Positions 1-64,000 of a stretch of 64,000 bases of DNA are shown here, one piece after another (the stretch's first letter is position 1; each line of letters begins with the position of its first letter). The translations under genes and the position numbers were made by a program. Source of the stretch: Lysobacteraceae bacterium (lineage in GTDB: Bacteria > Pseudomonadota > Gammaproteobacteria > Xanthomonadales > Xanthomonadaceae); the NCBI GenBank assembly GCA_023954075.1, contig JAMLIV010000016.1, positions 1 through 64,000 on the forward strand. The letters run 5' to 3'. The notes beneath the pieces are model-generated. The model had not been told where the DNA came from and ran no database searches. It saw nothing but the letters and a program-made list of their open reading frames with translations.

Positions 1-1
1 G

Positions 2-460
2 GTGGAGGCCGGCGAGAAGCTGGGCTTCCTGCCCGGCGACCTGACCCAAAAGGTCGACCCCTACCTGCGCCCGCTGTACGACGCGCTCTACGAGATGCTG
101 GGCGTGGAAAAGGTCGCCCGTCTGATCGAGCGCAACGTGATCGAAGTGGCCCCCTTGGCCTACATGCGCGGACGCACGCTCAACGACGCCTGGGTGATCC
201 TCGACGAAGCCCAGAACACCACGATCGAGCAGATGAAGATGTTCCTGACCCGCATCGGCTTCGGCTCCACCGCGGTCATCACCGGCGACCTGACCCAGAC
301 CGATCTTCCGCGCGGGCAGAAGTCCGGCCTGCGCGACGCGGTGGAAGTGCTGCGCGCGGTGGACGGGCTGAGCTTCACCTTCTTCACCTCGCACGATGTG
401 GTGCGCCATCCGCTGGTGGCGCGCATCGTGCGCGCCTACGAGAGCCGGGAGACCGCATGA
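2..460 (+). CDS. ybeZ: PhoH/YbeZ-family ATPase, C-terminal part (5' truncated by window)
   Basis: C-terminal 152 residues of a PhoH-family P-loop ATPase. The frame is already open at the left edge, so the N-terminus and Walker A are outside the window. The visible part has the Walker B stretch VILDEAQN (residues 65-72 of the fragment) followed by [13 protein letters not shown], both characteristic of PhoH. The family is a cytosolic ATPase linked to rRNA maturation through its partner YbeY. The last four bases overlap the ybeY start (ATGA), indicating translational coupling, and the ybeZ-ybeY-corC order is the classical gammaproteobacterial one. The assignment is secure; only the true start is unseen. 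Confidence 0.95.
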
Positions 461-939
461 TCCTGCCCGCCGGCGAATCGCTCGAGCTGGAGCTGGGCGT
501 CAGCTACGCCCTGCCGCGCCGCGGCCTGCCGGCGGCGGTGTCGTTCCGGCGCTGGGCCGCAGCGGCCCTGCAGGGCCGCGTCCGGCGCGCGGACCTCGCG
601 CTGCGGCTGGTGGACGAACGCGAAGGCTGCGCGCTGAACCGTCACTACCGCGGCAAGGACTACCCCACCAACGTGCTCAGCTTCCCGGCCGAACTGCCGC
701 CGGGCGTGGCGCTGGAGCTGCCGATCCTGGGCGACCTGGTGCTGTGCGCGCCGGTGGTGGCGCGCGAGGCGCGCGAACAGGGCAAGCCACTGGCCCACCA
801 CTACGCCCACCTCACCGTCCACGGCGTGCTGCACCTCCTGGGCTTCGACCACATCGACCCGCGCGAAGCCGAGGCCATGGAGCTGCTGGAGCGCCAGATC
901 CTCGCGCAGCTGGGTATCGCCGATCCGTATCGCGACTAG
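457..939 (+). CDS. ybeY: Endoribonuclease YbeY (rRNA maturation factor)
   Basis: A 160-residue single-domain metalloprotein of the UPF0054/YbeY family, usual length about 155. The zinc-binding signature H-G-x-L-H-L-x-G-x-D-H is intact, with His122, His126 and His132 as ligands. The upstream segment [18 protein letters not shown] is also typical. In characterised bacteria YbeY is a single-strand endoribonuclease acting in 16S rRNA 3' processing and 70S quality control. The start codon overlaps the phoH stop by 4 nt. About 100 nt separate it from corC. Confidence 0.96.
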
Positions 940-1038
940 CCTGTCGCTCCGCGCCGCCCGCGGTGCCACCACCCCGACGCCTTGGCATTTGGGCTAGACT
1001 CCCCTTCCCCAGAACTGACGGTCCATACCACCCCCAAG

Positions 1039-1890
1039 ATGCCCGAGGAACCCAGCAGTACCAGCGGCTCGCCGTCGAAATCCTGGCTTGAACGCCTTGG
1101 CCAGGCCCTTTCGAGCGAGCCGCGCAACCGCGAAGAGCTGGTCGACGAACTTCGCACCGCCCAGGCCAACGGCCTGCTTTCCGCCGAAACCCTGGCGATG
1201 ATGGAAGGCGCGATCAGGGTCACCGTGCAGAGCGTGGGGGATGTGATGGTGCCGCGCGCGCAGATGGTGTCGATCGATGTGGAATTGCCGTATCTCGACG
1301 TGGTGAAAGTCGCGGTCGAGTCCGGCCATTCGCGCTTTCCCGTGCACGGCGAGGACCGCGACGAGGTGCTGGGCATCCTGCTCGCCAAGGATCTCCTGCG
1401 CGCGGTCGCGGAGGGACGCCAGCCCGGAACCCTGCGAGAACTGCTGCGCCCCGCGGTGCTGATCCCCGAGTCCAAGCGCCTGAACGTGCTGCTCAAGGAG
1501 TTCCGCCTCACCCGCAACCACATGGCGATCGTGGTCGACGAATACGGCGGCGTGGCCGGGCTGGTGACGATCGAAGACCTGCTCGAACAGATCGTGGGCG
1601 AGATCGACGACGAGTACGACGACGAGCCCCATGAGGGCCTGATCGAGGCGCAGGCGGACGGGCGCTATGTGGTCGACGCGCTGACGACGATCGGCGACTT
1701 CAACAAGCGCTTCGGTGCCGACTTCGACGACAGCGAATACGACACGCTGGGCGGGATGCTGGCGGCGGCCATCGGCCACCTGCCGGAAACCGGTGAGGAA
1801 ATCAGCATCGGCCGCTTCGACTTCCGCATCGCGCGCGCCGACGCGCGCCGGGTTCAGGTGCTGCACATGACCGTGCGCGGCGATGCCTGA
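1039..1890 (+). CDS. corC: CorC/YbeX-type CBS-domain protein
   Basis: A 283-residue soluble protein of the HlyC/CorC family with paired CBS domains (about residues 70-190, including MVPRAQMVSIDVE and VVDEYGGVAGLVTIEDLLEQ) and a C-terminal transporter-associated CorC_HlyC domain (about 205-283). Homologues are named for a link to magnesium/cobalt efflux; E. coli YbeX is also tied to ribosome metabolism, so the exact job is open. I chose ATG 1039. The longer frame starts at a TTG (982) inside the ybeY-corC spacer and adds 19 residues lacking family similarity. The stop overlaps the next gene's start by 8 nt. Confidence 0.9.
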   Translation: MPEEPSSTSGSPSKSWLERLGQALSSEPRNREELVDELRTAQANGLLSAETLAMMEGAIRVTVQSVGDVMVPRAQMVSIDVELPYLDVVKVAVESGHSRFPVHGEDRDEVLGILLAKDLLRAVAEGRQPGTLRELLRPAVLIPESKRLNVLLKEFRLTRNHMAIVVDEYGGVAGLVTIEDLLEQIVGEIDDEYDDEPHEGLIEAQADGRYVVDALTTIGDFNKRFGADFDDSEYDTLGGMLAAAIGHLPETGEEISIGRFDFRIARADARRVQVLHMTVRGDA

Positions 1891-3136
1891 TCGCCTTGTG
1901 CCCGGCGCGCCGGGCAGGCGCGCGCCGGCCCTGCCGGGCGTCCTGTTGCTCCTGTGCGGACTCTGGCTGGCCTTCGCTGCCGCCGCGGCTCGCGCGCAGG
2001 ACGCCGCCGCGCCCCATCTGCCCCGCATCGGCGTGATGACGATGACGCCGGGCACCGAATACTGGGCGCGCTTCGGACACAATGCCGTCGTGGTGGACGA
2101 TCCCGAACGCGGCCTGCGCATCTCCTACAACTTCGGCTACTTCGACTTCGACCAGCCGGGCTTCTTCACCAACTTCCTGCGCGGAGACATGCGCTACCGG
2201 CTGGTGGCGATGACGCTCGAGGACGATCTGCGCGGCTATGCCGCCGAAGGCCGCGGCGCGACGCTGCAGTGGCTCGATCTGGACCCCGACCAGGCCATCG
2301 CCGTGCGCGACTACCTGGCCTGGAACGCGCGTCCGGAGAATGCCGAGTATCGCTACGACTACTTTGCCGACAACTGCTCCACGCGCGTGCGCGACGTGCT
2401 CGACCGCGCGCTCGGGGGAGAGCTTGCGCGCCAGCTCTCCGGGCGCTCGCACGGGCTGACCTACCGGGTCGAATCGCTGCGCCTGGGGGCCGGCATCCCG
2501 TGGATGGCGCTCGGGATGCACGTCGGTCTGGGCCCCTATGCGGACCGGCCGCTGTCGATCTGGGATGAGGCTTTCGTGCCGCGCCGGCTGGCCGATGCGC
2601 TGGATCGCGCCACCGGCACCTCCGGCCGGCCGCTGGTGATCGAACGCGTGCCGCTGCTGGAGGATCACCTGGGCCTGGAGCGGCCGGGCGCGCCGGCGCT
2701 GCGCACCGCGTTTGCCGCGGCCGGCATCGTGCTGGCGCTGGCGTTCGCCGTCCTGCTGCGCCCCGGCGCGGACCGCGCCGCGCGGCGCGCGGGTGCCGTG
2801 CTGGCGGCGGGATTCTGGCTGGCCTGCGGCGTGACCGGGCTGGTGCTGCTCGGGCTGTGGGGCTTCACTGACCACCGCGCGGCGTTCGGCAACGAGAACG
2901 TGCTGCTGTTCAACCCGCTGTGCCTGGCGCTGCTGGCCACCGTGCCGACGCTGCTGCGGGGAGAGATGCCGCACCCATGGCTGCGCCGCATCGCCCGCCT
3001 CGTGCTGGCCTGCGCGGTGCTGGCACTGTTTCTGCGCTTCCTGCCGTTCCTGGTGCAGAACAACGGCGACTTCATCGCGCTCATCGCACCGATCCACGCG
3101 GTGCTGGCGTGGCGGCTGCCGCACGCGCGCGGCTGA
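1883..3136 (+). CDS. DUF4105 / Lnb-like periplasmic-plus-membrane protein (candidate lipoprotein N-acyltransferase)
   Basis: A 417-residue protein: a hydrophobic N-terminal signal/anchor (about 18-38, ending ARAQD), a DUF4105 domain, then about five hydrophobic helices (around 273-293, 303-328, 340-358, 373-390, 396-411). The DUF4105 hallmarks are present: WARFGHNAVVV with His66 and YFADNCSTRVRD with Cys165, the pair expected for a papain-like thiol active site. The membrane part carries HRAAFGNENVLLFNPL, resembling the second conserved block of this family. Pfam names the domain Lnb, after a lipoprotein N-acyltransferase described in Bacteroides. The gene overlaps corC by 8 nt and sits where lnt follows corC in many gammaproteobacteria. 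Domain assignment is firm; acyltransferase activity here is inference. Confidence 0.75.
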   Translation: MPDRLVPGAPGRRAPALPGVLLLLCGLWLAFAAAAARAQDAAAPHLPRIGVMTMTPGTEYWARFGHNAVVVDDPERGLRISYNFGYFDFDQPGFFTNFLRGDMRYRLVAMTLEDDLRGYAAEGRGATLQWLDLDPDQAIAVRDYLAWNARPENAEYRYDYFADNCSTRVRDVLDRALGGELARQLSGRSHGLTYRVESLRLGAGIPWMALGMHVGLGPYADRPLSIWDEAFVPRRLADALDRATGTSGRPLVIERVPLLEDHLGLERPGAPALRTAFAAAGIVLALAFAVLLRPGADRAARRAGAVLAAGFWLACGVTGLVLLGLWGFTDHRAAFGNENVLLFNPLCLALLATVPTLLRGEMPHPWLRRIARLVLACAVLALFLRFLPFLVQNNGDFIALIAPIHAVLAWRLPHARG

Positions 3137-3268
3137 CATCGCGCGCCGTCCGTACATTCCCCGGGTTTTCCGCAGCGGTGGGAAGGAGCCGGCCCGCGCC
3201 GCGCCCGCAACCGCCGGTGAATCTGAACTACGCCTTCAGTCGAATGCTCGATTTCGCGGGGTGGTGGC

Positions 3269-3274
3269 TATAAT
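3269..3274 (+). promoter_or_regulatory. Candidate -10 element upstream of sucA
   Basis: A perfect TATAAT 85 nt before the sucA GTG, in the 228-nt gap after the DUF4105 gene. The -35 region at 17-nt spacing is poor (GCTCGA), so this is a tentative sigma-70 promoter for sucA-sucB-lpd. Confidence 0.45.
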
Positions 3275-3364
3275 CAGCGGCTGCCAGCCTCCCGTTTCAC
3301 CGGCGGCGCCTTACCTTTCCTCCCCACCAGCAGCGCCGGCATCGCCGGCCCCGGCAAGGCCATC

Positions 3365-6202
3365 GTGAGCAGTCTCATCCAAGAACTCCAGCAGTCGTCC
3401 CAGTTGGCCGGCGGCAACGCCGATTATGTCGAGGGTCTCTACGAGGCCTGGCTTGAAGATCCCGCCTCGGTTTCCGCGCAGTGGCGCCGCTATTTCGAAA
3501 CCTTCAAGGGCCGCGAGGCCGGTGACGTGCCGCACTCCGAAGTGCTCGCGCGCATCGCGCTGGCCGCGCGCATCGCACCCACGCTCGGCCCCAGTTCGGT
3601 GGTGAGCGACACCTATTCCGAAAGCCAGGGCGGCGTGCGCAAGCTCGTCACCGCCTACCGCTCGCGCGGCCACCTGGGTGCCAGCCTCGATCCGCTCGGC
3701 ATGGCCGAGGAGCCCGGCGCGCCGGACCTCGATCTCCCCTTCCACGGCCTCTCGCCGGCCGATCTCGACGTGGAGTTCACCACCGGCGCGTTCTTCGGTG
3801 CCGAGCGCATGCCGCTGCGCGCCCTGCTGTCCGCGCTGCGCGCGACCTACAGCAGCAGCATCGGCGCGGAGTTCATGCACATTTCCGATGCCGTCCAGCG
3901 CAACTGGATCTACCGCCGCATGGAGAATGCCGGCGGCAAGTTCGGCTACAGCGCACAGCAGAAGAAGCGCATCCTCGAACGCCTCACCGCGGCCGAGGGG
4001 CTGGAGCGCTATCTGCACACCAAGTACGTCGGGCAGAAGCGCTTCTCGCTGGAAGGCGGCGACAGCCTGATCCCGCTGCTGGATGCGGTGGTGGAACGCG
4101 CCGGCAGCGCCGGGGTGAAGGAAATGGTCATCGGCATGGCCCACCGCGGCCGCCTCAACGTGCTGGTCAACACCCTCGGCAAGCCGCCGCACAAGCTGTT
4201 CGACGAGTTCCTCGGCAAGTTCGACGCGCCCGACTCGCCCGACCACTCGGGCGACGTGAAGTACCACATGGGCTTTTCGTCGGACGTGCAGACCTCGGCC
4301 GGCCCGGTCCACCTGGCGCTGGCCTTCAATCCCTCGCACCTTGAAATCGTCAATCCGGTGGTCGCCGGCTCCGTGCGATCGCGCCAGATGCGGCGCGAGG
4401 ACGCGGCGCGCGAAGAGGCGATGCCGGTGCTCATCCACGGCGAGGCCGCGTTCGCCGGCCAGGGCGTGGTGATGGAAACCCTGCAGATGTCGCAGGCGCG
4501 CGGTTTTGCCGTGGGCGGCACCCTGCACGTGGTGATCAACAACCAGGTCGGCTTCACCACCAGCCGCGTGGACGACGCGCGCTCCACCCTGTACAGCACC
4601 GACGTGGCGAAGTTCGTCGGCGCGCCGGTGTTCCACGTCAACGGCGACGATCCCGAAGCGGTCGCCTTCGTGGCCCAGCTCGCCTTCGACTACCGCCGTG
4701 AATTCAAGCGCGACGTGGTGATCGAACTGGTCTGCTACCGTCGCCACGGCCACAACGAGGCCGACGAGCCGGCCGCGACCCAGCCGCTGATGTACCAGAA
4801 CATCCGCCAGCGCAAGACCACGCGCGAGCTGTACGCGGAAAAGCTCCAGTCCGCCGGCGTGCTGGCCGCGGGCGAAGCCCAGGCGATGGTCGATGCCTAC
4901 CGCGACAAGCTCGATCAGGGCGCACTCACCACCGAACTTGCAGCACCCGACGCCAGTATCCACACCGTCGACTGGTCGCCCTTCCTCAAGGGCACGCTGG
5001 CCGACGAAACGCCCACCAGCGTGCTGCGCCGCGATCTGGACGAGCTGGCGAAGCGCATCACCACCCTGCCCGCCGACCTCACCCTGCACCCGCGCGTGGC
5101 CAAGATCTACCAGGACCGCCAGAAGATGGCCGCCGGCGAGCTGCCGGGCGACTGGGGTTTTGCCGAGAACCTGGCCTATGCCAGCCTGATCCGGGAAGGC
5201 TACCGCCTGCGCCTGGTGGGTCAGGACTCCGGGCGCGGCACCTTCTTCCACCGCCACGCCGTGTTGCACGACCAGAACGACGGCCACACCTGGATGCCGC
5301 TGGCGCAGCTGGCCGGCAATCCCGAGCACGTCACCATCATCGACTCGCTTTTGAGCGAGGAGGCGGTGATGGCCTACGAGTACGGCTATTCCACTTCCGA
5401 CCCCAACACGCTCGGCATCTGGGAGGCGCAGTTCGGCGACTTCGCCAACGGTGCCCAGGTGGTGATCGACCAGTTCATCAGTTCGGGCGAGGCCAAGTGG
5501 GGCCGCCTGTGCGGCTTGGCGCTGTTCCTGCCGCACGGTTATGAAGGCCAGGGCCCCGAGCACAGCTCGGCGCGCCTGGAGCGCTTCCTGCAGCTGTGCG
5601 CGCTCGACAACATGCAGGTCTGCGTGCCCACCACGCCGGCCCAGGCCTTCCACATGATCCGCCGCCAGATGAAGCGCCCCACCCGCAAGCCGCTGGTGGT
5701 GATGACGCCCAAGTCGCTGCTGCGCCACAAGCTGGCGGTTTCCTCGCTGGAAGAACTGGCCAACGGCCGCTTCCAGAACCTCATCCCGGACAGCTTCGCC
5801 ACCGATCGGTCCAAGGTCACGCGCGTCGTCGCCTGCTCGGGCAAGGTCTACTACGACCTGCTGGAAGAAGCCCAGAAGCGCGGCCTGCAGAACGTCGCGC
5901 TGGTGCGGGTGGAGCAGCTCTACCCGTTCCCGCGCGAGGCGCTGGTGGCGGAAATCAAGCGCTTCGCCAACGCGACCGACCTGGTCTGGTGCCAGGAAGA
6001 GCCGATGAACCAGGGCGCGTGGTACCAGATCCAGCACCACCTGCGCTTCTGCCTGCAGGGCAAGCAGAAGCTCGGCTACGCCGGCCGCGTGCGTTCGCCC
6101 GCACCGGCGGCCGGGCAGCACCACACCCACGTGGTCGAGCAGGAGGGCCTGATCGAGGCCGCGCTCGTCGCCCCGCCCAACGGCGATCCCACCCGCGAAT
6201 GA
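3365..6202 (+). CDS. sucA: 2-oxoglutarate dehydrogenase E1 component
   Basis: A 945-residue thiamine-diphosphate-dependent decarboxylase, the E1 component of the 2-oxoglutarate dehydrogenase complex of the TCA cycle. The N-terminal SucA segment (YVEGLYEAWLEDPASVSAQW) is followed by the ThDP-binding core (FSLEGGDSLIPLLDAVV; MAHRGRLNVL), the transketolase-like pyrimidine domain (QDSGRGTFFHRHAVLHDQ) and the C-terminal domain (WCQEEPMNQGAWY). Length and order match E. coli SucA (933 aa). The start is a GTG. Next gene is sucB after 59 nt. A 964-residue open frame on the opposite strand is a GC-driven shadow. Confidence 0.98.
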   Translation: MSSLIQELQQSSQLAGGNADYVEGLYEAWLEDPASVSAQWRRYFETFKGREAGDVPHSEVLARIALAARIAPTLGPSSVVSDTYSESQGGVRKLVTAYRSRGHLGASLDPLGMAEEPGAPDLDLPFHGLSPADLDVEFTTGAFFGAERMPLRALLSALRATYSSSIGAEFMHISDAVQRNWIYRRMENAGGKFGYSAQQKKRILERLTAAEGLERYLHTKYVGQKRFSLEGGDSLIPLLDAVVERAGSAGVKEMVIGMAHRGRLNVLVNTLGKPPHKLFDEFLGKFDAPDSPDHSGDVKYHMGFSSDVQTSAGPVHLALAFNPSHLEIVNPVVAGSVRSRQMRREDAAREEAMPVLIHGEAAFAGQGVVMETLQMSQARGFAVGGTLHVVINNQVGFTTSRVDDARSTLYSTDVAKFVGAPVFHVNGDDPEAVAFVAQLAFDYRREFKRDVVIELVCYRRHGHNEADEPAATQPLMYQNIRQRKTTRELYAEKLQSAGVLAAGEAQAMVDAYRDKLDQGALTTELAAPDASIHTVDWSPFLKGTLADETPTSVLRRDLDELAKRITTLPADLTLHPRVAKIYQDRQKMAAGELPGDWGFAENLAYASLIREGYRLRLVGQDSGRGTFFHRHAVLHDQNDGHTWMPLAQLAGNPEHVTIIDSLLSEEAVMAYEYGYSTSDPNTLGIWEAQFGDFANGAQVVIDQFISSGEAKWGRLCGLALFLPHGYEGQGPEHSSARLERFLQLCALDNMQVCVPTTPAQAFHMIRRQMKRPTRKPLVVMTPKSLLRHKLAVSSLEELANGRFQNLIPDSFATDRSKVTRVVACSGKVYYDLLEEAQKRGLQNVALVRVEQLYPFPREALVAEIKRFANATDLVWCQEEPMNQGAWYQIQHHLRFCLQGKQKLGYAGRVRSPAPAAGQHHTHVVEQEGLIEAALVAPPNGDPTRE

Positions 6203-6261
6203 CACCCCGCAGTCTTTCCATCAAACCCACGCCATCCCCGAACACATAAAGGACGTACGCC

Positions 6262-7449
6262 ATGTCCATCGAAGTCAAAGTACCGGTACTGCCGGAATCC
6301 GTCTCCGACGCGACCATCGCCAACTGGCGCAAGAAGGTCGGCGAGGCCGTCGCACGCGACGAGAACCTGGTCGATCTGGAAACCGACAAGGTCGTGCTGG
6401 AAGTTCCCTCGCCGGTGGATGGCGTGCTCAGGGAAATCCGCTTCGACACCGGCGCAACCGTCACTTCCGAGCAGGTCATCGCGGTGATCGAGCAGGGTGC
6501 GGCCGCCCCTGCGCCCGCCAAGGCCGAAGCGCCCGCCGCCGCAGCGCCCGCACCTGCGCCCGCCAAGGCCGCGGCACCGGCCGCCGCCGCTGCGGGCACC
6601 GGCACGAGCCAGCTGCCTCCCGGCGCGCGCTTCGCCGCCGAGGTCAATCAGGTCAATCCGGCTGAAGTCGCCGGCACCGGCCGGCGCGGCGCGGTGACCA
6701 AGGAAGACATCGTCAACTACGTCAGGAACGCCCCGGTCGGCGGCGGCGCGCGTCCGGAAGAACGCGTGCCGATGACCCGCATCCGCACCCGCATCGCCGA
6801 GCGCCTGATGCACTCCAAGAACTCCATCGCGATGCTGACCTCGTTCAACGAGATCAACCTCGGCAAGGTCATGGCGATGCGCAAGGAGATGCAGGAGTCG
6901 TTCGAGAAGCAGTACGGCATCAAGCTCGGCTTCATGAGCTTCTTCGCCAAGGCGGCGGCCGAGGCGCTCAAGCGCCACCCCATCGTCAACGCCTCGGTCG
7001 ACGGCAACGACATCATCTACCATGGCTACGCCGACATCTCCATCGCCGTGTCCACCGAAAAGGGCCTGGTCACGCCGGTGCTGCGCAACGTCGAGCGCAT
7101 GGGCTTTGCCGACGTCGAGCGCGCCATCGCCGACTACGCCCGCGCGGCGCGCGAGGGCGGCCTGAAGCTGGAAGACCTGCAGGGTGGCACCTTCACCATC
7201 ACCAACGGCGGCACCTTCGGCTCGCTGTTCTCCACCCCGATCGTGAATCCGCCGCAGAGTGCGATCCTGGGCATGCACGCCATCAAGGAGCGCCCGATCG
7301 TCGAAAACGGCCAGGTCGTCATCGCCCCGATGATGTACGTCGCCATCTCCTACGACCACCGCATCATCGACGGCAAGGACGCGGTGCTGTTCCTGGTGGA
7401 CATCAAGAACCAGCTGGAGAATCCGCACAGGATGCTGCTCGGCCTCTGA
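6262..7449 (+). CDS. sucB: Dihydrolipoyllysine-residue succinyltransferase (E2)
   Basis: The 395-residue E2 core of the 2-oxoglutarate dehydrogenase complex. One N-terminal lipoyl domain (1-76) carries the lipoylated lysine in [12 protein letters not shown] (Lys43). An Ala/Pro/Lys linker (about 80-115), a peripheral E1/E3-binding domain (about 118-150, [13 protein letters not shown]) and the catalytic acyltransferase domain follow, with SYDHRIIDG giving His366 and Asp370. It transfers succinyl groups to CoA. ATG 6262 has AAAGGA upstream. It is separated from lpd by a 106-nt spacer that contains a large inverted repeat. Confidence 0.98.
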
Positions 7450-7463
7450 GGCCCACAGCATCC

Positions 7464-7554
7464 GGGAATGGAGAATCGGGAATAAGGAATCGCAAAGGCA
7501 AAAGCCGGCGAGACCCTAGCTCTTACGATTCTCCATTCCCGATTCCCCATTCCC
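7464..7554. repeat. GGGAAT-type inverted repeat between sucB and lpd
   Basis: Two 29-bp arms (7464-7492 and 7526-7554) are reverse complements except for four positions. Each arm is built from degenerate GGGAATGG/GAATCGG units, separated by a 33-nt loop. The mRNA could fold into a long hairpin ending 16 nt before the lpd ATG. Related units lie at 9002-9040, 54410-54517 and 56963-57084, so this is a dispersed family. Confidence 0.85.
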
Positions 7555-7570
7555 ATTGAGAGCGAATGCA

Positions 7571-8995
7571 ATGAGCGACCAATTCGACGTCATCGTCATC
7601 GGCGGCGGCCCCGCCGGCTATCACGCCGCGATCCGCGCGGCGCAGCTGGGCAAGAAGGTGGCCTGCGTCGACGCGGCGCTGGGCAAGGACGGCAAGCCGG
7701 CGCTGGGCGGCACCTGCCTGCGCGTGGGCTGCATCCCGTCCAAGGCGCTGCTCGATTCCAGCCGCCAGTTCTGGAACATGGGCCACCTGTTCGCCCAGCA
7801 CGGCATCAGCTTCGAGAAGCCGGCGATCGACGTGGCCAGGATGGTCGCGCGCAAGGACGCCATCGTGAAGCAGTTCACCGGCGGCATCGCGGCGCTGTTC
7901 AAGGCCAACAAGGTTACCGCGTACCATGGCTTCGGCCAATTGCAGCCGGGCCGCGTGGTGACGGTGAAGCAGCACGATGGCACCACGGTCGAGCTGAAGG
8001 CAACGAACGTGATCCTCGCCGCCGGCTCCGACTCGATCGAGCTGCCGTTCGCCAGGTTCGGCGAGCACATCATCGACAACGTCGGCGCGCTCGACCTTCC
8101 CGCCGTGCCCAAGCGTCTGGGCGTGATCGGTGCCGGCGTCATCGGCCTGGAACTGGGCAGCGTGTGGAAGCGTCTCGGTGCCGAAGTCACCATCCTCGAG
8201 GGCCTGCCCGACTTCCTCGCCGCCGCCGATGCGGAAGTGTCGAAAGTCGCCGCACGCGAATTCAAGAAGCAGGGCCTCGACATCCGACTGGGCTGCAAGG
8301 TCTCCAACACCGAGGTCAAGGCCGACGGCGTGCACGTCTCCTACACCGATGCCAAGGGTGCCGCGCAGACCCTGGTGGTCGACAAGCTGCTGGTGGCCGT
8401 CGGTCGCCGCGCCGCGACCCGCGGCCTCCTGGCCGAAGGCACCGGCGTCACGCTCAGCGAGCGCGGCCAGATCGTGGTGGATGACCACTGCCATACCGCC
8501 GCCGAAGGCGTCTGGGCAGTGGGCGACTGCGTGCGCGGCCCGATGCTGGCGCACAAAGGCTTCGAGGAAGGCATCGCGGTCGCCGAGCTGATCGCGGGGC
8601 TGCCCGGCCACGTCAACTACGACACCATCCCGAACGTGATCTACACCGAGCCGGAAGTAGCCTGGGTCGGCAGGACCGAGGAACAGCTCAAGTCCGAAGG
8701 CGTTCCCTACAAAGCCGGCAGCTTCCCGTTCGCCGCCGTGGGCCGCGCCGTGGCCATGGCCGAACCGGCCGGCTTCGTGAAGGTGCTGGCGCACGCCGAG
8801 ACCGACCGCGTGCTGGGCATGCACCTGGTCGGCGCGAACGTGTCCGAACTGGTGCACGAAGGCGTGCTGACCATGGAGTTCTCGGGTGCAGCCGACGACC
8901 TCGCGCGCATCTGCCACGCCCACCCGAGCCTGTCCGAAGCCGTGCACGACGCCGCCATGGCGGTGCACAAGCGGGCGATTCACAAGGTGAATTGA
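7571..8995 (+). CDS. lpdA: Dihydrolipoyl dehydrogenase (E3)
   Basis: A 474-residue FAD/NAD flavoprotein that reoxidises dihydrolipoamide for 2-oxo acid dehydrogenase complexes. It has the N-terminal FAD motif VIGGGPAGYHAA, the redox-active disulfide in GGTCLRVGCIPSK (Cys49/Cys54), the NAD-binding motif VIGAGVIGLELGSVW, the second FAD motif GVWAVGDCVRG and the C-terminal dimerisation domain with HAHPSLSEAVHDAAM (active His-Glu). I start at ATG 7571, since the in-frame TTG at 7556 falls at the end of the inverted repeat. It closes the suc operon and is followed by another GGGATT repeat. Confidence 0.97.
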   Translation: MSDQFDVIVIGGGPAGYHAAIRAAQLGKKVACVDAALGKDGKPALGGTCLRVGCIPSKALLDSSRQFWNMGHLFAQHGISFEKPAIDVARMVARKDAIVKQFTGGIAALFKANKVTAYHGFGQLQPGRVVTVKQHDGTTVELKATNVILAAGSDSIELPFARFGEHIIDNVGALDLPAVPKRLGVIGAGVIGLELGSVWKRLGAEVTILEGLPDFLAAADAEVSKVAAREFKKQGLDIRLGCKVSNTEVKADGVHVSYTDAKGAAQTLVVDKLLVAVGRRAATRGLLAEGTGVTLSERGQIVVDDHCHTAAEGVWAVGDCVRGPMLAHKGFEEGIAVAELIAGLPGHVNYDTIPNVIYTEPEVAWVGRTEEQLKSEGVPYKAGSFPFAAVGRAVAMAEPAGFVKVLAHAETDRVLGMHLVGANVSELVHEGVLTMEFSGAADDLARICHAHPSLSEAVHDAAMAVHKRAIHKVN

Positions 8996-9001
8996 GAAAG
9001 C

Positions 9002-9040
9002 CGGGATTCGGGATTGGAAGATCGCCGATCCCGTTTCCTT
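9002..9040. repeat. GGGATT-type repeat after lpd, possible terminator
   Basis: CGGGATT units followed by GATCCCG and a T-rich tract (TTTCCTT). Arms CGGGAT/GATCCCG can form a short stem just after the lpd stop, so this copy of the repeat may act as a weak terminator. Confidence 0.5.
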
Positions 9041-9062
9041 GGCATCCTCGCGAAAACCGGAC

Positions 9063-10070
9063 ATGAGCACACTTCCCGATTCCTTCCCCGCCTTCCGCAT
9101 CCACGGTGAAACCGGGGACGGCTGGCGCGCGGGGATCGAGGAAGTCGGGCTGGACGAGCTTTCGCCCGGCGAGGTGGTGATCCGGGCGCAGTGGTCGTCG
9201 GTGAACTACAAGGACGCGCTGGCCGGAACCGGGGCCGGCAGGATCCTGCGCAAGACCCCCCTGATCGGCGGCATCGATGTCTCGGGCACGGTGGTGTCTT
9301 CGGAAAGCCCGGACTTCGCGCCCGGCGACGCGGTGCTGGTGACCGGCTGCGGCCAGTCGGAAACGCGCGACGGCGGCTACGCCGGCTTCGTGCGCGCCGA
9401 GGCCGCAAGCGTGATTCCGCTGCCCCGCGGGCTGGACCTGCGCGAGGCGATGATCCTGGGTACGGCCGGGTTCACTGCCGCGCTGGCGCTGCTGCGCATG
9501 GAGCGCCTGGGCCAGAATCCCGGACAGGGGCCGATCGTGGTGACCGGTGCCAGCGGCGGCGTCGGAATGCTCGGCATCGACATCCTCACCCGCGCCGGCT
9601 ACGAGGCCCATGCGATCACCGGCAAGCTCGAACACCTCGATTTCCTGACCGCGCTCGGCGCGCGCCAGGTGATTTCGCGCGACAAGCTCTACTGGGGACA
9701 GCGTCCGCTGGAGCCCGCACACTGGGCCGGCGCGCTCGACGGCGTCGGCGGGGAGATGCTCGACGGCCTGACCCGGGTGATCCAGCCACGCGGCAACATC
9801 GCCAGCTACGGCATGGCCGGCGGCACCGAGCTGCACACCACGGTGATGCCGTTCATCCTGCGTGCGGTGTCGTTGGTCGGGATATCGGCCTCCACCGCGC
9901 CGCGCGCCGACCGCGAAGCCGTATGGTCGCTGCTGGCGGGACCGTGGCGGCCCGCCCACCTGACCGCCATAGCCACGCGGGAAGTGACGCTGGACCAGCT
10001 TCCCGGCGTTTTCTCCGATATGCTCGACGGACGCGCCTTCGGGCGAACCTTGGTGCGTCTTCCGGGCTGA
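9063..10070 (+). CDS. acuI: AcuI/YhdH-family zinc-free MDR oxidoreductase (acrylyl-CoA reductase-like)
   Basis: A 335-residue medium-chain reductase of the YhdH/YhfP/AcuI group. The N-terminal GroES-like fold has WSSVNYKDALAGTG and LIGGIDVSGTVV. The Rossmann half has the nucleotide motif VTGASGGVGMLGIDIL and a C-terminal VSLVGISA segment. The zinc-ligand cysteines of classical MDR alcohol dehydrogenases are absent, as expected. Characterised members reduce acryloyl-CoA with NADPH; the substrate here is inferred from family only. ATG 9063 is preferred over an upstream TTG at 9039. It stands alone between the suc operon and pilH. Confidence 0.85.
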   Translation: MSTLPDSFPAFRIHGETGDGWRAGIEEVGLDELSPGEVVIRAQWSSVNYKDALAGTGAGRILRKTPLIGGIDVSGTVVSSESPDFAPGDAVLVTGCGQSETRDGGYAGFVRAEAASVIPLPRGLDLREAMILGTAGFTAALALLRMERLGQNPGQGPIVVTGASGGVGMLGIDILTRAGYEAHAITGKLEHLDFLTALGARQVISRDKLYWGQRPLEPAHWAGALDGVGGEMLDGLTRVIQPRGNIASYGMAGGTELHTTVMPFILRAVSLVGISASTAPRADREAVWSLLAGPWRPAHLTAIATREVTLDQLPGVFSDMLDGRAFGRTLVRLPG

Positions 10071-10115
10071 GTCCGCCCGGGCATCGGATTGCGTCGCAGT
10101 TCCGTCGGGCCATGC

Positions 10116-10144
10116 TTCAACCCGGGCGGCCAAACGGCTAGAAT
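10116..10144 (+). promoter_or_regulatory. Sigma-70-like promoter for pilH
   Basis: TTCAAC (10116-10121) and TAGAAT (10139-10144) at exactly 17-nt spacing, 61 nt before the pilH ATG. Four and five of six bases match the consensus hexamers. Confidence 0.6.
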
Positions 10145-10205
10145 CGGTGTACAAAACAGGGGGCCACCGCACTTGCGCGGCGGCCAAAGCGATATCGAGG
10201 GACCT

Positions 10206-10571
10206 ATGGCACGTGTTCTGATCGTCGACGATTCTCCTTCGCAGCTGATGGGCATGAAGCTCATCATCGAGCGTCTGGGGCACGAAACCATGACCGCCGA
10301 GGATGGCGCGCAGGGCGTTGAGGTGGCCAAGCGCGAAATGCCCGACCTGATCCTGATGGACGTGGTCATGCCCAACCTCAACGGCTTCCAGGCGACGCGA
10401 TCCATCGCCAAGAACGCCGATACGGCGCACATCCCGATCATCCTGGTGACCACCAAGGATCAGGAAACCGACCGCGTCTGGGGCATGCGCCAGGGTGCCA
10501 AGGCCTACCTGACCAAGCCGGTCAACGAGGGCGCGCTGATCAAGCTGGTGAAGGAACTGCTTCCCGCCTGA
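10206..10571 (+). CDS. pilH: Type IV pilus response regulator PilH
   Basis: A 121-residue stand-alone receiver domain (CheY-like). Acidic pocket Asp8/Asp9, phospho-acceptor Asp52 (LILMDVVMPNLNG), switch Thr in ILVTTKDQE and Lys in YLTKPVN. The block VTTKDQETDRVWG followed by RQGA is diagnostic of PilH rather than PilG. PilH tunes twitching motility through the Pil-Chp chemosensory pathway. The start is set by the ATG with GAGGGA upstream; the longer open frame extends through the promoter. No pilG or pilIJ neighbour is present, and a terminator follows directly. Confidence 0.88.
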   Translation: MARVLIVDDSPSQLMGMKLIIERLGHETMTAEDGAQGVEVAKREMPDLILMDVVMPNLNGFQATRSIAKNADTAHIPIILVTTKDQETDRVWGMRQGAKAYLTKPVNEGALIKLVKELLPA

Positions 10572-10615
10572 TCCCGCTGCCGGGCGGCGTTGCGCCGGCC
10601 AGGGAACGCATCCCG

Positions 10616-10650
10616 GAAAGCCGCGCGTCCCCGACGTGCGGCTTTCCTTC
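10616..10650 (+). terminator. Rho-independent terminator after pilH
   Basis: GAAAGCCGC (10616-10624) pairs perfectly with GCGGCTTTC (10638-10646) around a 13-nt loop, followed by CTTC. The next gene (mmsB) converges from the other side and ends at 10653. Confidence 0.7.
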
Positions 10651-10652
10651 GT

Positions 10653-11555
10653 TCAGGCCTTGCGAACCAGGTTCACCACGCTGGAAAAATCGAGCGCGCC
10701 GCGCCCGGCCTGGCTGTTCATGGAATACAGGTTGCGCGCCAGTTCACCCAGCGGGATCGAGGCACCGGTGCCCAGCGCCGCCTCGGCGGCCAGCCCCAGG
10801 TCCTTGAGCATCAGATCGTTGCCGAAGCCGCCTTCGTAACCGCGCGACGCGGGTGCATTGGGCAGCACGCCCGGCCAGGGATTGCAGACTTCGGTGGCCC
10901 AGCTGCGGCTGGTGCTCACCGCCATCATCTGCGACAGCGCCGCCGGATCGAGACCGTGCGCCACGCCCAGCGCGATGGCTTCGCCGGTGGCGGCCATGAT
11001 CACGCCCAGCGCCATGTTGTTGCACAGCTTGGCGACCTGCCCCGCCCCGGCACCGCCCATGTGGAAGATGTTCTTGCCCATGGCCGAAAGCACCGGCCGC
11101 GCGCGCTCCAGTGCTTCGGCCTCGCCGCCCACGATGAAGGTCAGCGTCCCGGCCGCGGCCCCCGCGGTGCCGCCGGATACCGGCGCGTCGATCATCGCCA
11201 GGCCGCGCGCGGCGGCGGCTTGCGCCACCTTGCGCGCGGACGCCGGCGCGATGGTGCTCGAATCGATCACCAGCGCACCCGCTTCGATCTGCGCCAGCAG
11301 CCCGTCCTCGCCCAAGTACAGCCCTTCGACGTGGCGACTGGCAGGCAGCATCGAAACCACGACCTGTGCCCCTTTTACCGCCCCGATGGCGCTGGCGGCC
11401 ACCTTGGCACCGGCCGCCGCGGCGGCTTCCAGCGCCGCAGGAACCAGATCGAACACCTGCACCGGAAACCCGGCCTTGACCAGGTTGGCGGCCATCGGCC
11501 CGCCCATGTGGCCCAGGCCGATGAAGGCGACGATCGGATGCGATGTGGTGGTCAT
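10653..11555 (-). CDS. mmsB: 3-hydroxyisobutyrate dehydrogenase
   Basis: A 300-residue NAD-dependent beta-hydroxyacid dehydrogenase oxidising 3-hydroxyisobutyrate to methylmalonate semialdehyde in valine breakdown. The N-terminal Rossmann motif is FIGLGHMGGPMAANL. The substrate loop is DAPVSGGTAGAAAGTL, and the catalytic lysine lies in GAGQVAKLCNNMALG. The start is ATG 11555, and the open frame upstream of it is spurious. It is the last gene of the mmsA operon, separated from the hydrolase gene by 134 nt that hold a large inverted repeat. Confidence 0.93.
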   Translation of the reverse strand: MTTTSHPIVAFIGLGHMGGPMAANLVKAGFPVQVFDLVPAALEAAAAAGAKVAASAIGAVKGAQVVVSMLPASRHVEGLYLGEDGLLAQIEAGALVIDSSTIAPASARKVAQAAAARGLAMIDAPVSGGTAGAAAGTLTFIVGGEAEALERARPVLSAMGKNIFHMGGAGAGQVAKLCNNMALGVIMAATGEAIALGVAHGLDPAALSQMMAVSTSRSWATEVCNPWPGVLPNAPASRGYEGGFGNDLMLKDLGLAAEAALGTGASIPLGELARNLYSMNSQAGRGALDFSSVVNLVRKA

Positions 11556-11597
11556 GGCGGTGTTCTCGTCTCTGATGGATGTGATCAAGCCGCGCGG

Positions 11598-11688
11598 CGT
11601 CGGGGGCGCAGCCCCGACCTGCGAACTCCCCCATCCCCCGCGCGGGGAAGAGGGTTGGTAGGTCGGGGCTACGTCCCCGACGTTTTTT
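11598..11688. repeat. Large GTCGGGG inverted repeat inside the valine operon
   Basis: A 25-bp arm (11598-11622) and its imperfect reverse complement (11658-11682), differing at about three positions. Each arm is itself a small hairpin (GTCGGGG/CCCCGAC). A T6 run follows on the plus strand (11683-11688), two nucleotides from the hydrolase stop. It is a member of the dispersed family also seen at 28789-28822, 28851-28874 and 45209-45233. It may stabilise or separate parts of the polycistronic mRNA, or act as a plus-strand terminator. Confidence 0.8.
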
Positions 11689-11689
11689 C

Positions 11690-12853
11690 TCAGCGCAACG
11701 CCTCGCGCTGCGGATCGTCCTCGCCCAGATCGGCCAGCGGATGGCCGCCGACCGGCCAAGGCGCGGTGAAGAAGGTTTCGATGAAGTCCCCGGCGGTGTC
11801 GGCCAGCGTCGCCGGATTCCAGCGCGGAGCCTTGTCCTTGTCGATCAGCAGCGCGCGGATGCCCTCGAAGAAATCGCCGTGCGCCGCGCAGGCGAGTGCT
11901 GCGATGAGTTCGAGCCGGAAGATTTCCGCCAGCGACAGGCGGCTGGCGCGGCGCTGGATTTCCCAGGACAGGCGGATCGAGGACGGACAGCCGCGATCCA
12001 GCGCCGCCTGCGCCCTCTGCCACCAGGGATCATCGCAGGCGGTTTCGGCGATGGCCGCGACGGCCGCGTCCAGCGAGTGCCCGGCGCAGCTGGCATCGAT
12101 CTGCGCGCGCAGGCGCTGCAGCGGGCCGGACGCAAGTCCCTCCAGTGCGAAGTCGCGCAGCAGGGCGTCGAGCCGCGCGGCGTTCACGCCCGCATCCGCG
12201 TGCCACTGTGCCGCGGCCAGCGCATCGAGCAGCTCCTCGTAGCGCGCGCCCGCGACGGCGTGGTCGGCAAAGCCGGCGTGGATCGCATCGGCGGCGTCGA
12301 TGCTGGCTCCGGTGAGCGCGAGAAAGCGCCCGGTCGCACCCGGCGCGCGCGCCAGCATCCAGGTACCGCCGACATCGGGAAACAGCCCGATGCCGATTTC
12401 CGGCATCGCCAGGCGCGAAGTTTCGGTCACCACCCGGTGGCTCGCGCCCGCCATCAGGCCGATGCCGCCACCCATGACGATGCCCTGTCCCCAGCACAGG
12501 ATCGGCTTGGGATAGGCGTGGATGCGGTAGTCGAGGCGGTATTCGCGCTCGAAGAATCCGCGCGCGGCGGAAATCGCCAGCGGGTCCACGCGGGCACCTC
12601 CGCCCACGCCCGCTTCGCGCATCCCGGCGTAGAGCGCGTGCAGGTCGCCGCCGGCGCAGAACGCCTTTTCGCCCGCCCCGCGCAGCAGCACCAGCGCGAT
12701 GCCGGCGTCCGCGGCCCAGGCGTCGAGCCGCGCGGACAGCGCATCGACCATTTCCAGCGACAGTCCGTTGAGCGTCGCCGGCGCATTGAGCGTAGCGATG
12801 CCGATGCGGTGCGCGCCGGCGGCGCGCTCCTCGAACAGGGCCGACGCGCTCAT
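11690..12853 (-). CDS. 3-hydroxyisobutyryl-CoA hydrolase (enoyl-CoA hydratase family)
   Basis: A 387-residue crotonase-fold protein of the HIBCH type, longer than hydratases (about 260) and with the HIBCH C-terminal extension. Diagnostic segments are KAFCAGGDLHALY (oxyanion hole), GIVMGGGIGLMAGASHRVVT and MPEIGIGLFPDVGGTW. It hydrolyses 3-hydroxyisobutyryl-CoA to free 3-hydroxyisobutyrate, the substrate of the downstream mmsB product. The ATG overlaps the acyl-CoA dehydrogenase stop by 4 nt (ATGA), so the two are translationally coupled. Confidence 0.9.
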   Translation of the reverse strand: MSASALFEERAAGAHRIGIATLNAPATLNGLSLEMVDALSARLDAWAADAGIALVLLRGAGEKAFCAGGDLHALYAGMREAGVGGGARVDPLAISAARGFFEREYRLDYRIHAYPKPILCWGQGIVMGGGIGLMAGASHRVVTETSRLAMPEIGIGLFPDVGGTWMLARAPGATGRFLALTGASIDAADAIHAGFADHAVAGARYEELLDALAAAQWHADAGVNAARLDALLRDFALEGLASGPLQRLRAQIDASCAGHSLDAAVAAIAETACDDPWWQRAQAALDRGCPSSIRLSWEIQRRASRLSLAEIFRLELIAALACAAHGDFFEGIRALLIDKDKAPRWNPATLADTAGDFIETFFTAPWPVGGHPLADLGEDDPQREALR

Positions 12854-14004
12854 CGCAATTCCCGATCCGATCCGAGCAGGCGGCGCGAGACGATCAGGCG
12901 CATGACCTCGTTGGTGCCTTCCAGGATGCGGTGCACGCGCAGGTCGCGCAGCAGGCGCTCGAGCGGAAATTCGCGGGTGTAGCCGTAGCCGCCGTGCAAC
13001 TGCAGCGCGTCGTCCACGAGCGCGAAGCAGGTGTCGGTGGCGAAGCGCTTGGCCATCGCGCACCAGGCGCTGGCGTCGGCACTGCCGGCGTCGAGTTTGG
13101 CGGCGGCGCTGTGCACCATCTGGCGCGAGGCCACAAGGTTGGTCGCCATGTCGGCCACGCGGAACTGCAGCGCCTGGAACTCGGCCAGTGCCTTGCCGAA
13201 CTGGCGGCGTTCGCCCAGGTACCTGCGCGCCTGGTCGAGCGCGGCCTGCGCCCCGCCCAGCGAGCAGGAGGCGATGTTGATGCGGCCGCCGTCCAGGCCC
13301 TTCATCGCGACGACGAAACCCTCGCCTTCTTCGCCCAGGCGACTGGCCAGCGGCACGCGCACGTTCTCGAAGGTGATGCCGCAGGTCGGCTGGCTGTGCC
13401 AGCCCATCTTTTCTTCCTGACGGCCATAGGTGATGCCGGGCGCGTCGGCTGGCACCGCGAAGGCGCTGATGCCCTTCGGGCCGTCCTGCCCGGTGCGCGC
13501 CATCACGACCAGAAGATCGCTGTGGCCGCCACCGGAAATGAAGGCCTTGCTGCCGCTGATGAGATAGCCGTCGCCCTCGCGCACGGCGCGGGTCTTGAGC
13601 GAAGCCGCGTCCGAACCCGAACCCGGCTCGGTCAGGCAGTAGGAGCCGAGCTTGCGGCCCGAGGTCAGCGCCTCGCCCCACTCGGCCTTGACCTCGGCCG
13701 TGCCCCACTGGCCCAGCATCCAGGTGACCATGTTGTGGATGGTGAAATAGGCGGCGGTCGACGGGCAGGCCGCGGCCAGCTCCTCGAACACCATCGCGGC
13801 CGACAGGCGCGAGACACCCAGGCCGCCGATGTCGGGATTGGCGTAGAGGCCGCAGAAGCCCAGCTCGCCGCCGGCCGCGATCACGTCGCGCGGGAAATGG
13901 TGCTCGGCATCCCACTGCGCCGCAAACGGCGCCATGCGCGCCTGCGCGAACTCGCGCGCGGCGTCGCGGAAGGCCTGCTGTTCCTCGTTCAGTTCCAGAT
14001 CCAC
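12850..14004 (-). CDS. Acyl-CoA dehydrogenase, probably isobutyryl-CoA/branched-chain specific
   Basis: A 384-residue FAD-dependent acyl-CoA dehydrogenase. It has the N-terminal helical domain, the flavin-binding block YCLTEPGSGSDAASL, the FISGGGHSD segment, and the C-terminal catalytic helix HRILEGTNEVMRLIVSR, in which the Glu of LEGTNE is the expected base. Placed between mmsA and the HIBCH-type hydrolase, it most likely oxidises isobutyryl-CoA (ACAD8-like). The operon lacks a separate enoyl-CoA hydratase, so methacrylyl-CoA hydration must come from elsewhere. Specificity is inferred from context. Confidence 0.88.
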   Translation of the reverse strand: MDLELNEEQQAFRDAAREFAQARMAPFAAQWDAEHHFPRDVIAAGGELGFCGLYANPDIGGLGVSRLSAAMVFEELAAACPSTAAYFTIHNMVTWMLGQWGTAEVKAEWGEALTSGRKLGSYCLTEPGSGSDAASLKTRAVREGDGYLISGSKAFISGGGHSDLLVVMARTGQDGPKGISAFAVPADAPGITYGRQEEKMGWHSQPTCGITFENVRVPLASRLGEEGEGFVVAMKGLDGGRINIASCSLGGAQAALDQARRYLGERRQFGKALAEFQALQFRVADMATNLVASRQMVHSAAAKLDAGSADASAWCAMAKRFATDTCFALVDDALQLHGGYGYTREFPLERLLRDLRVHRILEGTNEVMRLIVSRRLLGSDRELR

Positions 14005-14011
14005 GCGCGCC

Positions 14012-15535
14012 TCACTTCAGCGAAATGGTGGTGTTGACGCCGTGCGCGGCGGTTTCCTCGTCGAACCAGCGCGCGATCACGGTCTTGGTCTGGGTGTAGA
14101 AGGCCACGACCTGCTTGCCGTAGGGACCAAGATCGCCGAGCTTGGAGGCGCGCGAGCCGGTAAAAGAAAAGTACGGCACCGGCACCGGGATCGGCAGGTT
14201 GATGCCGACCTGGCCGACGTCGATCTCTTCCTGGAACCTGCGCGCGGCCCAGCCGGACTGGGTGAACACCGCGGTACCGTTGCCGTTGGGATTGGCGTTG
14301 ACCAGCGCGATGGCGTCATCCAGCGTGTCCACTTCGAGGATCACCAGCACCGGCCCGAAGATTTCCTCGTCATAGATGCGCATCCCCGGCTTCACGCCGG
14401 CGAAGATGGTCGGACCGACGAAGTTGCCCTTCTCGAAACCGGGAATGGCCGGGTTGCGCCCGTCGAGCACCAGCCGCGCGCCCTCGTCGACACCCGAGGC
14501 GATCATGCCCTCGATGCGCGAACGGGCGGTGCAGGAAATCACCGGGCCGACATCCGTACCGGCCTCGGTACCGGCATTGACCTTGAGCGCCCTGGCCTTT
14601 TCCACCAGATCGGGAATCCAGCTGCGCGCCTCGCCCACCAGCACCAGGGTCGAGGCCGCCATGCAGCGCTGGCCGGCGGCACCGAAGGCCGCGCCCACCA
14701 TGGCATTGAGGGACTGCTCCTTGTTGGCGTCGGGCAGCACCACGGCGTGGTTCTTGGCACCCATCATGCACTGCGCGCGCTTGCCGGCGAGCGCGGCGCG
14801 CTGGTAGACGTGCGTGCCCACTTTCGTGGAGCCGACGAAGGAAACGGCCTTGATGTCGGGGTGGTCGCAGATCGCGTTGACCACGTCCGGGCCACCGTGC
14901 ACCACGTTGAGCACGCCCTTGGGGATGCCGGCTTCCAGCGCCAGTTCGACCAGGCGCATGGTCACCATCGGGTCCTGTTCGGAGGGCTTGAGCACGAAGG
15001 TGTTGCCGGTGGCGATCGCCATCGGGAACATCCACAGCGGGATCATCGCCGGGAAGTTGAACGGGGTGATGCCGGCGCACACGCCCAGCGGCTGCAGCAG
15101 GGTGTAGGTGTCCACGCCGTTGGCGACGTTGTTGGCCAGTTCGCCCAACTGCAGGTTGCCGATGCCGGCGGCGTGCTCCACCACTTCCAGCCCGCGGAAC
15201 ACGTCGCCCTCGGCATCGGGCAGGGTCTTGCCCTGCTCGGCGGTGAGGATCGCCGCGAGCTCCTGCATGTGTTCGCGGATCAGCTGCTGGTACTTGAGGA
15301 AGATGCGCGCCCGCGTGCTGATCGGGGTCTTGCGCCAGGTCTTGAAGGCTTCCTTGGCCGCGGCCACCGCCGCATCCACCTCCGCCGTCGTGGCGAAGGG
15401 CACGCGCGCCAGCACGTCCTGGGTGGCCGGATTGACGACATCGCGCCATTCGGAGGTGCGGGAATCGACGAACGCGCCGTCGATCAGGAGCTTCACCGTC
15501 GGGATGCCGGCGGCGGCCTGGGTTGCAGTGTTCAT
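14012..15535 (-). CDS. mmsA: Methylmalonate-semialdehyde dehydrogenase (CoA-acylating)
   Basis: A 507-residue aldehyde dehydrogenase superfamily enzyme converting methylmalonate semialdehyde to propionyl-CoA with NAD and CoA. It shows the NAD-binding [17 protein letters not shown] typical of Mms[11 protein letters not shown], and the catalytic cysteine in [11 protein letters not shown]. The C-terminus is AFYTQTKTV. The start is ATG 15535; the open frame runs on upstream without similarity. It leads the minus-strand operon mmsA, acyl-CoA dehydrogenase, hydrolase, mmsB, a standard route from valine to propionyl-CoA. No regulator gene lies adjacent. Confidence 0.95.
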
Positions 15536-15699
15536 GGGCGAGTGCCTCTGGAAAGAGATTGGAACGCTGGCGCGGCCCGCTTCGGCGCGCCTGCTGCTGG
15601 ACAGCACCACCCAGTTTAGCAGCGCGGTTCTGCGCCCCGCACGTCGTGGCGCATCAAGACATGGGCGTATGGATCGCGCCGCGCGCGCCGATGCCGGCG

Positions 15700-16866
15700 C
15701 TATGGCGCGTGGCGCAGTCGCGCCAGCACCGGTGCCACCTGCGCGGCGCGATCCAGCGCGCGCCCGGCGTGCTCCAGGCGATCGGCAAGCTCGGCTGGCG
15801 ACGACGCGCACAGCGTCGCATGGCCGACCTTGCGCCCGGCGCGCGGCACCTTGCCGTAGTCGTGCAGGTGCAGGCCCGGCACGGCGAGCGCGGTCCCCGC
15901 ATCCGGCATCCGGCCGAGGAAGTTCAGCAGGCACGACACCCCGCGCGCGCCGGTATCGCCCAGCGGCCAGCCGAGCACGGCGCGCAGGTGGTTCTCGAAC
16001 TGCGAGGTGCGCGCGCCTTCGATCGTCCAGTGTCCGGAATTGTGCACGCGCGGAGCCATCTCGTTGGCGAGCAGGCGCTCGCCCGCATCGAACAGCTCCA
16101 GTGCGAACACGCCGACGTAGCCGAGCGATTCGGCCAGGCGGCGGGCGTGGCCGATGGCCTCGGCCTCCTGCCCCGGCGAAACCTCGGCCGGCGCCAGGCT
16201 GGCCGAGAGCACGCCGTCGACATGCCAGTTCTCGGTGATCGGCCAGGCGGCGAATTCGCCGGACCGCGCCCGCACCGCGACCACGGACAGCTCGCGGCGA
16301 AACGGCACGAAAGCTTCGAGGATGAGGCCGACCGACGCTGCCTGATCGCCCAGCGCGGCCCAGGCGGCATCGAGGTCGGCTTCGCCGCGCAGGCGGAACT
16401 GGCCCTTGCCGTCGTAGCCGAAGCGACGGGTCTTGAGGATGGCGGGAAGGCCGAGCGAACGCGCGGCGGCGGCTAGCCCGGCGCGATCATCCACCGCCAT
16501 GAAGCCGGGCGTGGGGATGCCCAGCGCATTGAAGCGGGTTTTTTCCACGAGCCGATCCTGCGCCGTGGCCAGCGCGTCGCGCCCGGGATGCGCGGGCACC
16601 CGCGCGGCCAGCAGGTCGAGGCTGGCGGCAGGCACGTTCTCGAAGTCGAAGGTGGCAAGGTCGATGCCGTCGGCGAACCGCGCCAGGGCGTCCGCATCGT
16701 CCCAGGCCGCCACGCGCAGCGGTGCGGCCTGCCCGGCACAGGCGTCGGGCGCGGGATCGAGCAGCGCAAAGCGCAGCCCCAGCGGCAGCCCGGCCAGCAC
16801 CATCATGCGCGCCAGCTGGCCGCCGCCCAGAATGCCGACGGTCGAGGCTGTGCCCGCGTGGGTCAT
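15700..16866 (-). CDS. purK: 5-(carboxyamino)imidazole ribonucleotide synthase
   Basis: A 388-residue ATP-grasp enzyme of purine biosynthesis that carboxylates AIR at N5 using ATP and bicarbonate. The N-terminal [13 protein letters not shown], the ATP-grasp core [12 protein letters not shown] and the metal-binding [18 protein letters not shown] are all typical. Its start overlaps the purE stop by 4 nt (ATGA), the usual purE-purK operon arrangement. 164 nt separate its end from the mmsA start region. Confidence 0.97.
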
Positions 16867-17369
16867 GAGTGCGCCGGATCCGGGTGCGCGCGCACCCGCG
16901 CCGTCTGCGCCGCGCGGAACGCATCGAGCGCCTCGCGCACGCGCGCATCGCCTGCGGCCAGAAGCGCGGCGGCGAACAGCGCCGCGTTGACGGCTCCGGC
17001 GCGACCGATGGCGAAGGTGGCGACCGGCACGCCGGCCGGCATCTGCACGATGGATAGCAGCGAGTCCATCCCGTTGAGCACCCGCGACTGCACCGGCACG
17101 CCGAGCACAGGCAGCGGCGTCAGCGAGGCCAGCATTCCCGGCAGGTGGGCGGCACCGCCGGCTCCCGCGATGATCGCCTTCAGACCGCGCTCACGCGCCG
17201 TGCGGGCGTACTCGAACAGGCGCTCGGGCGTGCGATGGGCCGACACCACTTCGCGCTCGAAGGTGATGTCCAGCGCTTCGAGCTGCGCGGCGGCATGGCA
17301 CATCGTTTCCCAGTCCGAGCGCGAGCCCATCACCAGGCCCACCTGCGCTTGCAGCAACGTCTGGCTCAT
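16863..17369 (-). CDS. purE: N5-CAIR mutase
   Basis: A 168-residue PurE (usual 160-170). It holds the signature [14 protein letters not shown], the AHRTPERL catalytic loop, [13 protein letters not shown], and GVPVQS. It rearranges the purK product N5-CAIR to CAIR. I use ATG 17369; open frame upstream is unsupported. The spacer to the divergent Trm112-family gene is only about 86 nt and contains a candidate -10 (TACAAT, minus strand, 17399-17404). Confidence 0.97.
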
Positions 17370-17398
17370 CCAATTGGTCCGTGGCGAGTCGAGCGCGT

Positions 17399-17404
17399 AT
17401 TGTA
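17399..17404 (-). promoter_or_regulatory. Candidate -10 for purE-purK
   Basis: On the minus strand TACAAT lies 30 nt upstream of the purE ATG, with TTCTGT 17 nt further upstream as a poor -35. It is a plausible but weak sigma-70 promoter in the divergent spacer. Confidence 0.35.
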
Positions 17405-17455
17405 GTGTCTGCACCGCGCTGACAGAATCCTTGCGCAGTTCCTGGAGTTCCGGCC

Positions 17456-17734
17456 TTGGCCCTCGACCCCCGACTTGTCGAAATCCTGCGCTGTCCGGCC
17501 TCCGGGCAGGCGCTGCGCGAGCTGGACCCGCAGCGGCTGGCCGCAGTGAATCTGGCGATCTCCGCAGGTACGGCGCACCGCGACGACGGCAGCGCCGCGC
17601 GCGAGGCACTTCGCGCCGCGCTCATCACGGCGAATGCGGATCGGGTCTATCGCATCAACGAGGGCATCCCGGTCATGCTCGCGAGCGAAGCGCTGATGCT
17701 GCCGCCCGGAACCGCGGACGACAGCGCCAGATGA
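17456..17734 (+). CDS. Trm112-family small protein
   Basis: A 92-residue protein starting at a TTG, preceded by GGAG. N-terminal [14 protein letters not shown] and C-terminal [17 protein letters not shown] match the Trm112/UPF0434 fold, with an insertion of about 30 residues between the two halves. Only one cysteine of the zinc-binding pairs is kept (Cys13), so the classical zinc site is lost. Trm112 proteins are small partners of methyltransferases. The partner here is unknown. The stop overlaps the DUF1631 gene start (ATGA), implying a two-gene operon. Confidence 0.7.
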
Positions 17735-19905
17735 CCGCCGCCGACGCTCGCGCCATCCTCCCGACGCGCCTGCGCGAGCAGATCCAGGAGCATCTGGCGC
17801 AGCCGCTTCACGATCTGCTGGACGAACTGGACGCGCACCTTTTCGACCTCGCCGGGCGCAGCCGCTCGAGTGCGCAGCAGCAGATCTACTTCGACGCGCT
17901 GCGGGTGCTGCGCAGCGAGCGGGTGCAGGTGGAGACCGGCTTCCTCGAAGCGGCCGACATCCTGCTGGTTTCCAGCGACACGGCACCGCAGGCTGGCGTC
18001 CAGACCGGACCGCTGCGCCTGGTGGACAAGGACGAGCAGGAAGAGACGATGGCCCTGGAGAGCCTCGTCCAGCGCCTGTCCGAACGCCTGGCGCGCCCGC
18101 TGGAGGTGCTGCTGGCCCGGCTGGCCAATCTGTCGGGCGTTGCCGCTCCCGGGAATCCGCAGGACAGTGCGATTTCGCCGCGCGGCCTGAGCCGCCTGTT
18201 CCGCGAGGCCATCGAGCCGCTCGAACTCCACATCGAAATCCGCCTGATCACGTTCGGCCTCTTCGGCCAGCACGTCCTGCGCGCCCTTCCGGGCCTCTAT
18301 TCCCGCCTCAACCGCATTCTGGCCGAGGGCGGCATCCTGCCGGACCTGTCCGAGAGCGAACCTTCGGCGCACCCGCGCGTCACCCGGCCGGCGCGGCGCA
18401 GCGCGCGCCACCGCATCCCGGAGCCGGGCGCGCCGCCGGTTCCCGCGTCGCGGCCGGCACCCCGGCCGCCGGGCACCGTGCCGGACGGCAACGACGCGCG
18501 CCTGCGCGAACTGCACCGGCTGCTGCGCGCCCGCGCGATGGCGGCCGCCGATGCCGGCACGGATACCCAACAAGCGCAGCCGCTGAGCGTCGGCGCACTT
18601 GACGTCGCGCTCGACCGGCTTTGGACCTTCGAAGGCGATCCGCTGACCTTCAAGGCCCACCTGGTCACCTCGGCGCGCCTTGTGAGCGGCCAGGAGGGCG
18701 CGGTGCTTTCCAGCGAGCACGAGGACATCATCGACCTCGTCAGCCTGCTGTTCGCGCGCGTGCGCAGCGACCCGAATCTGCCCGGGCCGATGCAGCGCCT
18801 GCTGTCGCGCCTGCACGTTCCGTTCCTGCGCACGGCGCTGGCCGATCCGGGGCTGCTCCACGCCGAGAGTCACCCGGCGCGCGAGCTTCTGGACGAGCTG
18901 GCGACGGCCGCGATCGGCTGGTGTCCCGCCGCCGACGCCGGCGAAAACCTGATCAAGCAGGTCGCCGTGATCGTCGAGAAGCTCGCCTCGCACCACGCCA
19001 GCGGTCAGCCGATCGAATTCGGCGGCGGCATCGATGCGCTGCGCCAGTTCGAGGACGCGCACCGTCGCCGCGCCGACATCGCCGAGCAGCGCGCCATCGA
19101 AACGGTGCTCGGGCGCGAGCGCCTCACGCTGGCGCGCAACCGCGTTGCCACCCTGTTCGAGCACGAGCTCGAACGACACGAGCCGATCCCGTGGGTACGC
19201 CAGCTGCTGCGCGGGCCGTGGTCCAATCATCTGGCGCTGCTCTGGCTGCGGCAGGGCGAAACCAGCGCGGCGTTTGGCGAGGCGATCGCGTTCGTCGAAG
19301 AACTGTTGTGGGCCGATGATCCCAGCGCCTTGCGCACCGACCCGGTCCGCCTCGCCCGCGCGCGCGAGTGCCTGCCCGACCAGCTTCGCCAGGGCCTGAC
19401 CGGCGTCACGCAGTACGAGAGCGAGATCCAGTCCCTGGTCGCGCGACTGCAGGACTACCTGGACACCCAGATGCGCGGCGACGATGCGCCCGATGTGATG
19501 TACGAGGCCGATCCGGGCCTGGCGCAGGCGGACTTCAGCGCGCAGTGGCGCGAATCCCTCACCGATGAGCTTTCCACCCGCCCCGAGCCGGATGCCGACA
19601 CCCTCGGCCTGGTGCGCTCGCTGCCGGTCGGCACCTGGATCGAGTTCCGCGCCATGCAGGCGGGAGAATTCGAGATGGAACGCGGCAAGCTGTGCTGGAC
19701 CAGCCCCTACACCGGCCACGGCCTGTTCGTGAACCGCAACGGCGTGCGGCTGCGCGAGTCCTCGCCCGAGGCGCTGGCGATGGACCTGCAGGCCGGCCGC
19801 GCGCTGGTCATCGATGACAGCCGGCTGCTGGAGCGGACGCTGCGCAGCCTGGTCGACGAAGTGCAGCACGCCGTGGAACTGCCCGCGCGCATGGGCGAGG
19901 GCTGA
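17731..19905 (+). CDS. DUF1631 domain-containing protein
   Basis: A 724-residue cytosolic protein of the DUF1631 family, sometimes mislabelled thymidine phosphorylase. It is mostly helical and Arg/Glu-rich. A low-complexity Pro/Arg/Ala linker spans about residues 208-262. The C-terminal region around residue 630-690 (GTWIEFRAMQAGEFEMERG, then WTSPYTGHGLFVNRNGV) looks beta-rich and PilZ-like. ATG 17731 overlaps the preceding small gene by 4 nt; the much longer open frame upstream runs across purE and is rejected. No molecular function is established that I can assert. Confidence 0.75.
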   Translation: MTAADARAILPTRLREQIQEHLAQPLHDLLDELDAHLFDLAGRSRSSAQQQIYFDALRVLRSERVQVETGFLEAADILLVSSDTAPQAGVQTGPLRLVDKDEQEETMALESLVQRLSERLARPLEVLLARLANLSGVAAPGNPQDSAISPRGLSRLFREAIEPLELHIEIRLITFGLFGQHVLRALPGLYSRLNRILAEGGILPDLSESEPSAHPRVTRPARRSARHRIPEPGAPPVPASRPAPRPPGTVPDGNDARLRELHRLLRARAMAAADAGTDTQQAQPLSVGALDVALDRLWTFEGDPLTFKAHLVTSARLVSGQEGAVLSSEHEDIIDLVSLLFARVRSDPNLPGPMQRLLSRLHVPFLRTALADPGLLHAESHPARELLDELATAAIGWCPAADAGENLIKQVAVIVEKLASHHASGQPIEFGGGIDALRQFEDAHRRRADIAEQRAIETVLGRERLTLARNRVATLFEHELERHEPIPWVRQLLRGPWSNHLALLWLRQGETSAAFGEAIAFVEELLWADDPSALRTDPVRLARARECLPDQLRQGLTGVTQYESEIQSLVARLQDYLDTQMRGDDAPDVMYEADPGLAQADFSAQWRESLTDELSTRPEPDADTLGLVRSLPVGTWIEFRAMQAGEFEMERGKLCWTSPYTGHGLFVNRNGVRLRESSPEALAMDLQAGRALVIDDSRLLERTLRSLVDEVQHAVELPARMGEG

Positions 19906-20250
19906 GCCGGCGCAAGGCCGCGCTTCGGCGACCCGGCACTTTCCGGATTCAACGCAGATCAGGATGGATCCCGGACATCGCTGCGCGATTGCGGGATGAC
20001 GGCGCGGGCTGCCCTGCCGTCGCGACGCGGCGGGGATCGGTCGTGGCCTGGGGCCATCGCGACGGGTATCCGTCGCGGCATGGTCCGGTCGCGACATGGC
20101 CGGCACGGGCCATGGGCCGATTGCGACAGGATTCCGGCGGGATCCGCTGCGCGGGCTCCGTCCTGCTCGAATTCGACCCGGCACCTCGGGCGGCGGCAAC
20201 GCGACGCGGGTGAGGCCGCCCGCGCTCCGGGCAATTCAGGCTTTCGCACC
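19906..20250. other. Intergenic region with palindromic repeats, no gene seen
   Basis: This gap of about 345 nt between the DUF1631 gene and the convergent giant gene holds no credible gene. It has ATCCCG/CGGGAT arms (19968-19973, 19992-19997) and a perfect 8-bp stem CGCGACGG/CCGTCGCG with loop GTAT (20058-20077). TCGCGAC-like words recur nearby (to about 20130). This looks like decayed copies of dispersed palindromic repeats. Confidence 0.6.
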
Positions 20251-20280
20251 AAAAAAGAGGCCTCCCGGAAGGGAGGCCTC
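20251..20280 (-). terminator. Strong terminator for the giant gene
   Basis: GAGGCCTCCC and GGGAGGCCTC form a perfect 10-bp stem with a GGAA loop (20257-20280). On the minus strand it is followed by six T (20256-20251). It lies 27 nt past the stop of the 20307-28319 gene. Confidence 0.9.
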
Positions 20281-20306
20281 GAAAGGTGTTGCCTGTCGGG
20301 TGCCGA

Positions 20307-23300
20307 TCAGGGAATCGTGATCGCGGCACCGGCGCTGTTGTAGCCGTATTCCAGCACCTGCGCGGGCAGGCCGCCGGGCGAGACGGTCGTCATTCTGATG
20401 TAGCCGTAGTTCACCTGGCTGGTGGAGGAGTTGATGAAGGCAAAGCCGAGGTAACCATCGACTCCGCCGACCCAATTCACCAGCTTCAGGGACGCGGCGC
20501 TGATGGTGGACGCCGGGCCCACCGTGGCACCGCTGCCGAGCACGGCGAACTCGGTGCCACCGCCATCGACCACGCCGCCCACGCCCGTGAACACGTCGCC
20601 GTACCAGTAGACGGACAAGGTACCGTCGCCGTAGTCATACAGATTGACGTTGTCACTGCGACCCGGGTCGTAGGTGCCCCAGAGGCCGGCGGCGAAGTCC
20701 ATCGTGAGACCGTCGCCATCGCCCAGCGCGACGGGCAGGTTGATCATGCCCGTCACGATGTTCGGATCGACCGGCGGATCATCGCCCTCGAAGCCATCGG
20801 AGAAGATCGCCGGCGGCAGCGGGGTCACCGTGAAGGTCACCGGAATCTCGAACTGCGGCGCAGCCAGGTCGTTGGTGTTGACGCACAGCAGGGCCTGGTG
20901 GGTTCCCACCGCGAGGCTCGCCGCATTCGCCGTGACCGTGACCGCCACGCTGCCCGGGCCGTTGATGGTGCCGCTCAGCGGCGCCGCCGACAGCCACGAG
21001 ATGGCGCTCGGCGAACCGCAGCCGGTGCCCGGCGGGCCTGCCGCCACTTCGATCGCGCGGATGAACATCGACTTGTAGTCCGGGAAACCGTCCGCCGTCG
21101 CGCCCCAGGCACCGCCGCTGTACGAATAGCCGCCGGCATCGACCGCCGTGGTTTCGTCCGAAGCCAGATACAGCCCGCTGACCGTCTCGGCATTCCACTC
21201 CAGGCCGATGTAGACGCTGCCGCTGGCGATGTTCAGCCCCATGCCGGAGATGTCGATCGCTTGGAACGACTGATCCAGTGCGCTGCTGATGTTGTTGGCC
21301 GTGGCGCTGACGCGACCCAGCTCAGTACCCGGCGCACCACCGGCACCGTCATCGGCGAACACCACCACCTGCACCGGCGCGCTGGTCAGCCCGGCATTGG
21401 TCAGAAGCGAGACGCAGACCGTGCTGTAGCTGGCCGGATACGCGGACGGGGTGAACTTGTCCACGATCTTGGCATCGGTACCCGCGGTCGTATTCCAGCC
21501 GTAGCCGTTGTCCGGCGCGCCGTTGCCGTCGTGCACCACCAGGCCCGGCGTGCCGACGTCGCAGAGCGGGTCGTTGGCCAGGATGGCGTTGCCGAGCTGC
21601 GGCAGGTCACCGCCGCGGGCGTAGGCACCGATGAGGTCGTCCTGCACCGCGAACGGCAGGGTGCTGCCGAGCTTGGCGGCGCGTGCGGCCAGAGACTCGA
21701 CCGTGGCGCGCGTCACCGACTCGCCGCGCATCGACTCCGGCGTGCCCTGTGCTTCGGGCAGCGCGCGGGTGATGTTGAAGGTCAGTCGGCCAGGACCCAC
21801 GTTGCTCACCGTCAGCGTCCCGGTGTCGGACGTGCCGACCTGCGCCGTGAGGCTCAGGGAGATCGGCGACACCTGGGCTTCAGGCTGCGGCAGCGGGTCG
21901 TTGTTGACCGTGAGGGTGTAATCCTCGGCCTGGCCGTAACCGGCCGTGTTGCAGGGATCGGCCGCGGTATTGAACTTCTTGATCACGCGCATGCGGGTCG
22001 TGCCGAGCGTCGCCGTGGCCGGAACCACGATGCTGCCGGTCGCCTGCTTGCCGTCGGCACCGGTGGAGTTCACCAGGTCGCTGAGGTTGTACATCTCGCC
22101 CGCATCGGCGAACGAACCGTTCTGGTTCCAGTCGATGTAGGCGCGCACCTTGGTGGTGTAGTTGCCGCCCGTGTTGCCTTCGACCGCGATGTCGTACAGA
22201 CCATCCAGCGACACCACGCCGCCGGTCACGGAGAGGAAGTTCTCCAGCGCCGGGCTGCCGCCCACGGTCGGGTCGCTCGGGTTGTCGATGCCGGTGAACA
22301 CCACGCGGCTGATCGGCTCCACGGCGCTCGGGAAGGCGACGTTGCAGTACGGTGCCGGGAAGATCGCGTCGAAGTTCGCGATCACCGAGCAATCGGCCGT
22401 GACCGGAGCCGTGGTGAACACGTTGCCGGCCAGGGTGCCGCCGCAGGTGCCGCCGACGGTGCCGAGCTGGTAGCCGGCACCCGGGGTGAGCGTGAACGCG
22501 GTGGTGCCGTTCTCGTCCACGATGACGGCGGTGCTCGGCGAGATCGCGCCGTTGCCGGCACCGACGCTCGGGGTCACCGTGAAGGTGGCACCCACGGGCA
22601 CGACGTCCAGCGCCACGGGCACGGCCACCATCGGGTTGGCCGGGTCATTGCTTTCCACGCAGATGTTGCCCGCGTAGCTGCCGATGGCCACACCGGTGGA
22701 ATCGAACGTCATGGTCACCGCCGTGCTGCCGGCAGCCGCGGTGGTGCCGGTCGCCGGGCTGGCGGACAGCCACGGGATGCTCGACAGGTAGGTGCAGGCC
22801 GGGGCACCGCCCGCAGGGGTTCCGTTGACCTGGAACGGGTAGTCCTGCGCAGCCATCGAACCGCCATCCGTTGCCGCCACCCAGGCCGTACCGTCCCACT
22901 GCAGGGCGTTGGCACCCGGCTTGCCGGTCTGGCCAGACAGCGTCACCGCCGGTGCCCACGGACCGGAAGCCAGCGAGCCGCCGAGCTGCCAGTCGACCCA
23001 GTAGGTTCCCTCGGGCAGGATCGCGCCCACGCTGATGTCGACCGACATGATCGGGCGATCGGCGTTGGTGAGGTCCGTGTCGAGCGTGCGATAGATGCCG
23101 CTGAACGCGGTGGCCGCCAGGCGGTTGGTGGTGGTGTCGCCGAACACGATGTTGCTGCCGGCGGCACCCGGCACACCGTCCCAGATGCGCAGGTTGGCTG
23201 CATTCATCGTGGAGGTCGTGGTCGAACCGGTCTGGTAGGCGAATACGGTGATCGCATCGACCATCCAGCCGCCCGCGGGAACCGCGAAGTCATCCGCGAC

Positions 23301-26300
23301 GCGGAAGCCGCCGGACACGCTGACATTGGAGCCGTAGCCGGTATTGCCCACTGCGGTCTGCAGCGCACTGGCGTCGGCACCGCCCGCGCCTGCACCGGCG
23401 TTGGTGGTCAGCGGACCGTTGTCATGCAGTACCGCCTCCGGAGCCTGCGGCAGGAGCAGCTTCACCGCATCGTCCTGCGCCGCCGGCGCGCTGCCGCGCA
23501 CCGCCGCACCCACCCGCTCCTGGGCCGCCTGCTGCACGCGCTCCACCACCGGCATGGCCGACAGCGGACGCGGCAGGTTTTCTTCCTTGATCGTCCAGTT
23601 CAGGTCGCCGCCACCGCTGTTTCCGATGGTGAGCGTGTCGGTGGTCGTCATGTTCGTGTTCTGCGAGACGCTGAAGCCCGCCGCCGGGGTGACCCCGATG
23701 ACCGGATCGGTACCCGCCGCGTTGATCTCGAAGTTGGCCACGACCGTGCAGTCCGCCATCACCGCATCCGTGGTGAAGGTGTTGCCCGCCAGGGTGCCGC
23801 CGCAGGTGCCGGTGACATCCAGGATGTGGTAGCCCAGCGCGGGGCTCAGCGTGAACGCCGCCGTGGTGCCCTCGTCCACAAGCTGCGGGGTGTCCGGGGT
23901 GATGGTGCCGCTCGGGCTGCCGACGCTCGGGGTGACCGTGTGCCTGGGAATGCCGCCCGGAATGGTGATCGCCGCACCGGTACTGTCGAAGCAGTAGTCG
24001 CCGATGACGGCCGGATAGCCGTCCGGTGCCACCGTGGTCATGTGCGCGTAGCCGTAGCAGGCGCTGGCGGTCGAGCAGGCGAACCGGAAGCCGAGATAAC
24101 CGTCGGCTCCGGCGCGCCAGTTGGTGGCACCCGTGGTGGCAGTGTTGAAGGTCGACGCCGGGCCCACGGTGTCTCCCGGGTTCAGCACCAGCCAGGTACC
24201 GCCGGTGGTGGCCGATGCGACGCCCGCGTTTCCGGTCGAGGAGTTGGGCCAGAAGAAGGAAAGCTGAGTGGCACCATACGGGTTGAAGTTCGAGCCCGTG
24301 ATCGATCCGGTGTCGCTGAAGGTGTTGTCTTCCCAGCGCACATAGGTGCCGTCGAAGGTCTGGGCAACGGAATGGCTCTGCGAGAAGCAGACCAGGCCGC
24401 CGGCGGGCGGGGCCACCGTCAGTTCGACCGGCACCTCGACCTGCGGATTCACCGGGTCGTTGCTGTTGACGCACAGGAGGCCGCTGTAGGTGCCGACCGC
24501 CAGACCGGTGGAATCGAACGTCACCGTCACCGTGGCGTTGCCGCCGGCGGCAATCGTGCCGCTGCCGGTATCGACGCTGGCCCACGGCAGGATGTCGCCC
24601 GCGGTGCAGCCGGAGACCGGTGGCGGGCCGGCGTCGAGCGAGACGTCGTCCACCATGAAATTGGTGACATCCGTCCCGGCGAACGAGGAATCGAACTTCA
24701 GGGTGTGCACGGCGTCGTCGGCATAGGCCGAAACGTCGATGACCACCTGAGCGTAGCCCGATGCGTAGGCAGCCACATTGTCGGCCGTCACGCGGAACAC
24801 CTCGTTGCTGTCGATCAGGACCGCCATGTAATCCGCGGCATCACCGCTCGTGGCCGACACGTTCAGCCAGAAGCTGAGGGTGGCAGGACCGCCCGCGCTG
24901 ATCGTCAGATCCTGCTGCACGGAGGCCGTCTCGACGGCGGCGATGCCGCCGAGCCAGGTCCACCACGTACCCGTGCGCGGGCCGAGGCCCCCGCCGGTAC
25001 CGCAGAGCGCGGCGGTGCACAGCGGGCTGCCGAAATTCAGCGAAGCGACCGTCCAGAAGGGATTCGGATCGCCGGCCTCGAAGCCGCCGTCCTGAACGAC
25101 TTCGGCCATCGGTGCCAGGGCCCAGTCGCGCGGTGCGGGCTGGCGCGGCGTGGCGAGGCGCGGAGACATGCGCTCGGCCGTGCCGGTGCCGGTGCCGCGC
25201 GGCAGGCCTTCCTCGATGCCCCAGTTCAGATCGCTGCCGCCGAGGTTCTCGATCAGGAGCGTCTGGGTCGTGGTCTGGTTGGTTTCCTGCGAGGCGCTGA
25301 GGCTGGCCGGAGTGACGTCGATGATCGGGTCGCCCGGCACCACGATCGCCTTGAAGTCGGCGATGACGGTGCAGTCCGCGGTGACCGCGGCGGTGGTGTA
25401 GACGGACGTGCCGGAATCGAGCGTGCCGCCGCAGGTGCCGCCGACGGCGTCGATCTCGAAGCCCGCATCAGGCGTCAGCGTGAAGGCGGCGGTGTCGCCG
25501 TCGTTCACCGTCTGCGCCGTGTTCGGCGAGATCGCGCCCGAAGGCGTGCCGACGCTGGGGGTGACGGTATGCGTGACCGGCGGCGCGCCGCAGGTATTGG
25601 CCGGCGAGGCGGAGTTGCGCGGTGCGGGAGTTGCCGTAATGAAGTCGGCGGCGTTGTCGTTGCTGTCGATACAGCCATCGCCGGCGCGGAACGCCGCCAG
25701 CGTCGCACTCGTAGCGGGTGCCGCAGCGGTGCCCTCAAAAGCCTCGCCGGTACCGAAGCCAACCAGATCGACGACCTGCGGGTCGCTCGCACACGCGGCC
25801 TTCTGACAGGCCAGTGCGGTGGTGACATTGGCCAGCGCGAGATTGCCGTTCGTGCCACCCGGGCTAAAGCTTGTAGAGGTCTGATCAGGCGTCACCGGCA
25901 TGGGCGCGCCATTGGCACCCGAACCGAGTTGAACCAGGAAATAGCTGTGCGCGCCGATCGTGCCCGTCAGGTTGACCCTGCCGGACCAGTTGGTGCCAGC
26001 GGGAGCCGCATACTGCACCGACATGCCGGTGAGCGCGACGGCGCTGCTGCCGGGGTTGAACAGCTCGACGTACTTGGCGTTGAAGGTAGCGCCAGTATTG
26101 CCGCCGCCGCCATAAATCTGGCTGATGCGCACATGGGTCGAAGCCGGCACCGCCTTGAAGTTGGCGACAACCGTGCAGTCGGCCGTAATCGCACCCGTGG
26201 TGTAGTCGTTGCCCGCGAACGAGCCCGCCGGGCAGTCACCGCCGACGTTGTCGATCTCGTAGCCGGTGTCGGCCGCCAGCGTGAAGGTGGCGGTGGCTCC

Positions 26301-28319
26301 ATCGACCACCGTCTGCGCCGTGTTCGGCGAGATCGAGCCCGAAGGCGTGCCGACGCTGGGGGTGACGGTGTGGATGACGGGGAGCGCCTTGAAGTTGGCG
26401 ATGACGGTGCAGTCGCCGATGACCATGTTGGTCTGGTAACTGGAGCCAGTCAGAGTACCGCCGCAGGTGCCGCCGACGTTGTCGATCTCGAAGCCCGCGT
26501 CAGCCGCCAGCGTGAAGGTGACCGCATCGCCATAGTTGACCGTCTGCACGGTGTTCGGCGAGATGGATCCATTGCCGGCGCCGACGCTCGGGGTGACGGT
26601 GTGGGTCGATGCCACGCAGTCGTAGGAATTGACGTACTCCACCACTAGGTCATCGACCAGCATCGTGTTGTTCGCGGTCTGGCCTGTGCCCGTCGCCTGG
26701 GAAATCGCGACGTTGGCGATGTTGAGGCCCGCCGTTCCGTTGCCGCTGCCGTCTTCGTAGATCTGCGCGCCATTCATGCAGAGCTTGAGTGCGCCGGTGT
26801 CGCGGTTGACGATGGCCTTGAAGTTGAAATACGTGTCTATGGGCCAGAATGCACCCGTGTTGACGAACGTGCCGTTCCCCAGCGCGTCGAACGTGATCGC
26901 CTGGATGTTGCGCGTGGTGCTGCGCTCGAACTGGAGGATCGTCGTCACCAGGCCGGCCGCGGGATCCTGCGGGTTGAAGCGCCAAGTTGCGCCATTGGTG
27001 AGGCGCGAGAGGTTGATGTTCGCACTGATCGTCGCGTACGGCGCGGTGCCGATGGCGAAGGTCGGCGAGATTGCCAGCGCCTGGGTGCTCGTCGTCGGGC
27101 TCGCGAGGCTGACGGCGCGAAGATGCTGCGCGCCGTTGGCGGGCTGCAGATCCGATACCGTCCAGGTGCGCGCGCTCCAGCCCTGCTGCAAGTTCAGGGC
27201 ACCGACGGTGAACGGCGCCTCGAAGCCGGTGGAGTACGCGGCGCTGTTGACACCTCCGATGGCGGTGAGCGCGGCGCTCGCGCCCGGGCCATCGCCCATG
27301 TCGGTGGCCAATGCACCGGCCGGCACGGTGTATGTGTAGTTGCCGCCCGAGGTGGCGCTGATGTCCACGCTAAGGGTGCAGCCGCCGTCGGGAACCGTAC
27401 CGCCGCTGGCCAGGGTGAAGCTGCCCGCACCGTCGGCCGCTGTCAGGGTGCCACCGCAGGTGGTGGCTGCATTGCTCGGCGTCGCCACTTCCAGCCCGGC
27501 CGGAAGCGTGTTGACGAAGTCAGCGGTGAGCGTCGCAGGAGCGTCATTGTTGGTATTGCCGAAGGCGAAGCTCAGCGTGCTGGTAAACGGCACGGTGCCG
27601 GTCGCCGGCGAGAACGCCATGGTCATCGTCGGGGCGAACGGCAGCACCGTCGCGCTGGGATCGAGCGTGACCGTGTAGTCCTCGGACTGGCCGTAGCCCG
27701 TACCGGTGCGGCAGGGGAGAAGGCCGGAGAGCGCCGTGGCGTTGTAGGCGGTCATCGCGCGCATGCGCGTGTCGCCCAGCGTGGCACCGGCGGGAACCGT
27801 GATGACTGCTGTCACGGACTTAGCGTCCACACCCGTGGAGCCGGTGATCGTGCCTATCCAGTAACCTTCGTCGGCATCATCGAAGTCGCCGTCCTGGTTC
27901 CAGTCGACATAAAGCGCGTGTCCGTGGGAGAACGACGCCCCGTCCGTATTGGACTTCATCGTGACGGCGTACTTGGAACCCGGACGCAGCGTCCCCAGCA
28001 CCGCCGTAAAATCCTCGTGCGGCGGATTAGCGCCGACCGTGGCATCTGATGCGTTTTCGATGTCGTTGATCTTCACCAGCGTGATGGGCTCAACGCTGCT
28101 GGTGTAGGTGTTCTCGCAGTAGGGCGCAATGGCCGCCGGCGCGTTGGGCGCGGTAGCTGCAAGCGAGTCTTCATGGAACTCGCGCGCCGTCACGGCGGTC
28201 GACGTGACCTTGTCGAACGAGGCTCCGGTGTCGCCCGTTGCGGCAAAGGCGGAGCTGCCCGCGAGGAGCCCTCCGCCCAGCAGCGCCAGCGCGACGGCTG
28301 TCATCAATCTGTTTTTCAT
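20307..28319 (-). CDS. Giant secreted modular beta-sandwich protein (GEVED, InlB-like repeats, lamin-tail, BACON-like domains)
   Basis: A 2,670-residue exported protein. Signal peptide 1-26 (cleavage after SSAFA). Approximate order: GEVED domain 60-220; DUF11-like 225-345; concanavalin-like module 360-565; InlB-type repeats (consensus HTVTPSVG..G.ISP) near 571, 648, 915, 1459 and 1913; a lamin-tail domain 724-906 (YVELFNPGSSAV); three BACON/ASPM-like Ig folds (997-1303, 1538-1903, 2148-2501), each interrupted by a different beta-rich insert; second GEVED 1992-2142; a C-terminal module (2560-2670) that duplicates one at about 1343-1458. IFSDGFEG lies near 2510. No LPXTG, RTX, autotransporter barrel or other sorting domain is visible. 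I start at the second ATG (28319) because GGGGAG lies 8 nt upstream. A surface or extracellular adhesive/scaffold role is inference. Confidence 0.8.
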   Translation of the reverse strand: MKNRLMTAVALALLGGGLLAGSSAFAATGDTGASFDKVTSTAVTAREFHEDSLAATAPNAPAAIAPYCENTYTSSVEPITLVKINDIENASDATVGANPPHEDFTAVLGTLRPGSKYAVTMKSNTDGASFSHGHALYVDWNQDGDFDDADEGYWIGTITGSTGVDAKSVTAVITVPAGATLGDTRMRAMTAYNATALSGLLPCRTGTGYGQSEDYTVTLDPSATVLPFAPTMTMAFSPATGTVPFTSTLSFAFGNTNNDAPATLTADFVNTLPAGLEVATPSNAATTCGGTLTAADGAGSFTLASGGTVPDGGCTLSVDISATSGGNYTYTVPAGALATDMGDGPGASAALTAIGGVNSAAYSTGFEAPFTVGALNLQQGWSARTWTVSDLQPANGAQHLRAVSLASPTTSTQALAISPTFAIGTAPYATISANINLSRLTNGATWRFNPQDPAAGLVTTILQFERSTTRNIQAITFDALGNGTFVNTGAFWPIDTYFNFKAIVNRDTGALKLCMNGAQIYEDGSGNGTAGLNIANVAISQATGTGQTANNTMLVDDLVVEYVNSYDCVASTHTVTPSVGAGNGSISPNTVQTVNYGDAVTFTLAADAGFEIDNVGGTCGGTLTGSSYQTNMVIGDCTVIANFKALPVIHTVTPSVGTPSGSISPNTAQTVVDGATATFTLAADTGYEIDNVGGDCPAGSFAGNDYTTGAITADCTVVANFKAVPASTHVRISQIYGGGGNTGATFNAKYVELFNPGSSAVALTGMSVQYAAPAGTNWSGRVNLTGTIGAHSYFLVQLGSGANGAPMPVTPDQTSTSFSPGGTNGNLALANVTTALACQKAACASDPQVVDLVGFGTGEAFEGTAAAPATSATLAAFRAGDGCIDSNDNAADFITATPAPRNSASPANTCGAPPVTHTVTPSVGTPSGAISPNTAQTVNDGDTAAFTLTPDAGFEIDAVGGTCGGTLDSGTSVYTTAAVTADCTVIADFKAIVVPGDPIIDVTPASLSASQETNQTTTQTLLIENLGGSDLNWGIEEGLPRGTGTGTAERMSPRLATPRQPAPRDWALAPMAEVVQDGGFEAGDPNPFWTVASLNFGSPLCTAALCGTGGGLGPRTGTWWTWLGGIAAVETASVQQDLTISAGGPATLSFWLNVSATSGDAADYMAVLIDSNEVFRVTADNVAAYASGYAQVVIDVSAYADDAVHTLKFDSSFAGTDVTNFMVDDVSLDAGPPPVSGCTAGDILPWASVDTGSGTIAAGGNATVTVTFDSTGLAVGTYSGLLCVNSNDPVNPQVEVPVELTVAPPAGGLVCFSQSHSVAQTFDGTYVRWEDNTFSDTGSITGSNFNPYGATQLSFFWPNSSTGNAGVASATTGGTWLVLNPGDTVGPASTFNTATTGATNWRAGADGYLGFRFACSTASACYGYAHMTTVAPDGYPAVIGDYCFDSTGAAITIPGGIPRHTVTPSVGSPSGTITPDTPQLVDEGTTAAFTLSPALGYHILDVTGTCGGTLAGNTFTTDAVMADCTVVANFEINAAGTDPVIGVTPAAGFSVSQNTNMTTTDTLTIGNSGGGDLNWTIKEENLPRPLSAMPVVERVQQAAQERVGAAVRGSAPAAQDDAVKLLLPQAPEAVLHDNGPLTTNAGAGAGGADASALQTAVGNTGYGSNVSVSGGFRVADDFAVPAGGWMVDAITVFAYQTGSTTTSTMNAANLRIWDGVPGAAGSNIVFGDTTTNRLAATAFSGIYRTLDTDLTNADRPIMSVDISVGAILPEGTYWVDWQLGGSLASGPWAPAVTLSGQTGKPGANALQWDGTAWVAATDGGSMAAQDYPFQVNGTPAGGAPACTYLSSIPWLSASPATGTTAAAGSTAVTMTFDSTGVAIGSYAGNICVESNDPANPMVAVPVALDVVPVGATFTVTPSVGAGNGAISPSTAVIVDENGTTAFTLTPGAGYQLGTVGGTCGGTLAGNVFTTAPVTADCSVIANFDAIFPAPYCNVAFPSAVEPISRVVFTGIDNPSDPTVGGSPALENFLSVTGGVVSLDGLYDIAVEGNTGGNYTTKVRAYIDWNQNGSFADAGEMYNLSDLVNSTGADGKQATGSIVVPATATLGTTRMRVIKKFNTAADPCNTAGYGQAEDYTLTVNNDPLPQPEAQVSPISLSLTAQVGTSDTGTLTVSNVGPGRLTFNITRALPEAQGTPESMRGESVTRATVESLAARAAKLGSTLPFAVQDDLIGAYARGGDLPQLGNAILANDPLCDVGTPGLVVHDGNGAPDNGYGWNTTAGTDAKIVDKFTPSAYPASYSTVCVSLLTNAGLTSAPVQVVVFADDGAGGAPGTELGRVSATANNISSALDQSFQAIDISGMGLNIASGSVYIGLEWNAETVSGLYLASDETTAVDAGGYSYSGGAWGATADGFPDYKSMFIRAIEVAAGPPGTGCGSPSAISWLSAAPLSGTINGPGSVAVTVTANAASLAVGTHQALLCVNTNDLAAPQFEIPVTFTVTPLPPAIFSDGFEGDDPPVDPNIVTGMINLPVALGDGDGLTMDFAAGLWGTYDPGRSDNVNLYDYGDGTLSVYWYGDVFTGVGGVVDGGGTEFAVLGSGATVGPASTISAASLKLVNWVGGVDGYLGFAFINSSTSQVNYGYIRMTTVSPGGLPAQVLEYGYNSAGAAITIP

Positions 28320-28334
28320 GCCAATACTCCCCAA

Positions 28335-28992
28335 GGGTCTTTAGTCCAGGCGGCGTGCGGCTCCGCCGAAGGTGTTGCCATCCGGTAACGAACGTGCGCG
28401 ACCCCTTCCAGCCCCTGATCGATCAGGCTACGCATGGTTCATCCGTGCCGGGGATTCAATCAAGGGACTACCGCGTGTTCACTTGCTTGCGTCAACGCAA
28501 CGTGCGCTGAACGCACGCTTGCACCCCCGACTATAGGTGGTGGTGGCCAGCGAGACAAGCAGGGCGTCACCCGCCGAGAGCAGGCCATCGAGCGCCTGCC
28601 GCACGGCATCCAAAGCCGTTTGCTGCGACGCATCAATTCCTTGTTTATTCGGCATTTTCCGCAGGCATCAAGCGTTTGGAGGCAGGCCCGCTCCTGCCGG
28701 ATGGCGACTTGCGCGCAGGTGCAGCACGGGATCGGAGCGGCTTCTTGGCGGCCATTCTTTTCCGACGCACCAGACATCTCAGGCTTCCGTCGGGGGCGTA
28801 GGTCGGCCCTACGTGGCCGACGTTATCGTTATGGCGTGCTGAAACCTTCCGTCGGGGGCGTAGCCCCGACCTACAATGGCGGTGCCGAAGTTCAATGGCG
28901 GTGCCGAAGTTTCGGCCATGGCGGCACGGGCCGCGACGCGACCTTGGCGGCCATTCCTTTCCGACGCACCAGACATCCAGGGGTTCCAGCGC
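28335..28992. other. Repeat-rich intergenic region between the giant gene and purD
   Basis: Roughly 650 nt without a credible gene. Nearest the giant gene are an inverted repeat TTGCGTCAACGCAA (28487-28500) and a hairpin GTGCG/CGCAC (28502-28516). They overlap a minus-strand TTGACG that could be its -35, though the matching -10 is poor. Further right are a CCCGCTCCTGCCGG element (near 28690), two GTCGGGG palindromes, a 34-nt direct repeat and a 19-bp tandem repeat, listed separately. Open frames here are shadows. Confidence 0.65.
28745..28977. repeat. 34-nt direct repeat flanking GTCGGGG palindromes
   Basis: Positions 28745-28778 and 28944-28977 are the same 34-nt word (starts TTGGCGGCCATTC, ends CACCAGACATC) with one mismatch. 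Between them lie two GTCGGGGGCGTAG palindromes (28789-28822, 28851-28874) and a perfect 19-bp tandem duplication (28874-28892 and 28893-28911, CAATGGCGGTGCCGAAGTT). The second copy ends 15 nt before the purD start. Confidence 0.85.
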
Positions 28993-30300
28993 ATGAAAAT
29001 CCTCGTCATCGGCTCGGGCGGGCGCGAACACGCGCTGGCGTGGAAGCTGGCGCAGTCGCCGCGCGTGGCCGAGGTCATCGTCGCGCCGGGCAACGCCGGC
29101 ACCGCGACCGAGGCCAAATGCCGCAACGCGGCGGTGAAGGCGACCGATCTCGCCGGCCTGCTGGCGCTGGCGCAGCGCGAAGGCGTGGCGCTGACCGTGG
29201 TCGGGCCGGAAGGGCCGCTGGTGGCGGGCGTGGTGGACCGCTTCCGCGCCGCCGGGCTGCGCATCTTCGGGCCGACCGCCGCCGCCGCGCAGCTCGAAGG
29301 CAGCAAGGCCTTCGCCAAGGATTTCCTCGCCCGGCACGGGATTCCCACCGCGTTCTACGCCGTGCATACCGACGTGGACGCGGCGCTGGCCTACGTGCGC
29401 GCCGCTTCCATCAAGAGCGGGGGCGCACCCATCGTGATCAAGGCCGACGGGCTGGCCGCCGGCAAGGGCGTGATCGTGGCGATGACGCTGGCCGAGGCCG
29501 AGGCCGCGGTGCGCGACATGCTTTCCGGCAACGCCTTCGGCGACGCCGGCGCGCGGGTGGTGATCGAGGAGTTCCTCGATGGCGAGGAGGCCAGCTTCAT
29601 CTCGATGGTGGACGGCAAAACCGCGTTGCCGCTCGCCACCAGCCAGGACCACAAGCGCGTCGGCGACGGCGACACCGGCCCCAACACCGGTGGCATGGGC
29701 GCGTATTCGCCCGCGCCGGTGGTCACGCCGGAACTCCACGCGCGGATCATGCGCGCGGTGGTGGAACCGACCGTGGCCGGCATGGCCGCCGACGGCGTGC
29801 CGTTCACCGGCTTCCTCTACGCCGGGCTGATGATCGACGCCAGCGGCGCGCCCAAAGTGATCGAGTTCAACGCGCGCTTCGGCGATCCGGAAACCCAGCC
29901 GATCCTGATGCGGCTGGCCTCGGATTTGGTCGACCTTCTCGAGGCGGGCATCGATGGCCGCCTCGACGCCGTGGCGGCGCAGTGGGATCCGCGCGCTGCG
30001 GTCGGCGTGGTGATGGCCTCGCGGCCCTATCCCGAAGCGCCCGTCACCGGCGAGGTGATTTCAGGTCTGGATGCCGTACCCGCGCAGGCCAAGGCCTTCC
30101 ACGCCGGCACCGCGCTGGATGCGCAGGGCCGGGTGATCGCCAGCGGCGGGCGGGTGCTGTGCGTCACCGCGCTGGGCGACAGCGTCGCGCAGGCGCAGCA
30201 GCGCGCCTACGCGGGCGTGGACGCGATCCACTGGAACAGCGAATTCCACCGCCGCGATATCGGCTGGCGCGCGCTGGCGCGCGAGCGCGGCGAAAGCTGA
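28993..30300 (+). CDS. purD: Phosphoribosylamine-glycine ligase
   Basis: A 435-residue ATP-grasp GAR synthetase of purine biosynthesis, joining phosphoribosylamine and glycine with ATP. It has the N-terminal ILVIGSGGREHALAWKL, PEGPLVAG, the ATP-grasp core KADGLAAGKGV, the family signature near RFGDPETQ, and SQDHKRVGDGDTGPNTGGMG. The start is ATG 28993, with the conserved MKILVIGSGGREHA N-terminus; open frame upstream lies in repeats. There is no purH next door. It converges on the nfeD gene. Confidence 0.97.
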   Translation: MKILVIGSGGREHALAWKLAQSPRVAEVIVAPGNAGTATEAKCRNAAVKATDLAGLLALAQREGVALTVVGPEGPLVAGVVDRFRAAGLRIFGPTAAAAQLEGSKAFAKDFLARHGIPTAFYAVHTDVDAALAYVRAASIKSGGAPIVIKADGLAAGKGVIVAMTLAEAEAAVRDMLSGNAFGDAGARVVIEEFLDGEEASFISMVDGKTALPLATSQDHKRVGDGDTGPNTGGMGAYSPAPVVTPELHARIMRAVVEPTVAGMAADGVPFTGFLYAGLMIDASGAPKVIEFNARFGDPETQPILMRLASDLVDLLEAGIDGRLDAVAAQWDPRAAVGVVMASRPYPEAPVTGEVISGLDAVPAQAKAFHAGTALDAQGRVIASGGRVLCVTALGDSVAQAQQRAYAGVDAIHWNSEFHRRDIGWRALARERGES

Positions 30301-30317
30301 GCGGCCGCACGGCCGCT
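30300..30317. terminator. Hairpin between convergent purD and nfeD genes
   Basis: AGCGGCC pairs with GGCCGCT around GCAC, spanning the 16-nt gap between the two stop codons. No clear U-tract follows on either side, so it is a weak bidirectional terminator candidate. Confidence 0.4.
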
Positions 30318-30757
30318 CAATCCACCGGCACCACGCGCAGGGTCATGGCCTCAGCGGCGACGACGCGCACGCTGGCACCTTCCGGCAGGTCCGGGCCTTC
30401 GACCACCCAGTAGGCGTCATCGGCGTGGACCTGGCCGCGTCCGTTGGCGATGGCCCGCGTGAGCGGCAGGATGCGGCCCACCAGCTGGGCGGAGCGGCGG
30501 TTGAGCAGCGGCGCATCGTTGCGCTGCTGGCGACGTCCGCGTGCTTTCCAACCCAGGCCCACCGACAGCATCGCCAGGACGGCGAACAGGATGGCCTGCG
30601 CGGTGAGGCTCAGGCTCGGCAGGATCCAGTCGACCAGCGCCATGGCGGCGGCGGCGAAGCCCAGCCACAGCAGGAACGCGCCGGGCAGCACCGCTTCGGC
30701 GGCGAACAGCGCCAGCGCCAGGCCGGCCCAGAACCACGGAGACGACACCCAGTCCAT
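30317..30757 (-). CDS. NfeD-family membrane protein (YbbK-like partner of SPFH protein)
   Basis: 146 residues: two to three N-terminal hydrophobic helices (about 8-70) and a C-terminal OB-fold NfeD domain (about 85-146; GQVHADDAYWVVEGPDLPEG). Short NfeD proteins are encoded beside SPFH-domain proteins and are thought to work with them in membrane organisation. Here the SPFH gene lies 8 nt upstream on the same strand, giving the expected two-gene operon. Confidence 0.88.
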   Translation of the reverse strand: MDWVSSPWFWAGLALALFAAEAVLPGAFLLWLGFAAAAMALVDWILPSLSLTAQAILFAVLAMLSVGLGWKARGRRQQRNDAPLLNRRSAQLVGRILPLTRAIANGRGQVHADDAYWVVEGPDLPEGASVRVVAAEAMTLRVVPVD

Positions 30758-30765
30758 GGCTCACC

Positions 30766-31782
30766 TCAGCCCGCGGCCGGCGGCTGCGGCCGGGCCGGCT
30801 GCGGCGGCCTCGGCGCGGGCGGCGGATCGGTGGTGAACACGGCGCGCTGCGGGGCCTTGGCTGCCGGCGGGCGCGGCGGCGCGTCCGGCCCGACCGCGCG
30901 GGTCAGCTCCACGATGCCGGCCAGCGAGCCGAGCACGCCGGTGGTTTCCATCGGCAGCAGCAGGGTTTTCTGGTTGGGCGAATGGGCGAAGTCCTTGAGC
31001 GCCTCCACGTACTTTTGCGCGACGAAATAGTTGATCGCCTGCAGGTCGCCCTGGGCAATGGCCTCGGACACCATCGTGGTGGCCTTGGCCTCGGCTTCGG
31101 CCAGGCGCTCGCGCGCCTCGGCGTCGCGGAAGGCGGCTTCGCGCCGGCCTTCGGCATCCAGCACCACGGCCTGCTTCTCGCCCTCGGCCTTGAGGATGGC
31201 GGCGGCGCGGAAGCCTTCGGCATCGAGAATGTTGGCGCGCTTCTCGCGCTCTGCCTTCATCTGCCGCGCCATCGAATCGATCAGGTCGCGCGGCGGCTGG
31301 ATGTCCTTGATCTCGATGCGGTTGACCTTCACGCCCCAGGGGTGGGTGGCCTGATCGACCACCGCCAGCAGGCGCGAGTTGATCTCGTCGCGCTTGGAGA
31401 GCGATTCGTCCAGGTCCATCGCACCCAGCACGGTGCGGATGTTGGTCATGACGAGATTGAGGATGGCGACTTCCAGCTCGGCCACCTCGTAGGCCGCCTT
31501 GGCTGCGTCCAGCACCTGGAAGAACACCACGCCATCGACCTTCACCACGGCGTTGTCCTTGGTGATGACGTCCTGACTGGGCACGTCGAGCACCTGCTCC
31601 ATCATGTTCATCTTGCGGCCGATCGCGTCGATCCACGGGATGATGAAGCCCAGCCCCGGCGACAGCGTGTGGGTGTAGCGGCCGAAGCGCTGCACCGTGT
31701 ATTCGTAGCCCTGGGGCACCGATTTCACGCCGCGGAAGATCGTGATGACGACAAAGGCCATCAGTATCCAGATGAAGATCAT
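30766..31782 (-). CDS. qmcA: SPFH/stomatin-family protein, QmcA-like
   Basis: A 338-residue protein: N-terminal membrane segment (1-16), SPFH/band-7 domain (about 20-190; GYEYTVQRFGRYTHTLSPG, TNIRTVLGAMDLDESL, WGVKVNRIEIKDIQPP), a charged coiled-coil rich in Ala/Glu/Arg (about 190-265) and a Pro-rich tail (290-338). It matches E. coli QmcA/YbbK-type paraslipins. The start at ATG 31782 is supported by GGGAGG at proper spacing; the upstream open frame is rejected. It forms an operon with the NfeD gene. Confidence 0.9.
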   Translation of the reverse strand: MIFIWILMAFVVITIFRGVKSVPQGYEYTVQRFGRYTHTLSPGLGFIIPWIDAIGRKMNMMEQVLDVPSQDVITKDNAVVKVDGVVFFQVLDAAKAAYEVAELEVAILNLVMTNIRTVLGAMDLDESLSKRDEINSRLLAVVDQATHPWGVKVNRIEIKDIQPPRDLIDSMARQMKAEREKRANILDAEGFRAAAILKAEGEKQAVVLDAEGRREAAFRDAEARERLAEAEAKATTMVSEAIAQGDLQAINYFVAQKYVEALKDFAHSPNQKTLLLPMETTGVLGSLAGIVELTRAVGPDAPPRPPAAKAPQRAVFTTDPPPAPRPPQPARPQPPAAG

Positions 31783-31876
31783 GTGCGTGCCTCCCGACAA
31801 TGGTGTGGGCATTCTAGACGAGCGGACGCGGCGGCTGTGACGGCTCGCGCCACGCTTCGCCACGTCCGCGCGACGC

Positions 31877-33658
<1,782 letters not shown>

Positions 33659-33796
33659 TGCAGCATTTTCCCACGGCGAGGCGATCGATCTCGACTGCTG
33701 TCGCTGGAGGTGGCTTGCCTGCGAATGAGCTTCCGCCAAGCTCTGTCTCGCGCCAAATCCCGCTATCGTGACGCATTGTCTTCTGCCTGCGTGCCG

Positions 33797-34336
33797 ATGC
33801 TCATCGCCTTCAACAAGCCCTACGGCGTGCTGTGCCAGTTCACCGACCGCAGCCAGCCGCCGCGCCCGACCCTGGCCGGCTTCGGCCTGCCGCCGGGGGT
33901 GTATCCGGCCGGGCGGCTGGACTTCGACTCCGAAGGCCTGCTGCTGCTGACCGACGACGGCGGCCTCGCGCACCGCATCACCGATCCGCGCCATCGCGAG
34001 GAAAAGTCCTATCTGGTACAGGTGGAAGGCGAACCGGACGAGGCCGCGCTGGAGGCGCTGCGCGCCGGCGTCGCGCTCAACGACGGCCGCACCCGTCCCG
34101 CGCGCGTGCGGCGCGTGGAGGCACCCGGCTGGCTCTGGAAGCGTGATCCACCCGTGCGCTTCCGCAAGAGCGTGCCGGACAGCTTCCTCGAACTAGCCAT
34201 CAGCGAAGGCCGCAACCGCCAGGTGCGCCGCATGACCGCCGCCGTCGGCCATCCCACCCTGCGGCTGGTGCGCCTCGCCGTCGGCCACCACGCGCTGGAC
34301 GGCCTCGCGCCGGGGGCGTGGCGGGTGGTCGGATAG
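33797..34336 (+). CDS. rluE: 23S rRNA pseudouridine synthase RluE-like
   Basis: A 179-residue RsuA-family pseudouridine synthase without an S4 domain, the compact RluE architecture. The catalytic aspartate is in [15 protein letters not shown]. The RluE-type blocks [39 protein letters not shown] and [19 protein letters not shown] are present. E. coli RluE makes the pseudouridine at 23S position 2457. ATG 33797 is preferred (an in-frame GTG sits 6 nt upstream). The long open frame upstream runs antisense to the ABC exporter. Confidence 0.9.
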
Positions 34337-34360
34337 GCCCCGAATATCGCGGGGCGTTTG
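34337..34360 (+). terminator. Terminator after rluE
   Basis: GCCCCG (34337-34342) pairs with CGGGGC (34350-34355), followed by GTTTGT, immediately after the stop. A member of the GCAGGA-CGACC repeat family follows at about 34369-34396. Confidence 0.55.
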
Positions 34361-34456
34361 TGCCGCGATGCAGGAACGACCTTGATCGCGACAGGGCGTC
34401 TGAGAATGACTTGCGTCAATTTCATGGACGCAGCGGTGCGATAGCGTGGCGCGACC

Positions 34457-35707
34457 ATGAGCGGGAAGGGGAAACGGGATATGGACGAGGCGCTGGAGCG
34501 AGGCCGGCTGCGGGTCGCTGGATTCACCAATCCGGAAATGGAGTACCAGCTTCTTCGGCAGCTCGGCGCGATCCGCTACGGCGGCGCGGCGCTGGGCGAA
34601 TGCCTGGGCCTGGCGCAGCAGATCGAAGACGGCAATCCGCAAAGCTGGGTCGACGCGTTTGCAGCCGCGGCGGCGCGCCAGCAAGCGGACGCGGAGCGGC
34701 GCGCGGCGCGCGGGCATGCGATCAGCGCGCGCGACGGTTTGCTGGTGGCCTGCAACAGCTGGCGGGCGGCCGAGTACTACGCCGCCGCCGACGATCCGCG
34801 CCATGCGCAGTACGGGTTGGCCAGCCGCGACTGCTTTCTGGCCGCGATGCGCGTCGGTGGGCACCACTGCGAGGAAGTCACCCTGTCCTGCGGCAGCCTC
34901 GGCCTGCCGGCCTACTATCTGCTGCCAGCCAAGGTGGGAACCGAACCCGGCAAAACGCTGATGATCATCAGCGGCTACGACGGCACGCTGGAGGAAACCT
35001 GGCTCGCCTACGGCCGCGCGGCGCTGGAGCGCGGCTACCGCGTGCTGCTGTTCACCGGGCCGGGCCAGATGGACACGCTGCGCTTTCATCCGGGGCTGGA
35101 ATTCGCGCCGGACTTCGAGCGCGTCGGCACGCCCGCGGTGGACTACCTTCTGGGCCGCGCGGAAACGGATCGCGCGCGCATCGCGCTGATGGGCATCAGC
35201 TTCGGCGGCTATTTCGCCACCCGCATCGCGGTGCACGAGCCGCGCATCCGCGCGCTGATCCCCAATTCCCCGATCCTGGACCTGCACGCCTACATGACCT
35301 CGTTCGCGGGCTTCGATCCGGCGCGGATGCCCGATGCCGATGACTTTGGCGTGGCCGATCTCGAGCGGATTCCGGAAGACATCATGCCCGTCCAGACGCG
35401 GCTGATGTCGCGCAACCTGATGCTGCGCGTGGGCGGCGGCAGCTTCAAGGCCGCCTACCGGCGGCTGCAGGCATTCCGGATCGGGGACGAGGAGCTGGCC
35501 GGCCTGCGCTGCGCCTCGCTGGCGCTGGCGGGCGAAGGCGAGGGGCGCGAGCCGATAGCGCAGTACCGGCGCTTTCTGGCCCGGGTGCCGCGCGCGACCG
35601 GGCACCTGTTCGGCAAGGATGAAGGTGCCGAGGGGCACTGCCAATCGGGCAACCTGGCGTTTTCCGCGGCGGTTTCGATGGACTGGCTCAACGAGACCTT
35701 TGCCTGA
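34457..35707 (+). CDS. Alpha/beta hydrolase (FrsA/DUF1100-like)
   Basis: A 416-residue hydrolase. A helical N-terminal cap region (about 1-150) precedes the alpha/beta fold (about 155-416). The nucleophile elbow is MGISFGGYFATR (Ser in G-I-S-F-G) and the C-terminal histidine lies in DEGAEGHCQSGN, a block seen in FrsA-like and 2,6-dihydropseudooxynicotine hydrolase-like enzymes. The position expected for the acid is ALAGEGEG, suggesting Glu rather than Asp. The substrate is unknown. It is monocistronic and convergent with the DUF3089 gene. Confidence 0.75.
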   Translation: MSGKGKRDMDEALERGRLRVAGFTNPEMEYQLLRQLGAIRYGGAALGECLGLAQQIEDGNPQSWVDAFAAAAARQQADAERRAARGHAISARDGLLVACNSWRAAEYYAAADDPRHAQYGLASRDCFLAAMRVGGHHCEEVTLSCGSLGLPAYYLLPAKVGTEPGKTLMIISGYDGTLEETWLAYGRAALERGYRVLLFTGPGQMDTLRFHPGLEFAPDFERVGTPAVDYLLGRAETDRARIALMGISFGGYFATRIAVHEPRIRALIPNSPILDLHAYMTSFAGFDPARMPDADDFGVADLERIPEDIMPVQTRLMSRNLMLRVGGGSFKAAYRRLQAFRIGDEELAGLRCASLALAGEGEGREPIAQYRRFLARVPRATGHLFGKDEGAEGHCQSGNLAFSAAVSMDWLNETFA

Positions 35708-35727
35708 CCGGGAAACCGGTCGCTTTC

Positions 35728-37146
35728 TCAGCGCCCGGCGTCCATCACCACCAGCGCCAGCTCGGCGTGGTCGCTGCCGTGGGCGTTGCTGGCGCTGATT
35801 CGCAGCGCAAAAGTACCGGCCTCGTACACGGTGCCGTGGATCACGCCGCGCCGCGCATCCAGCGCCAGCCCCGGCGGCAGCCCCATGACCTCGAAGGACA
35901 CCACCGGATTCCGGACTGCGATCCGATGGTGCCATGGTCTTCCGACCGGTGCCTGCACGCGCGCGGTCGCGCCGAGCAGCGGCTCGCGTGCGCCGTGGCG
36001 CAACCGCCAGGCGTTCAGCCGCAGGCGCGCGTTCTCGCGCAGGTCGAGCCAGAAGAGCGCGATGTCGAAGACGTGGAGGTTGCGCCCGCCGAACACGCCG
36101 CCGTCGTCGAAGCATGTCGCCGGCAGCACGCCCGGCGAGACGCGCGTGTAGCCGCCCCGCAGGATGGTCGAGACCTGCTGCGGCAGCAGCGCGGCATAGG
36201 TCTCCCGGGTGCCGAACGGCACCGCGCCGCGGTGCCGGCGCGCCGGCGTGCGGGCGCGTCGGGCATCCCAGCTCACCGGATTCATCCCGGCGAGCGGCCC
36301 GTCGGGCGGCGCGATCCAGCGCTGCGCGGCGCGACTCCAGTACGCGTTGTCCTGCCGCCACTGCGCAATTTCCTCCGGCTGCGCCCCCTCGCCGAAGGTT
36401 TGCCAGATGGCCACGCAGCCCACCTGCGACGGACGCTCGCAGGGCGGCAGGCGGATCAGGTCGTCCCGGAAGAATGCGCGCGGGATCGGCTGCCCGGGCA
36501 GGTAGGCGGCGACCAGCAGGTCTTCCATCGGCGTGCCCTGGATCGCCTCCAACAGCAGGCGCTGGGCGTGGTTGGTGCCCTGGCTGTGGCCCACCAGAAA
36601 GAAGGGGCGGCCCTGGTTGTAGTGCGTCGCGTAGTGTCGGAACGCGGCCAGCACGTCGGCGTAAGCGAGGTTGAGCGGGGCCTGCTGCGCCTGCGCGTCC
36701 AGCGCATAGGTCGACAAGGTGATCTGGCGGTAGCGCGGCGCGTACACTCGCGCCACCGCGTTGAACGGCGTGGCCTGGGTGAGCAGCATCAGTTCGGCCA
36801 TGTGGTTGGCGTCCGCATCATCCAGCGACGCATTGCGCACGTCCTCGCGCATCGCCGTGGTCGGATGCACATAGAACACGTCGGCCACCGCCTGTGCCTG
36901 CAGATCGGAAAACCCCGCGCCGCGCGGCGTCGCCATCGCCGCCGACGGATGATCGGGAAGCGCCAGCCAGTGATCGGCCTGACCGTAGTCCAACGCCGCC
37001 CCGATCGGCACGTCGCCGCCCTGCGCGTGCGGCGCAGCACCCAGCCATCCGATCAGGAGCCCCACGGCGCACGCACCGCGCAGGCTGCGAAGCCGCCGGC
37101 GCGCGGATCGCGCCATCGTGTTCCATCGCGGATCGGGAAGCGTCAT
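35728..37146 (-). CDS. Secreted DUF3089 alpha/beta hydrolase with C-terminal Ig-like domain
   Basis: 472 residues. After a basic N-terminus comes a signal-like helix (about 21-40, ending PHAQG). A DUF3089 lipase-like domain follows (about 50-330) with VADVFYVHPTT and the serine elbow LVGHSQGTNHAQRL. The last 90 residues (about 380-472; PVVSFEVMGLPPGLALD, GTFALRISASNAHG) look like a putative Ig (He_PIG) domain. Probably a periplasmic or extracellular esterase; the substrate is unknown. ATG 37146 is chosen from the conserved signal region; the open frame extends far upstream without support. Confidence 0.75.
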   Translation of the reverse strand: MTLPDPRWNTMARSARRRLRSLRGACAVGLLIGWLGAAPHAQGGDVPIGAALDYGQADHWLALPDHPSAAMATPRGAGFSDLQAQAVADVFYVHPTTAMREDVRNASLDDADANHMAELMLLTQATPFNAVARVYAPRYRQITLSTYALDAQAQQAPLNLAYADVLAAFRHYATHYNQGRPFFLVGHSQGTNHAQRLLLEAIQGTPMEDLLVAAYLPGQPIPRAFFRDDLIRLPPCERPSQVGCVAIWQTFGEGAQPEEIAQWRQDNAYWSRAAQRWIAPPDGPLAGMNPVSWDARRARTPARRHRGAVPFGTRETYAALLPQQVSTILRGGYTRVSPGVLPATCFDDGGVFGGRNLHVFDIALFWLDLRENARLRLNAWRLRHGAREPLLGATARVQAPVGRPWHHRIAVRNPVVSFEVMGLPPGLALDARRGVIHGTVYEAGTFALRISASNAHGSDHAELALVVMDAGR

Positions 37147-37337
37147 CGCGGTCTCCTCGGGCAGGAAGGGTGCGGAACCCCGCGGCGGACGTGGCGATCC
37201 CGGCACCGCCAGCTTAGGTGCCAGCCCGCGTCGCGCATAGCGCCGGCTGCCGCGCGGGCTTCGGCCCGGCGTCGGGCCACACCGCTTGCGGCCTTGCGGA
37301 TCCTGGCCGCAGGTCCGGCAACCCGCCGCCGCAGCGC

Positions 37338-39170
37338 TTATTCCACCGTCACGCTCTTGGCCAGATTGCGCGGCTTGTCGACGTCGGTGCCGCGCGCCAG
37401 GGCGGTGTGATAGGCAAGCAGCTGCACCGGGATCGCGTGCACGATGGGAGACAGGATCCCGACGTGGCGCGGGGTGCGGATGACGTGCACGCCTTCGGAC
37501 TGGGTGAAGCTGCTGTCGGCGTCGGCGAAGACGAACATCTCGCCGCCGCGCGCGCGCACTTCCTGGATGTTGGATTTCACCTTTTCCAGGAGCGCGTCGT
37601 TGGGCGCGATGACGACCACCGGCATGGCCTCGTCCACCAGCGCCAGCGGGCCATGCTTGAGCTCGCCGGCGGGGTAGCCTTCGGCGTGGATGTAGGAAAT
37701 TTCCTTGAGCTTCAACGCGCCTTCCAGCGCGATCGGATAGTGCGTGCCGCGGCCGAGGAACAGGGCGTGCTGGCGCGGCGCGAATTTTTCCGCCCACGAC
37801 GCCACCTGCGGCTCCAGGTTGAGCGCGTGCTGCACGCTGCCGGGCAGATGCCGCAGGTCATCGAGCAGCGCCGCTTCGCGTTCGGCATCGACCTGCCCGC
37901 GCAGTTTTCCGAGCGTGACCGCCAGCGCGAACAGCGCCACCAGCTGCGTGGTGAAGGCCTTGGTGGACGCCACGCCGATTTCCGCACCGGCACGGGTGTG
38001 GAACACCAGCCGGCTGGCGCGCGGGATGGCGCTCTCGGGCACGTTGCAGATCGACAGGGTCTTGTCCTGTCCCTGCGCCTTGGCGTATTTGAGCGCCTCC
38101 ATCGTGTCCAGGGTTTCGCCGGACTGGGAGATGGTGACGATGAGCTGTTTCGGGTTCGCCACCACGCGGCGATAGCGGTATTCGCTGGCGATGTCGACGG
38201 CGCAGGGAAGACCGGCGAGCGCTTCGATCCAGTAGCGCGCGGTCAGGCCGGCGTAATAGCTGGTGCCGCAGGCCAGAACCTGCACCGAGTCCACGTCGGC
38301 GAGAAGCCGCGCGGCGTCCGCTCCGAACAGCACCGCGTCGAACCCGCCGGCATCGACGATGCCCTCCACGGTGTCGCCGATGGCGCGCGGCTGCTCGTGG
38401 ATCTCCTTCTGCATGAAGTGGCGGTACGGGCCCAGCTCGAGCGAGGCGAGCGAGACATCGGAGACGTGCACCTCGCGCGTGACGGGCGCATCGTCGGCAT
38501 CGAACACCCGCACCGCATCGCAGCTCAGCTCGGCGGTGTCGCCCTCCTCCAGGAAGATCACCCGGCGGGTGGCGGAAACGATCGCGGAAACGTCGGAAGC
38601 GACGAAGTTCTCGCCGTCGCCCAGGCCGACCAGCAGGGGACAGCCCACGCGCGCGGCCACCAGGGTGAAAGGATCGCGCCGGTCGATCACCGCCAGCGCG
38701 TAGGCACCGTGCAGCTCCTTCACCGCCTGCTGCAAGGCGCCGATCAGGCTGGCGCCCCGCGCGCGGTGGTGGTGGATGAGGTGGGCGATGACTTCGGTAT
38801 CGGTCTGCGATTCGAACCGGTAGCCAAGCGCGATCAGGCGCTCGCGCTGCGCCTCGTGGTTCTCGATGATGCCGTTGTGCACCAGCGCCAGCTCGCCATG
38901 GCTGATGTGCGGGTGCGCGTTGGATTCGGTGACGCCGCCGTGCGTGGCCCAGCGCGTATGGCCGATGCCGAGGGTCGCGCTGAATCCTTCAGCCAATGCC
39001 GCCGATTCCATTTCCGCCACCCGCCCGGTGCGGCGCACGCGGTGCACGTCCTCGTTGGCGATCACCGCGATGCCGGCCGAATCATAGCCACGGTATTCCA
39101 GCCGCTTGAGGCCATCGACCAGCAGGGGAACGACGTCACGATGGGCGATGGCGCCGACGATTCCACACAT
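37338..39170 (-). CDS. glmS: Glutamine-fructose-6-phosphate aminotransferase (isomerizing)
   Basis: 610 residues, the usual GlmS length. N-terminal class II amidotransferase with catalytic Cys2 (MCGIVGAIA), [19 protein letters not shown] and HNGIIEN, then two SIS isomerase domains ([35 protein letters not shown]) and the C-terminal [12 protein letters not shown]. It makes glucosamine-6-phosphate for peptidoglycan and LPS. The start is fixed by Cys2. The sugar-nucleotide partner glmU is 22 kb away in this window, beyond the exporter locus and the atp operon. Confidence 0.98.
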
Positions 39171-39213
39171 GGAGCTTCTCAAGGGCGGGACGGGGCGGGA
39201 AGTATCGCATGCA

Positions 39214-39260
39214 CCCCGTCCGGGGATTGTGGCAAACGTCCGGCCGGACAGGGCGGACAG
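39214..39260. promoter_or_regulatory. Candidate upstream activator site for the sigma-54 promoter
   Basis: A perfect 12-bp palindrome GTCCGGCCGGAC (39238-39249) sits about 75 bp upstream of the -24 element, 20 bp from another GTCCGG (39218) and next to two CGGACAG words (39245-39251, 39254-39260). NtrC-type regulators bind such palindromes upstream of sigma-54 promoters. Assignment is by position and symmetry only. Confidence 0.4.
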
Positions 39261-39313
39261 CGGGCGGGATATAAAAAACACTGCAAAAACAAATGGCTGC
39301 GGCGGATAAATGG

Positions 39314-39330
39314 TTGGCATGCATCCTGCC
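39314..39330 (+). promoter_or_regulatory. Sigma-54 (-24/-12) promoter for the exporter operon
   Basis: TTGGCATGCATCCTGCC fits the YTGGCAYG-N4-TTGCW consensus, with the invariant GG (39316-39317) and GC (39328-39329) separated by exactly 10 nt. Transcription would start near 39341, leaving a leader of about 23 nt before the adaptor ATG at 39364. A sigma-54-dependent activator gene is in the same cluster (47272-48621). Confidence 0.7.
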
Positions 39331-39363
39331 TTATGAACAGGAGTATCCCGATCCGAGCCCTCC

Positions 39364-40644
39364 ATGATCCGTGACACTTCCGCCCAAGACAGCCTGCGCA
39401 GCCCGCTCGACATCCGCCGCCGCACGCGTCGCCGCTGGCTGATCCTCGCCGCTGCGGGCCTTGCCTTCGTGCTGGCGCTGGCATGGCTGGTGTCGGGCTG
39501 GTCGACTGGTGGCCGTTCGGTTGATGCCTCGCGTCTGCGCATCGCCACCGTCACCCGCGGCGATCTGGTGCGCGACTTGTCGGCCGAGGCGCGTGTCATC
39601 ACCGCCAACAGCCCCACCCTGTACGCCATCGCCGGCGGCACCGTGCGCCTGGACGTGGTCGCCGGCGACGCCGTAAGTGCGGGACAGACACTGGCCAGCA
39701 TCGACAGCCCGGAACTGCGCAGCCGGCTGGTGCAGGAGGAATCCACCCTGGCCAGCCTGGAAGGCGAATCGCGCCGCGCCGGCCTGGATGCACGGCTGGC
39801 CCGCTTCGAGGCGCGCAAGCTGCTCGACCAGGCCCGGGTGGAACAGACCGCCGCCCAGCGCGACCTGGAGCGCATGCAGCGCGCCTTCGACCTGGGCGCG
39901 CTGCCGCGCAACGATCTGGATCGCGCCCGCGACAACCTGCGCAAGGCCGAGATCGGCGTCGCCGCCGCGCGCGAAAGCCACGAGTTGCAGTTGCAGGGCA
40001 CAAAGATCGATGCCGAGAACAAGCGTCTGCTGGCGATCCGCCAGAAGGCCGTGGTCGATGAGCTGCAACGCCAGGTCGACGCCCTGGCCTTGCGCGCGCC
40101 CTTCGACGGACAGGTCGGCCAGGTGCAGGTGGCACAGGGTGCCAACGTCGCCATCCACGCACCGATCCTGAGCGTGGTGGATCTGTCGGAATTCGAGGTG
40201 GAAGTGCGCGTGCCCGAAAGTTTCGCGCGTGACCTTGCCATCGGCATTCCCGCCGAAGTGCGCGGCAACGCCGCGATGTACACCGCGAGCGTGGCGGCGG
40301 TATCACCCGAAGTGGTCAATGGCGAAGTGACCGCACGGCTGCGCTTCGACGAGGGCGAACAGCCGCCCGGCCTGCGCCAGAACCAGCGCCTTTCCGCCCG
40401 CATCGTGCTGGACCGTCGCGATGACATCCTGCGGATCGAGCGCGGCCCCTTCCTGGAACAGGGTGGTGGCCGCTATGCCTGGGTGGTCGAGGGCAGCAGC
40501 GCGGTGCGCCGCCCGATCCAGCTCGGCGTGGCCGGGCTGGATGCGGTGGAAGTGATATCCGGTTTGGAGGCCGGCGACCGGGTGGTGATTTCCGGTGCCG
40601 ACCGCTTCGACAACGCGGACAGGGTCCGCATCACGGGAGACTGA
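39364..40644 (+). CDS. HlyD/MacA-type periplasmic adaptor protein
   Basis: 426 residues: an Arg-rich cytosolic start, one membrane anchor (about 24-45), a biotinyl-lipoyl-like half motif, a long alpha-helical hairpin (about 120-240, rich in Arg/Gln/Leu), the second lipoyl half [19 protein letters not shown], and a beta-barrel/membrane-proximal domain. This is the membrane-fusion protein of a tripartite efflux system, bridging the inner-membrane transporter to an outer-membrane channel. No TolC-like gene is nearby, so a shared channel is likely. It is the first gene after the sigma-54 promoter; 3 nt separate it from the ATPase gene. Confidence 0.9.
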
Positions 40645-40647
40645 GCC

Positions 40648-41340
40648 ATGCTCAACATGCAAGACGTCAGCAAGATCTATCGCACCGAACTGGTCGAAAC
40701 CCACGCCCTGCGCGCGCTCGACCTCGTCGTGAAGGAAGGCGAGTTCGTCGCCGTCACCGGCCCGTCCGGTTCGGGCAAGACGACCTTCCTCAACATCGCC
40801 GGCCTGCTGGAGGAGTTCACCAGCGGCAGCTACGTGCTCGATGGCGTGGACGTCAAAGGTCTCGACGACAACGCCCGCTCGAAGCTGCGCAACCGCAAGA
40901 TCGGCTTCATCTTCCAGAGCTTCAACCTGATCCCCGACCTCAACCTGTTCGACAATGTCGACGTGCCGCTGCGCTATCGCGGCATGGGCGCGGCCGAGCG
41001 CCGCCAACGCATCGAAAAGGCGCTGACCGACGTGGGCCTGGGCTCGCGCATGAAGCACTACCCGGCGGAACTGTCCGGCGGCCAGCAGCAGCGCGCCGCC
41101 ATCGCCCGCGCCCTGGCCGGCGACCCGCGCCTGCTGCTGGCGGACGAGCCCACCGGCAACCTCGATTCGCAAATGGCCCGCAGCGTGATGGAGCTGCTGG
41201 AGGACATCAACGCGCGCGGCACCACCATCGTGATGGTCACCCACGACGCCGAACTGGCTGCCCGCGCCCAGCGCAACGTGCATATCGTCGATGGCATGGC
41301 GACCGACCTGCAGCGTGGTTCGGTGCTGGCCTCGGCCTGA
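40648..41340 (+). CDS. MacB/LolD-type ABC transporter ATPase
   Basis: A 230-residue stand-alone ATPase. Walker A GPSGSGKTT (from residue 38), Q-loop FIFQSFNLIPDLNL, signature LSGGQQQRAAIARAL, Walker B LLLADEPTGNLD and H-loop MVTHDAEL are all intact. The family drives mechanotransmission exporters (MacB, LolCDE, FtsX types) in which permeases have four helices and a large periplasmic domain. It is the only ATPase in a cluster with four such permeases, so it must serve more than one pair or a larger assembly. The next gene begins after 2 nt. Confidence 0.93.
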   Translation: MLNMQDVSKIYRTELVETHALRALDLVVKEGEFVAVTGPSGSGKTTFLNIAGLLEEFTSGSYVLDGVDVKGLDDNARSKLRNRKIGFIFQSFNLIPDLNLFDNVDVPLRYRGMGAAERRQRIEKALTDVGLGSRMKHYPAELSGGQQQRAAIARALAGDPRLLLADEPTGNLDSQMARSVMELLEDINARGTTIVMVTHDAELAARAQRNVHIVDGMATDLQRGSVLASA

Positions 41341-41342
41341 CC

Positions 41343-42665
41343 ATGTTTGCCTACTACCTCAAACTCGCCCTGCGCAGTCTGCGTCGTCACCCGGTGTTGA
41401 CCGTGTTGATGGTGCTGTCGATTGCCGTGGGCATCGGCGCGGCGATGACCACGCTGACGGTGATGCACCTGCTTTCCGGCGATCCGCTGCCGGGCCGCAG
41501 CCAGCATATCTTCTACCCGCAGGTGGACGCGCTTTCGACCGATCGCGCACGACGCCAGCCGCCGGACATGCTCGATTACACCTCCGCGATGGACTTGTGG
41601 CGCGCCCAACGCGCCGACCGCCAGGCCCTGGTGAACGACAGCCGGATCAAGTTGCAGGCACCGGATACCGGGCATCCGTCGCTGATGACGACGATGCTGT
41701 CCACCCACGCCGACTTCTTCCCGATGTTTGCCGTGCCCTTCGCCTTCGGGGGTGCCTGGACGGCCGAGGATGACGAGCGTCATGCGCGAGTCGCGGTGAT
41801 TTCGGCGGATCTCAACGAAAAACTCTTCGGCGGCGACAACAGCGTCGGGCGAACGCTGCGCATCCGCGATGCCGAGGTCCGCATCGTCGGTGTGCTCGCA
41901 CCGTGGCGGCCCTCGCCGCAATTCCACACCCTGGCCGGTGGCAACTTTTCGCAGGGCGATACCGCCAGCTTCTACGACACGCCGGAGGATGTGATGGTGC
42001 CGTTCCAGACGGGGCTGGAAATCAACGACGGCCACTTTGCCCAGTTCACCTGCAATGCCCTGCCGGCCACGCCCGGTAGCCTGCAGAACACCGATTGCGT
42101 GTGGTTGCAGTTGTGGGTGGAACTGGACAGTAACGCGAAAGTGGCCGATTACCGCCGTTTCGTCACCGACTACGCCGCGCAGCAAAAGGCGCTGGGGCGC
42201 ATGCCGTTTCCGGAGAACGCCCGTCTGTTGTCGCTGATGGAATGGCTGGACTACAACCGGGTGGTGCCACGCGACGTGCGCCTGCAAAGCTGGTTGGCGC
42301 TGGCCTTCCTGCTGGTTTGCCTGTTCAACACGGTCGGCCTGCTGCTGGCGAAGTTCATGCGCCGTGGCGGTGAAATCGGCGTGCGTCGTGCGCTGGGTGC
42401 ATCGAGGCGTTCGATCTTCGCCCAATGCCTGACCGAGGCGGGATTGACCGGAGTGATCGGCGGCGCGTTCGGACTGTTGCTGACCCTGCTCGGTCTTTGG
42501 GCGGTGCGCCGCCAGCCGGTGGAGTACGCCGACCTGATACACCTGGACATGCCGATGTTTGTGGCCACCTTCGCGCTTGCGCTGGCCGCCAGTGGGATCG
42601 CCGGGCTGTTCCCCGCCTTGCGTGCCAGCCGCATCGCGCCGGCCATGCAACTGAAAACACTCTGA
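41343..42665 (+). CDS. MacB/FtsX-type permease, class A copy 1
   Basis: 440 residues: one N-terminal helix (about 20-45; VLTVLMVLSIAVGIGAAMTT), a periplasmic MacB-type core domain (about 50-305), then three C-terminal helices (about 315-435). The FtsX-type coupling motif GEIGVRRALGASRRSIF lies after helix 2. It is clearly paralogous to the gene at 43911: both begin MFAYYL-LALRS, share LSGDP, DFFPMF and NTVGLLLAKF, but differ strongly in the middle of the periplasmic domain. It lacks its own ATPase domain, unlike MacB. Confidence 0.88.
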   Translation: MFAYYLKLALRSLRRHPVLTVLMVLSIAVGIGAAMTTLTVMHLLSGDPLPGRSQHIFYPQVDALSTDRARRQPPDMLDYTSAMDLWRAQRADRQALVNDSRIKLQAPDTGHPSLMTTMLSTHADFFPMFAVPFAFGGAWTAEDDERHARVAVISADLNEKLFGGDNSVGRTLRIRDAEVRIVGVLAPWRPSPQFHTLAGGNFSQGDTASFYDTPEDVMVPFQTGLEINDGHFAQFTCNALPATPGSLQNTDCVWLQLWVELDSNAKVADYRRFVTDYAAQQKALGRMPFPENARLLSLMEWLDYNRVVPRDVRLQSWLALAFLLVCLFNTVGLLLAKFMRRGGEIGVRRALGASRRSIFAQCLTEAGLTGVIGGAFGLLLTLLGLWAVRRQPVEYADLIHLDMPMFVATFALALAASGIAGLFPALRASRIAPAMQLKTL

Positions 42666-42678
42666 GCGGAGCCGATAC

Positions 42679-43893
42679 ATGGACATCAAGCCGATCATCT
42701 CCGCACTGCGTCGCCACCGTGTCGCCGCGGCACTGATCACGCTGGAAATCGCGTTGGCCTGCGCGGTGCTGTGCAATGCGTTCTTCCTGATCAACAATCG
42801 CCAGGAACTGATGCGCATCGTCAGCGGAGTGGATGAAAGTGCCACCGGCGTGATCGCGTTGAGTGGTTGCGAGGGTTGCGGCAACGCCGACTTCAATGCG
42901 CGTGTGCTCGGCGCACTGCGTGCGATTCCCGGACTGCGTGCCGCCGGCACCGCAAACAGCACCCCGTTCGGCCCGCGTGCCGGCTACATGGGTGCCAGCC
43001 TCGACCGCGAGCAACAGCACTGGGCTGGCGTGCTGCACTTCTATCTGTTCGATGCCGCGGCGATCGAGGCGCTCGACCTGCATCCGGTGCAGGGCAGCCC
43101 CTTTGCTTCCGACGACTTCCAGCCCGTCGAGAACTTCATACCGACCGAGGCTCCGGTGTGGGTCACGCGTGCCTTGGCCGAGCATCTGTGGCCAGGGGAG
43201 AACCCGCTGGGCAGGGAATTGTGGAGCGGCGGGCATTTCCGTGTGACCGGCGTGGTGGAAAACTTCGCGGTCACCTCCCCGGGGCGCAGCGAAGAGGGTG
43301 TGGCCGGCGCGCAATGGTCGGTGATCGTGCCGGTGCGCGACGATGCACAATCGGGCAGCTACGTGCTGCGCGCCGATGCGCTCGACCTGCCCCGGGTGAT
43401 GCAGGCCGCGCGCGAAGCGGTGGCGCGGGCCGTGCCCGAAGCGGTGCTTGACCTGCAGCAGAGCCGGGAACTGTCGGAGCTGCGTGAACACTATTTCCGC
43501 AGTGACCGCGCGATGGCCTGGCTGTTGATCGGCGTGATCGCCGCAATGCTGCTGGTCACCGCGCTGGGCATCGTCGGCCTGGCCAGCTTCTGGGTGCAGC
43601 AGCGCACTCGCCAGATCGGCGTGCGGCGCGCGCTCGGTGCCACGCGCAGCGACATCCTGCGCTATTTCCAGACGGAGAATTTCCTGCTCGCCGGCATGGG
43701 CATCGCGCTCGGCATGGCATTGGCCTATGGCGGCAATCTGCTGCTGATGCGCCACTTCGAACTGGCGCGGCTGCCGCTGGCCTACCTTCCGGCCGGTGCC
43801 TGCCTGTTGTGGCTCATCGGCCAGGTCGCCGTGCTCGGCCCTGCCCTGCGTGCCGCCGCCATTCCCCCCGCCACCGCCACCCGCAGCGCCTGA
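42679..43893 (+). CDS. MacB/FtsX-type permease, class B copy 1
   Basis: 404 residues with the same four-helix topology: N-terminal helix (about 14-36), periplasmic domain (about 40-275), three C-terminal helices, and the coupling motif RTRQIGVRRALGATRSDIL. It opens with M-D-I-K-P-I-I-S-A-L-R-R-H, which the gene at 45367 shares in near-identical form, and ends ATRSA like that gene. It lies 13 nt after the class A permease and probably forms a heterodimer with it. The periplasmic part contains SGCEGCGNAD, a cysteine pair absent from copy 2. Confidence 0.87.
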   Translation: MDIKPIISALRRHRVAAALITLEIALACAVLCNAFFLINNRQELMRIVSGVDESATGVIALSGCEGCGNADFNARVLGALRAIPGLRAAGTANSTPFGPRAGYMGASLDREQQHWAGVLHFYLFDAAAIEALDLHPVQGSPFASDDFQPVENFIPTEAPVWVTRALAEHLWPGENPLGRELWSGGHFRVTGVVENFAVTSPGRSEEGVAGAQWSVIVPVRDDAQSGSYVLRADALDLPRVMQAAREAVARAVPEAVLDLQQSRELSELREHYFRSDRAMAWLLIGVIAAMLLVTALGIVGLASFWVQQRTRQIGVRRALGATRSDILRYFQTENFLLAGMGIALGMALAYGGNLLLMRHFELARLPLAYLPAGACLLWLIGQVAVLGPALRAAAIPPATATRSA

Positions 43894-43910
43894 AAATCCG
43901 AGGAGCCGAA

Positions 43911-45209
43911 ATGTTTGCCTATTACCTTCGTCTGGCTCTGCGCAGCTTCCGCCGCAACAAGGCGCTGACCGCGCTGATGGTGCTGGCGATCGCGCTGGGC
44001 ATCGGCGCGACGATGACCACGCTGACGGTGTTCCATGTGCTGTCGGGTGACCCGATTCCGCAAAAGAGCGCGCGCTTGTTCTACGTGCAGCTCGATCCGC
44101 GCACCCGCGAGGGCTACCAGCCTGGCGAAGAGCCGGAGTGGCAGTTGACCCGCTACGACGCCGAGGAGCTGTTGCGCCAGAAGCGTGCGCCGCGCCAGGC
44201 GCTGATGACCGGTGGCGGCGGCATCGTGGAGCCGCGCGATACGGGCCTCAAGCCGTTCAGCGTCGGAGCACGCTATGCCTCTGCGGATTTCTTCCCGATG
44301 TTCGACACGCCGTTCCTCCATGGCTCGGGCTGGACCACTGCCGAGGATGTGAGCCATGCGCGGGTGGCGGTGATCAGTCGTGCGCTGAATGAAAAACTGT
44401 TCGGCGAAAGCAGCGGCGTGGGCCGGGAGGTCCGGTTCGACGGGAACGCGCTGCATGTGGTCGGCGTGCTCGACACCTGGAACCCGCAGCCATTGTTCTA
44501 CGACCTGCGCGGTTACGACCGCCAGGAGGACGTTTTCATCCCCTTTTCCACTTCGCGAGACCTGAAGCTGGATCGCCGCGGGACGATGAACTGTTTCGGT
44601 CGCGAGATCGTCAACGACCAGACCGCGCTGAACGTGCCCTGCGCCTGGATCCAGTACTGGGTGGAACTGGACTCGCCGGCCGATGCGCCCGCGTTCAAGG
44701 CCTATCTGGACAACTATTCCGAGCAGCAGCGCGCCGCCGGCCGCTTCGAGCGCCCGGCCAACACCCGCCTGCGCGACGTGATGACGTGGCTGGATCATCG
44801 CGGCGTGGTGCCTGGCGACGTGCGGCTGCAGATGTGGCTGGCCTTCGGTTTCCTGCTGGTGTGTCTGGTCAACACGGTGGGTCTGCTGCTGGCCAAGTTC
44901 CTGCGCCGCAGTGGCGAGATCGGCGTGCGTCGCGCGCTGGGTGCCAGCCGCGCGGAGATCTTCCGGCAATGCCTGGTCGAGGCCGGAGCCATTGGTCTGG
45001 CCGGTGGCGTGCTGGGCCTGCTGCTGGCGTTGGGCGGCCTGTGGGTGGTGCGCCAACGGCCTGCCGACTACGCCTCGCTGGCGCATCTGGATGGCTCGAT
45101 GCTGCTGCTGACGTTCGCGCTGGCGCTCATCGCCAGCCTGCTGGCTGGCGTGTTGCCGGCGTGGCGTGCGATGCAGGTGCCGCCTGCCCTGCAACTGAAA
45201 TCCCAGTAG
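43911..45209 (+). CDS. MacB/FtsX-type permease, class A copy 2
   Basis: 432 residues, paralogue of the gene at 41343. N-terminal helix about 19-42, periplasmic domain about 50-300, three C-terminal helices, and coupling motif GEIGVRRALGASRAEIF. The C-terminal membrane half is the most conserved against copy 1 (RLQ-WLA-FLLVC--NTVGLLLAKF), while the periplasmic segment around 60-110 and 195-260 differs. ATG 43911 has GAGG upstream; the longer open frame overlaps the preceding gene and is rejected. It is followed by a GTCGGGG-type repeat. Confidence 0.87.
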   Translation: MFAYYLRLALRSFRRNKALTALMVLAIALGIGATMTTLTVFHVLSGDPIPQKSARLFYVQLDPRTREGYQPGEEPEWQLTRYDAEELLRQKRAPRQALMTGGGGIVEPRDTGLKPFSVGARYASADFFPMFDTPFLHGSGWTTAEDVSHARVAVISRALNEKLFGESSGVGREVRFDGNALHVVGVLDTWNPQPLFYDLRGYDRQEDVFIPFSTSRDLKLDRRGTMNCFGREIVNDQTALNVPCAWIQYWVELDSPADAPAFKAYLDNYSEQQRAAGRFERPANTRLRDVMTWLDHRGVVPGDVRLQMWLAFGFLLVCLVNTVGLLLAKFLRRSGEIGVRRALGASRAEIFRQCLVEAGAIGLAGGVLGLLLALGGLWVVRQRPADYASLAHLDGSMLLLTFALALIASLLAGVLPAWRAMQVPPALQLKSQ

Positions 45210-45366
45210 GTCGGGGCTGCGCCTCCGTCGCTTCCACTGGCCGAGGCACGCCCCGACACACCAAAGATCGATGCAGTGTCGCCAATGTTTTCGAACGTCC
45301 GCGCCCTTCCAAGCCATCGGGCGCACAGCCCCGATCCACGGCTCTCGACATACCACTGAGGTCACC
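45209..45366. repeat. Intergenic spacer with GTCGGGG repeat between permeases
   Basis: This is the longest gap between the four permease genes, about 157 nt. It starts with GTAGGTCGGGGCTGCGCCTC (45208-45227), a degenerate copy of the palindromic family seen at 11598 and 28851. The rest shows no gene and no convincing promoter. Arrival of the repeat probably separated the second class B gene from its class A partner. Confidence 0.6.
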
Positions 45367-46590
45367 ATGGAAATCCGTCCCATCCTGTCCACCTTGCGCC
45401 GCCACAAGACCGCGGCCGGCCTGATCGTGCTGGAGATCGCGCTGAGCTGCGCGATCTTGTGCAACGCGCTGTTCATCGTCGGCGAGCGCCTGGATGTGCT
45501 GAATCTGCGCAGCGGTGTGGATGATGCACTGCTGGTGGAGATCGGTTTGAGCGGCGTCGGGCAGCAAGCCGATGCCGACGCCCGCAGCGCCGAGGACCTG
45601 GCCGTGCTGCGCGCCATTTCCGGCGTCGAGTCCGTGGCCATCATCAACCAGTTGCCGTTCCAGAGTGGCAGCTGGAACAGCTCGCTCGCGCTCACCGCCG
45701 AGCAGGAGATCCCGACGCTCAACGCGGCCCAGTACATGGTGGGCGAGGGCGCATTGGAGACGCTGGGCCTGGATCTGGTCGCCGGCCGGGACTTCGAGGC
45801 CGGCGAATACATGAGCAGCGACGTGCTGAGCAACGTGGAGGACGTCCAGGGGCTCACCTCGTCCGTGATCCTGAGCAAGGCGGCTGCCGACAGGCTGTTC
45901 CCCGAGGGTGGCGCGGTCGGCAAGACCGTGTACATGGCCAATATCCCGCTGACCATCGTCGGTGTGGTCGACACCCTGCTGCGCCCAAACCTGATGGACA
46001 ACAACCGGACCCAGTCGATGATCTTTCCGATCCGCATGAACTTCAACAATGGCGGTCGCTACGTGATCCGCGTGGCCGATCCGTCGCGTCGCGCCGAGGT
46101 GCTGGACCAGGCGCTGGCCGCGCTGGACGACAATGATCCCAACCGACTGGTCTGGCGCCAGCGCAGTTTCGAGGAAAGCCGCGCGCGGTACTTCGCCAAC
46201 GACCGCGACATGATCGGCCTGTTGCTGCTGGTCAGCGCACTGCTGCTGTTCATCACCGCGCTGGGCATCGTCGGGCTGACCAGTTTCTGGGTGGGCCAGC
46301 GTACCCGCCAGATCGGCATCCGCCGCGCGCTGGGTGCCACGCGCGGGCAGGTGCTGCGCTATTTCCAGGTGGAGAATTTCCTGCTTGCCGGCAGCGGCAT
46401 CGCGCTCGGGCTCGGCCTGGCGTTCGGGCTCAACCAGTGGCTGATGGCGCATTACGAGCTGGCGCGCCTGCCGCTGGCCTACCTGCCATTGGGCGCGCTG
46501 ACGCTTTGGCTGCTGGGTCAGATCGCCGTGTTCGGGCCGGCGCGGCGCGCCGCCAGCGTGCCGCCGGCCATCGCCACCCGCAGCGCGTAA
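45367..46590 (+). CDS. MacB/FtsX-type permease, class B copy 2
   Basis: 407 residues, paralogue of the gene at 42679: same start pattern (M-E-I-R-P-I-L-S-T-L-R-R-H), coupling motif RTRQIGIRRALGATRGQVL, FQVENFLLAGSGIALG, and end ATRSA. N-terminal helix about 17-39, periplasmic domain about 45-278, three C-terminal helices. The periplasmic domain is poorly conserved with copy 1, which suggests a different binding surface or substrate. ATG 45367 is used; the open frame extends upstream into the repeat spacer. Confidence 0.87.
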   Translation: MEIRPILSTLRRHKTAAGLIVLEIALSCAILCNALFIVGERLDVLNLRSGVDDALLVEIGLSGVGQQADADARSAEDLAVLRAISGVESVAIINQLPFQSGSWNSSLALTAEQEIPTLNAAQYMVGEGALETLGLDLVAGRDFEAGEYMSSDVLSNVEDVQGLTSSVILSKAAADRLFPEGGAVGKTVYMANIPLTIVGVVDTLLRPNLMDNNRTQSMIFPIRMNFNNGGRYVIRVADPSRRAEVLDQALAALDDNDPNRLVWRQRSFEESRARYFANDRDMIGLLLLVSALLLFITALGIVGLTSFWVGQRTRQIGIRRALGATRGQVLRYFQVENFLLAGSGIALGLGLAFGLNQWLMAHYELARLPLAYLPLGALTLWLLGQIAVFGPARRAASVPPAIATRSA

Positions 46591-46602
46591 ATGCGGATGT
46601 GC

Positions 46603-46630
46603 TATATTATGACCATGGTCGCATGGTCAT
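46603..46630 (+). promoter_or_regulatory. Candidate promoter-operator of the toxin-antitoxin pair
   Basis: A TATATT -10-like hexamer (46603-46608) is followed immediately by a perfect inverted repeat: arms ATGACCAT (46609-46616) and ATGGTCAT (46623-46630) with 6 nt between. The left arm also begins the 10-bp palindrome GACCATGGTC. It lies 11 nt before the antitoxin ATG, where Phd/VapB-type antitoxins typically bind to repress themselves. It is in the 50-nt gap after the last permease gene. Confidence 0.6.
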
Positions 46631-46640
46631 GGTTATTCCT

Positions 46641-46874
46641 ATGGAAACCCATATCTCAAAATCGCAATTCAAGGCCCGGGCGCTGGAGTACTTCCGCCAG
46701 GTGGAAGCCGATGGCAAGCCCATCGTCGTGACCGACCACGGCAAGCCGACGCTGGAGATTCGCCCTTACCAGCCGCGTGATCGCGATCCGCTGAGCCTCC
46801 TGCGCGGCACCCTGCTGCGCTACGAGGCACCCACCGAGCCGGTGGCGGCGGACGAATGGGAGGCGCTGGGTTGA
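46641..46874 (+). CDS. Phd/YefM-like antitoxin of a VapC-type module
   Basis: A 77-residue protein. The N-terminal part (ISKSQFKARALEYFRQVE then GKPIVVTDHGKPTLEIRPY) fits the Phd/YefM DNA-binding antitoxin fold; the acidic C-terminal tail (YEAPTEPVAADEWEALG) is the usual toxin-binding segment. Start at ATG 46641 gives the canonical length; in-frame ATGs at 46623 and 46629 lie inside the operator. The stop overlaps the toxin's TTG start by 4 nt, as in many type II modules. Confidence 0.85.
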   Translation: METHISKSQFKARALEYFRQVEADGKPIVVTDHGKPTLEIRPYQPRDRDPLSLLRGTLLRYEAPTEPVAADEWEALG

Positions 46875-47269
46875 TCGTCCTGGATACCCATGCGTTGCTG
46901 TGGTGGGTTGCAGGCGAACACGCCGCGCTCTCACCCACTGCGCTGCGGGCCATCGAAGCCGAGCGCGAGGGCGGTCGCATTGCCGTTTCCTCGATCAGTG
47001 CATGGGAGCTGGCGACGCTGGTCGCGCGCGGACGTGTGGCGCTGTCCGTCGATGTCGGCCAATGGCTGGAGCTGGTCGGGCAGATCGAGGCCGTGGAGTT
47101 CGTGCCGGTGGACAACACCATCGCGATCCAGAGCGTGGAATTGCCCGGTGACTTCCACAAGGACCCTGCCGATCGTCTGATCGTGGCTACCGCGCGCGTG
47201 CTCGACGCGCCGCTGGTCACCGCCGACGAAAAGATCCACGCCTACCCGCATCTGCGCACGATTTGGTAA
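46871..47269 (+). CDS. VapC-like PIN-domain toxin
   Basis: 132 residues, TTG start overlapping the antitoxin stop (TTGA). The PIN acidic quartet is intact: Asp5 (IVLDTHALLWW), Glu46 (SSISAWELATL), Asp101 (KDPADRLIVATA) and Asp119 (VTADEKI). Such toxins are Mg-dependent ribonucleases acting on tRNA or rRNA, neutralised by the partner antitoxin. The target is not readable. Its stop is only 2 nt before the start of the sigma-54 response regulator, so the module sits inside an apparent transcription unit rather than in an isolated spot. Confidence 0.88.
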   Translation: MIVLDTHALLWWVAGEHAALSPTALRAIEAEREGGRIAVSSISAWELATLVARGRVALSVDVGQWLELVGQIEAVEFVPVDNTIAIQSVELPGDFHKDPADRLIVATARVLDAPLVTADEKIHAYPHLRTIW

Positions 47270-47271
47270 CC

Positions 47272-48621
47272 ATGCCCACCATCCTCGTCATCGACGACAA
47301 TCCTGCCGTCATCACCGCGCTGGAGACGCTGTTCTCCCTGCACGACATCCGGACGCTGGGCGCCGATTCGCCCGAGGCGGGATTGGAAGCGCTGCGCGGC
47401 GATGGCGTGGATCTGGTGATCCAGGACATGAACTTCCGCGCCGATACCACCTCCGGCGAGGAGGGCGTGGCCCTGTTCCGGCAGATTCGCGTGCGGCACC
47501 CCGATATGCCGGTGATTCTGCTGACGGCGTGGACGCATCTGGAATCCGCGGTCGATCTGGTCAAGGCCGGTGCCGCGGATTACCTGGGCAAGCCCTGGGA
47601 CGACGCTCGGCTGCTGGCCAGCATCAACAACCTTCTGGAACTGGCTGAAACCCGGCACGCGCTGGACCAGCGTCGCGCCGAGGAGCAGCGTCGCCGCTCG
47701 ACCCTGGCCGACGGCCACGCGCTGTGCGGATTCGTGTACGAGGACGGTGCCACCGAGGCGGTGCTCCAGCTGGCATTGCAGGTGGCGCGTTCGGATCTGC
47801 CGGTCTTGGTCACCGGCCCCAATGGCAGCGGCAAGGAAAAGATCGCCGAAATCCTGCACGCCAACTCGGCGGTGAAGAACGGACCATTCGTGGCAGTGAA
47901 CTGTGGCGCACTGCCGCACGAGCTGATCGAGGCCGAGTTGTTTGGCGCAGAACCCGGGGCGTATACCGGTGCCGGCACCAAGGCGCGGGCCGGCAAGTTC
48001 GAGGCGGCCGATGGCGGCACCCTGTTCCTGGACGAAATCGGCACCTTGCCGCTGGCCGGGCAGGTGAAGCTGTTGCGGGTGCTGGAAACCGGGCGCTTCC
48101 AGCGCCTGGGTGGCAATCAGGAGCGCAGCGTGAAGGTGCGCGTGGTCAGCGCCACCAATGCCGATCTGTCCGCGATGATCGCCGATGGCCGCTTCCGCGA
48201 GGATCTCTATTACCGGCTAAATGGCATCGAGCTGCAGCTGCCGCCGCTGACGCAGCGCCGGCGCGACATCCTGCCGCTGGCACGGCATTTCCTGCCTCCA
48301 GGCAAAAGCCTTTCCGAGGCCGCGGCGCGCGCCCTGATGACCCATTCCTGGCCCGGCAACGTGCGCGAGTTGCGCAACGTGATGCAGCGCGCGGCGCTGC
48401 TTTCGGCAGGCACCATCGACGTGGCCGCATTGGGCCTGCCTGCGGCTTCGCCGGCCCCGGCAGGCGTGGATGCGCCGGCAGCGGCCGAGCCGGATCGAAC
48501 CATGATCGAGGCCGCACTGGAGCGCAACGGAGGGGTGCTGGCGCAGGCGGCGGCGGAACTGGGTCTCTCACGCCAGGCCCTGTACCGGCGCCTGGAACGC
48601 TACGGCATCGCGCGCGATTAG
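47272..48621 (+). CDS. Sigma-54-dependent NtrC-family response regulator
   Basis: 449 residues in three domains. Receiver (1-120): acidic pair Asp8/Asp9, phospho-acceptor Asp52 (LVIQDMNF). AAA+ domain (about 155-370): Walker A GPNGSGKEK (from 182), sigma-54 contact loop GAYTGA (from 229, Tyr in place of the common Phe), Walker B GGTLFLDEIG. C-terminal Fis-type helix-turn-helix (about 412-449; LAQAAAELGLSRQALYRRL). It would activate -24/-12 promoters; the one at 39314 in front of the transporter genes is the obvious target. ATG 47272 is 2 nt after vapC and 2 nt before the kinase gene at its other end. Confidence 0.93.
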   Translation: MPTILVIDDNPAVITALETLFSLHDIRTLGADSPEAGLEALRGDGVDLVIQDMNFRADTTSGEEGVALFRQIRVRHPDMPVILLTAWTHLESAVDLVKAGAADYLGKPWDDARLLASINNLLELAETRHALDQRRAEEQRRRSTLADGHALCGFVYEDGATEAVLQLALQVARSDLPVLVTGPNGSGKEKIAEILHANSAVKNGPFVAVNCGALPHELIEAELFGAEPGAYTGAGTKARAGKFEAADGGTLFLDEIGTLPLAGQVKLLRVLETGRFQRLGGNQERSVKVRVVSATNADLSAMIADGRFREDLYYRLNGIELQLPPLTQRRRDILPLARHFLPPGKSLSEAAARALMTHSWPGNVRELRNVMQRAALLSAGTIDVAALGLPAASPAPAGVDAPAAAEPDRTMIEAALERNGGVLAQAAAELGLSRQALYRRLERYGIARD

Positions 48622-48623
48622 CC

Positions 48624-49940
48624 ATGGGCCGCCTGCGCAGCATGGGCCTGAACGCCCGCGTGATTGTGGTGGCACTGGCCGCAGCGATGGCGGCGGTGTT
48701 GACGACCCTGCTGTTCACGCGCTGGTTGCCGCCGTGGTTGGCGGCATTGTCGGGCATGGCCGTGGCCATCATCGTGGCGACTGCGCTGGCCTGGCAGGTG
48801 CTAGGCGGGATGCGTGCATTGTTCCGCGCCCTGGCCGGCACGGTGGCGGCCTATCGCGATGGCGACTTCAGCTTCGGCATCCACTGGGATGGCGCGGCCG
48901 ATCTGGCCGAACTGGTCGGTGCGCACAATGCCCTGGGCGATGTGCTGCGCGATCAGCGCCAGGCTCTGGTACAGCGCGAACTGCTGCTCGATACCGTGTT
49001 GCAGAACACCCCGGTCGCGATGCTGCTGCTCGATCCATCGCGCCACGTCGTGCTGGGCAATCTCGCCGCGCGCCGCCTGCTGGGTGAGGGGCGGCGGCTG
49101 GAGGGGCGCAGCTTCGATGCCGTGCTCGATGGCCTGGATCCTGCGGTACGCGAGGCATTGTCCCGTCGCACGGATGGCCTGTTCACCGTGGGGCGGGCGG
49201 AAGCCGAGGAGATCTACCATCTGGCGCGCCGCAACTTCCTGCTCAATGGCCGGGCGCACGAGCTGGTGATGCTGCGCCAGCTCACCGCCGAGCTGCGCCG
49301 CCAGGAGGTGCAAACCTGGAAGAAGGTCATCCGCGTCATCAGCCATGAGCTGAACAACTCGTTGGCACCCATCGCCTCGCTGGCGCACTCGGGCGCCGAA
49401 CTGCTGCGCCGCGGGCAGTACCAGCGTCTGCCGCTGGCGCTGGCCACCATCGAAGAGCGTTCCCGCCACCTGGAGGGCTTCATCCACGGCTACGCGCGCT
49501 TCGCCAAGCTGCCCGCACCGCAGGCCGTCGAGCTGGCGTGGCGCCCATTCATCGACCGGCTCGCCTCCCAGGCCACCTTCGAAATCGAACTGGAGCCGGA
49601 GGACGGCCGCGCCTGTTTCGATGCCGCACAGCTGGAGCAGGCCCTGCTCAACCTGTTGAAGAACGCGCACGAGTCCGGCTCGGCGGAATCCGAGGTGCGG
49701 CTGACGGTGCGGCGCGTGCCGCAGGGCTGGCGCATCGAGGTGCGTGATCGCGGTGACGGGATGAGCGAGGCGGTGCTCGCCAATGCCCTGCTGCCTTTTT
49801 ATTCCACCAAACGCCAGGGCACCGGCCTGGGCCTGGCGCTGGCGCGCGAGATCATCGAGGCTCACGGAGGGCGCATCGGCCTGGGCAACCGCGCCGGTGG
49901 CGGCTTGTGCGTGAGCCTGCTGCTGCCCGACACGATGTGA
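48624..49940 (+). CDS. Membrane sensor histidine kinase (NtrY-like)
   Basis: 438 residues: two N-terminal helices (about 11-32 and 36-60) with almost no periplasmic loop, a HAMP-like linker, a PAS-like domain (about 120-215; LLDTVLQNTPVAMLLLDPS), a dimerisation/phosphoacceptor domain with His241 (VISHELNNSLAPI) and an HATPase domain (NLLKNAHESG, DRGDGM, GTGLGLALAREI). The near-absent sensing loop suggests membrane or cytoplasmic signal detection. It lies 2 nt after the response regulator, its evident partner. No clear terminator follows before the atp promoter. Confidence 0.92.
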   Translation: MGRLRSMGLNARVIVVALAAAMAAVLTTLLFTRWLPPWLAALSGMAVAIIVATALAWQVLGGMRALFRALAGTVAAYRDGDFSFGIHWDGAADLAELVGAHNALGDVLRDQRQALVQRELLLDTVLQNTPVAMLLLDPSRHVVLGNLAARRLLGEGRRLEGRSFDAVLDGLDPAVREALSRRTDGLFTVGRAEAEEIYHLARRNFLLNGRAHELVMLRQLTAELRRQEVQTWKKVIRVISHELNNSLAPIASLAHSGAELLRRGQYQRLPLALATIEERSRHLEGFIHGYARFAKLPAPQAVELAWRPFIDRLASQATFEIELEPEDGRACFDAAQLEQALLNLLKNAHESGSAESEVRLTVRRVPQGWRIEVRDRGDGMSEAVLANALLPFYSTKRQGTGLGLALAREIIEAHGGRIGLGNRAGGGLCVSLLLPDTM

Positions 49941-50008
49941 CCCTGGCACGCGGCGGTCCGGCACGGGGCGACAGCCGACCCAACAGGCAATGCTGCACCG
50001 CGTCATGG

Positions 50009-50038
50009 TTGTCCACGGCGCGGATCGCCTGCTATACT
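50009..50038 (+). promoter_or_regulatory. Sigma-70-like promoter of the atp operon
   Basis: TTGTCC (50009-50014) and TATACT (50033-50038), 18-nt spacing, 64 nt before the atpI start. Both hexamers match four to five of six consensus bases. Confidence 0.65.
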
Positions 50039-50102
50039 TGATGGGCTTGGCAGGACGTTTCCGCGCCGTTTGCGGCACGTCTCCCCGAACCGGAAGGCAA
50101 CC

Positions 50103-50471
50103 GTGCTCAACTCCGTGACCCATGGCCGACGGCAGGCCCACAAGGCGCTGATCGTCCAACTGGTTGCGGTGGCTGCAACCGCATTGGCCCTCTTGGCCGC
50201 CAGCCCGGCGCATGCGCTGGCGGCGGCCCTGGGTGGCGGCGCGCTCGCGCTGGGAGGCTGGCTGTCGGCGTGGGTGGCCCTGAGTGGCGAGACACCGGCC
50301 GCGGCCGGGCTCGCGCTGGGGCGCCTGGTGACGGGGCTTGTGCTCAAGTGGGCGGTGCTGATCGCGGCGCTCCTGCTTGGGCTGGCGGTATGGAAACTGC
50401 CCCCTGCGGCTCTGGTCACCGGCGTCATCGTCGCGCTTGTGGCGCAAATCCTCGCGATGCTGCGGCGCTGA
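50103..50471 (+). CDS. atpI: ATP synthase subunit I
   Basis: 122 residues, about four hydrophobic helices in two hairpins (about 15-55 and 65-120). AtpI is a poorly conserved non-structural protein implicated in assembly of the c-ring. The start is GTG 50103 with GGAAGG upstream; identity rests mainly on size, topology and position as the first gene of the atp operon. Confidence 0.8.
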   Translation: MLNSVTHGRRQAHKALIVQLVAVAATALALLAASPAHALAAALGGGALALGGWLSAWVALSGETPAAAGLALGRLVTGLVLKWAVLIAALLLGLAVWKLPPAALVTGVIVALVAQILAMLRR

Positions 50472-50514
50472 GCGGCTTCCCTCTACAACTCCATCGGTTT
50501 TCAGGGTCCAACAC

Positions 50515-51312
50515 ATGACGGTCGAGGCGGAACTCACTCCGGCAAGTTACATCGGGCACCATCTCCAGTACCTTGAAAAGCAGGTTGGCGAGGGCTCGTT
50601 CTGGACGCTGCATCTGGACACCCTGATCACCTCCGGCCTGCTTGGCCTGCTGATGGTGTTGGCTTTCTGGCTGGCCACGCGCAAGGCGACCTCCGGGGTT
50701 CCAGGCAAATGGCAGGCCTTCGTCGAGATCATGCTCGAGTTCGCCGACCGCCAGGCGCGCGACATCTACCACGGCAAGAGCAAGCTGGTCACGCCCATCG
50801 CGATCACGCTGTTCTTCTGGATCCTCCTGCTCAACGCCACCAAGTTCATCCCGGCCGACTTCATCGCCAAGCCGCTGGAGCTGCTCGGCGTTCCCTACTG
50901 GAAGCCGGTGCCCACCGCCGACGTGAACGCCACGCTCGGGCTGTCGATCAGCGTGTTCTTCCTGACCCTGTTCTTCGCGCTCAAGTCCAAGGGCGTGGGC
51001 GGGCTCACCAAGGAATTCCTGACCGCGCCGTTCGGCAAGTGGATGGTGCCGTTCAACCTCATCCTCAACATCGTCGAGTGGCTCTCCAAGCCGGTGTCGC
51101 TGGCGATGCGTCTTTTCGGCAACATGTTCGGCGGCGAGATCGTCTTCCTGCTGATCTGGGTACTGGGCGGCGCGGGCATCCTCGGGATGCTCGGCGGCGC
51201 CACCTTCGGCCTGGGCTGGATGATCTTCCACATCCTCGTGGTGCCGCTGCAGGCCTTCATCTTCATGATGCTGTCGATCGTCTACCTCAGCCTGGCCGAA
51301 GACAGCCACTGA
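50515..51312 (+). CDS. atpB: ATP synthase F0 subunit a
   Basis: 265 residues, five to six membrane helices. The essential arginine of the proton channel is in LAMRLFGNMFGGE (Arg199). It forms the stator half-channels against the c-ring in the inner membrane. ATG 50515 is chosen; the open frame overlaps atpI upstream. The N-terminal EAELTPASYIGHHLQYL segment is typical of proteobacterial subunit a. 61 nt to atpE. Confidence 0.97.
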   Translation: MTVEAELTPASYIGHHLQYLEKQVGEGSFWTLHLDTLITSGLLGLLMVLAFWLATRKATSGVPGKWQAFVEIMLEFADRQARDIYHGKSKLVTPIAITLFFWILLLNATKFIPADFIAKPLELLGVPYWKPVPTADVNATLGLSISVFFLTLFFALKSKGVGGLTKEFLTAPFGKWMVPFNLILNIVEWLSKPVSLAMRLFGNMFGGEIVFLLIWVLGGAGILGMLGGATFGLGWMIFHILVVPLQAFIFMMLSIVYLSLAEDSH

Positions 51313-51373
51313 CGTTGTTGCTTTACCCGATTTTCCTTTCCTCAACCCTCAGCTATCCGTTTCGGAGTACACC

Positions 51374-51658
51374 ATGGAAACTTTGACCGCCCTCGCTAAC
51401 CTCCAGGCCTGGTCCGTTCTGGGCATCGGCATCATGATCGGCTTGAGCGCGCTGGGCGCCGGCCTGGGTCTGGCCATCATGGCCGGCAAGTTCCTCGAGT
51501 CTTCCGCCCGCCAGCCCGAGCTGATCCCGGTGCTGCAGGTCCGCATGTTCATCACCGCCGGCCTGATCGACGCCCCGTTCATCATCTCGGCCGCGGTCGG
51601 CCTGCTGTTCGCCTTTGCCAGCCCGTTCCTGAGCGCGCTGCAGGCCTACATCGGCTGA
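51374..51658 (+). CDS. atpE: ATP synthase F0 subunit c
   Basis: 94 residues forming a two-helix hairpin. Glycine-rich helix 1 ([18 protein letters not shown]), the polar loop [13 protein letters not shown], and helix 2 carrying the proton-binding carboxylate Asp66 ([10 protein letters not shown]). It uses Asp like E. coli rather than the Glu found in many other bacteria, and shows no sodium-type ligand set. It is longer than E. coli c (79) by an N-terminal stretch and a C-terminal tail. 112 nt separate it from atpF. Confidence 0.96.
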
Positions 51659-51770
51659 TCGACGCCGGCCCGGGCGCGCGCCGATCTCCCGATCCGCGCG
51701 CCTGCCGGGCCGACCGGATCCCTTCCGGCACCGTTGCCGGAAGCACCCCGACCCCAGGCAGAGCGTACCC

Positions 51771-52241
51771 ATGAACCTCAATCTGACCCTGATTGCCCAG
51801 GCGCTGGCCTTCGCCAGCCTGATCTGGCTGATCGCACGCTTCATCTGGCCGCCCCTGCTCAACGCGATCGAGGAACGCCAGAAGAAGATCGCCGAGGGCC
51901 TGGCCGCCGCGGACAAGAGCCAGGAAAGCCTGGCCCAGGCCGAAGCGCAGATTTCCGAACTGCTGCGCGAGGCGCGCACCAAGGCCAACCAGATCATCGA
52001 CCAGGCCAACGCCCGCGCCAACCAGCTCATCGAGCAGGCAAAGCACGAGGCGATCGCCGAGGCCGAGCAGCAGAAGACGCTGGCGCAGGCCGAGATCCAG
52101 TCGGCCACGTTCCGCGCCAAGGAAGAGCTGCGCCGCCAGGTGGCCGACCTCGCAGTGGCCGGTGCCGAGAAGCTGATTTCACGCCAGATCGACGGCAGCG
52201 CCCAGAAGGCCCTGCTCGACGAACTCGCCGCCCAGCTTTGA
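51771..52241 (+). CDS. atpF: ATP synthase F0 subunit b
   Basis: 156 residues, same length as E. coli b. A single N-terminal membrane helix (about 5-27; [22 protein letters not shown]) is followed by a long charged coiled coil ([18 protein letters not shown]). It forms the peripheral stalk dimer linking subunit a to delta and alpha. It ends 15 nt before atpH. Confidence 0.97.
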
Positions 52242-52256
52242 TTCCGGAGCCTTGCG

Positions 52257-52787
52257 ATGAGCACCACCCTCACCCTCGCACGCCCCTACGCCCGCGCCGC
52301 GTTTTCGCTGGCGCGTGACAAGGGCCGCCTGCCGGACTGGTCCGCACAGCTCGGCCTGGCCGCCGCGATCGCCGCCGATGACGCGGTCCGCCCGCTGCTG
52401 GCCAGTCCCGGCATGACCGCCGACGCCGCCCTCGCCCTGCTTGCGCCGCCGCAGGGCGACGACGCCGATTTCCTGCAGTTCCTGCGCGTGCTGGTGGCCA
52501 ACGGCCGCCTTCCGCTCCTGCCCGAGATCGCGCTGCTGTTCGAGCAGGCCCGCGCCGAGGCGGAAAAGGTGGTGAAGGTGAAGGTCACCTCGGCCGCGGC
52601 CATGGGTGCCGACGAGGTCGCCTCGCTCAGCGTTGCGCTGCGCCGCCGCTTCGGCAGTGAGATCGCACTGAGCCATACGGTCGACGCCAGCCTGATCGGC
52701 GGAGCGATCATCGACGCCGGCGACGTGGTGATCGATGGATCGGTGCGCGGCAAGCTGGACCGCCTGCGCACCGCGCTCGCGCAGTGA
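52257..52787 (+). CDS. atpH: ATP synthase F1 subunit delta
   Basis: 176 residues, usual length. N-terminal helical domain TLARPYARAAFSLARD and C-terminal signature segment SHTVDASLIGGAIIDAGDVV, then DGSVRGKLDRL. It connects the F1 head to the b stalk. ATG 52257, 15 nt after atpF; atpA follows after 54 nt. Confidence 0.96.
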   Translation: MSTTLTLARPYARAAFSLARDKGRLPDWSAQLGLAAAIAADDAVRPLLASPGMTADAALALLAPPQGDDADFLQFLRVLVANGRLPLLPEIALLFEQARAEAEKVVKVKVTSAAAMGADEVASLSVALRRRFGSEIALSHTVDASLIGGAIIDAGDVVIDGSVRGKLDRLRTALAQ

Positions 52788-52841
52788 CGATTTCTTCTTG
52801 AACCATTGCCGGCTTCCGCGCCGGACACCAGGGACACTTCC

Positions 52842-54404
<1,563 letters not shown>

Positions 54405-54409
54405 GCCGG

Positions 54410-54517
54410 CGGGATTGGAAATTAGGGATTAGGGATCAGGGATTCGCAGGAGCAGGGTTCGGCAAGCGGAGGCGCACGGCGCTCTTTCCGATCCCGGATC
54501 CCCGATCCCGAATCCCG
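54410..54517. repeat. GGGATT-type inverted repeat between atpA and atpG
   Basis: The left arm (54410-54446) consists of GGGATT/GGGATCA units; the right arm (54488-54517) consists of GATCCC/GAATCCC units in reverse orientation, with about 40 nt between. It fills nearly the whole atpA-atpG gap and ends about 18 nt before the atpG start. Confidence 0.8.
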
Positions 54518-54535
54518 GCGAGCGGAGCGAGCCCA

Positions 54536-56962
<2,427 letters not shown>

Positions 56963-56964
<2 letters not shown>

Positions 56965-57084
56965 CGGGATTAGGGATTAGAGATTCGGGATTCGTAGAAG
57001 CGGGTTTTCGCAGTGATTTGAGGTGGGGGAATGGTGTGGAGCAGCGCGCTCTTGCCAATCCCCAATCCCCAATCCCGAATCCCG
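56963..57084. repeat. GGGATT-type inverted repeat between atpD and atpC
   Basis: Left arm 56963-56993 (GGGATTAGGGATTAG-type units), right arm 57055-57084 (CCAATCCCC/GAATCCCG units), loop of about 61 nt. It occupies most of the 156-nt atpD-atpC spacer. Confidence 0.8.
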
Positions 57085-57108
57085 TTCCGAGCCACGCGAG
57101 GAACCACC

Positions 57109-57531
57109 ATGGCAAGCTTCCGTTGTGACATCGTCAGCGCCGAAAGCGAGATCTTCCAGGGCGAGGCCACGCTGGTCGTCGCCACCGGCGAGGTTGGCGA
57201 GCTCGGCATCGCGGCACGCCACACGCCGCTCATCACGCGCCTGAAGCCGGGCAAGGTCGTGGTCACGCGACCCGACGGCGAGCGCCTGGACTTCGCCGTC
57301 TCCGGCGGCATCCTTGAAGTCCAGCCGGACGTGGTGACGGTGCTGGCCGACACCGCCATCCGCGCCGAGGAGATCGACGAGGCGGCGGTGCGCAAGGCCA
57401 AGGAAGAGGCCGAGCGCGTGCTGGCCGGCCGCGGCGAGGCGATGGAGCTGTCCGAGGCCCAGGCCAAGCTGGCCGAGTCGCTGGCCCAGCTCCAGGCGCT
57501 GGAGCGCCTGCGCAAGAACCTCAAGCACTGA
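57109..57531 (+). CDS. atpC: ATP synthase F1 subunit epsilon
   Basis: 140 residues. N-terminal beta-sandwich ([57 protein letters not shown]) and C-terminal two-helix domain ([17 protein letters not shown]). Regulates ATPase activity by its mobile C-terminal helices. ATG 57109 with GAGGAA upstream; longer in-frame starts fall in the repeat. A terminator follows. Confidence 0.96.
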
Positions 57532-57562
57532 TCGGTTCGCGCGCCAGCCACCGTATCGGAAG

Positions 57563-57588
57563 CGCCGGCCCCGTGCCGGCGTTTTTCG
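57563..57588 (+). terminator. Rho-independent terminator of the atp operon
   Basis: CGCCGGC (57563-57569) and GCCGGCG (57575-57581) with loop CCCGT, then TTTTTCGTTT. It lies 31 nt after the atpC stop. Confidence 0.85.
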
Positions 57589-57634
57589 TTTCAGGCGCAG
57601 GCACGGAACGCCATGCGCTCTGCCCGCTCCCGCC

Positions 57635-58615
57635 TCATCCTCGGGCGCGCGCCTTCAGGCGAGGATGCACCGGCATCCTCGGCTCCGCGTTCACGTCGAA
57701 GTTGAGCCAGGACAGCAGCATCTGGCTGCCCAGGATGATCGGCAGGGCCGCGAGCATCACCGTGCCCGCGGTCGCGGGCGTGCCGCTTCGCACCGATTCG
57801 ACCCACTGCAGGGCACCATAGCCGGCACCCCACAGCCACAGCGCGGCACCCAACACCAGTTCGACGCTGGCGAGCGAAAAGCCGCGCACGAAGTAGTCGT
57901 ACAGCACCCGCCGCCCGGTGTTGCGCGCGTGCCCGAGAAGAAAGGGACCGATCACCCGCAGCGGGCGCAGGCTGGAAGGTTCGCCTTCATAGCGCGCCTC
58001 CATCGGAACGTCGGCAACCACCGCGCCCAGCTCGTAGAGGTGGTAGAGCAGGTCCGACTCGAAGAAATAGCGCCGCGCCACGCGCTCCAGCTCCAGCTCG
58101 CCCGCCAGCTCGCGCCGGATCGCGGTGTAGCCGTTGGTGGGATCGGCAACCTGCCAGTAGCCGCTAGACAGCTTGGTCAGGAACGACAGCACCGCGTTTC
58201 CCGCCAGGCGAACCCAGGGCATCTGCCGCACGAAGCCGATGCGGTGGAAGCGGTTGCCCTTGGCGTAATCCGCCAGGCCTGCCAGCAGGGGCGCAGCAAA
58301 GCGCGGCAGCAGCGCCGGATCCATCTGTCCGTCGCCGTCGATCTTGACGATGACTTCGGCGGGCGTGTCCAGCGCCGCCCGGTATCCAGTCATCACCGCG
58401 CCACCCACGCCCTGGTTCAGCGCGTGGCGCAGCACCTGGACGCGCGGATCGCGGCAGTTTTCCTCAATCCAGCCACCGCTGCCCTCGGGGCAGGCATCGT
58501 CCACCGCGAAGATCCAGCCCACCTCGGGGCCGATGGCCGCGATCACGTCCAGCACCTGTTCCCGCACCCGGAAACAGGGAATGACGACGGCAATGCGAGC
58601 GGGCAATGTATTCAT
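57635..58615 (-). CDS. GtrB-like family 2 glycosyltransferase
   Basis: 326 residues. N-terminal GT-A glycosyltransferase domain (about 8-230): VVIPCFRVREQVL, FAVDDACPEGSG, VIVKIDGDGQMDP, and the acceptor-side GNAVLSFLTKL and DPTNGYTAIRR. The C-terminus has two membrane helices (about 255-275, 290-312). This is the layout of bactoprenol-linked glucosyl/mannosyltransferases (GtrB, DPM1-like). The start overlaps the GtrA gene stop by 4 nt. It probably charges undecaprenyl phosphate with a sugar for the GT-C protein encoded first in the operon. Confidence 0.82.
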   Translation of the reverse strand: MNTLPARIAVVIPCFRVREQVLDVIAAIGPEVGWIFAVDDACPEGSGGWIEENCRDPRVQVLRHALNQGVGGAVMTGYRAALDTPAEVIVKIDGDGQMDPALLPRFAAPLLAGLADYAKGNRFHRIGFVRQMPWVRLAGNAVLSFLTKLSSGYWQVADPTNGYTAIRRELAGELELERVARRYFFESDLLYHLYELGAVVADVPMEARYEGEPSSLRPLRVIGPFLLGHARNTGRRVLYDYFVRGFSLASVELVLGAALWLWGAGYGALQWVESVRSGTPATAGTVMLAALPIILGSQMLLSWLNFDVNAEPRMPVHPRLKARARG

Positions 58616-58998
58616 GCGGCGCGGTAGACCCAGTGGCGGGAAATGAAGAAGCTTGCGACGGCCAGCGCGGCTTCCACCACGGGCTTGGCGATCCAGGCCG
58701 CCTGCAGGCTGAGGTTCGACGCGATGGCGGCCAGGCCGAGCGTGCTCGCCGCGGTCAGCAGCAGCCACGCCGCGAGAAAGCGAACCAGCGCCGCACGCCC
58801 CAGGCGCGATCCGGGCCCGCCGAAGGTGAAGCGGCCGTTGAGCCAGAAGCCGAGCATGGCACCGCAGACGCGGCCGATCACGTTCGCCAGCCCCAGCGCC
58901 AAGCCGGCGCGACTGAGTCCGATCGTGACGGCGGAATCGAGCACGAGCTGGACGCCGCCCATCAGCAGAAACAGCGGCACCTGGCGCAGGATGCTCAC
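58612..58998 (-). CDS. GtrA-family membrane protein (putative lipid-linked sugar flippase)
   Basis: 128 residues, four hydrophobic helices, with the GtrA-type block GAMLGFWLNGRFTFGG after helix 2 and SFFISRHWVYRAA at the end. GtrA proteins are thought to flip polyprenyl-phosphate sugars across the inner membrane. GTG start at 58998 overlaps the upstream gene's stop (GTGA), and its own stop overlaps the next start (ATGA): three tightly coupled genes. Confidence 0.85.
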   Translation of the reverse strand: MSILRQVPLFLLMGGVQLVLDSAVTIGLSRAGLALGLANVIGRVCGAMLGFWLNGRFTFGGPGSRLGRAALVRFLAAWLLLTAASTLGLAAIASNLSLQAAWIAKPVVEAALAVASFFISRHWVYRAA

Positions 58999-61022
58999 CT
59001 GCCCGCCTCCTCGGCTTCGGGCATCCGCCACCACTCGGCCGGGCCGACCGCGGAAAACCGCCGCGCGCCGGCCTGTTCGAGCGCACGCAGGCGCACTGCG
59101 CGCGTGGAATTGCGCCGCACGATCACGTCGCTGGCCCCCTCGTCGCGCAGCAGCGCGACCCAGGCGCTGCCGTCGGGCACCTCGTCGGCGAGCCGGGCGG
59201 CACGCCGGAGGTCCGGGTCGTACCAGACCGTGGTGCGCCCGCGACTGCCGGCTTCGGCGAAATAGGGGTTCGCATCGTCGAGAAAAACCACGGTGCCGGA
59301 CGGCGACCCCGCCTTTCGCAGCTGGCGCATCAGCACCCGCTCCGGCACGTAGGTCTCGAACACCGGCCGATCCGCACCAAGACGCGCAACGCTCAGCCGC
59401 ACCGCGCCCTCGCGCATCATCCACTGGGCGCTCGCCTGGAACGCCAGATTCGCCGCGCAGACCAGTACCACCACCGCCGCACCCAGGCGCGGCTGCCACC
59501 GCATCGCGGCGATTGCCGCCACCACCGTCACCAGCACCATGCCCGGAAAGGCGTAGCGCAGGTATTGCAGGGCCAGCAGCGGGACGAACAGCAGCGCGAG
59601 CGAAAGGCCCATCGCCAGCCGCGCGCCGGGCCGCACCAGTGCGAGAGCCACCGCGCCCGCCAGCGCCAGCACCGCAAAGCCGGCCGACCCCGCATAGCTC
59701 TCGTTGAAGTCGTGCGTGCGAAAGGTCATGTCCCACAGCAGCGTCGGCCCGAATCCCGTCGCCCAGCGCGCGTCGAGCATGTTCTCGGGTTTGAAATAGG
59801 GCGAATGGAACCAGCCGTTGAACAGCGGCAGGAACGGATTGCCCGCAATCACCAGCGCATAGGTATAGCTCGACCCGGCCACCAGCGCGAAGAGGAGCGC
59901 GAGCGCCGCGATGCGGCGCGCAGGGGGCCAGGGAAAACGCACCAGTGCGATGAGCAGCAGCAAGGCCGCGAGCACCGCCGCGGTCAGTTTCAGCGCGGCC
60001 AAGCCCGCCGCCAGCAGGACCACGGCCAGCCAGCCGGGCCAATCCAGCGTGCGGCGCTCCACCACCAGCGCCAGCAGCCAGGCCAGAAGCGCCGTGGTCG
60101 GAAGCTCGGTGTGCATGCTGCCCATGAGGGTGGCGGTCAGCGGGAAGCTGCAAAACAACGCGATCGCGAGCCAGCGCACCCGGGCCGGCGCATTCAGCGC
60201 CCGTCCCAGGCGCCACAGCCCGCCCGCCGCGATCGCAAGCCACATCGCGTTGACCGGCCCGCGCGCTTCCGCCCTGCCGATGAGCTGCGCCATCGCGTGC
60301 ACCACGTCCGAGGCCCAGGGTGCCAGCGCCCAGACCTGCGTCGAGGGATCGAGCAGGTAGCGGCCCTCCAGCTGGAGCTGCCAGGGCAGGCGCAGGTGGT
60401 AGGCGAGATCGTCGAACTGCAGGGTCGGAAGCCACGCCCCCGTGCTGGCCAGGCCCAGGACCAGCACGGCGAAGGCCGCCGACGCCGGCGCTTCCCGGGT
60501 CGCCCGCAACCACGCCCCGCCAAGCCGGCGGAGCGAACGCATGATCGTCCTGCGTCGAAAGAAGATCGCCGCCAGGGCCAGGCCCAGATACAGCAGGCCC
60601 CAGTGCAGCGGCAGCGGCAGCAGCCATCCGACCGCACCCGCGATCACCACCAGCCCGAGCGCGAGCTGGAGCCCTGCCGCTTCGCGCGAGCCGATTGCGC
60701 TGCCGAGCGCCAGCGCCGCGCCAGCGAGGATCAGGGTCGCGAGCGTCGGAAGCGGCCCCGCGAAGAGCACCAGGCCCAGGCCCCAGAACGCGGCCAGCGC
60801 ACCGGCCAGTGAGACGCCGAACAGGCATCGCGCGAGCCAGGCGCAGGCCAGCGCCACGGCCGCAATGCCGAGGCCCTCCAGCGCGCGCATCGACGGGAGC
60901 TGCTCCCACATCCGGTAGTGCACCACGCCGCCGGCCAGCAGCAGTGGGCCAAGCCACAGGAGGCCGCTGCCGACACTCGTTGAAAAGCGCCGCGATGCCG
61001 GGCGCAGGGAGTCGGATTCCAT
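58995..61022 (-). CDS. Polytopic GT-C-like membrane protein (putative GtrC-type glycosyltransferase)
   Basis: 675 residues with roughly 14-16 hydrophobic helices up to about residue 540 and a soluble C-terminal domain (about 545-675). A GT-C-like acidic motif may be [15 protein letters not shown] after helix 7 (about 215-230), in the first large external loop region. [18 protein letters not shown] resembles ArnT/PMT-type segments. It would transfer a polyprenyl-phosphate sugar to an acceptor in the periplasm. No family name can be given with certainty. First gene of the three-gene operon; divergent from glmU. Confidence 0.65.
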
Positions 61023-61051
61023 CGCGCATATGCTACACGGCCGCCCGCCGA

Positions 61052-61057
61052 TAGAAT
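61052..61057 (+). promoter_or_regulatory. Candidate -10 for glmU
   Basis: TAGAAT, 23 nt before the glmU ATG, in the 58-nt divergent spacer. The -35 at 17-nt spacing is weak. Confidence 0.4.
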
Positions 61058-61080
61058 CCGGTGCAAGAACGGGAGGATGC

Positions 61081-62445
61081 ATGAACAACGCGCTCAACGT
61101 GGTGATACTCGCCGCCGGAGAAGGCAAGCGCATGCGCTCGTCGCGGCCCAAGGTGCTGCAGCCGATCGCCGCGCGCCCGATGCTGGCGCACGTGATCGAC
61201 GCCGCGCGCGCTCTCTCGCCTGCCGCCATCCACATCGTCCACGGGCACGAAGGTGCGGCGGTCCGCGCCGCCTTTGCCGATGACGCCGACCTGCGCTGGG
61301 TGGAACAGGCGCAGCGGCTGGGCACCGGGCACGCCGTGGCCCAGGCCATGCCCGGCATCGGCGACGACGCCCGCGTGCTGGTGCTCTATGGCGATGTGCC
61401 GCTGCTGCGCGCCGAAACGCTGTCCCGCCTTCTCACGGCGCAAGGCGCACTGGCCGTACTGGTGGCCGAACTGGATGACCCGACCGGCTATGGCCGCATC
61501 GTGCGCGACGCCGAGGGCCGCGTCGCCGCCATCGTCGAGGAGCGCGACGCGGATGCGGACCAGAAGCACATCCGCACCGTCAACACCGGTCTGGTCGCCG
61601 CCGATGCCGCCGCGCTGCGGCGCTGGCTGGCGGCACTGTCCAACCACAACGCCCAGGGCGAGTACTACCTCACCGACATCTTCGCGATGGCGGCATCCGC
61701 ATTCACGCCCGCGCGCATGGTGCAGGTGTCCGACGCGCAGGAGATCGAGGGTGCCAACGATCTGTGGCAGCTCGCCCGGCTCGAACGCGCCTTCCAGCTT
61801 CGCGCCGCGCGCGCGCTGTGCGAACGGGGCGTGCGCCTGGCCGATCCGGCGCGCCTGGAGCAGCGCGGCACGGTGCGCGTCGGGCGCGAGGTCGAAATCG
61901 ATATCGACGTGGTGCTCGAAGGCCGGGTGGAACTGGGCGACGGCGTGCGCATCGGTCCTTTCACCCGCCTGCGCGACGTGACGCTCGGGCCGGGCACGCA
62001 GGTCAAGGCGCACTGCGACCTGGAAGGCGTGGTGTGCGCGGCGAACGCGCAGATCGGCCCCTACGCGCGCCTGCGCCCGGGCACGGAGCTGGCCGACGGC
62101 GCGCACGTGGGCAACTTCGTGGAGCTCAAGAACACGCGACTGGGCCCGGGCAGCAAGGCCAATCACCTGAGCTATCTGGGCGACGCCCTCGTCGGCGCGC
62201 GGGTCAACATCGGCGCGGGCACCATCACCTGCAACTACGACGGGGTGAACAAGTCGCAGACCACCATCGGCGACGACGCCTTCATCGGCTCCAACAGCGC
62301 GCTGGTGGCACCGGTGGAGGTGGGCGAAGGGGCTACCCTGGGTGCCGGCACCGTGCTCACCAAACCCGCCCCGGCCAACCACCTCACCGTGGCCCGCGCC
62401 CGCCAGACCACCATCGAAGGCTGGCAGCGGCCGAAGAAGCGCTGA
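61081..62445 (+). CDS. glmU: Bifunctional N-acetylglucosamine-1-phosphate uridyltransferase / glucosamine-1-phosphate acetyltransferase
   Basis: 454 residues, usual length. N-terminal uridyltransferase: [28 protein letters not shown], and NTGLVA. C-terminal left-handed beta-helix acetyltransferase: hexapeptide repeats from about 250, [39 protein letters not shown] and [10 protein letters not shown]. It makes UDP-GlcNAc for peptidoglycan and lipid A. ATG 61081 has GGGAGG upstream. It is followed by a repeat-rich gap. Confidence 0.98.
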
Positions 62446-62752
62446 GGGCCCCGATGCTGCGATGCAGGAGCGACCTTGGTCGCGATGGGAATGCCCGCCA
62501 GCCGGTGCCGCTTCGCAATGCACCCGACGCCTTTATCGCGGGCAAGCCCGCTCCTGCCGGGCCGCGCTGATCTCGATGTTGCAATGGATGCAGGAGCGCC
62601 CTTGGTCGCGGCCGGGATGCCCGGCCTGCTGCATCCGGAGCCCGGGCAAAAAAAAAAACCGGCAAGGCCAAAGCCTCGCCGGTTGGAAAGCGTCGCCGCA
62701 AAATCGAGGGAGGGAGGGCGGCGACGCGCTTGCGGGGTGGTGCGGCTGCGGA
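62446..62752. other. Repeat-rich gap after glmU
   Basis: Two copies of GCAGGAGCG-CCTTGGTCGCG (62464-62484 and 62590-62610), plus a GCGGGCAAGCCCGCTCCTGCC element (62538-62559), which is itself palindromic. A related word lies at 34369-34396 after rluE. No gene is visible; the right end is the phasin terminator. Confidence 0.65.
62648..62684 (-). terminator. Strong terminator for the phasin gene
   Basis: On the minus strand AACCGGCGAGGC and GCCTTGCCGGTT form a 12-bp stem (one G-U pair) around TTTG, followed by eleven T (62658-62648). It ends the phasin transcript. Confidence 0.92.
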
Positions 62753-63139
62753 TCAGGCAGCGGCCTTGGCAGCCTTGCTGGCGGCCTTGGTCACGGTCTC
62801 GCTCGCGGTCTGGAACTCGGCGCGGAACAGCTGGCCGATGGCCTCGGAGGTCTTGAGTGCCTGGCCCAGCACTTCCTGGCTGGTGGAATAGAGCTGCTCG
62901 GACGAATTCTTCACCAGGGCAACGCTCTTGGGCCAAATGTCCTTGGCACCTTCCAGGTCGGCCACGTCGCCGGCCTCGGACAGGAACTCGACCGACGACT
63001 TCAGGCCGGCCTCGGCGGACTTGAGCTGCAGGTTGACGATGCGCTCGAAGCCCTCGAACGCCAGGGTGTTGGCCTGCAGCGCCGACTGGGCGAACTGGCG
63101 GGCCACGGAAGCAAACGGGAGAGTGAACTGCGTGGACAT
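62753..63139 (-). CDS. Phasin-family protein
   Basis: 128 residues, all-helical, Ala-rich, with FASVARQFAQSALQANTLAF and FERIVNLQLKSAEAGLK typical of the phasin_2 family, and a basic Ala/Lys tail. Phasins coat polyhydroxyalkanoate granules, but some relatives occur without PHA genes. No phaC, phaZ or phaR is in the window. ATG 63139 with GAGGA upstream. A good promoter with an operator-like inverted repeat lies upstream. Confidence 0.85.
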   Translation of the reverse strand: MSTQFTLPFASVARQFAQSALQANTLAFEGFERIVNLQLKSAEAGLKSSVEFLSEAGDVADLEGAKDIWPKSVALVKNSSEQLYSTSQEVLGQALKTSEAIGQLFRAEFQTASETVTKAASKAAKAAA

Positions 63140-63175
63140 GTTCGAAATCCTCTGGGAGTGGCGGATGGTGGGCAT

Positions 63176-63204
63176 AGCCTAGCGCACAATTTTGTGCAGT
63201 GCAA
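63176..63204 (-). promoter_or_regulatory. Phasin promoter with embedded inverted repeat
   Basis: Minus strand: TTGCAC (63204-63199) and TAGGCT (63181-63176) at 17-nt spacing. The inverted repeat GCACAA/TTGTGC (63184-63189 and 63192-63197) lies inside the spacer, where a bound repressor would block polymerase. Confidence 0.55.
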
Positions 63205-63339
63205 CATCCAACAGCAAGAAGTCGCTCAATCCATGCTTGTTTTACAGATGAATCATTGTTATTGAAGGATTTTTTACAGACCCCCGAAGAATGCCGCAGC
63301 GCACTAAATGGCGCACAGAGCCGCGATCCCGGCTCCGCG

Positions 63340-63702
63340 CTACGCCGCCGGGCCGCTGTAGACGCAGCCCGAGGTACAGGTCTCGTGGATCACCACGCGC
63401 GAGAGCGGCGGCAGGGTCGGCTTGAGCTGATCCCAGATCCAGCGCGCGAGGTTCTCGCTGGTGGGGTTTTCCAGCCCCGGCACCTCGTTGAGGTAGTGGT
63501 GATCGAGCCGGTCGAACACCGGCTGGAAGGCGCGCTTGATGTCCGAGAAGTCCATCACCCACCCGGTCTGCGGCCCGGGTTCGCCACTCACGTGCAGTTC
63601 GATCAGGAAGGAGTGGCCGTGCAGGCGCGCGCACTTGTGGCCCTCGGGCACGTTGGGCAGCCGGTGCGCGGCCTCGATGTGGAAGCGTTTGAAAATGTCC
63701 AT
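63340..63702 (-). CDS. queD: 6-carboxy-5,6,7,8-tetrahydropterin synthase
   Basis: 120 residues. Zinc-binding histidines in FHIEAAHRL and LHGHSF, catalytic Cys in [11 protein letters not shown], and conserved MDFSDIK, LDHHYLN and PTSENLARW. It converts dihydroneopterin triphosphate in queuosine (7-deazaguanine tRNA) biosynthesis. No other que gene is adjacent. Its start lies 6 nt from the stop of the peptidase gene encoded upstream on the same strand. Confidence 0.96.
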
Positions 63703-63708
63703 GGCCGA

Positions 63709-64000
<292 letters not shown>

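Follow-up and report, generated by a model that had tools for sequence, protein, structure and literature searches.

An Lnb-type protein encoded directly after corC very probably took over the role of the apolipoprotein N-acyltransferase Lnt in most of the Lysobacterales/Xanthomonadales

The window, the whole 64,000-nucleotide stretch of Lysobacteraceae DNA analysed here, begins with the first base of contig C8, which belongs to a genome of 2.65 Mb (31 contigs, 85.8% complete). Its first genes are ybeZ, ybeY and corC homologues, followed by a reading frame for a 417-residue protein and then by sucA, which starts at position 3365. The genes of this region and the features of the 417-residue protein are listed below.

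2..460, plus strand: ybeZ/PhoH-like gene, 5′ end lost at the contig start (Pfam PhoH)
457..939, plus strand: ybeY (Pfam YbeY)
982..1890, plus strand: corC (ybeX) homologue, 302 residues (Pfam CorC_HlyC and CBS)
1883..3136, plus strand: lnb-like gene, 417 residues, ATG start (open reading frame, with Pfam Lnb_N and 5TMH_Lnb above their curated cut-offs)
1883..1996, plus strand: predicted Sec signal peptide, residues 1-38 (hydropathy; AF2 helix 18-38)
2024..2668, plus strand: periplasmic catalytic domain, residues ~48-262, predicted as permuted NlpC/P60 (LRAT/YiiX/TseH-like) (AF2, VIA-align, Foldseek)
2078..2080, plus strand: codon of His66, predicted catalytic base, motif FGHNA (invariant in alignments A1 and A2)
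2375..2377, plus strand: codon of Cys165, predicted nucleophile, motif DNCST (invariant in alignments A1 and A2)
2702..3124, plus strand: five-helix membrane domain, residues 274-414 (Pfam 5TMH_Lnb, AF2, alignments, hydropathy peaks)

The lnb-like reading frame begins 8 nucleotides within the 3′ end of corC. A preliminary description of this DNA had placed the frame at 1883-3136 after ybeZ-ybeY-corC with the same overlap, and both the coordinates and the Pfam assignments of the neighbouring genes agree. A chance reading frame is excluded by the Pfam family matches, which lie far beyond chance. The corC gene marks a conserved slot that is occupied by lnt in other gammaproteobacteria.

The 417-residue protein matches Pfam families PF13387 (Lnb_N; 72.9 bits, cut-off 22.2) and PF25221 (5TMH_Lnb; 34.2 bits, cut-off 25.2), and no Pfam match to LNT_N or CN_hydrolase was found in it. 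The NCBIfam equivalog model for Lnb, NF051878, is covered over nearly its full length with a score of 160.3 bits, under the 550-bit cut-off. Among the reference proteins, the Lnb-type protein of Bacteroides finegoldii scores 667; since the proteins of Parabacteroides (398), Prevotella (378), Hymenobacter (220) and Flavobacterium (199) also fall short, the cut-off delimits a narrow Bacteroides subgroup. By sequence, the protein is thus assigned to the broad two-domain Lnb (DUF4105) family, outside the NF051878 equivalog subgroup. In alignment A2 it is 26% identical to the B. finegoldii protein and 24-31% identical to the Bacteroidota proteins overall, and this divergence, together with the score under the NCBI cut-off, sets it apart from the Bacteroides Lnb. 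The AF2 model (mean pLDDT 91.9) displays an N-terminal helix comprising residues 18-38, an α/β domain extending from about residue 48 to 262 and five C-terminal helices (274-291, 298-328, 346-359, 365-385 and 395-414). The predicted signal peptide has a hydrophobic core at residues ~17-35 and an AxA-type motif ahead of Gln39, before which cleavage presumably occurs. The two-part Lnb architecture proposed in the preliminary description, a periplasmic domain followed by about five membrane helices, is borne out by both Pfam domains and by the AF2 model.

The residues His66 and Cys165, which had been singled out previously, are correctly numbered and are invariant in A1 and A2, two alignments of 22 sequences from Pseudomonadota, Gemmatimonadota, Myxococcota and Bacteroidota. 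His331 and Asn337 of the membrane domain are likewise invariant. A sequence search of the PDB with the 417-residue protein revealed no relative, so structural likeness was assessed by fold comparison alone. The closest VIA-align matches of the periplasmic domain are TseH (PDB code 6v98; Z 12.2 and rmsd of 3.2 over 151 residues) and YiiX (PDB code 2if6; Z 11.0 and rmsd of 3.4 over 160 residues), both of which stand above the background, followed by lower matches to H-REV107 (Z 6.9) and TIG3 (Z 6.6). TseH (6v98) is also the best Foldseek match, with a probability of 1.00 but a weak E value of 0.02. The nearest folds of the modelled periplasmic domain are therefore permuted NlpC/P60 proteins, which are lipid-acting or acyltransferase-related, and PMC12994826 independently assigns DUF4105 to the same group. 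YiiX, LRAT/H-REV107, TseH and Tox-Act1 share with the window protein the fold of the catalytic domain and a histidine ahead of the cysteine (as described in PMC12994826), but they lack its signal peptide and five-helix anchor. Several of them are secreted effectors, in contrast with the window lnb, a conserved chromosomal gene within a housekeeping operon. Helical matches of residues 280-417 in VIA-align were to generic helix bundles and were set aside as uninformative.

The preliminary description had called for a search of the whole genome for lnt. No Lnt was identified in the recovered genome, in which the sole match, a stretch scoring 20 bits, falls within a nitrilase-type frame that shows no evident membrane N-terminus. 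As the genome is incomplete, the Lnt question was addressed through relatives. No Lnt match at an E value of 1e-20 or better is present in 307 of 398 genomes of the order, including the complete single-contig genome G007. Because the absence spans the order, incompleteness of this one assembly does not account for the missing lnt, and a gap was rejected as its cause. It bears equally on the proposal that the window gene encodes an accessory DUF4105 enzyme, with a normal lnt that either lies in the 14% of the genome lacking from the assembly or is too divergent to be detected. The fragmented and partial state of the genome would allow for that arrangement, and an Lnt-like paralogue (mostly 820-940 residues) scoring above the Lnt cut-off coexists with Lnb in 44 genomes of the order. 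However, the paralogues examined do not adjoin corC and are confined to a minority of genomes, the nitrilase-type fragment is the best that the window's own genome offers, and the slot of lnt is itself occupied by the lnb-like gene. The accessory role raised in the preliminary description is thus disfavoured, being largely refuted and very improbable.

Lnb is present in 387 of the 398 genomes of the order and in 339 of the 342 good genomes (completeness of at least 90% and contamination of at most 5%). The three good genomes without Lnb, G027, G037 and G040, display the three strongest Lnt scores (298-305 bits), while the Lnt score of every other genome of the order is at most 224 bits (Fisher p of 1.5e-7 for the exclusion of Lnb and strong Lnt, with relatedness ignored). 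Lnb and canonical Lnt are mutually exclusive in near-complete genomes of the order. G027 and G037 belong to the same genus, so that the exceptions do not constitute three independent events, and a single independent lineage may underlie the exclusion seen within the order. G040 is listed in the order but carries an alphaproteobacterial-like gene cluster, and its placement or assembly is doubtful: its SucA is ~50% identical to the window SucA and lies in broken pieces, and, within the plasmid collection searched, the closest relatives of its Lnt come from Shinella and Sinorhizobium. Across 398 sampled Pseudomonadota genomes, Lnt is found in 328 of the 337 good genomes, Lnb occurs in 10 genomes, all of them from this order, and no Lnb was found outside it. 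One genome of the order in this sample, G033, carries Lnb together with a long Lnt-like paralogue.

The two genes also share a position. In all 37 distinct genomes of the order that were examined, corC lies immediately 5′ of lnb on the same strand, and the same arrangement is displayed by the named Lysobacterales loci and by Hydrocarboniphaga. In G027 and G037 the post-corC slot contains a canonical lnt, and their corC products are 55-57% identical to that of the window. The gene order in G040 is miaB-phoH-ybeY-corC-lnt, where miaB and lnt were identified from translations and Pfam. Lnb and lnt thus alternate at one chromosomal position, being found after corC in 37/37 genomes and in G027, G037 and G040, respectively.

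In a maximum-likelihood tree of 62 Lnb proteins, midpoint-rooted for drawing only, the 49 proteins from the order and from named relatives constitute a single clade (support 96/87), within which families with several members mostly form their own groupings. A Gemmatimonadota/Myxococcota group adjoins this clade, and the Bacteroidota proteins are separate (support 100/100). The closest named relative of the 417-residue protein comes from a Lysobacteraceae bacterium. Matches to Lnb in the plasmid collection were confined to Bacteroidota and served as reference proteins. The simplest account of this topology is that Lnb was acquired once, early in the history of the order, and was inherited vertically thereafter. 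Homologues with the same invariant residues were observed in Gemmatimonadota (L072 and L078) and Myxococcota (L080). The Lnb of L086, a metagenome-assembled genome titled Proteobacteria (Chersky_194), groups with a Myxococcota sequence and has no adjacent corC, and its taxonomic label is probably wrong.

The window's genome contains lgt, lspA and lolD. On contig C27, a lolC/E-type gene (L104:5265-6656, minus strand) is followed by lolD (4562-5272, minus strand), and the encoded permease passes the general LolC/E model but fails the LolC- and LolE-specific models. A single LolC/E-type gene was found in 38 of 39 relatives, and this LolF arrangement seems to hold throughout the order. In bacteria with LolF, lnt and N-acylation are dispensable where tested (PMC7240156), and LolF is therefore thought to accept diacyl lipoproteins. 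A transporter of this kind may have allowed Lnt to disappear and Lnb to take its place with no lethal stage in between. The preliminary description had suggested the non-homologous replacement of an essential step: the replacement is supported, but with a LolF-type transporter in the order N-acylation cannot be assumed to be essential here.

These properties of the transporter also bear on a different account, in which N-acylation was truly lost in the order, diacylated lipoproteins are moved by LolDF and the DUF4105 protein does something else, such as the turnover of phospholipids or lysolipids or the hydrolysis of amides. N-acylation could be dispensable in the presence of LolF, and Lnb might then serve another function. 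A 2023 study found no Lnt gene in Xanthomonas campestris and, for this reason, modelled LolA and LolB with diacyl anchors (PMC10368991), and lipid hydrolase activity is described in PMC12994826 for other proteins of the permuted NlpC/P60 group. An unrelated hydrolase would, however, not be expected in nearly all good genomes of the order, in exclusion with strong Lnt and in the slot of lnt, and the protein resembles Lnb over both domains, including the invariant residues of the membrane domain. Loss of N-acylation is thus considered unlikely.

The gene very probably encodes an Lnb-type apolipoprotein N-acyltransferase that took both the job and the slot of Lnt in an ancestor of most of the Lysobacterales/Xanthomonadales. 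The absence of Lnt from the window's genome and across the order, the mutual exclusion of the two genes and their common place after corC all favour the non-homologous replacement put forward in the preliminary description. Counted against it are the NF051878 score (160, below 550) and the 44 genomes in which an Lnt-like protein stands beside Lnb. The N-acyltransferase activity of the 417-residue protein is predicted from homology, and its presumed reaction, acyl-donor lipid and thioester, like the role given to the membrane helices, are extrapolated from the Lnb family. By analogy, Lgt and then LspA would yield a diacylglyceryl-cysteine apolipoprotein, and the periplasmic domain, anchored by the five membrane helices, would be positioned on the outer face of the inner membrane. 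His66 would activate Cys165, which would accept a phospholipid acyl chain in thioester linkage. Attack on this thioester by the α-amino group of the lipoprotein Cys+1 would produce a triacylated lipoprotein, to be handed to LolD/LolF, LolA and LolB. A broader reading, also considered probable if somewhat less so, is that one ancestral in-place swap of Lnt for Lnb, enabled by a LolF-type transporter tolerant of diacyl intermediates, accounts for the whole order, including by extension Xanthomonas, Stenotrophomonas and Xylella, and that the lipoproteins of these bacteria are triacylated. Xanthomonas is classified in the Lysobacteraceae, Lysobacterales, and its inclusion follows from this taxonomy.

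The kind of enzyme is already known, and what is added here is the very probable replacement of Lnt across an order. Lnb was experimentally identified as the N-acyltransferase of Bacteroides (Armbruster 2024 PNAS, as cited in PMC12994826 and PMC11694511). The window protein shares with it the two-domain architecture, the invariant His and Cys, the His and Asn of the membrane domain and the lack of Lnt in the same genome. The genomic setting is different: two Bacteroidales lnb copies adjoin an alkaline phosphatase-family gene and secA, whereas the window lnb lies in the post-corC slot of lnt. The host, a LolDF-type gammaproteobacterium, differs as well, and the activity is here a predicted one. 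With Lnt, the window protein shares the predicted reaction, the place after ybeZ-ybeY-corC and the company of lgt and lspA, but the two are unrelated in sequence and fold, a papain-like Cys/His arrangement contrasting with the Glu-Lys-Cys nitrilase site of Lnt. PMC12994826 (2026) describes three genomic contexts in which Lnt displaces DUF4105 proteins, and a DUF4105 clade that is primarily, although not exclusively, from Bacteroides, with one Firmicutes-enriched branch. The main text of that study does not mention ybeX, corC, ybeY, Lysobacter or Gammaproteobacteria; its figure or tables may include the locus.

The window protein could fill the place of the “missing” Lnt in Xanthomonas-type bacteria, in which diacylated lipoproteins were assumed (PMC10368991). 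If the proposed role is correct, lipoproteins of the order carry three fatty acids and not the two assumed in the literature, and antibiotic strategies directed against Lnt would lack their target in these bacteria. The order would be a clear example in which an unrelated enzyme has inherited both a core step in the envelope and the operon position that goes with it, and the proposal that exchange between Lnt and Lnb is permitted by a LolF-type transporter can be tested there.

The Lnt-like proteins that coexist with Lnb include a long and a shorter group. The long type, displayed by L046:3644-6106 (plus strand) and by similar reading frames in some 40 further genomes of the order, mostly comprises 820-940 residues with LNT_N, CN_hydrolase and a C-terminal region without a Pfam match. 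In G006 the gene adjoins those for a subtilisin-like protease and a lipase-like protein. A mixed system, in which Lnb is the main N-acylator and the long paralogue, where present, shares its substrates or donors, would accommodate both the coexistence and this proximity to secreted-protease and lipase-like genes; it is inapplicable to the window's genome, where no paralogue was found, and is considered improbable. In L044, a 525-residue Lnt-like protein (1418-2992, plus strand) is followed by a 308-residue protein without a Pfam match (3018-3941, minus strand) whose sequence, judged by eye, is similar to the C-terminal part of the long proteins, like a split fusion. The shorter group, comprising L048:3389-4813 (plus strand) and similar reading frames mostly of family f12, has about 475-500 residues with LNT_N and CN_hydrolase, scores roughly 80-114 bits and likewise coexists with Lnb. 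G012 carries a long Lnt-like paralogue together with an lnb (L057:3073-4211, minus strand) that has an apparent frameshift past about codon 178, 3′ of the Cys motif, reflecting either decay or a sequencing error.
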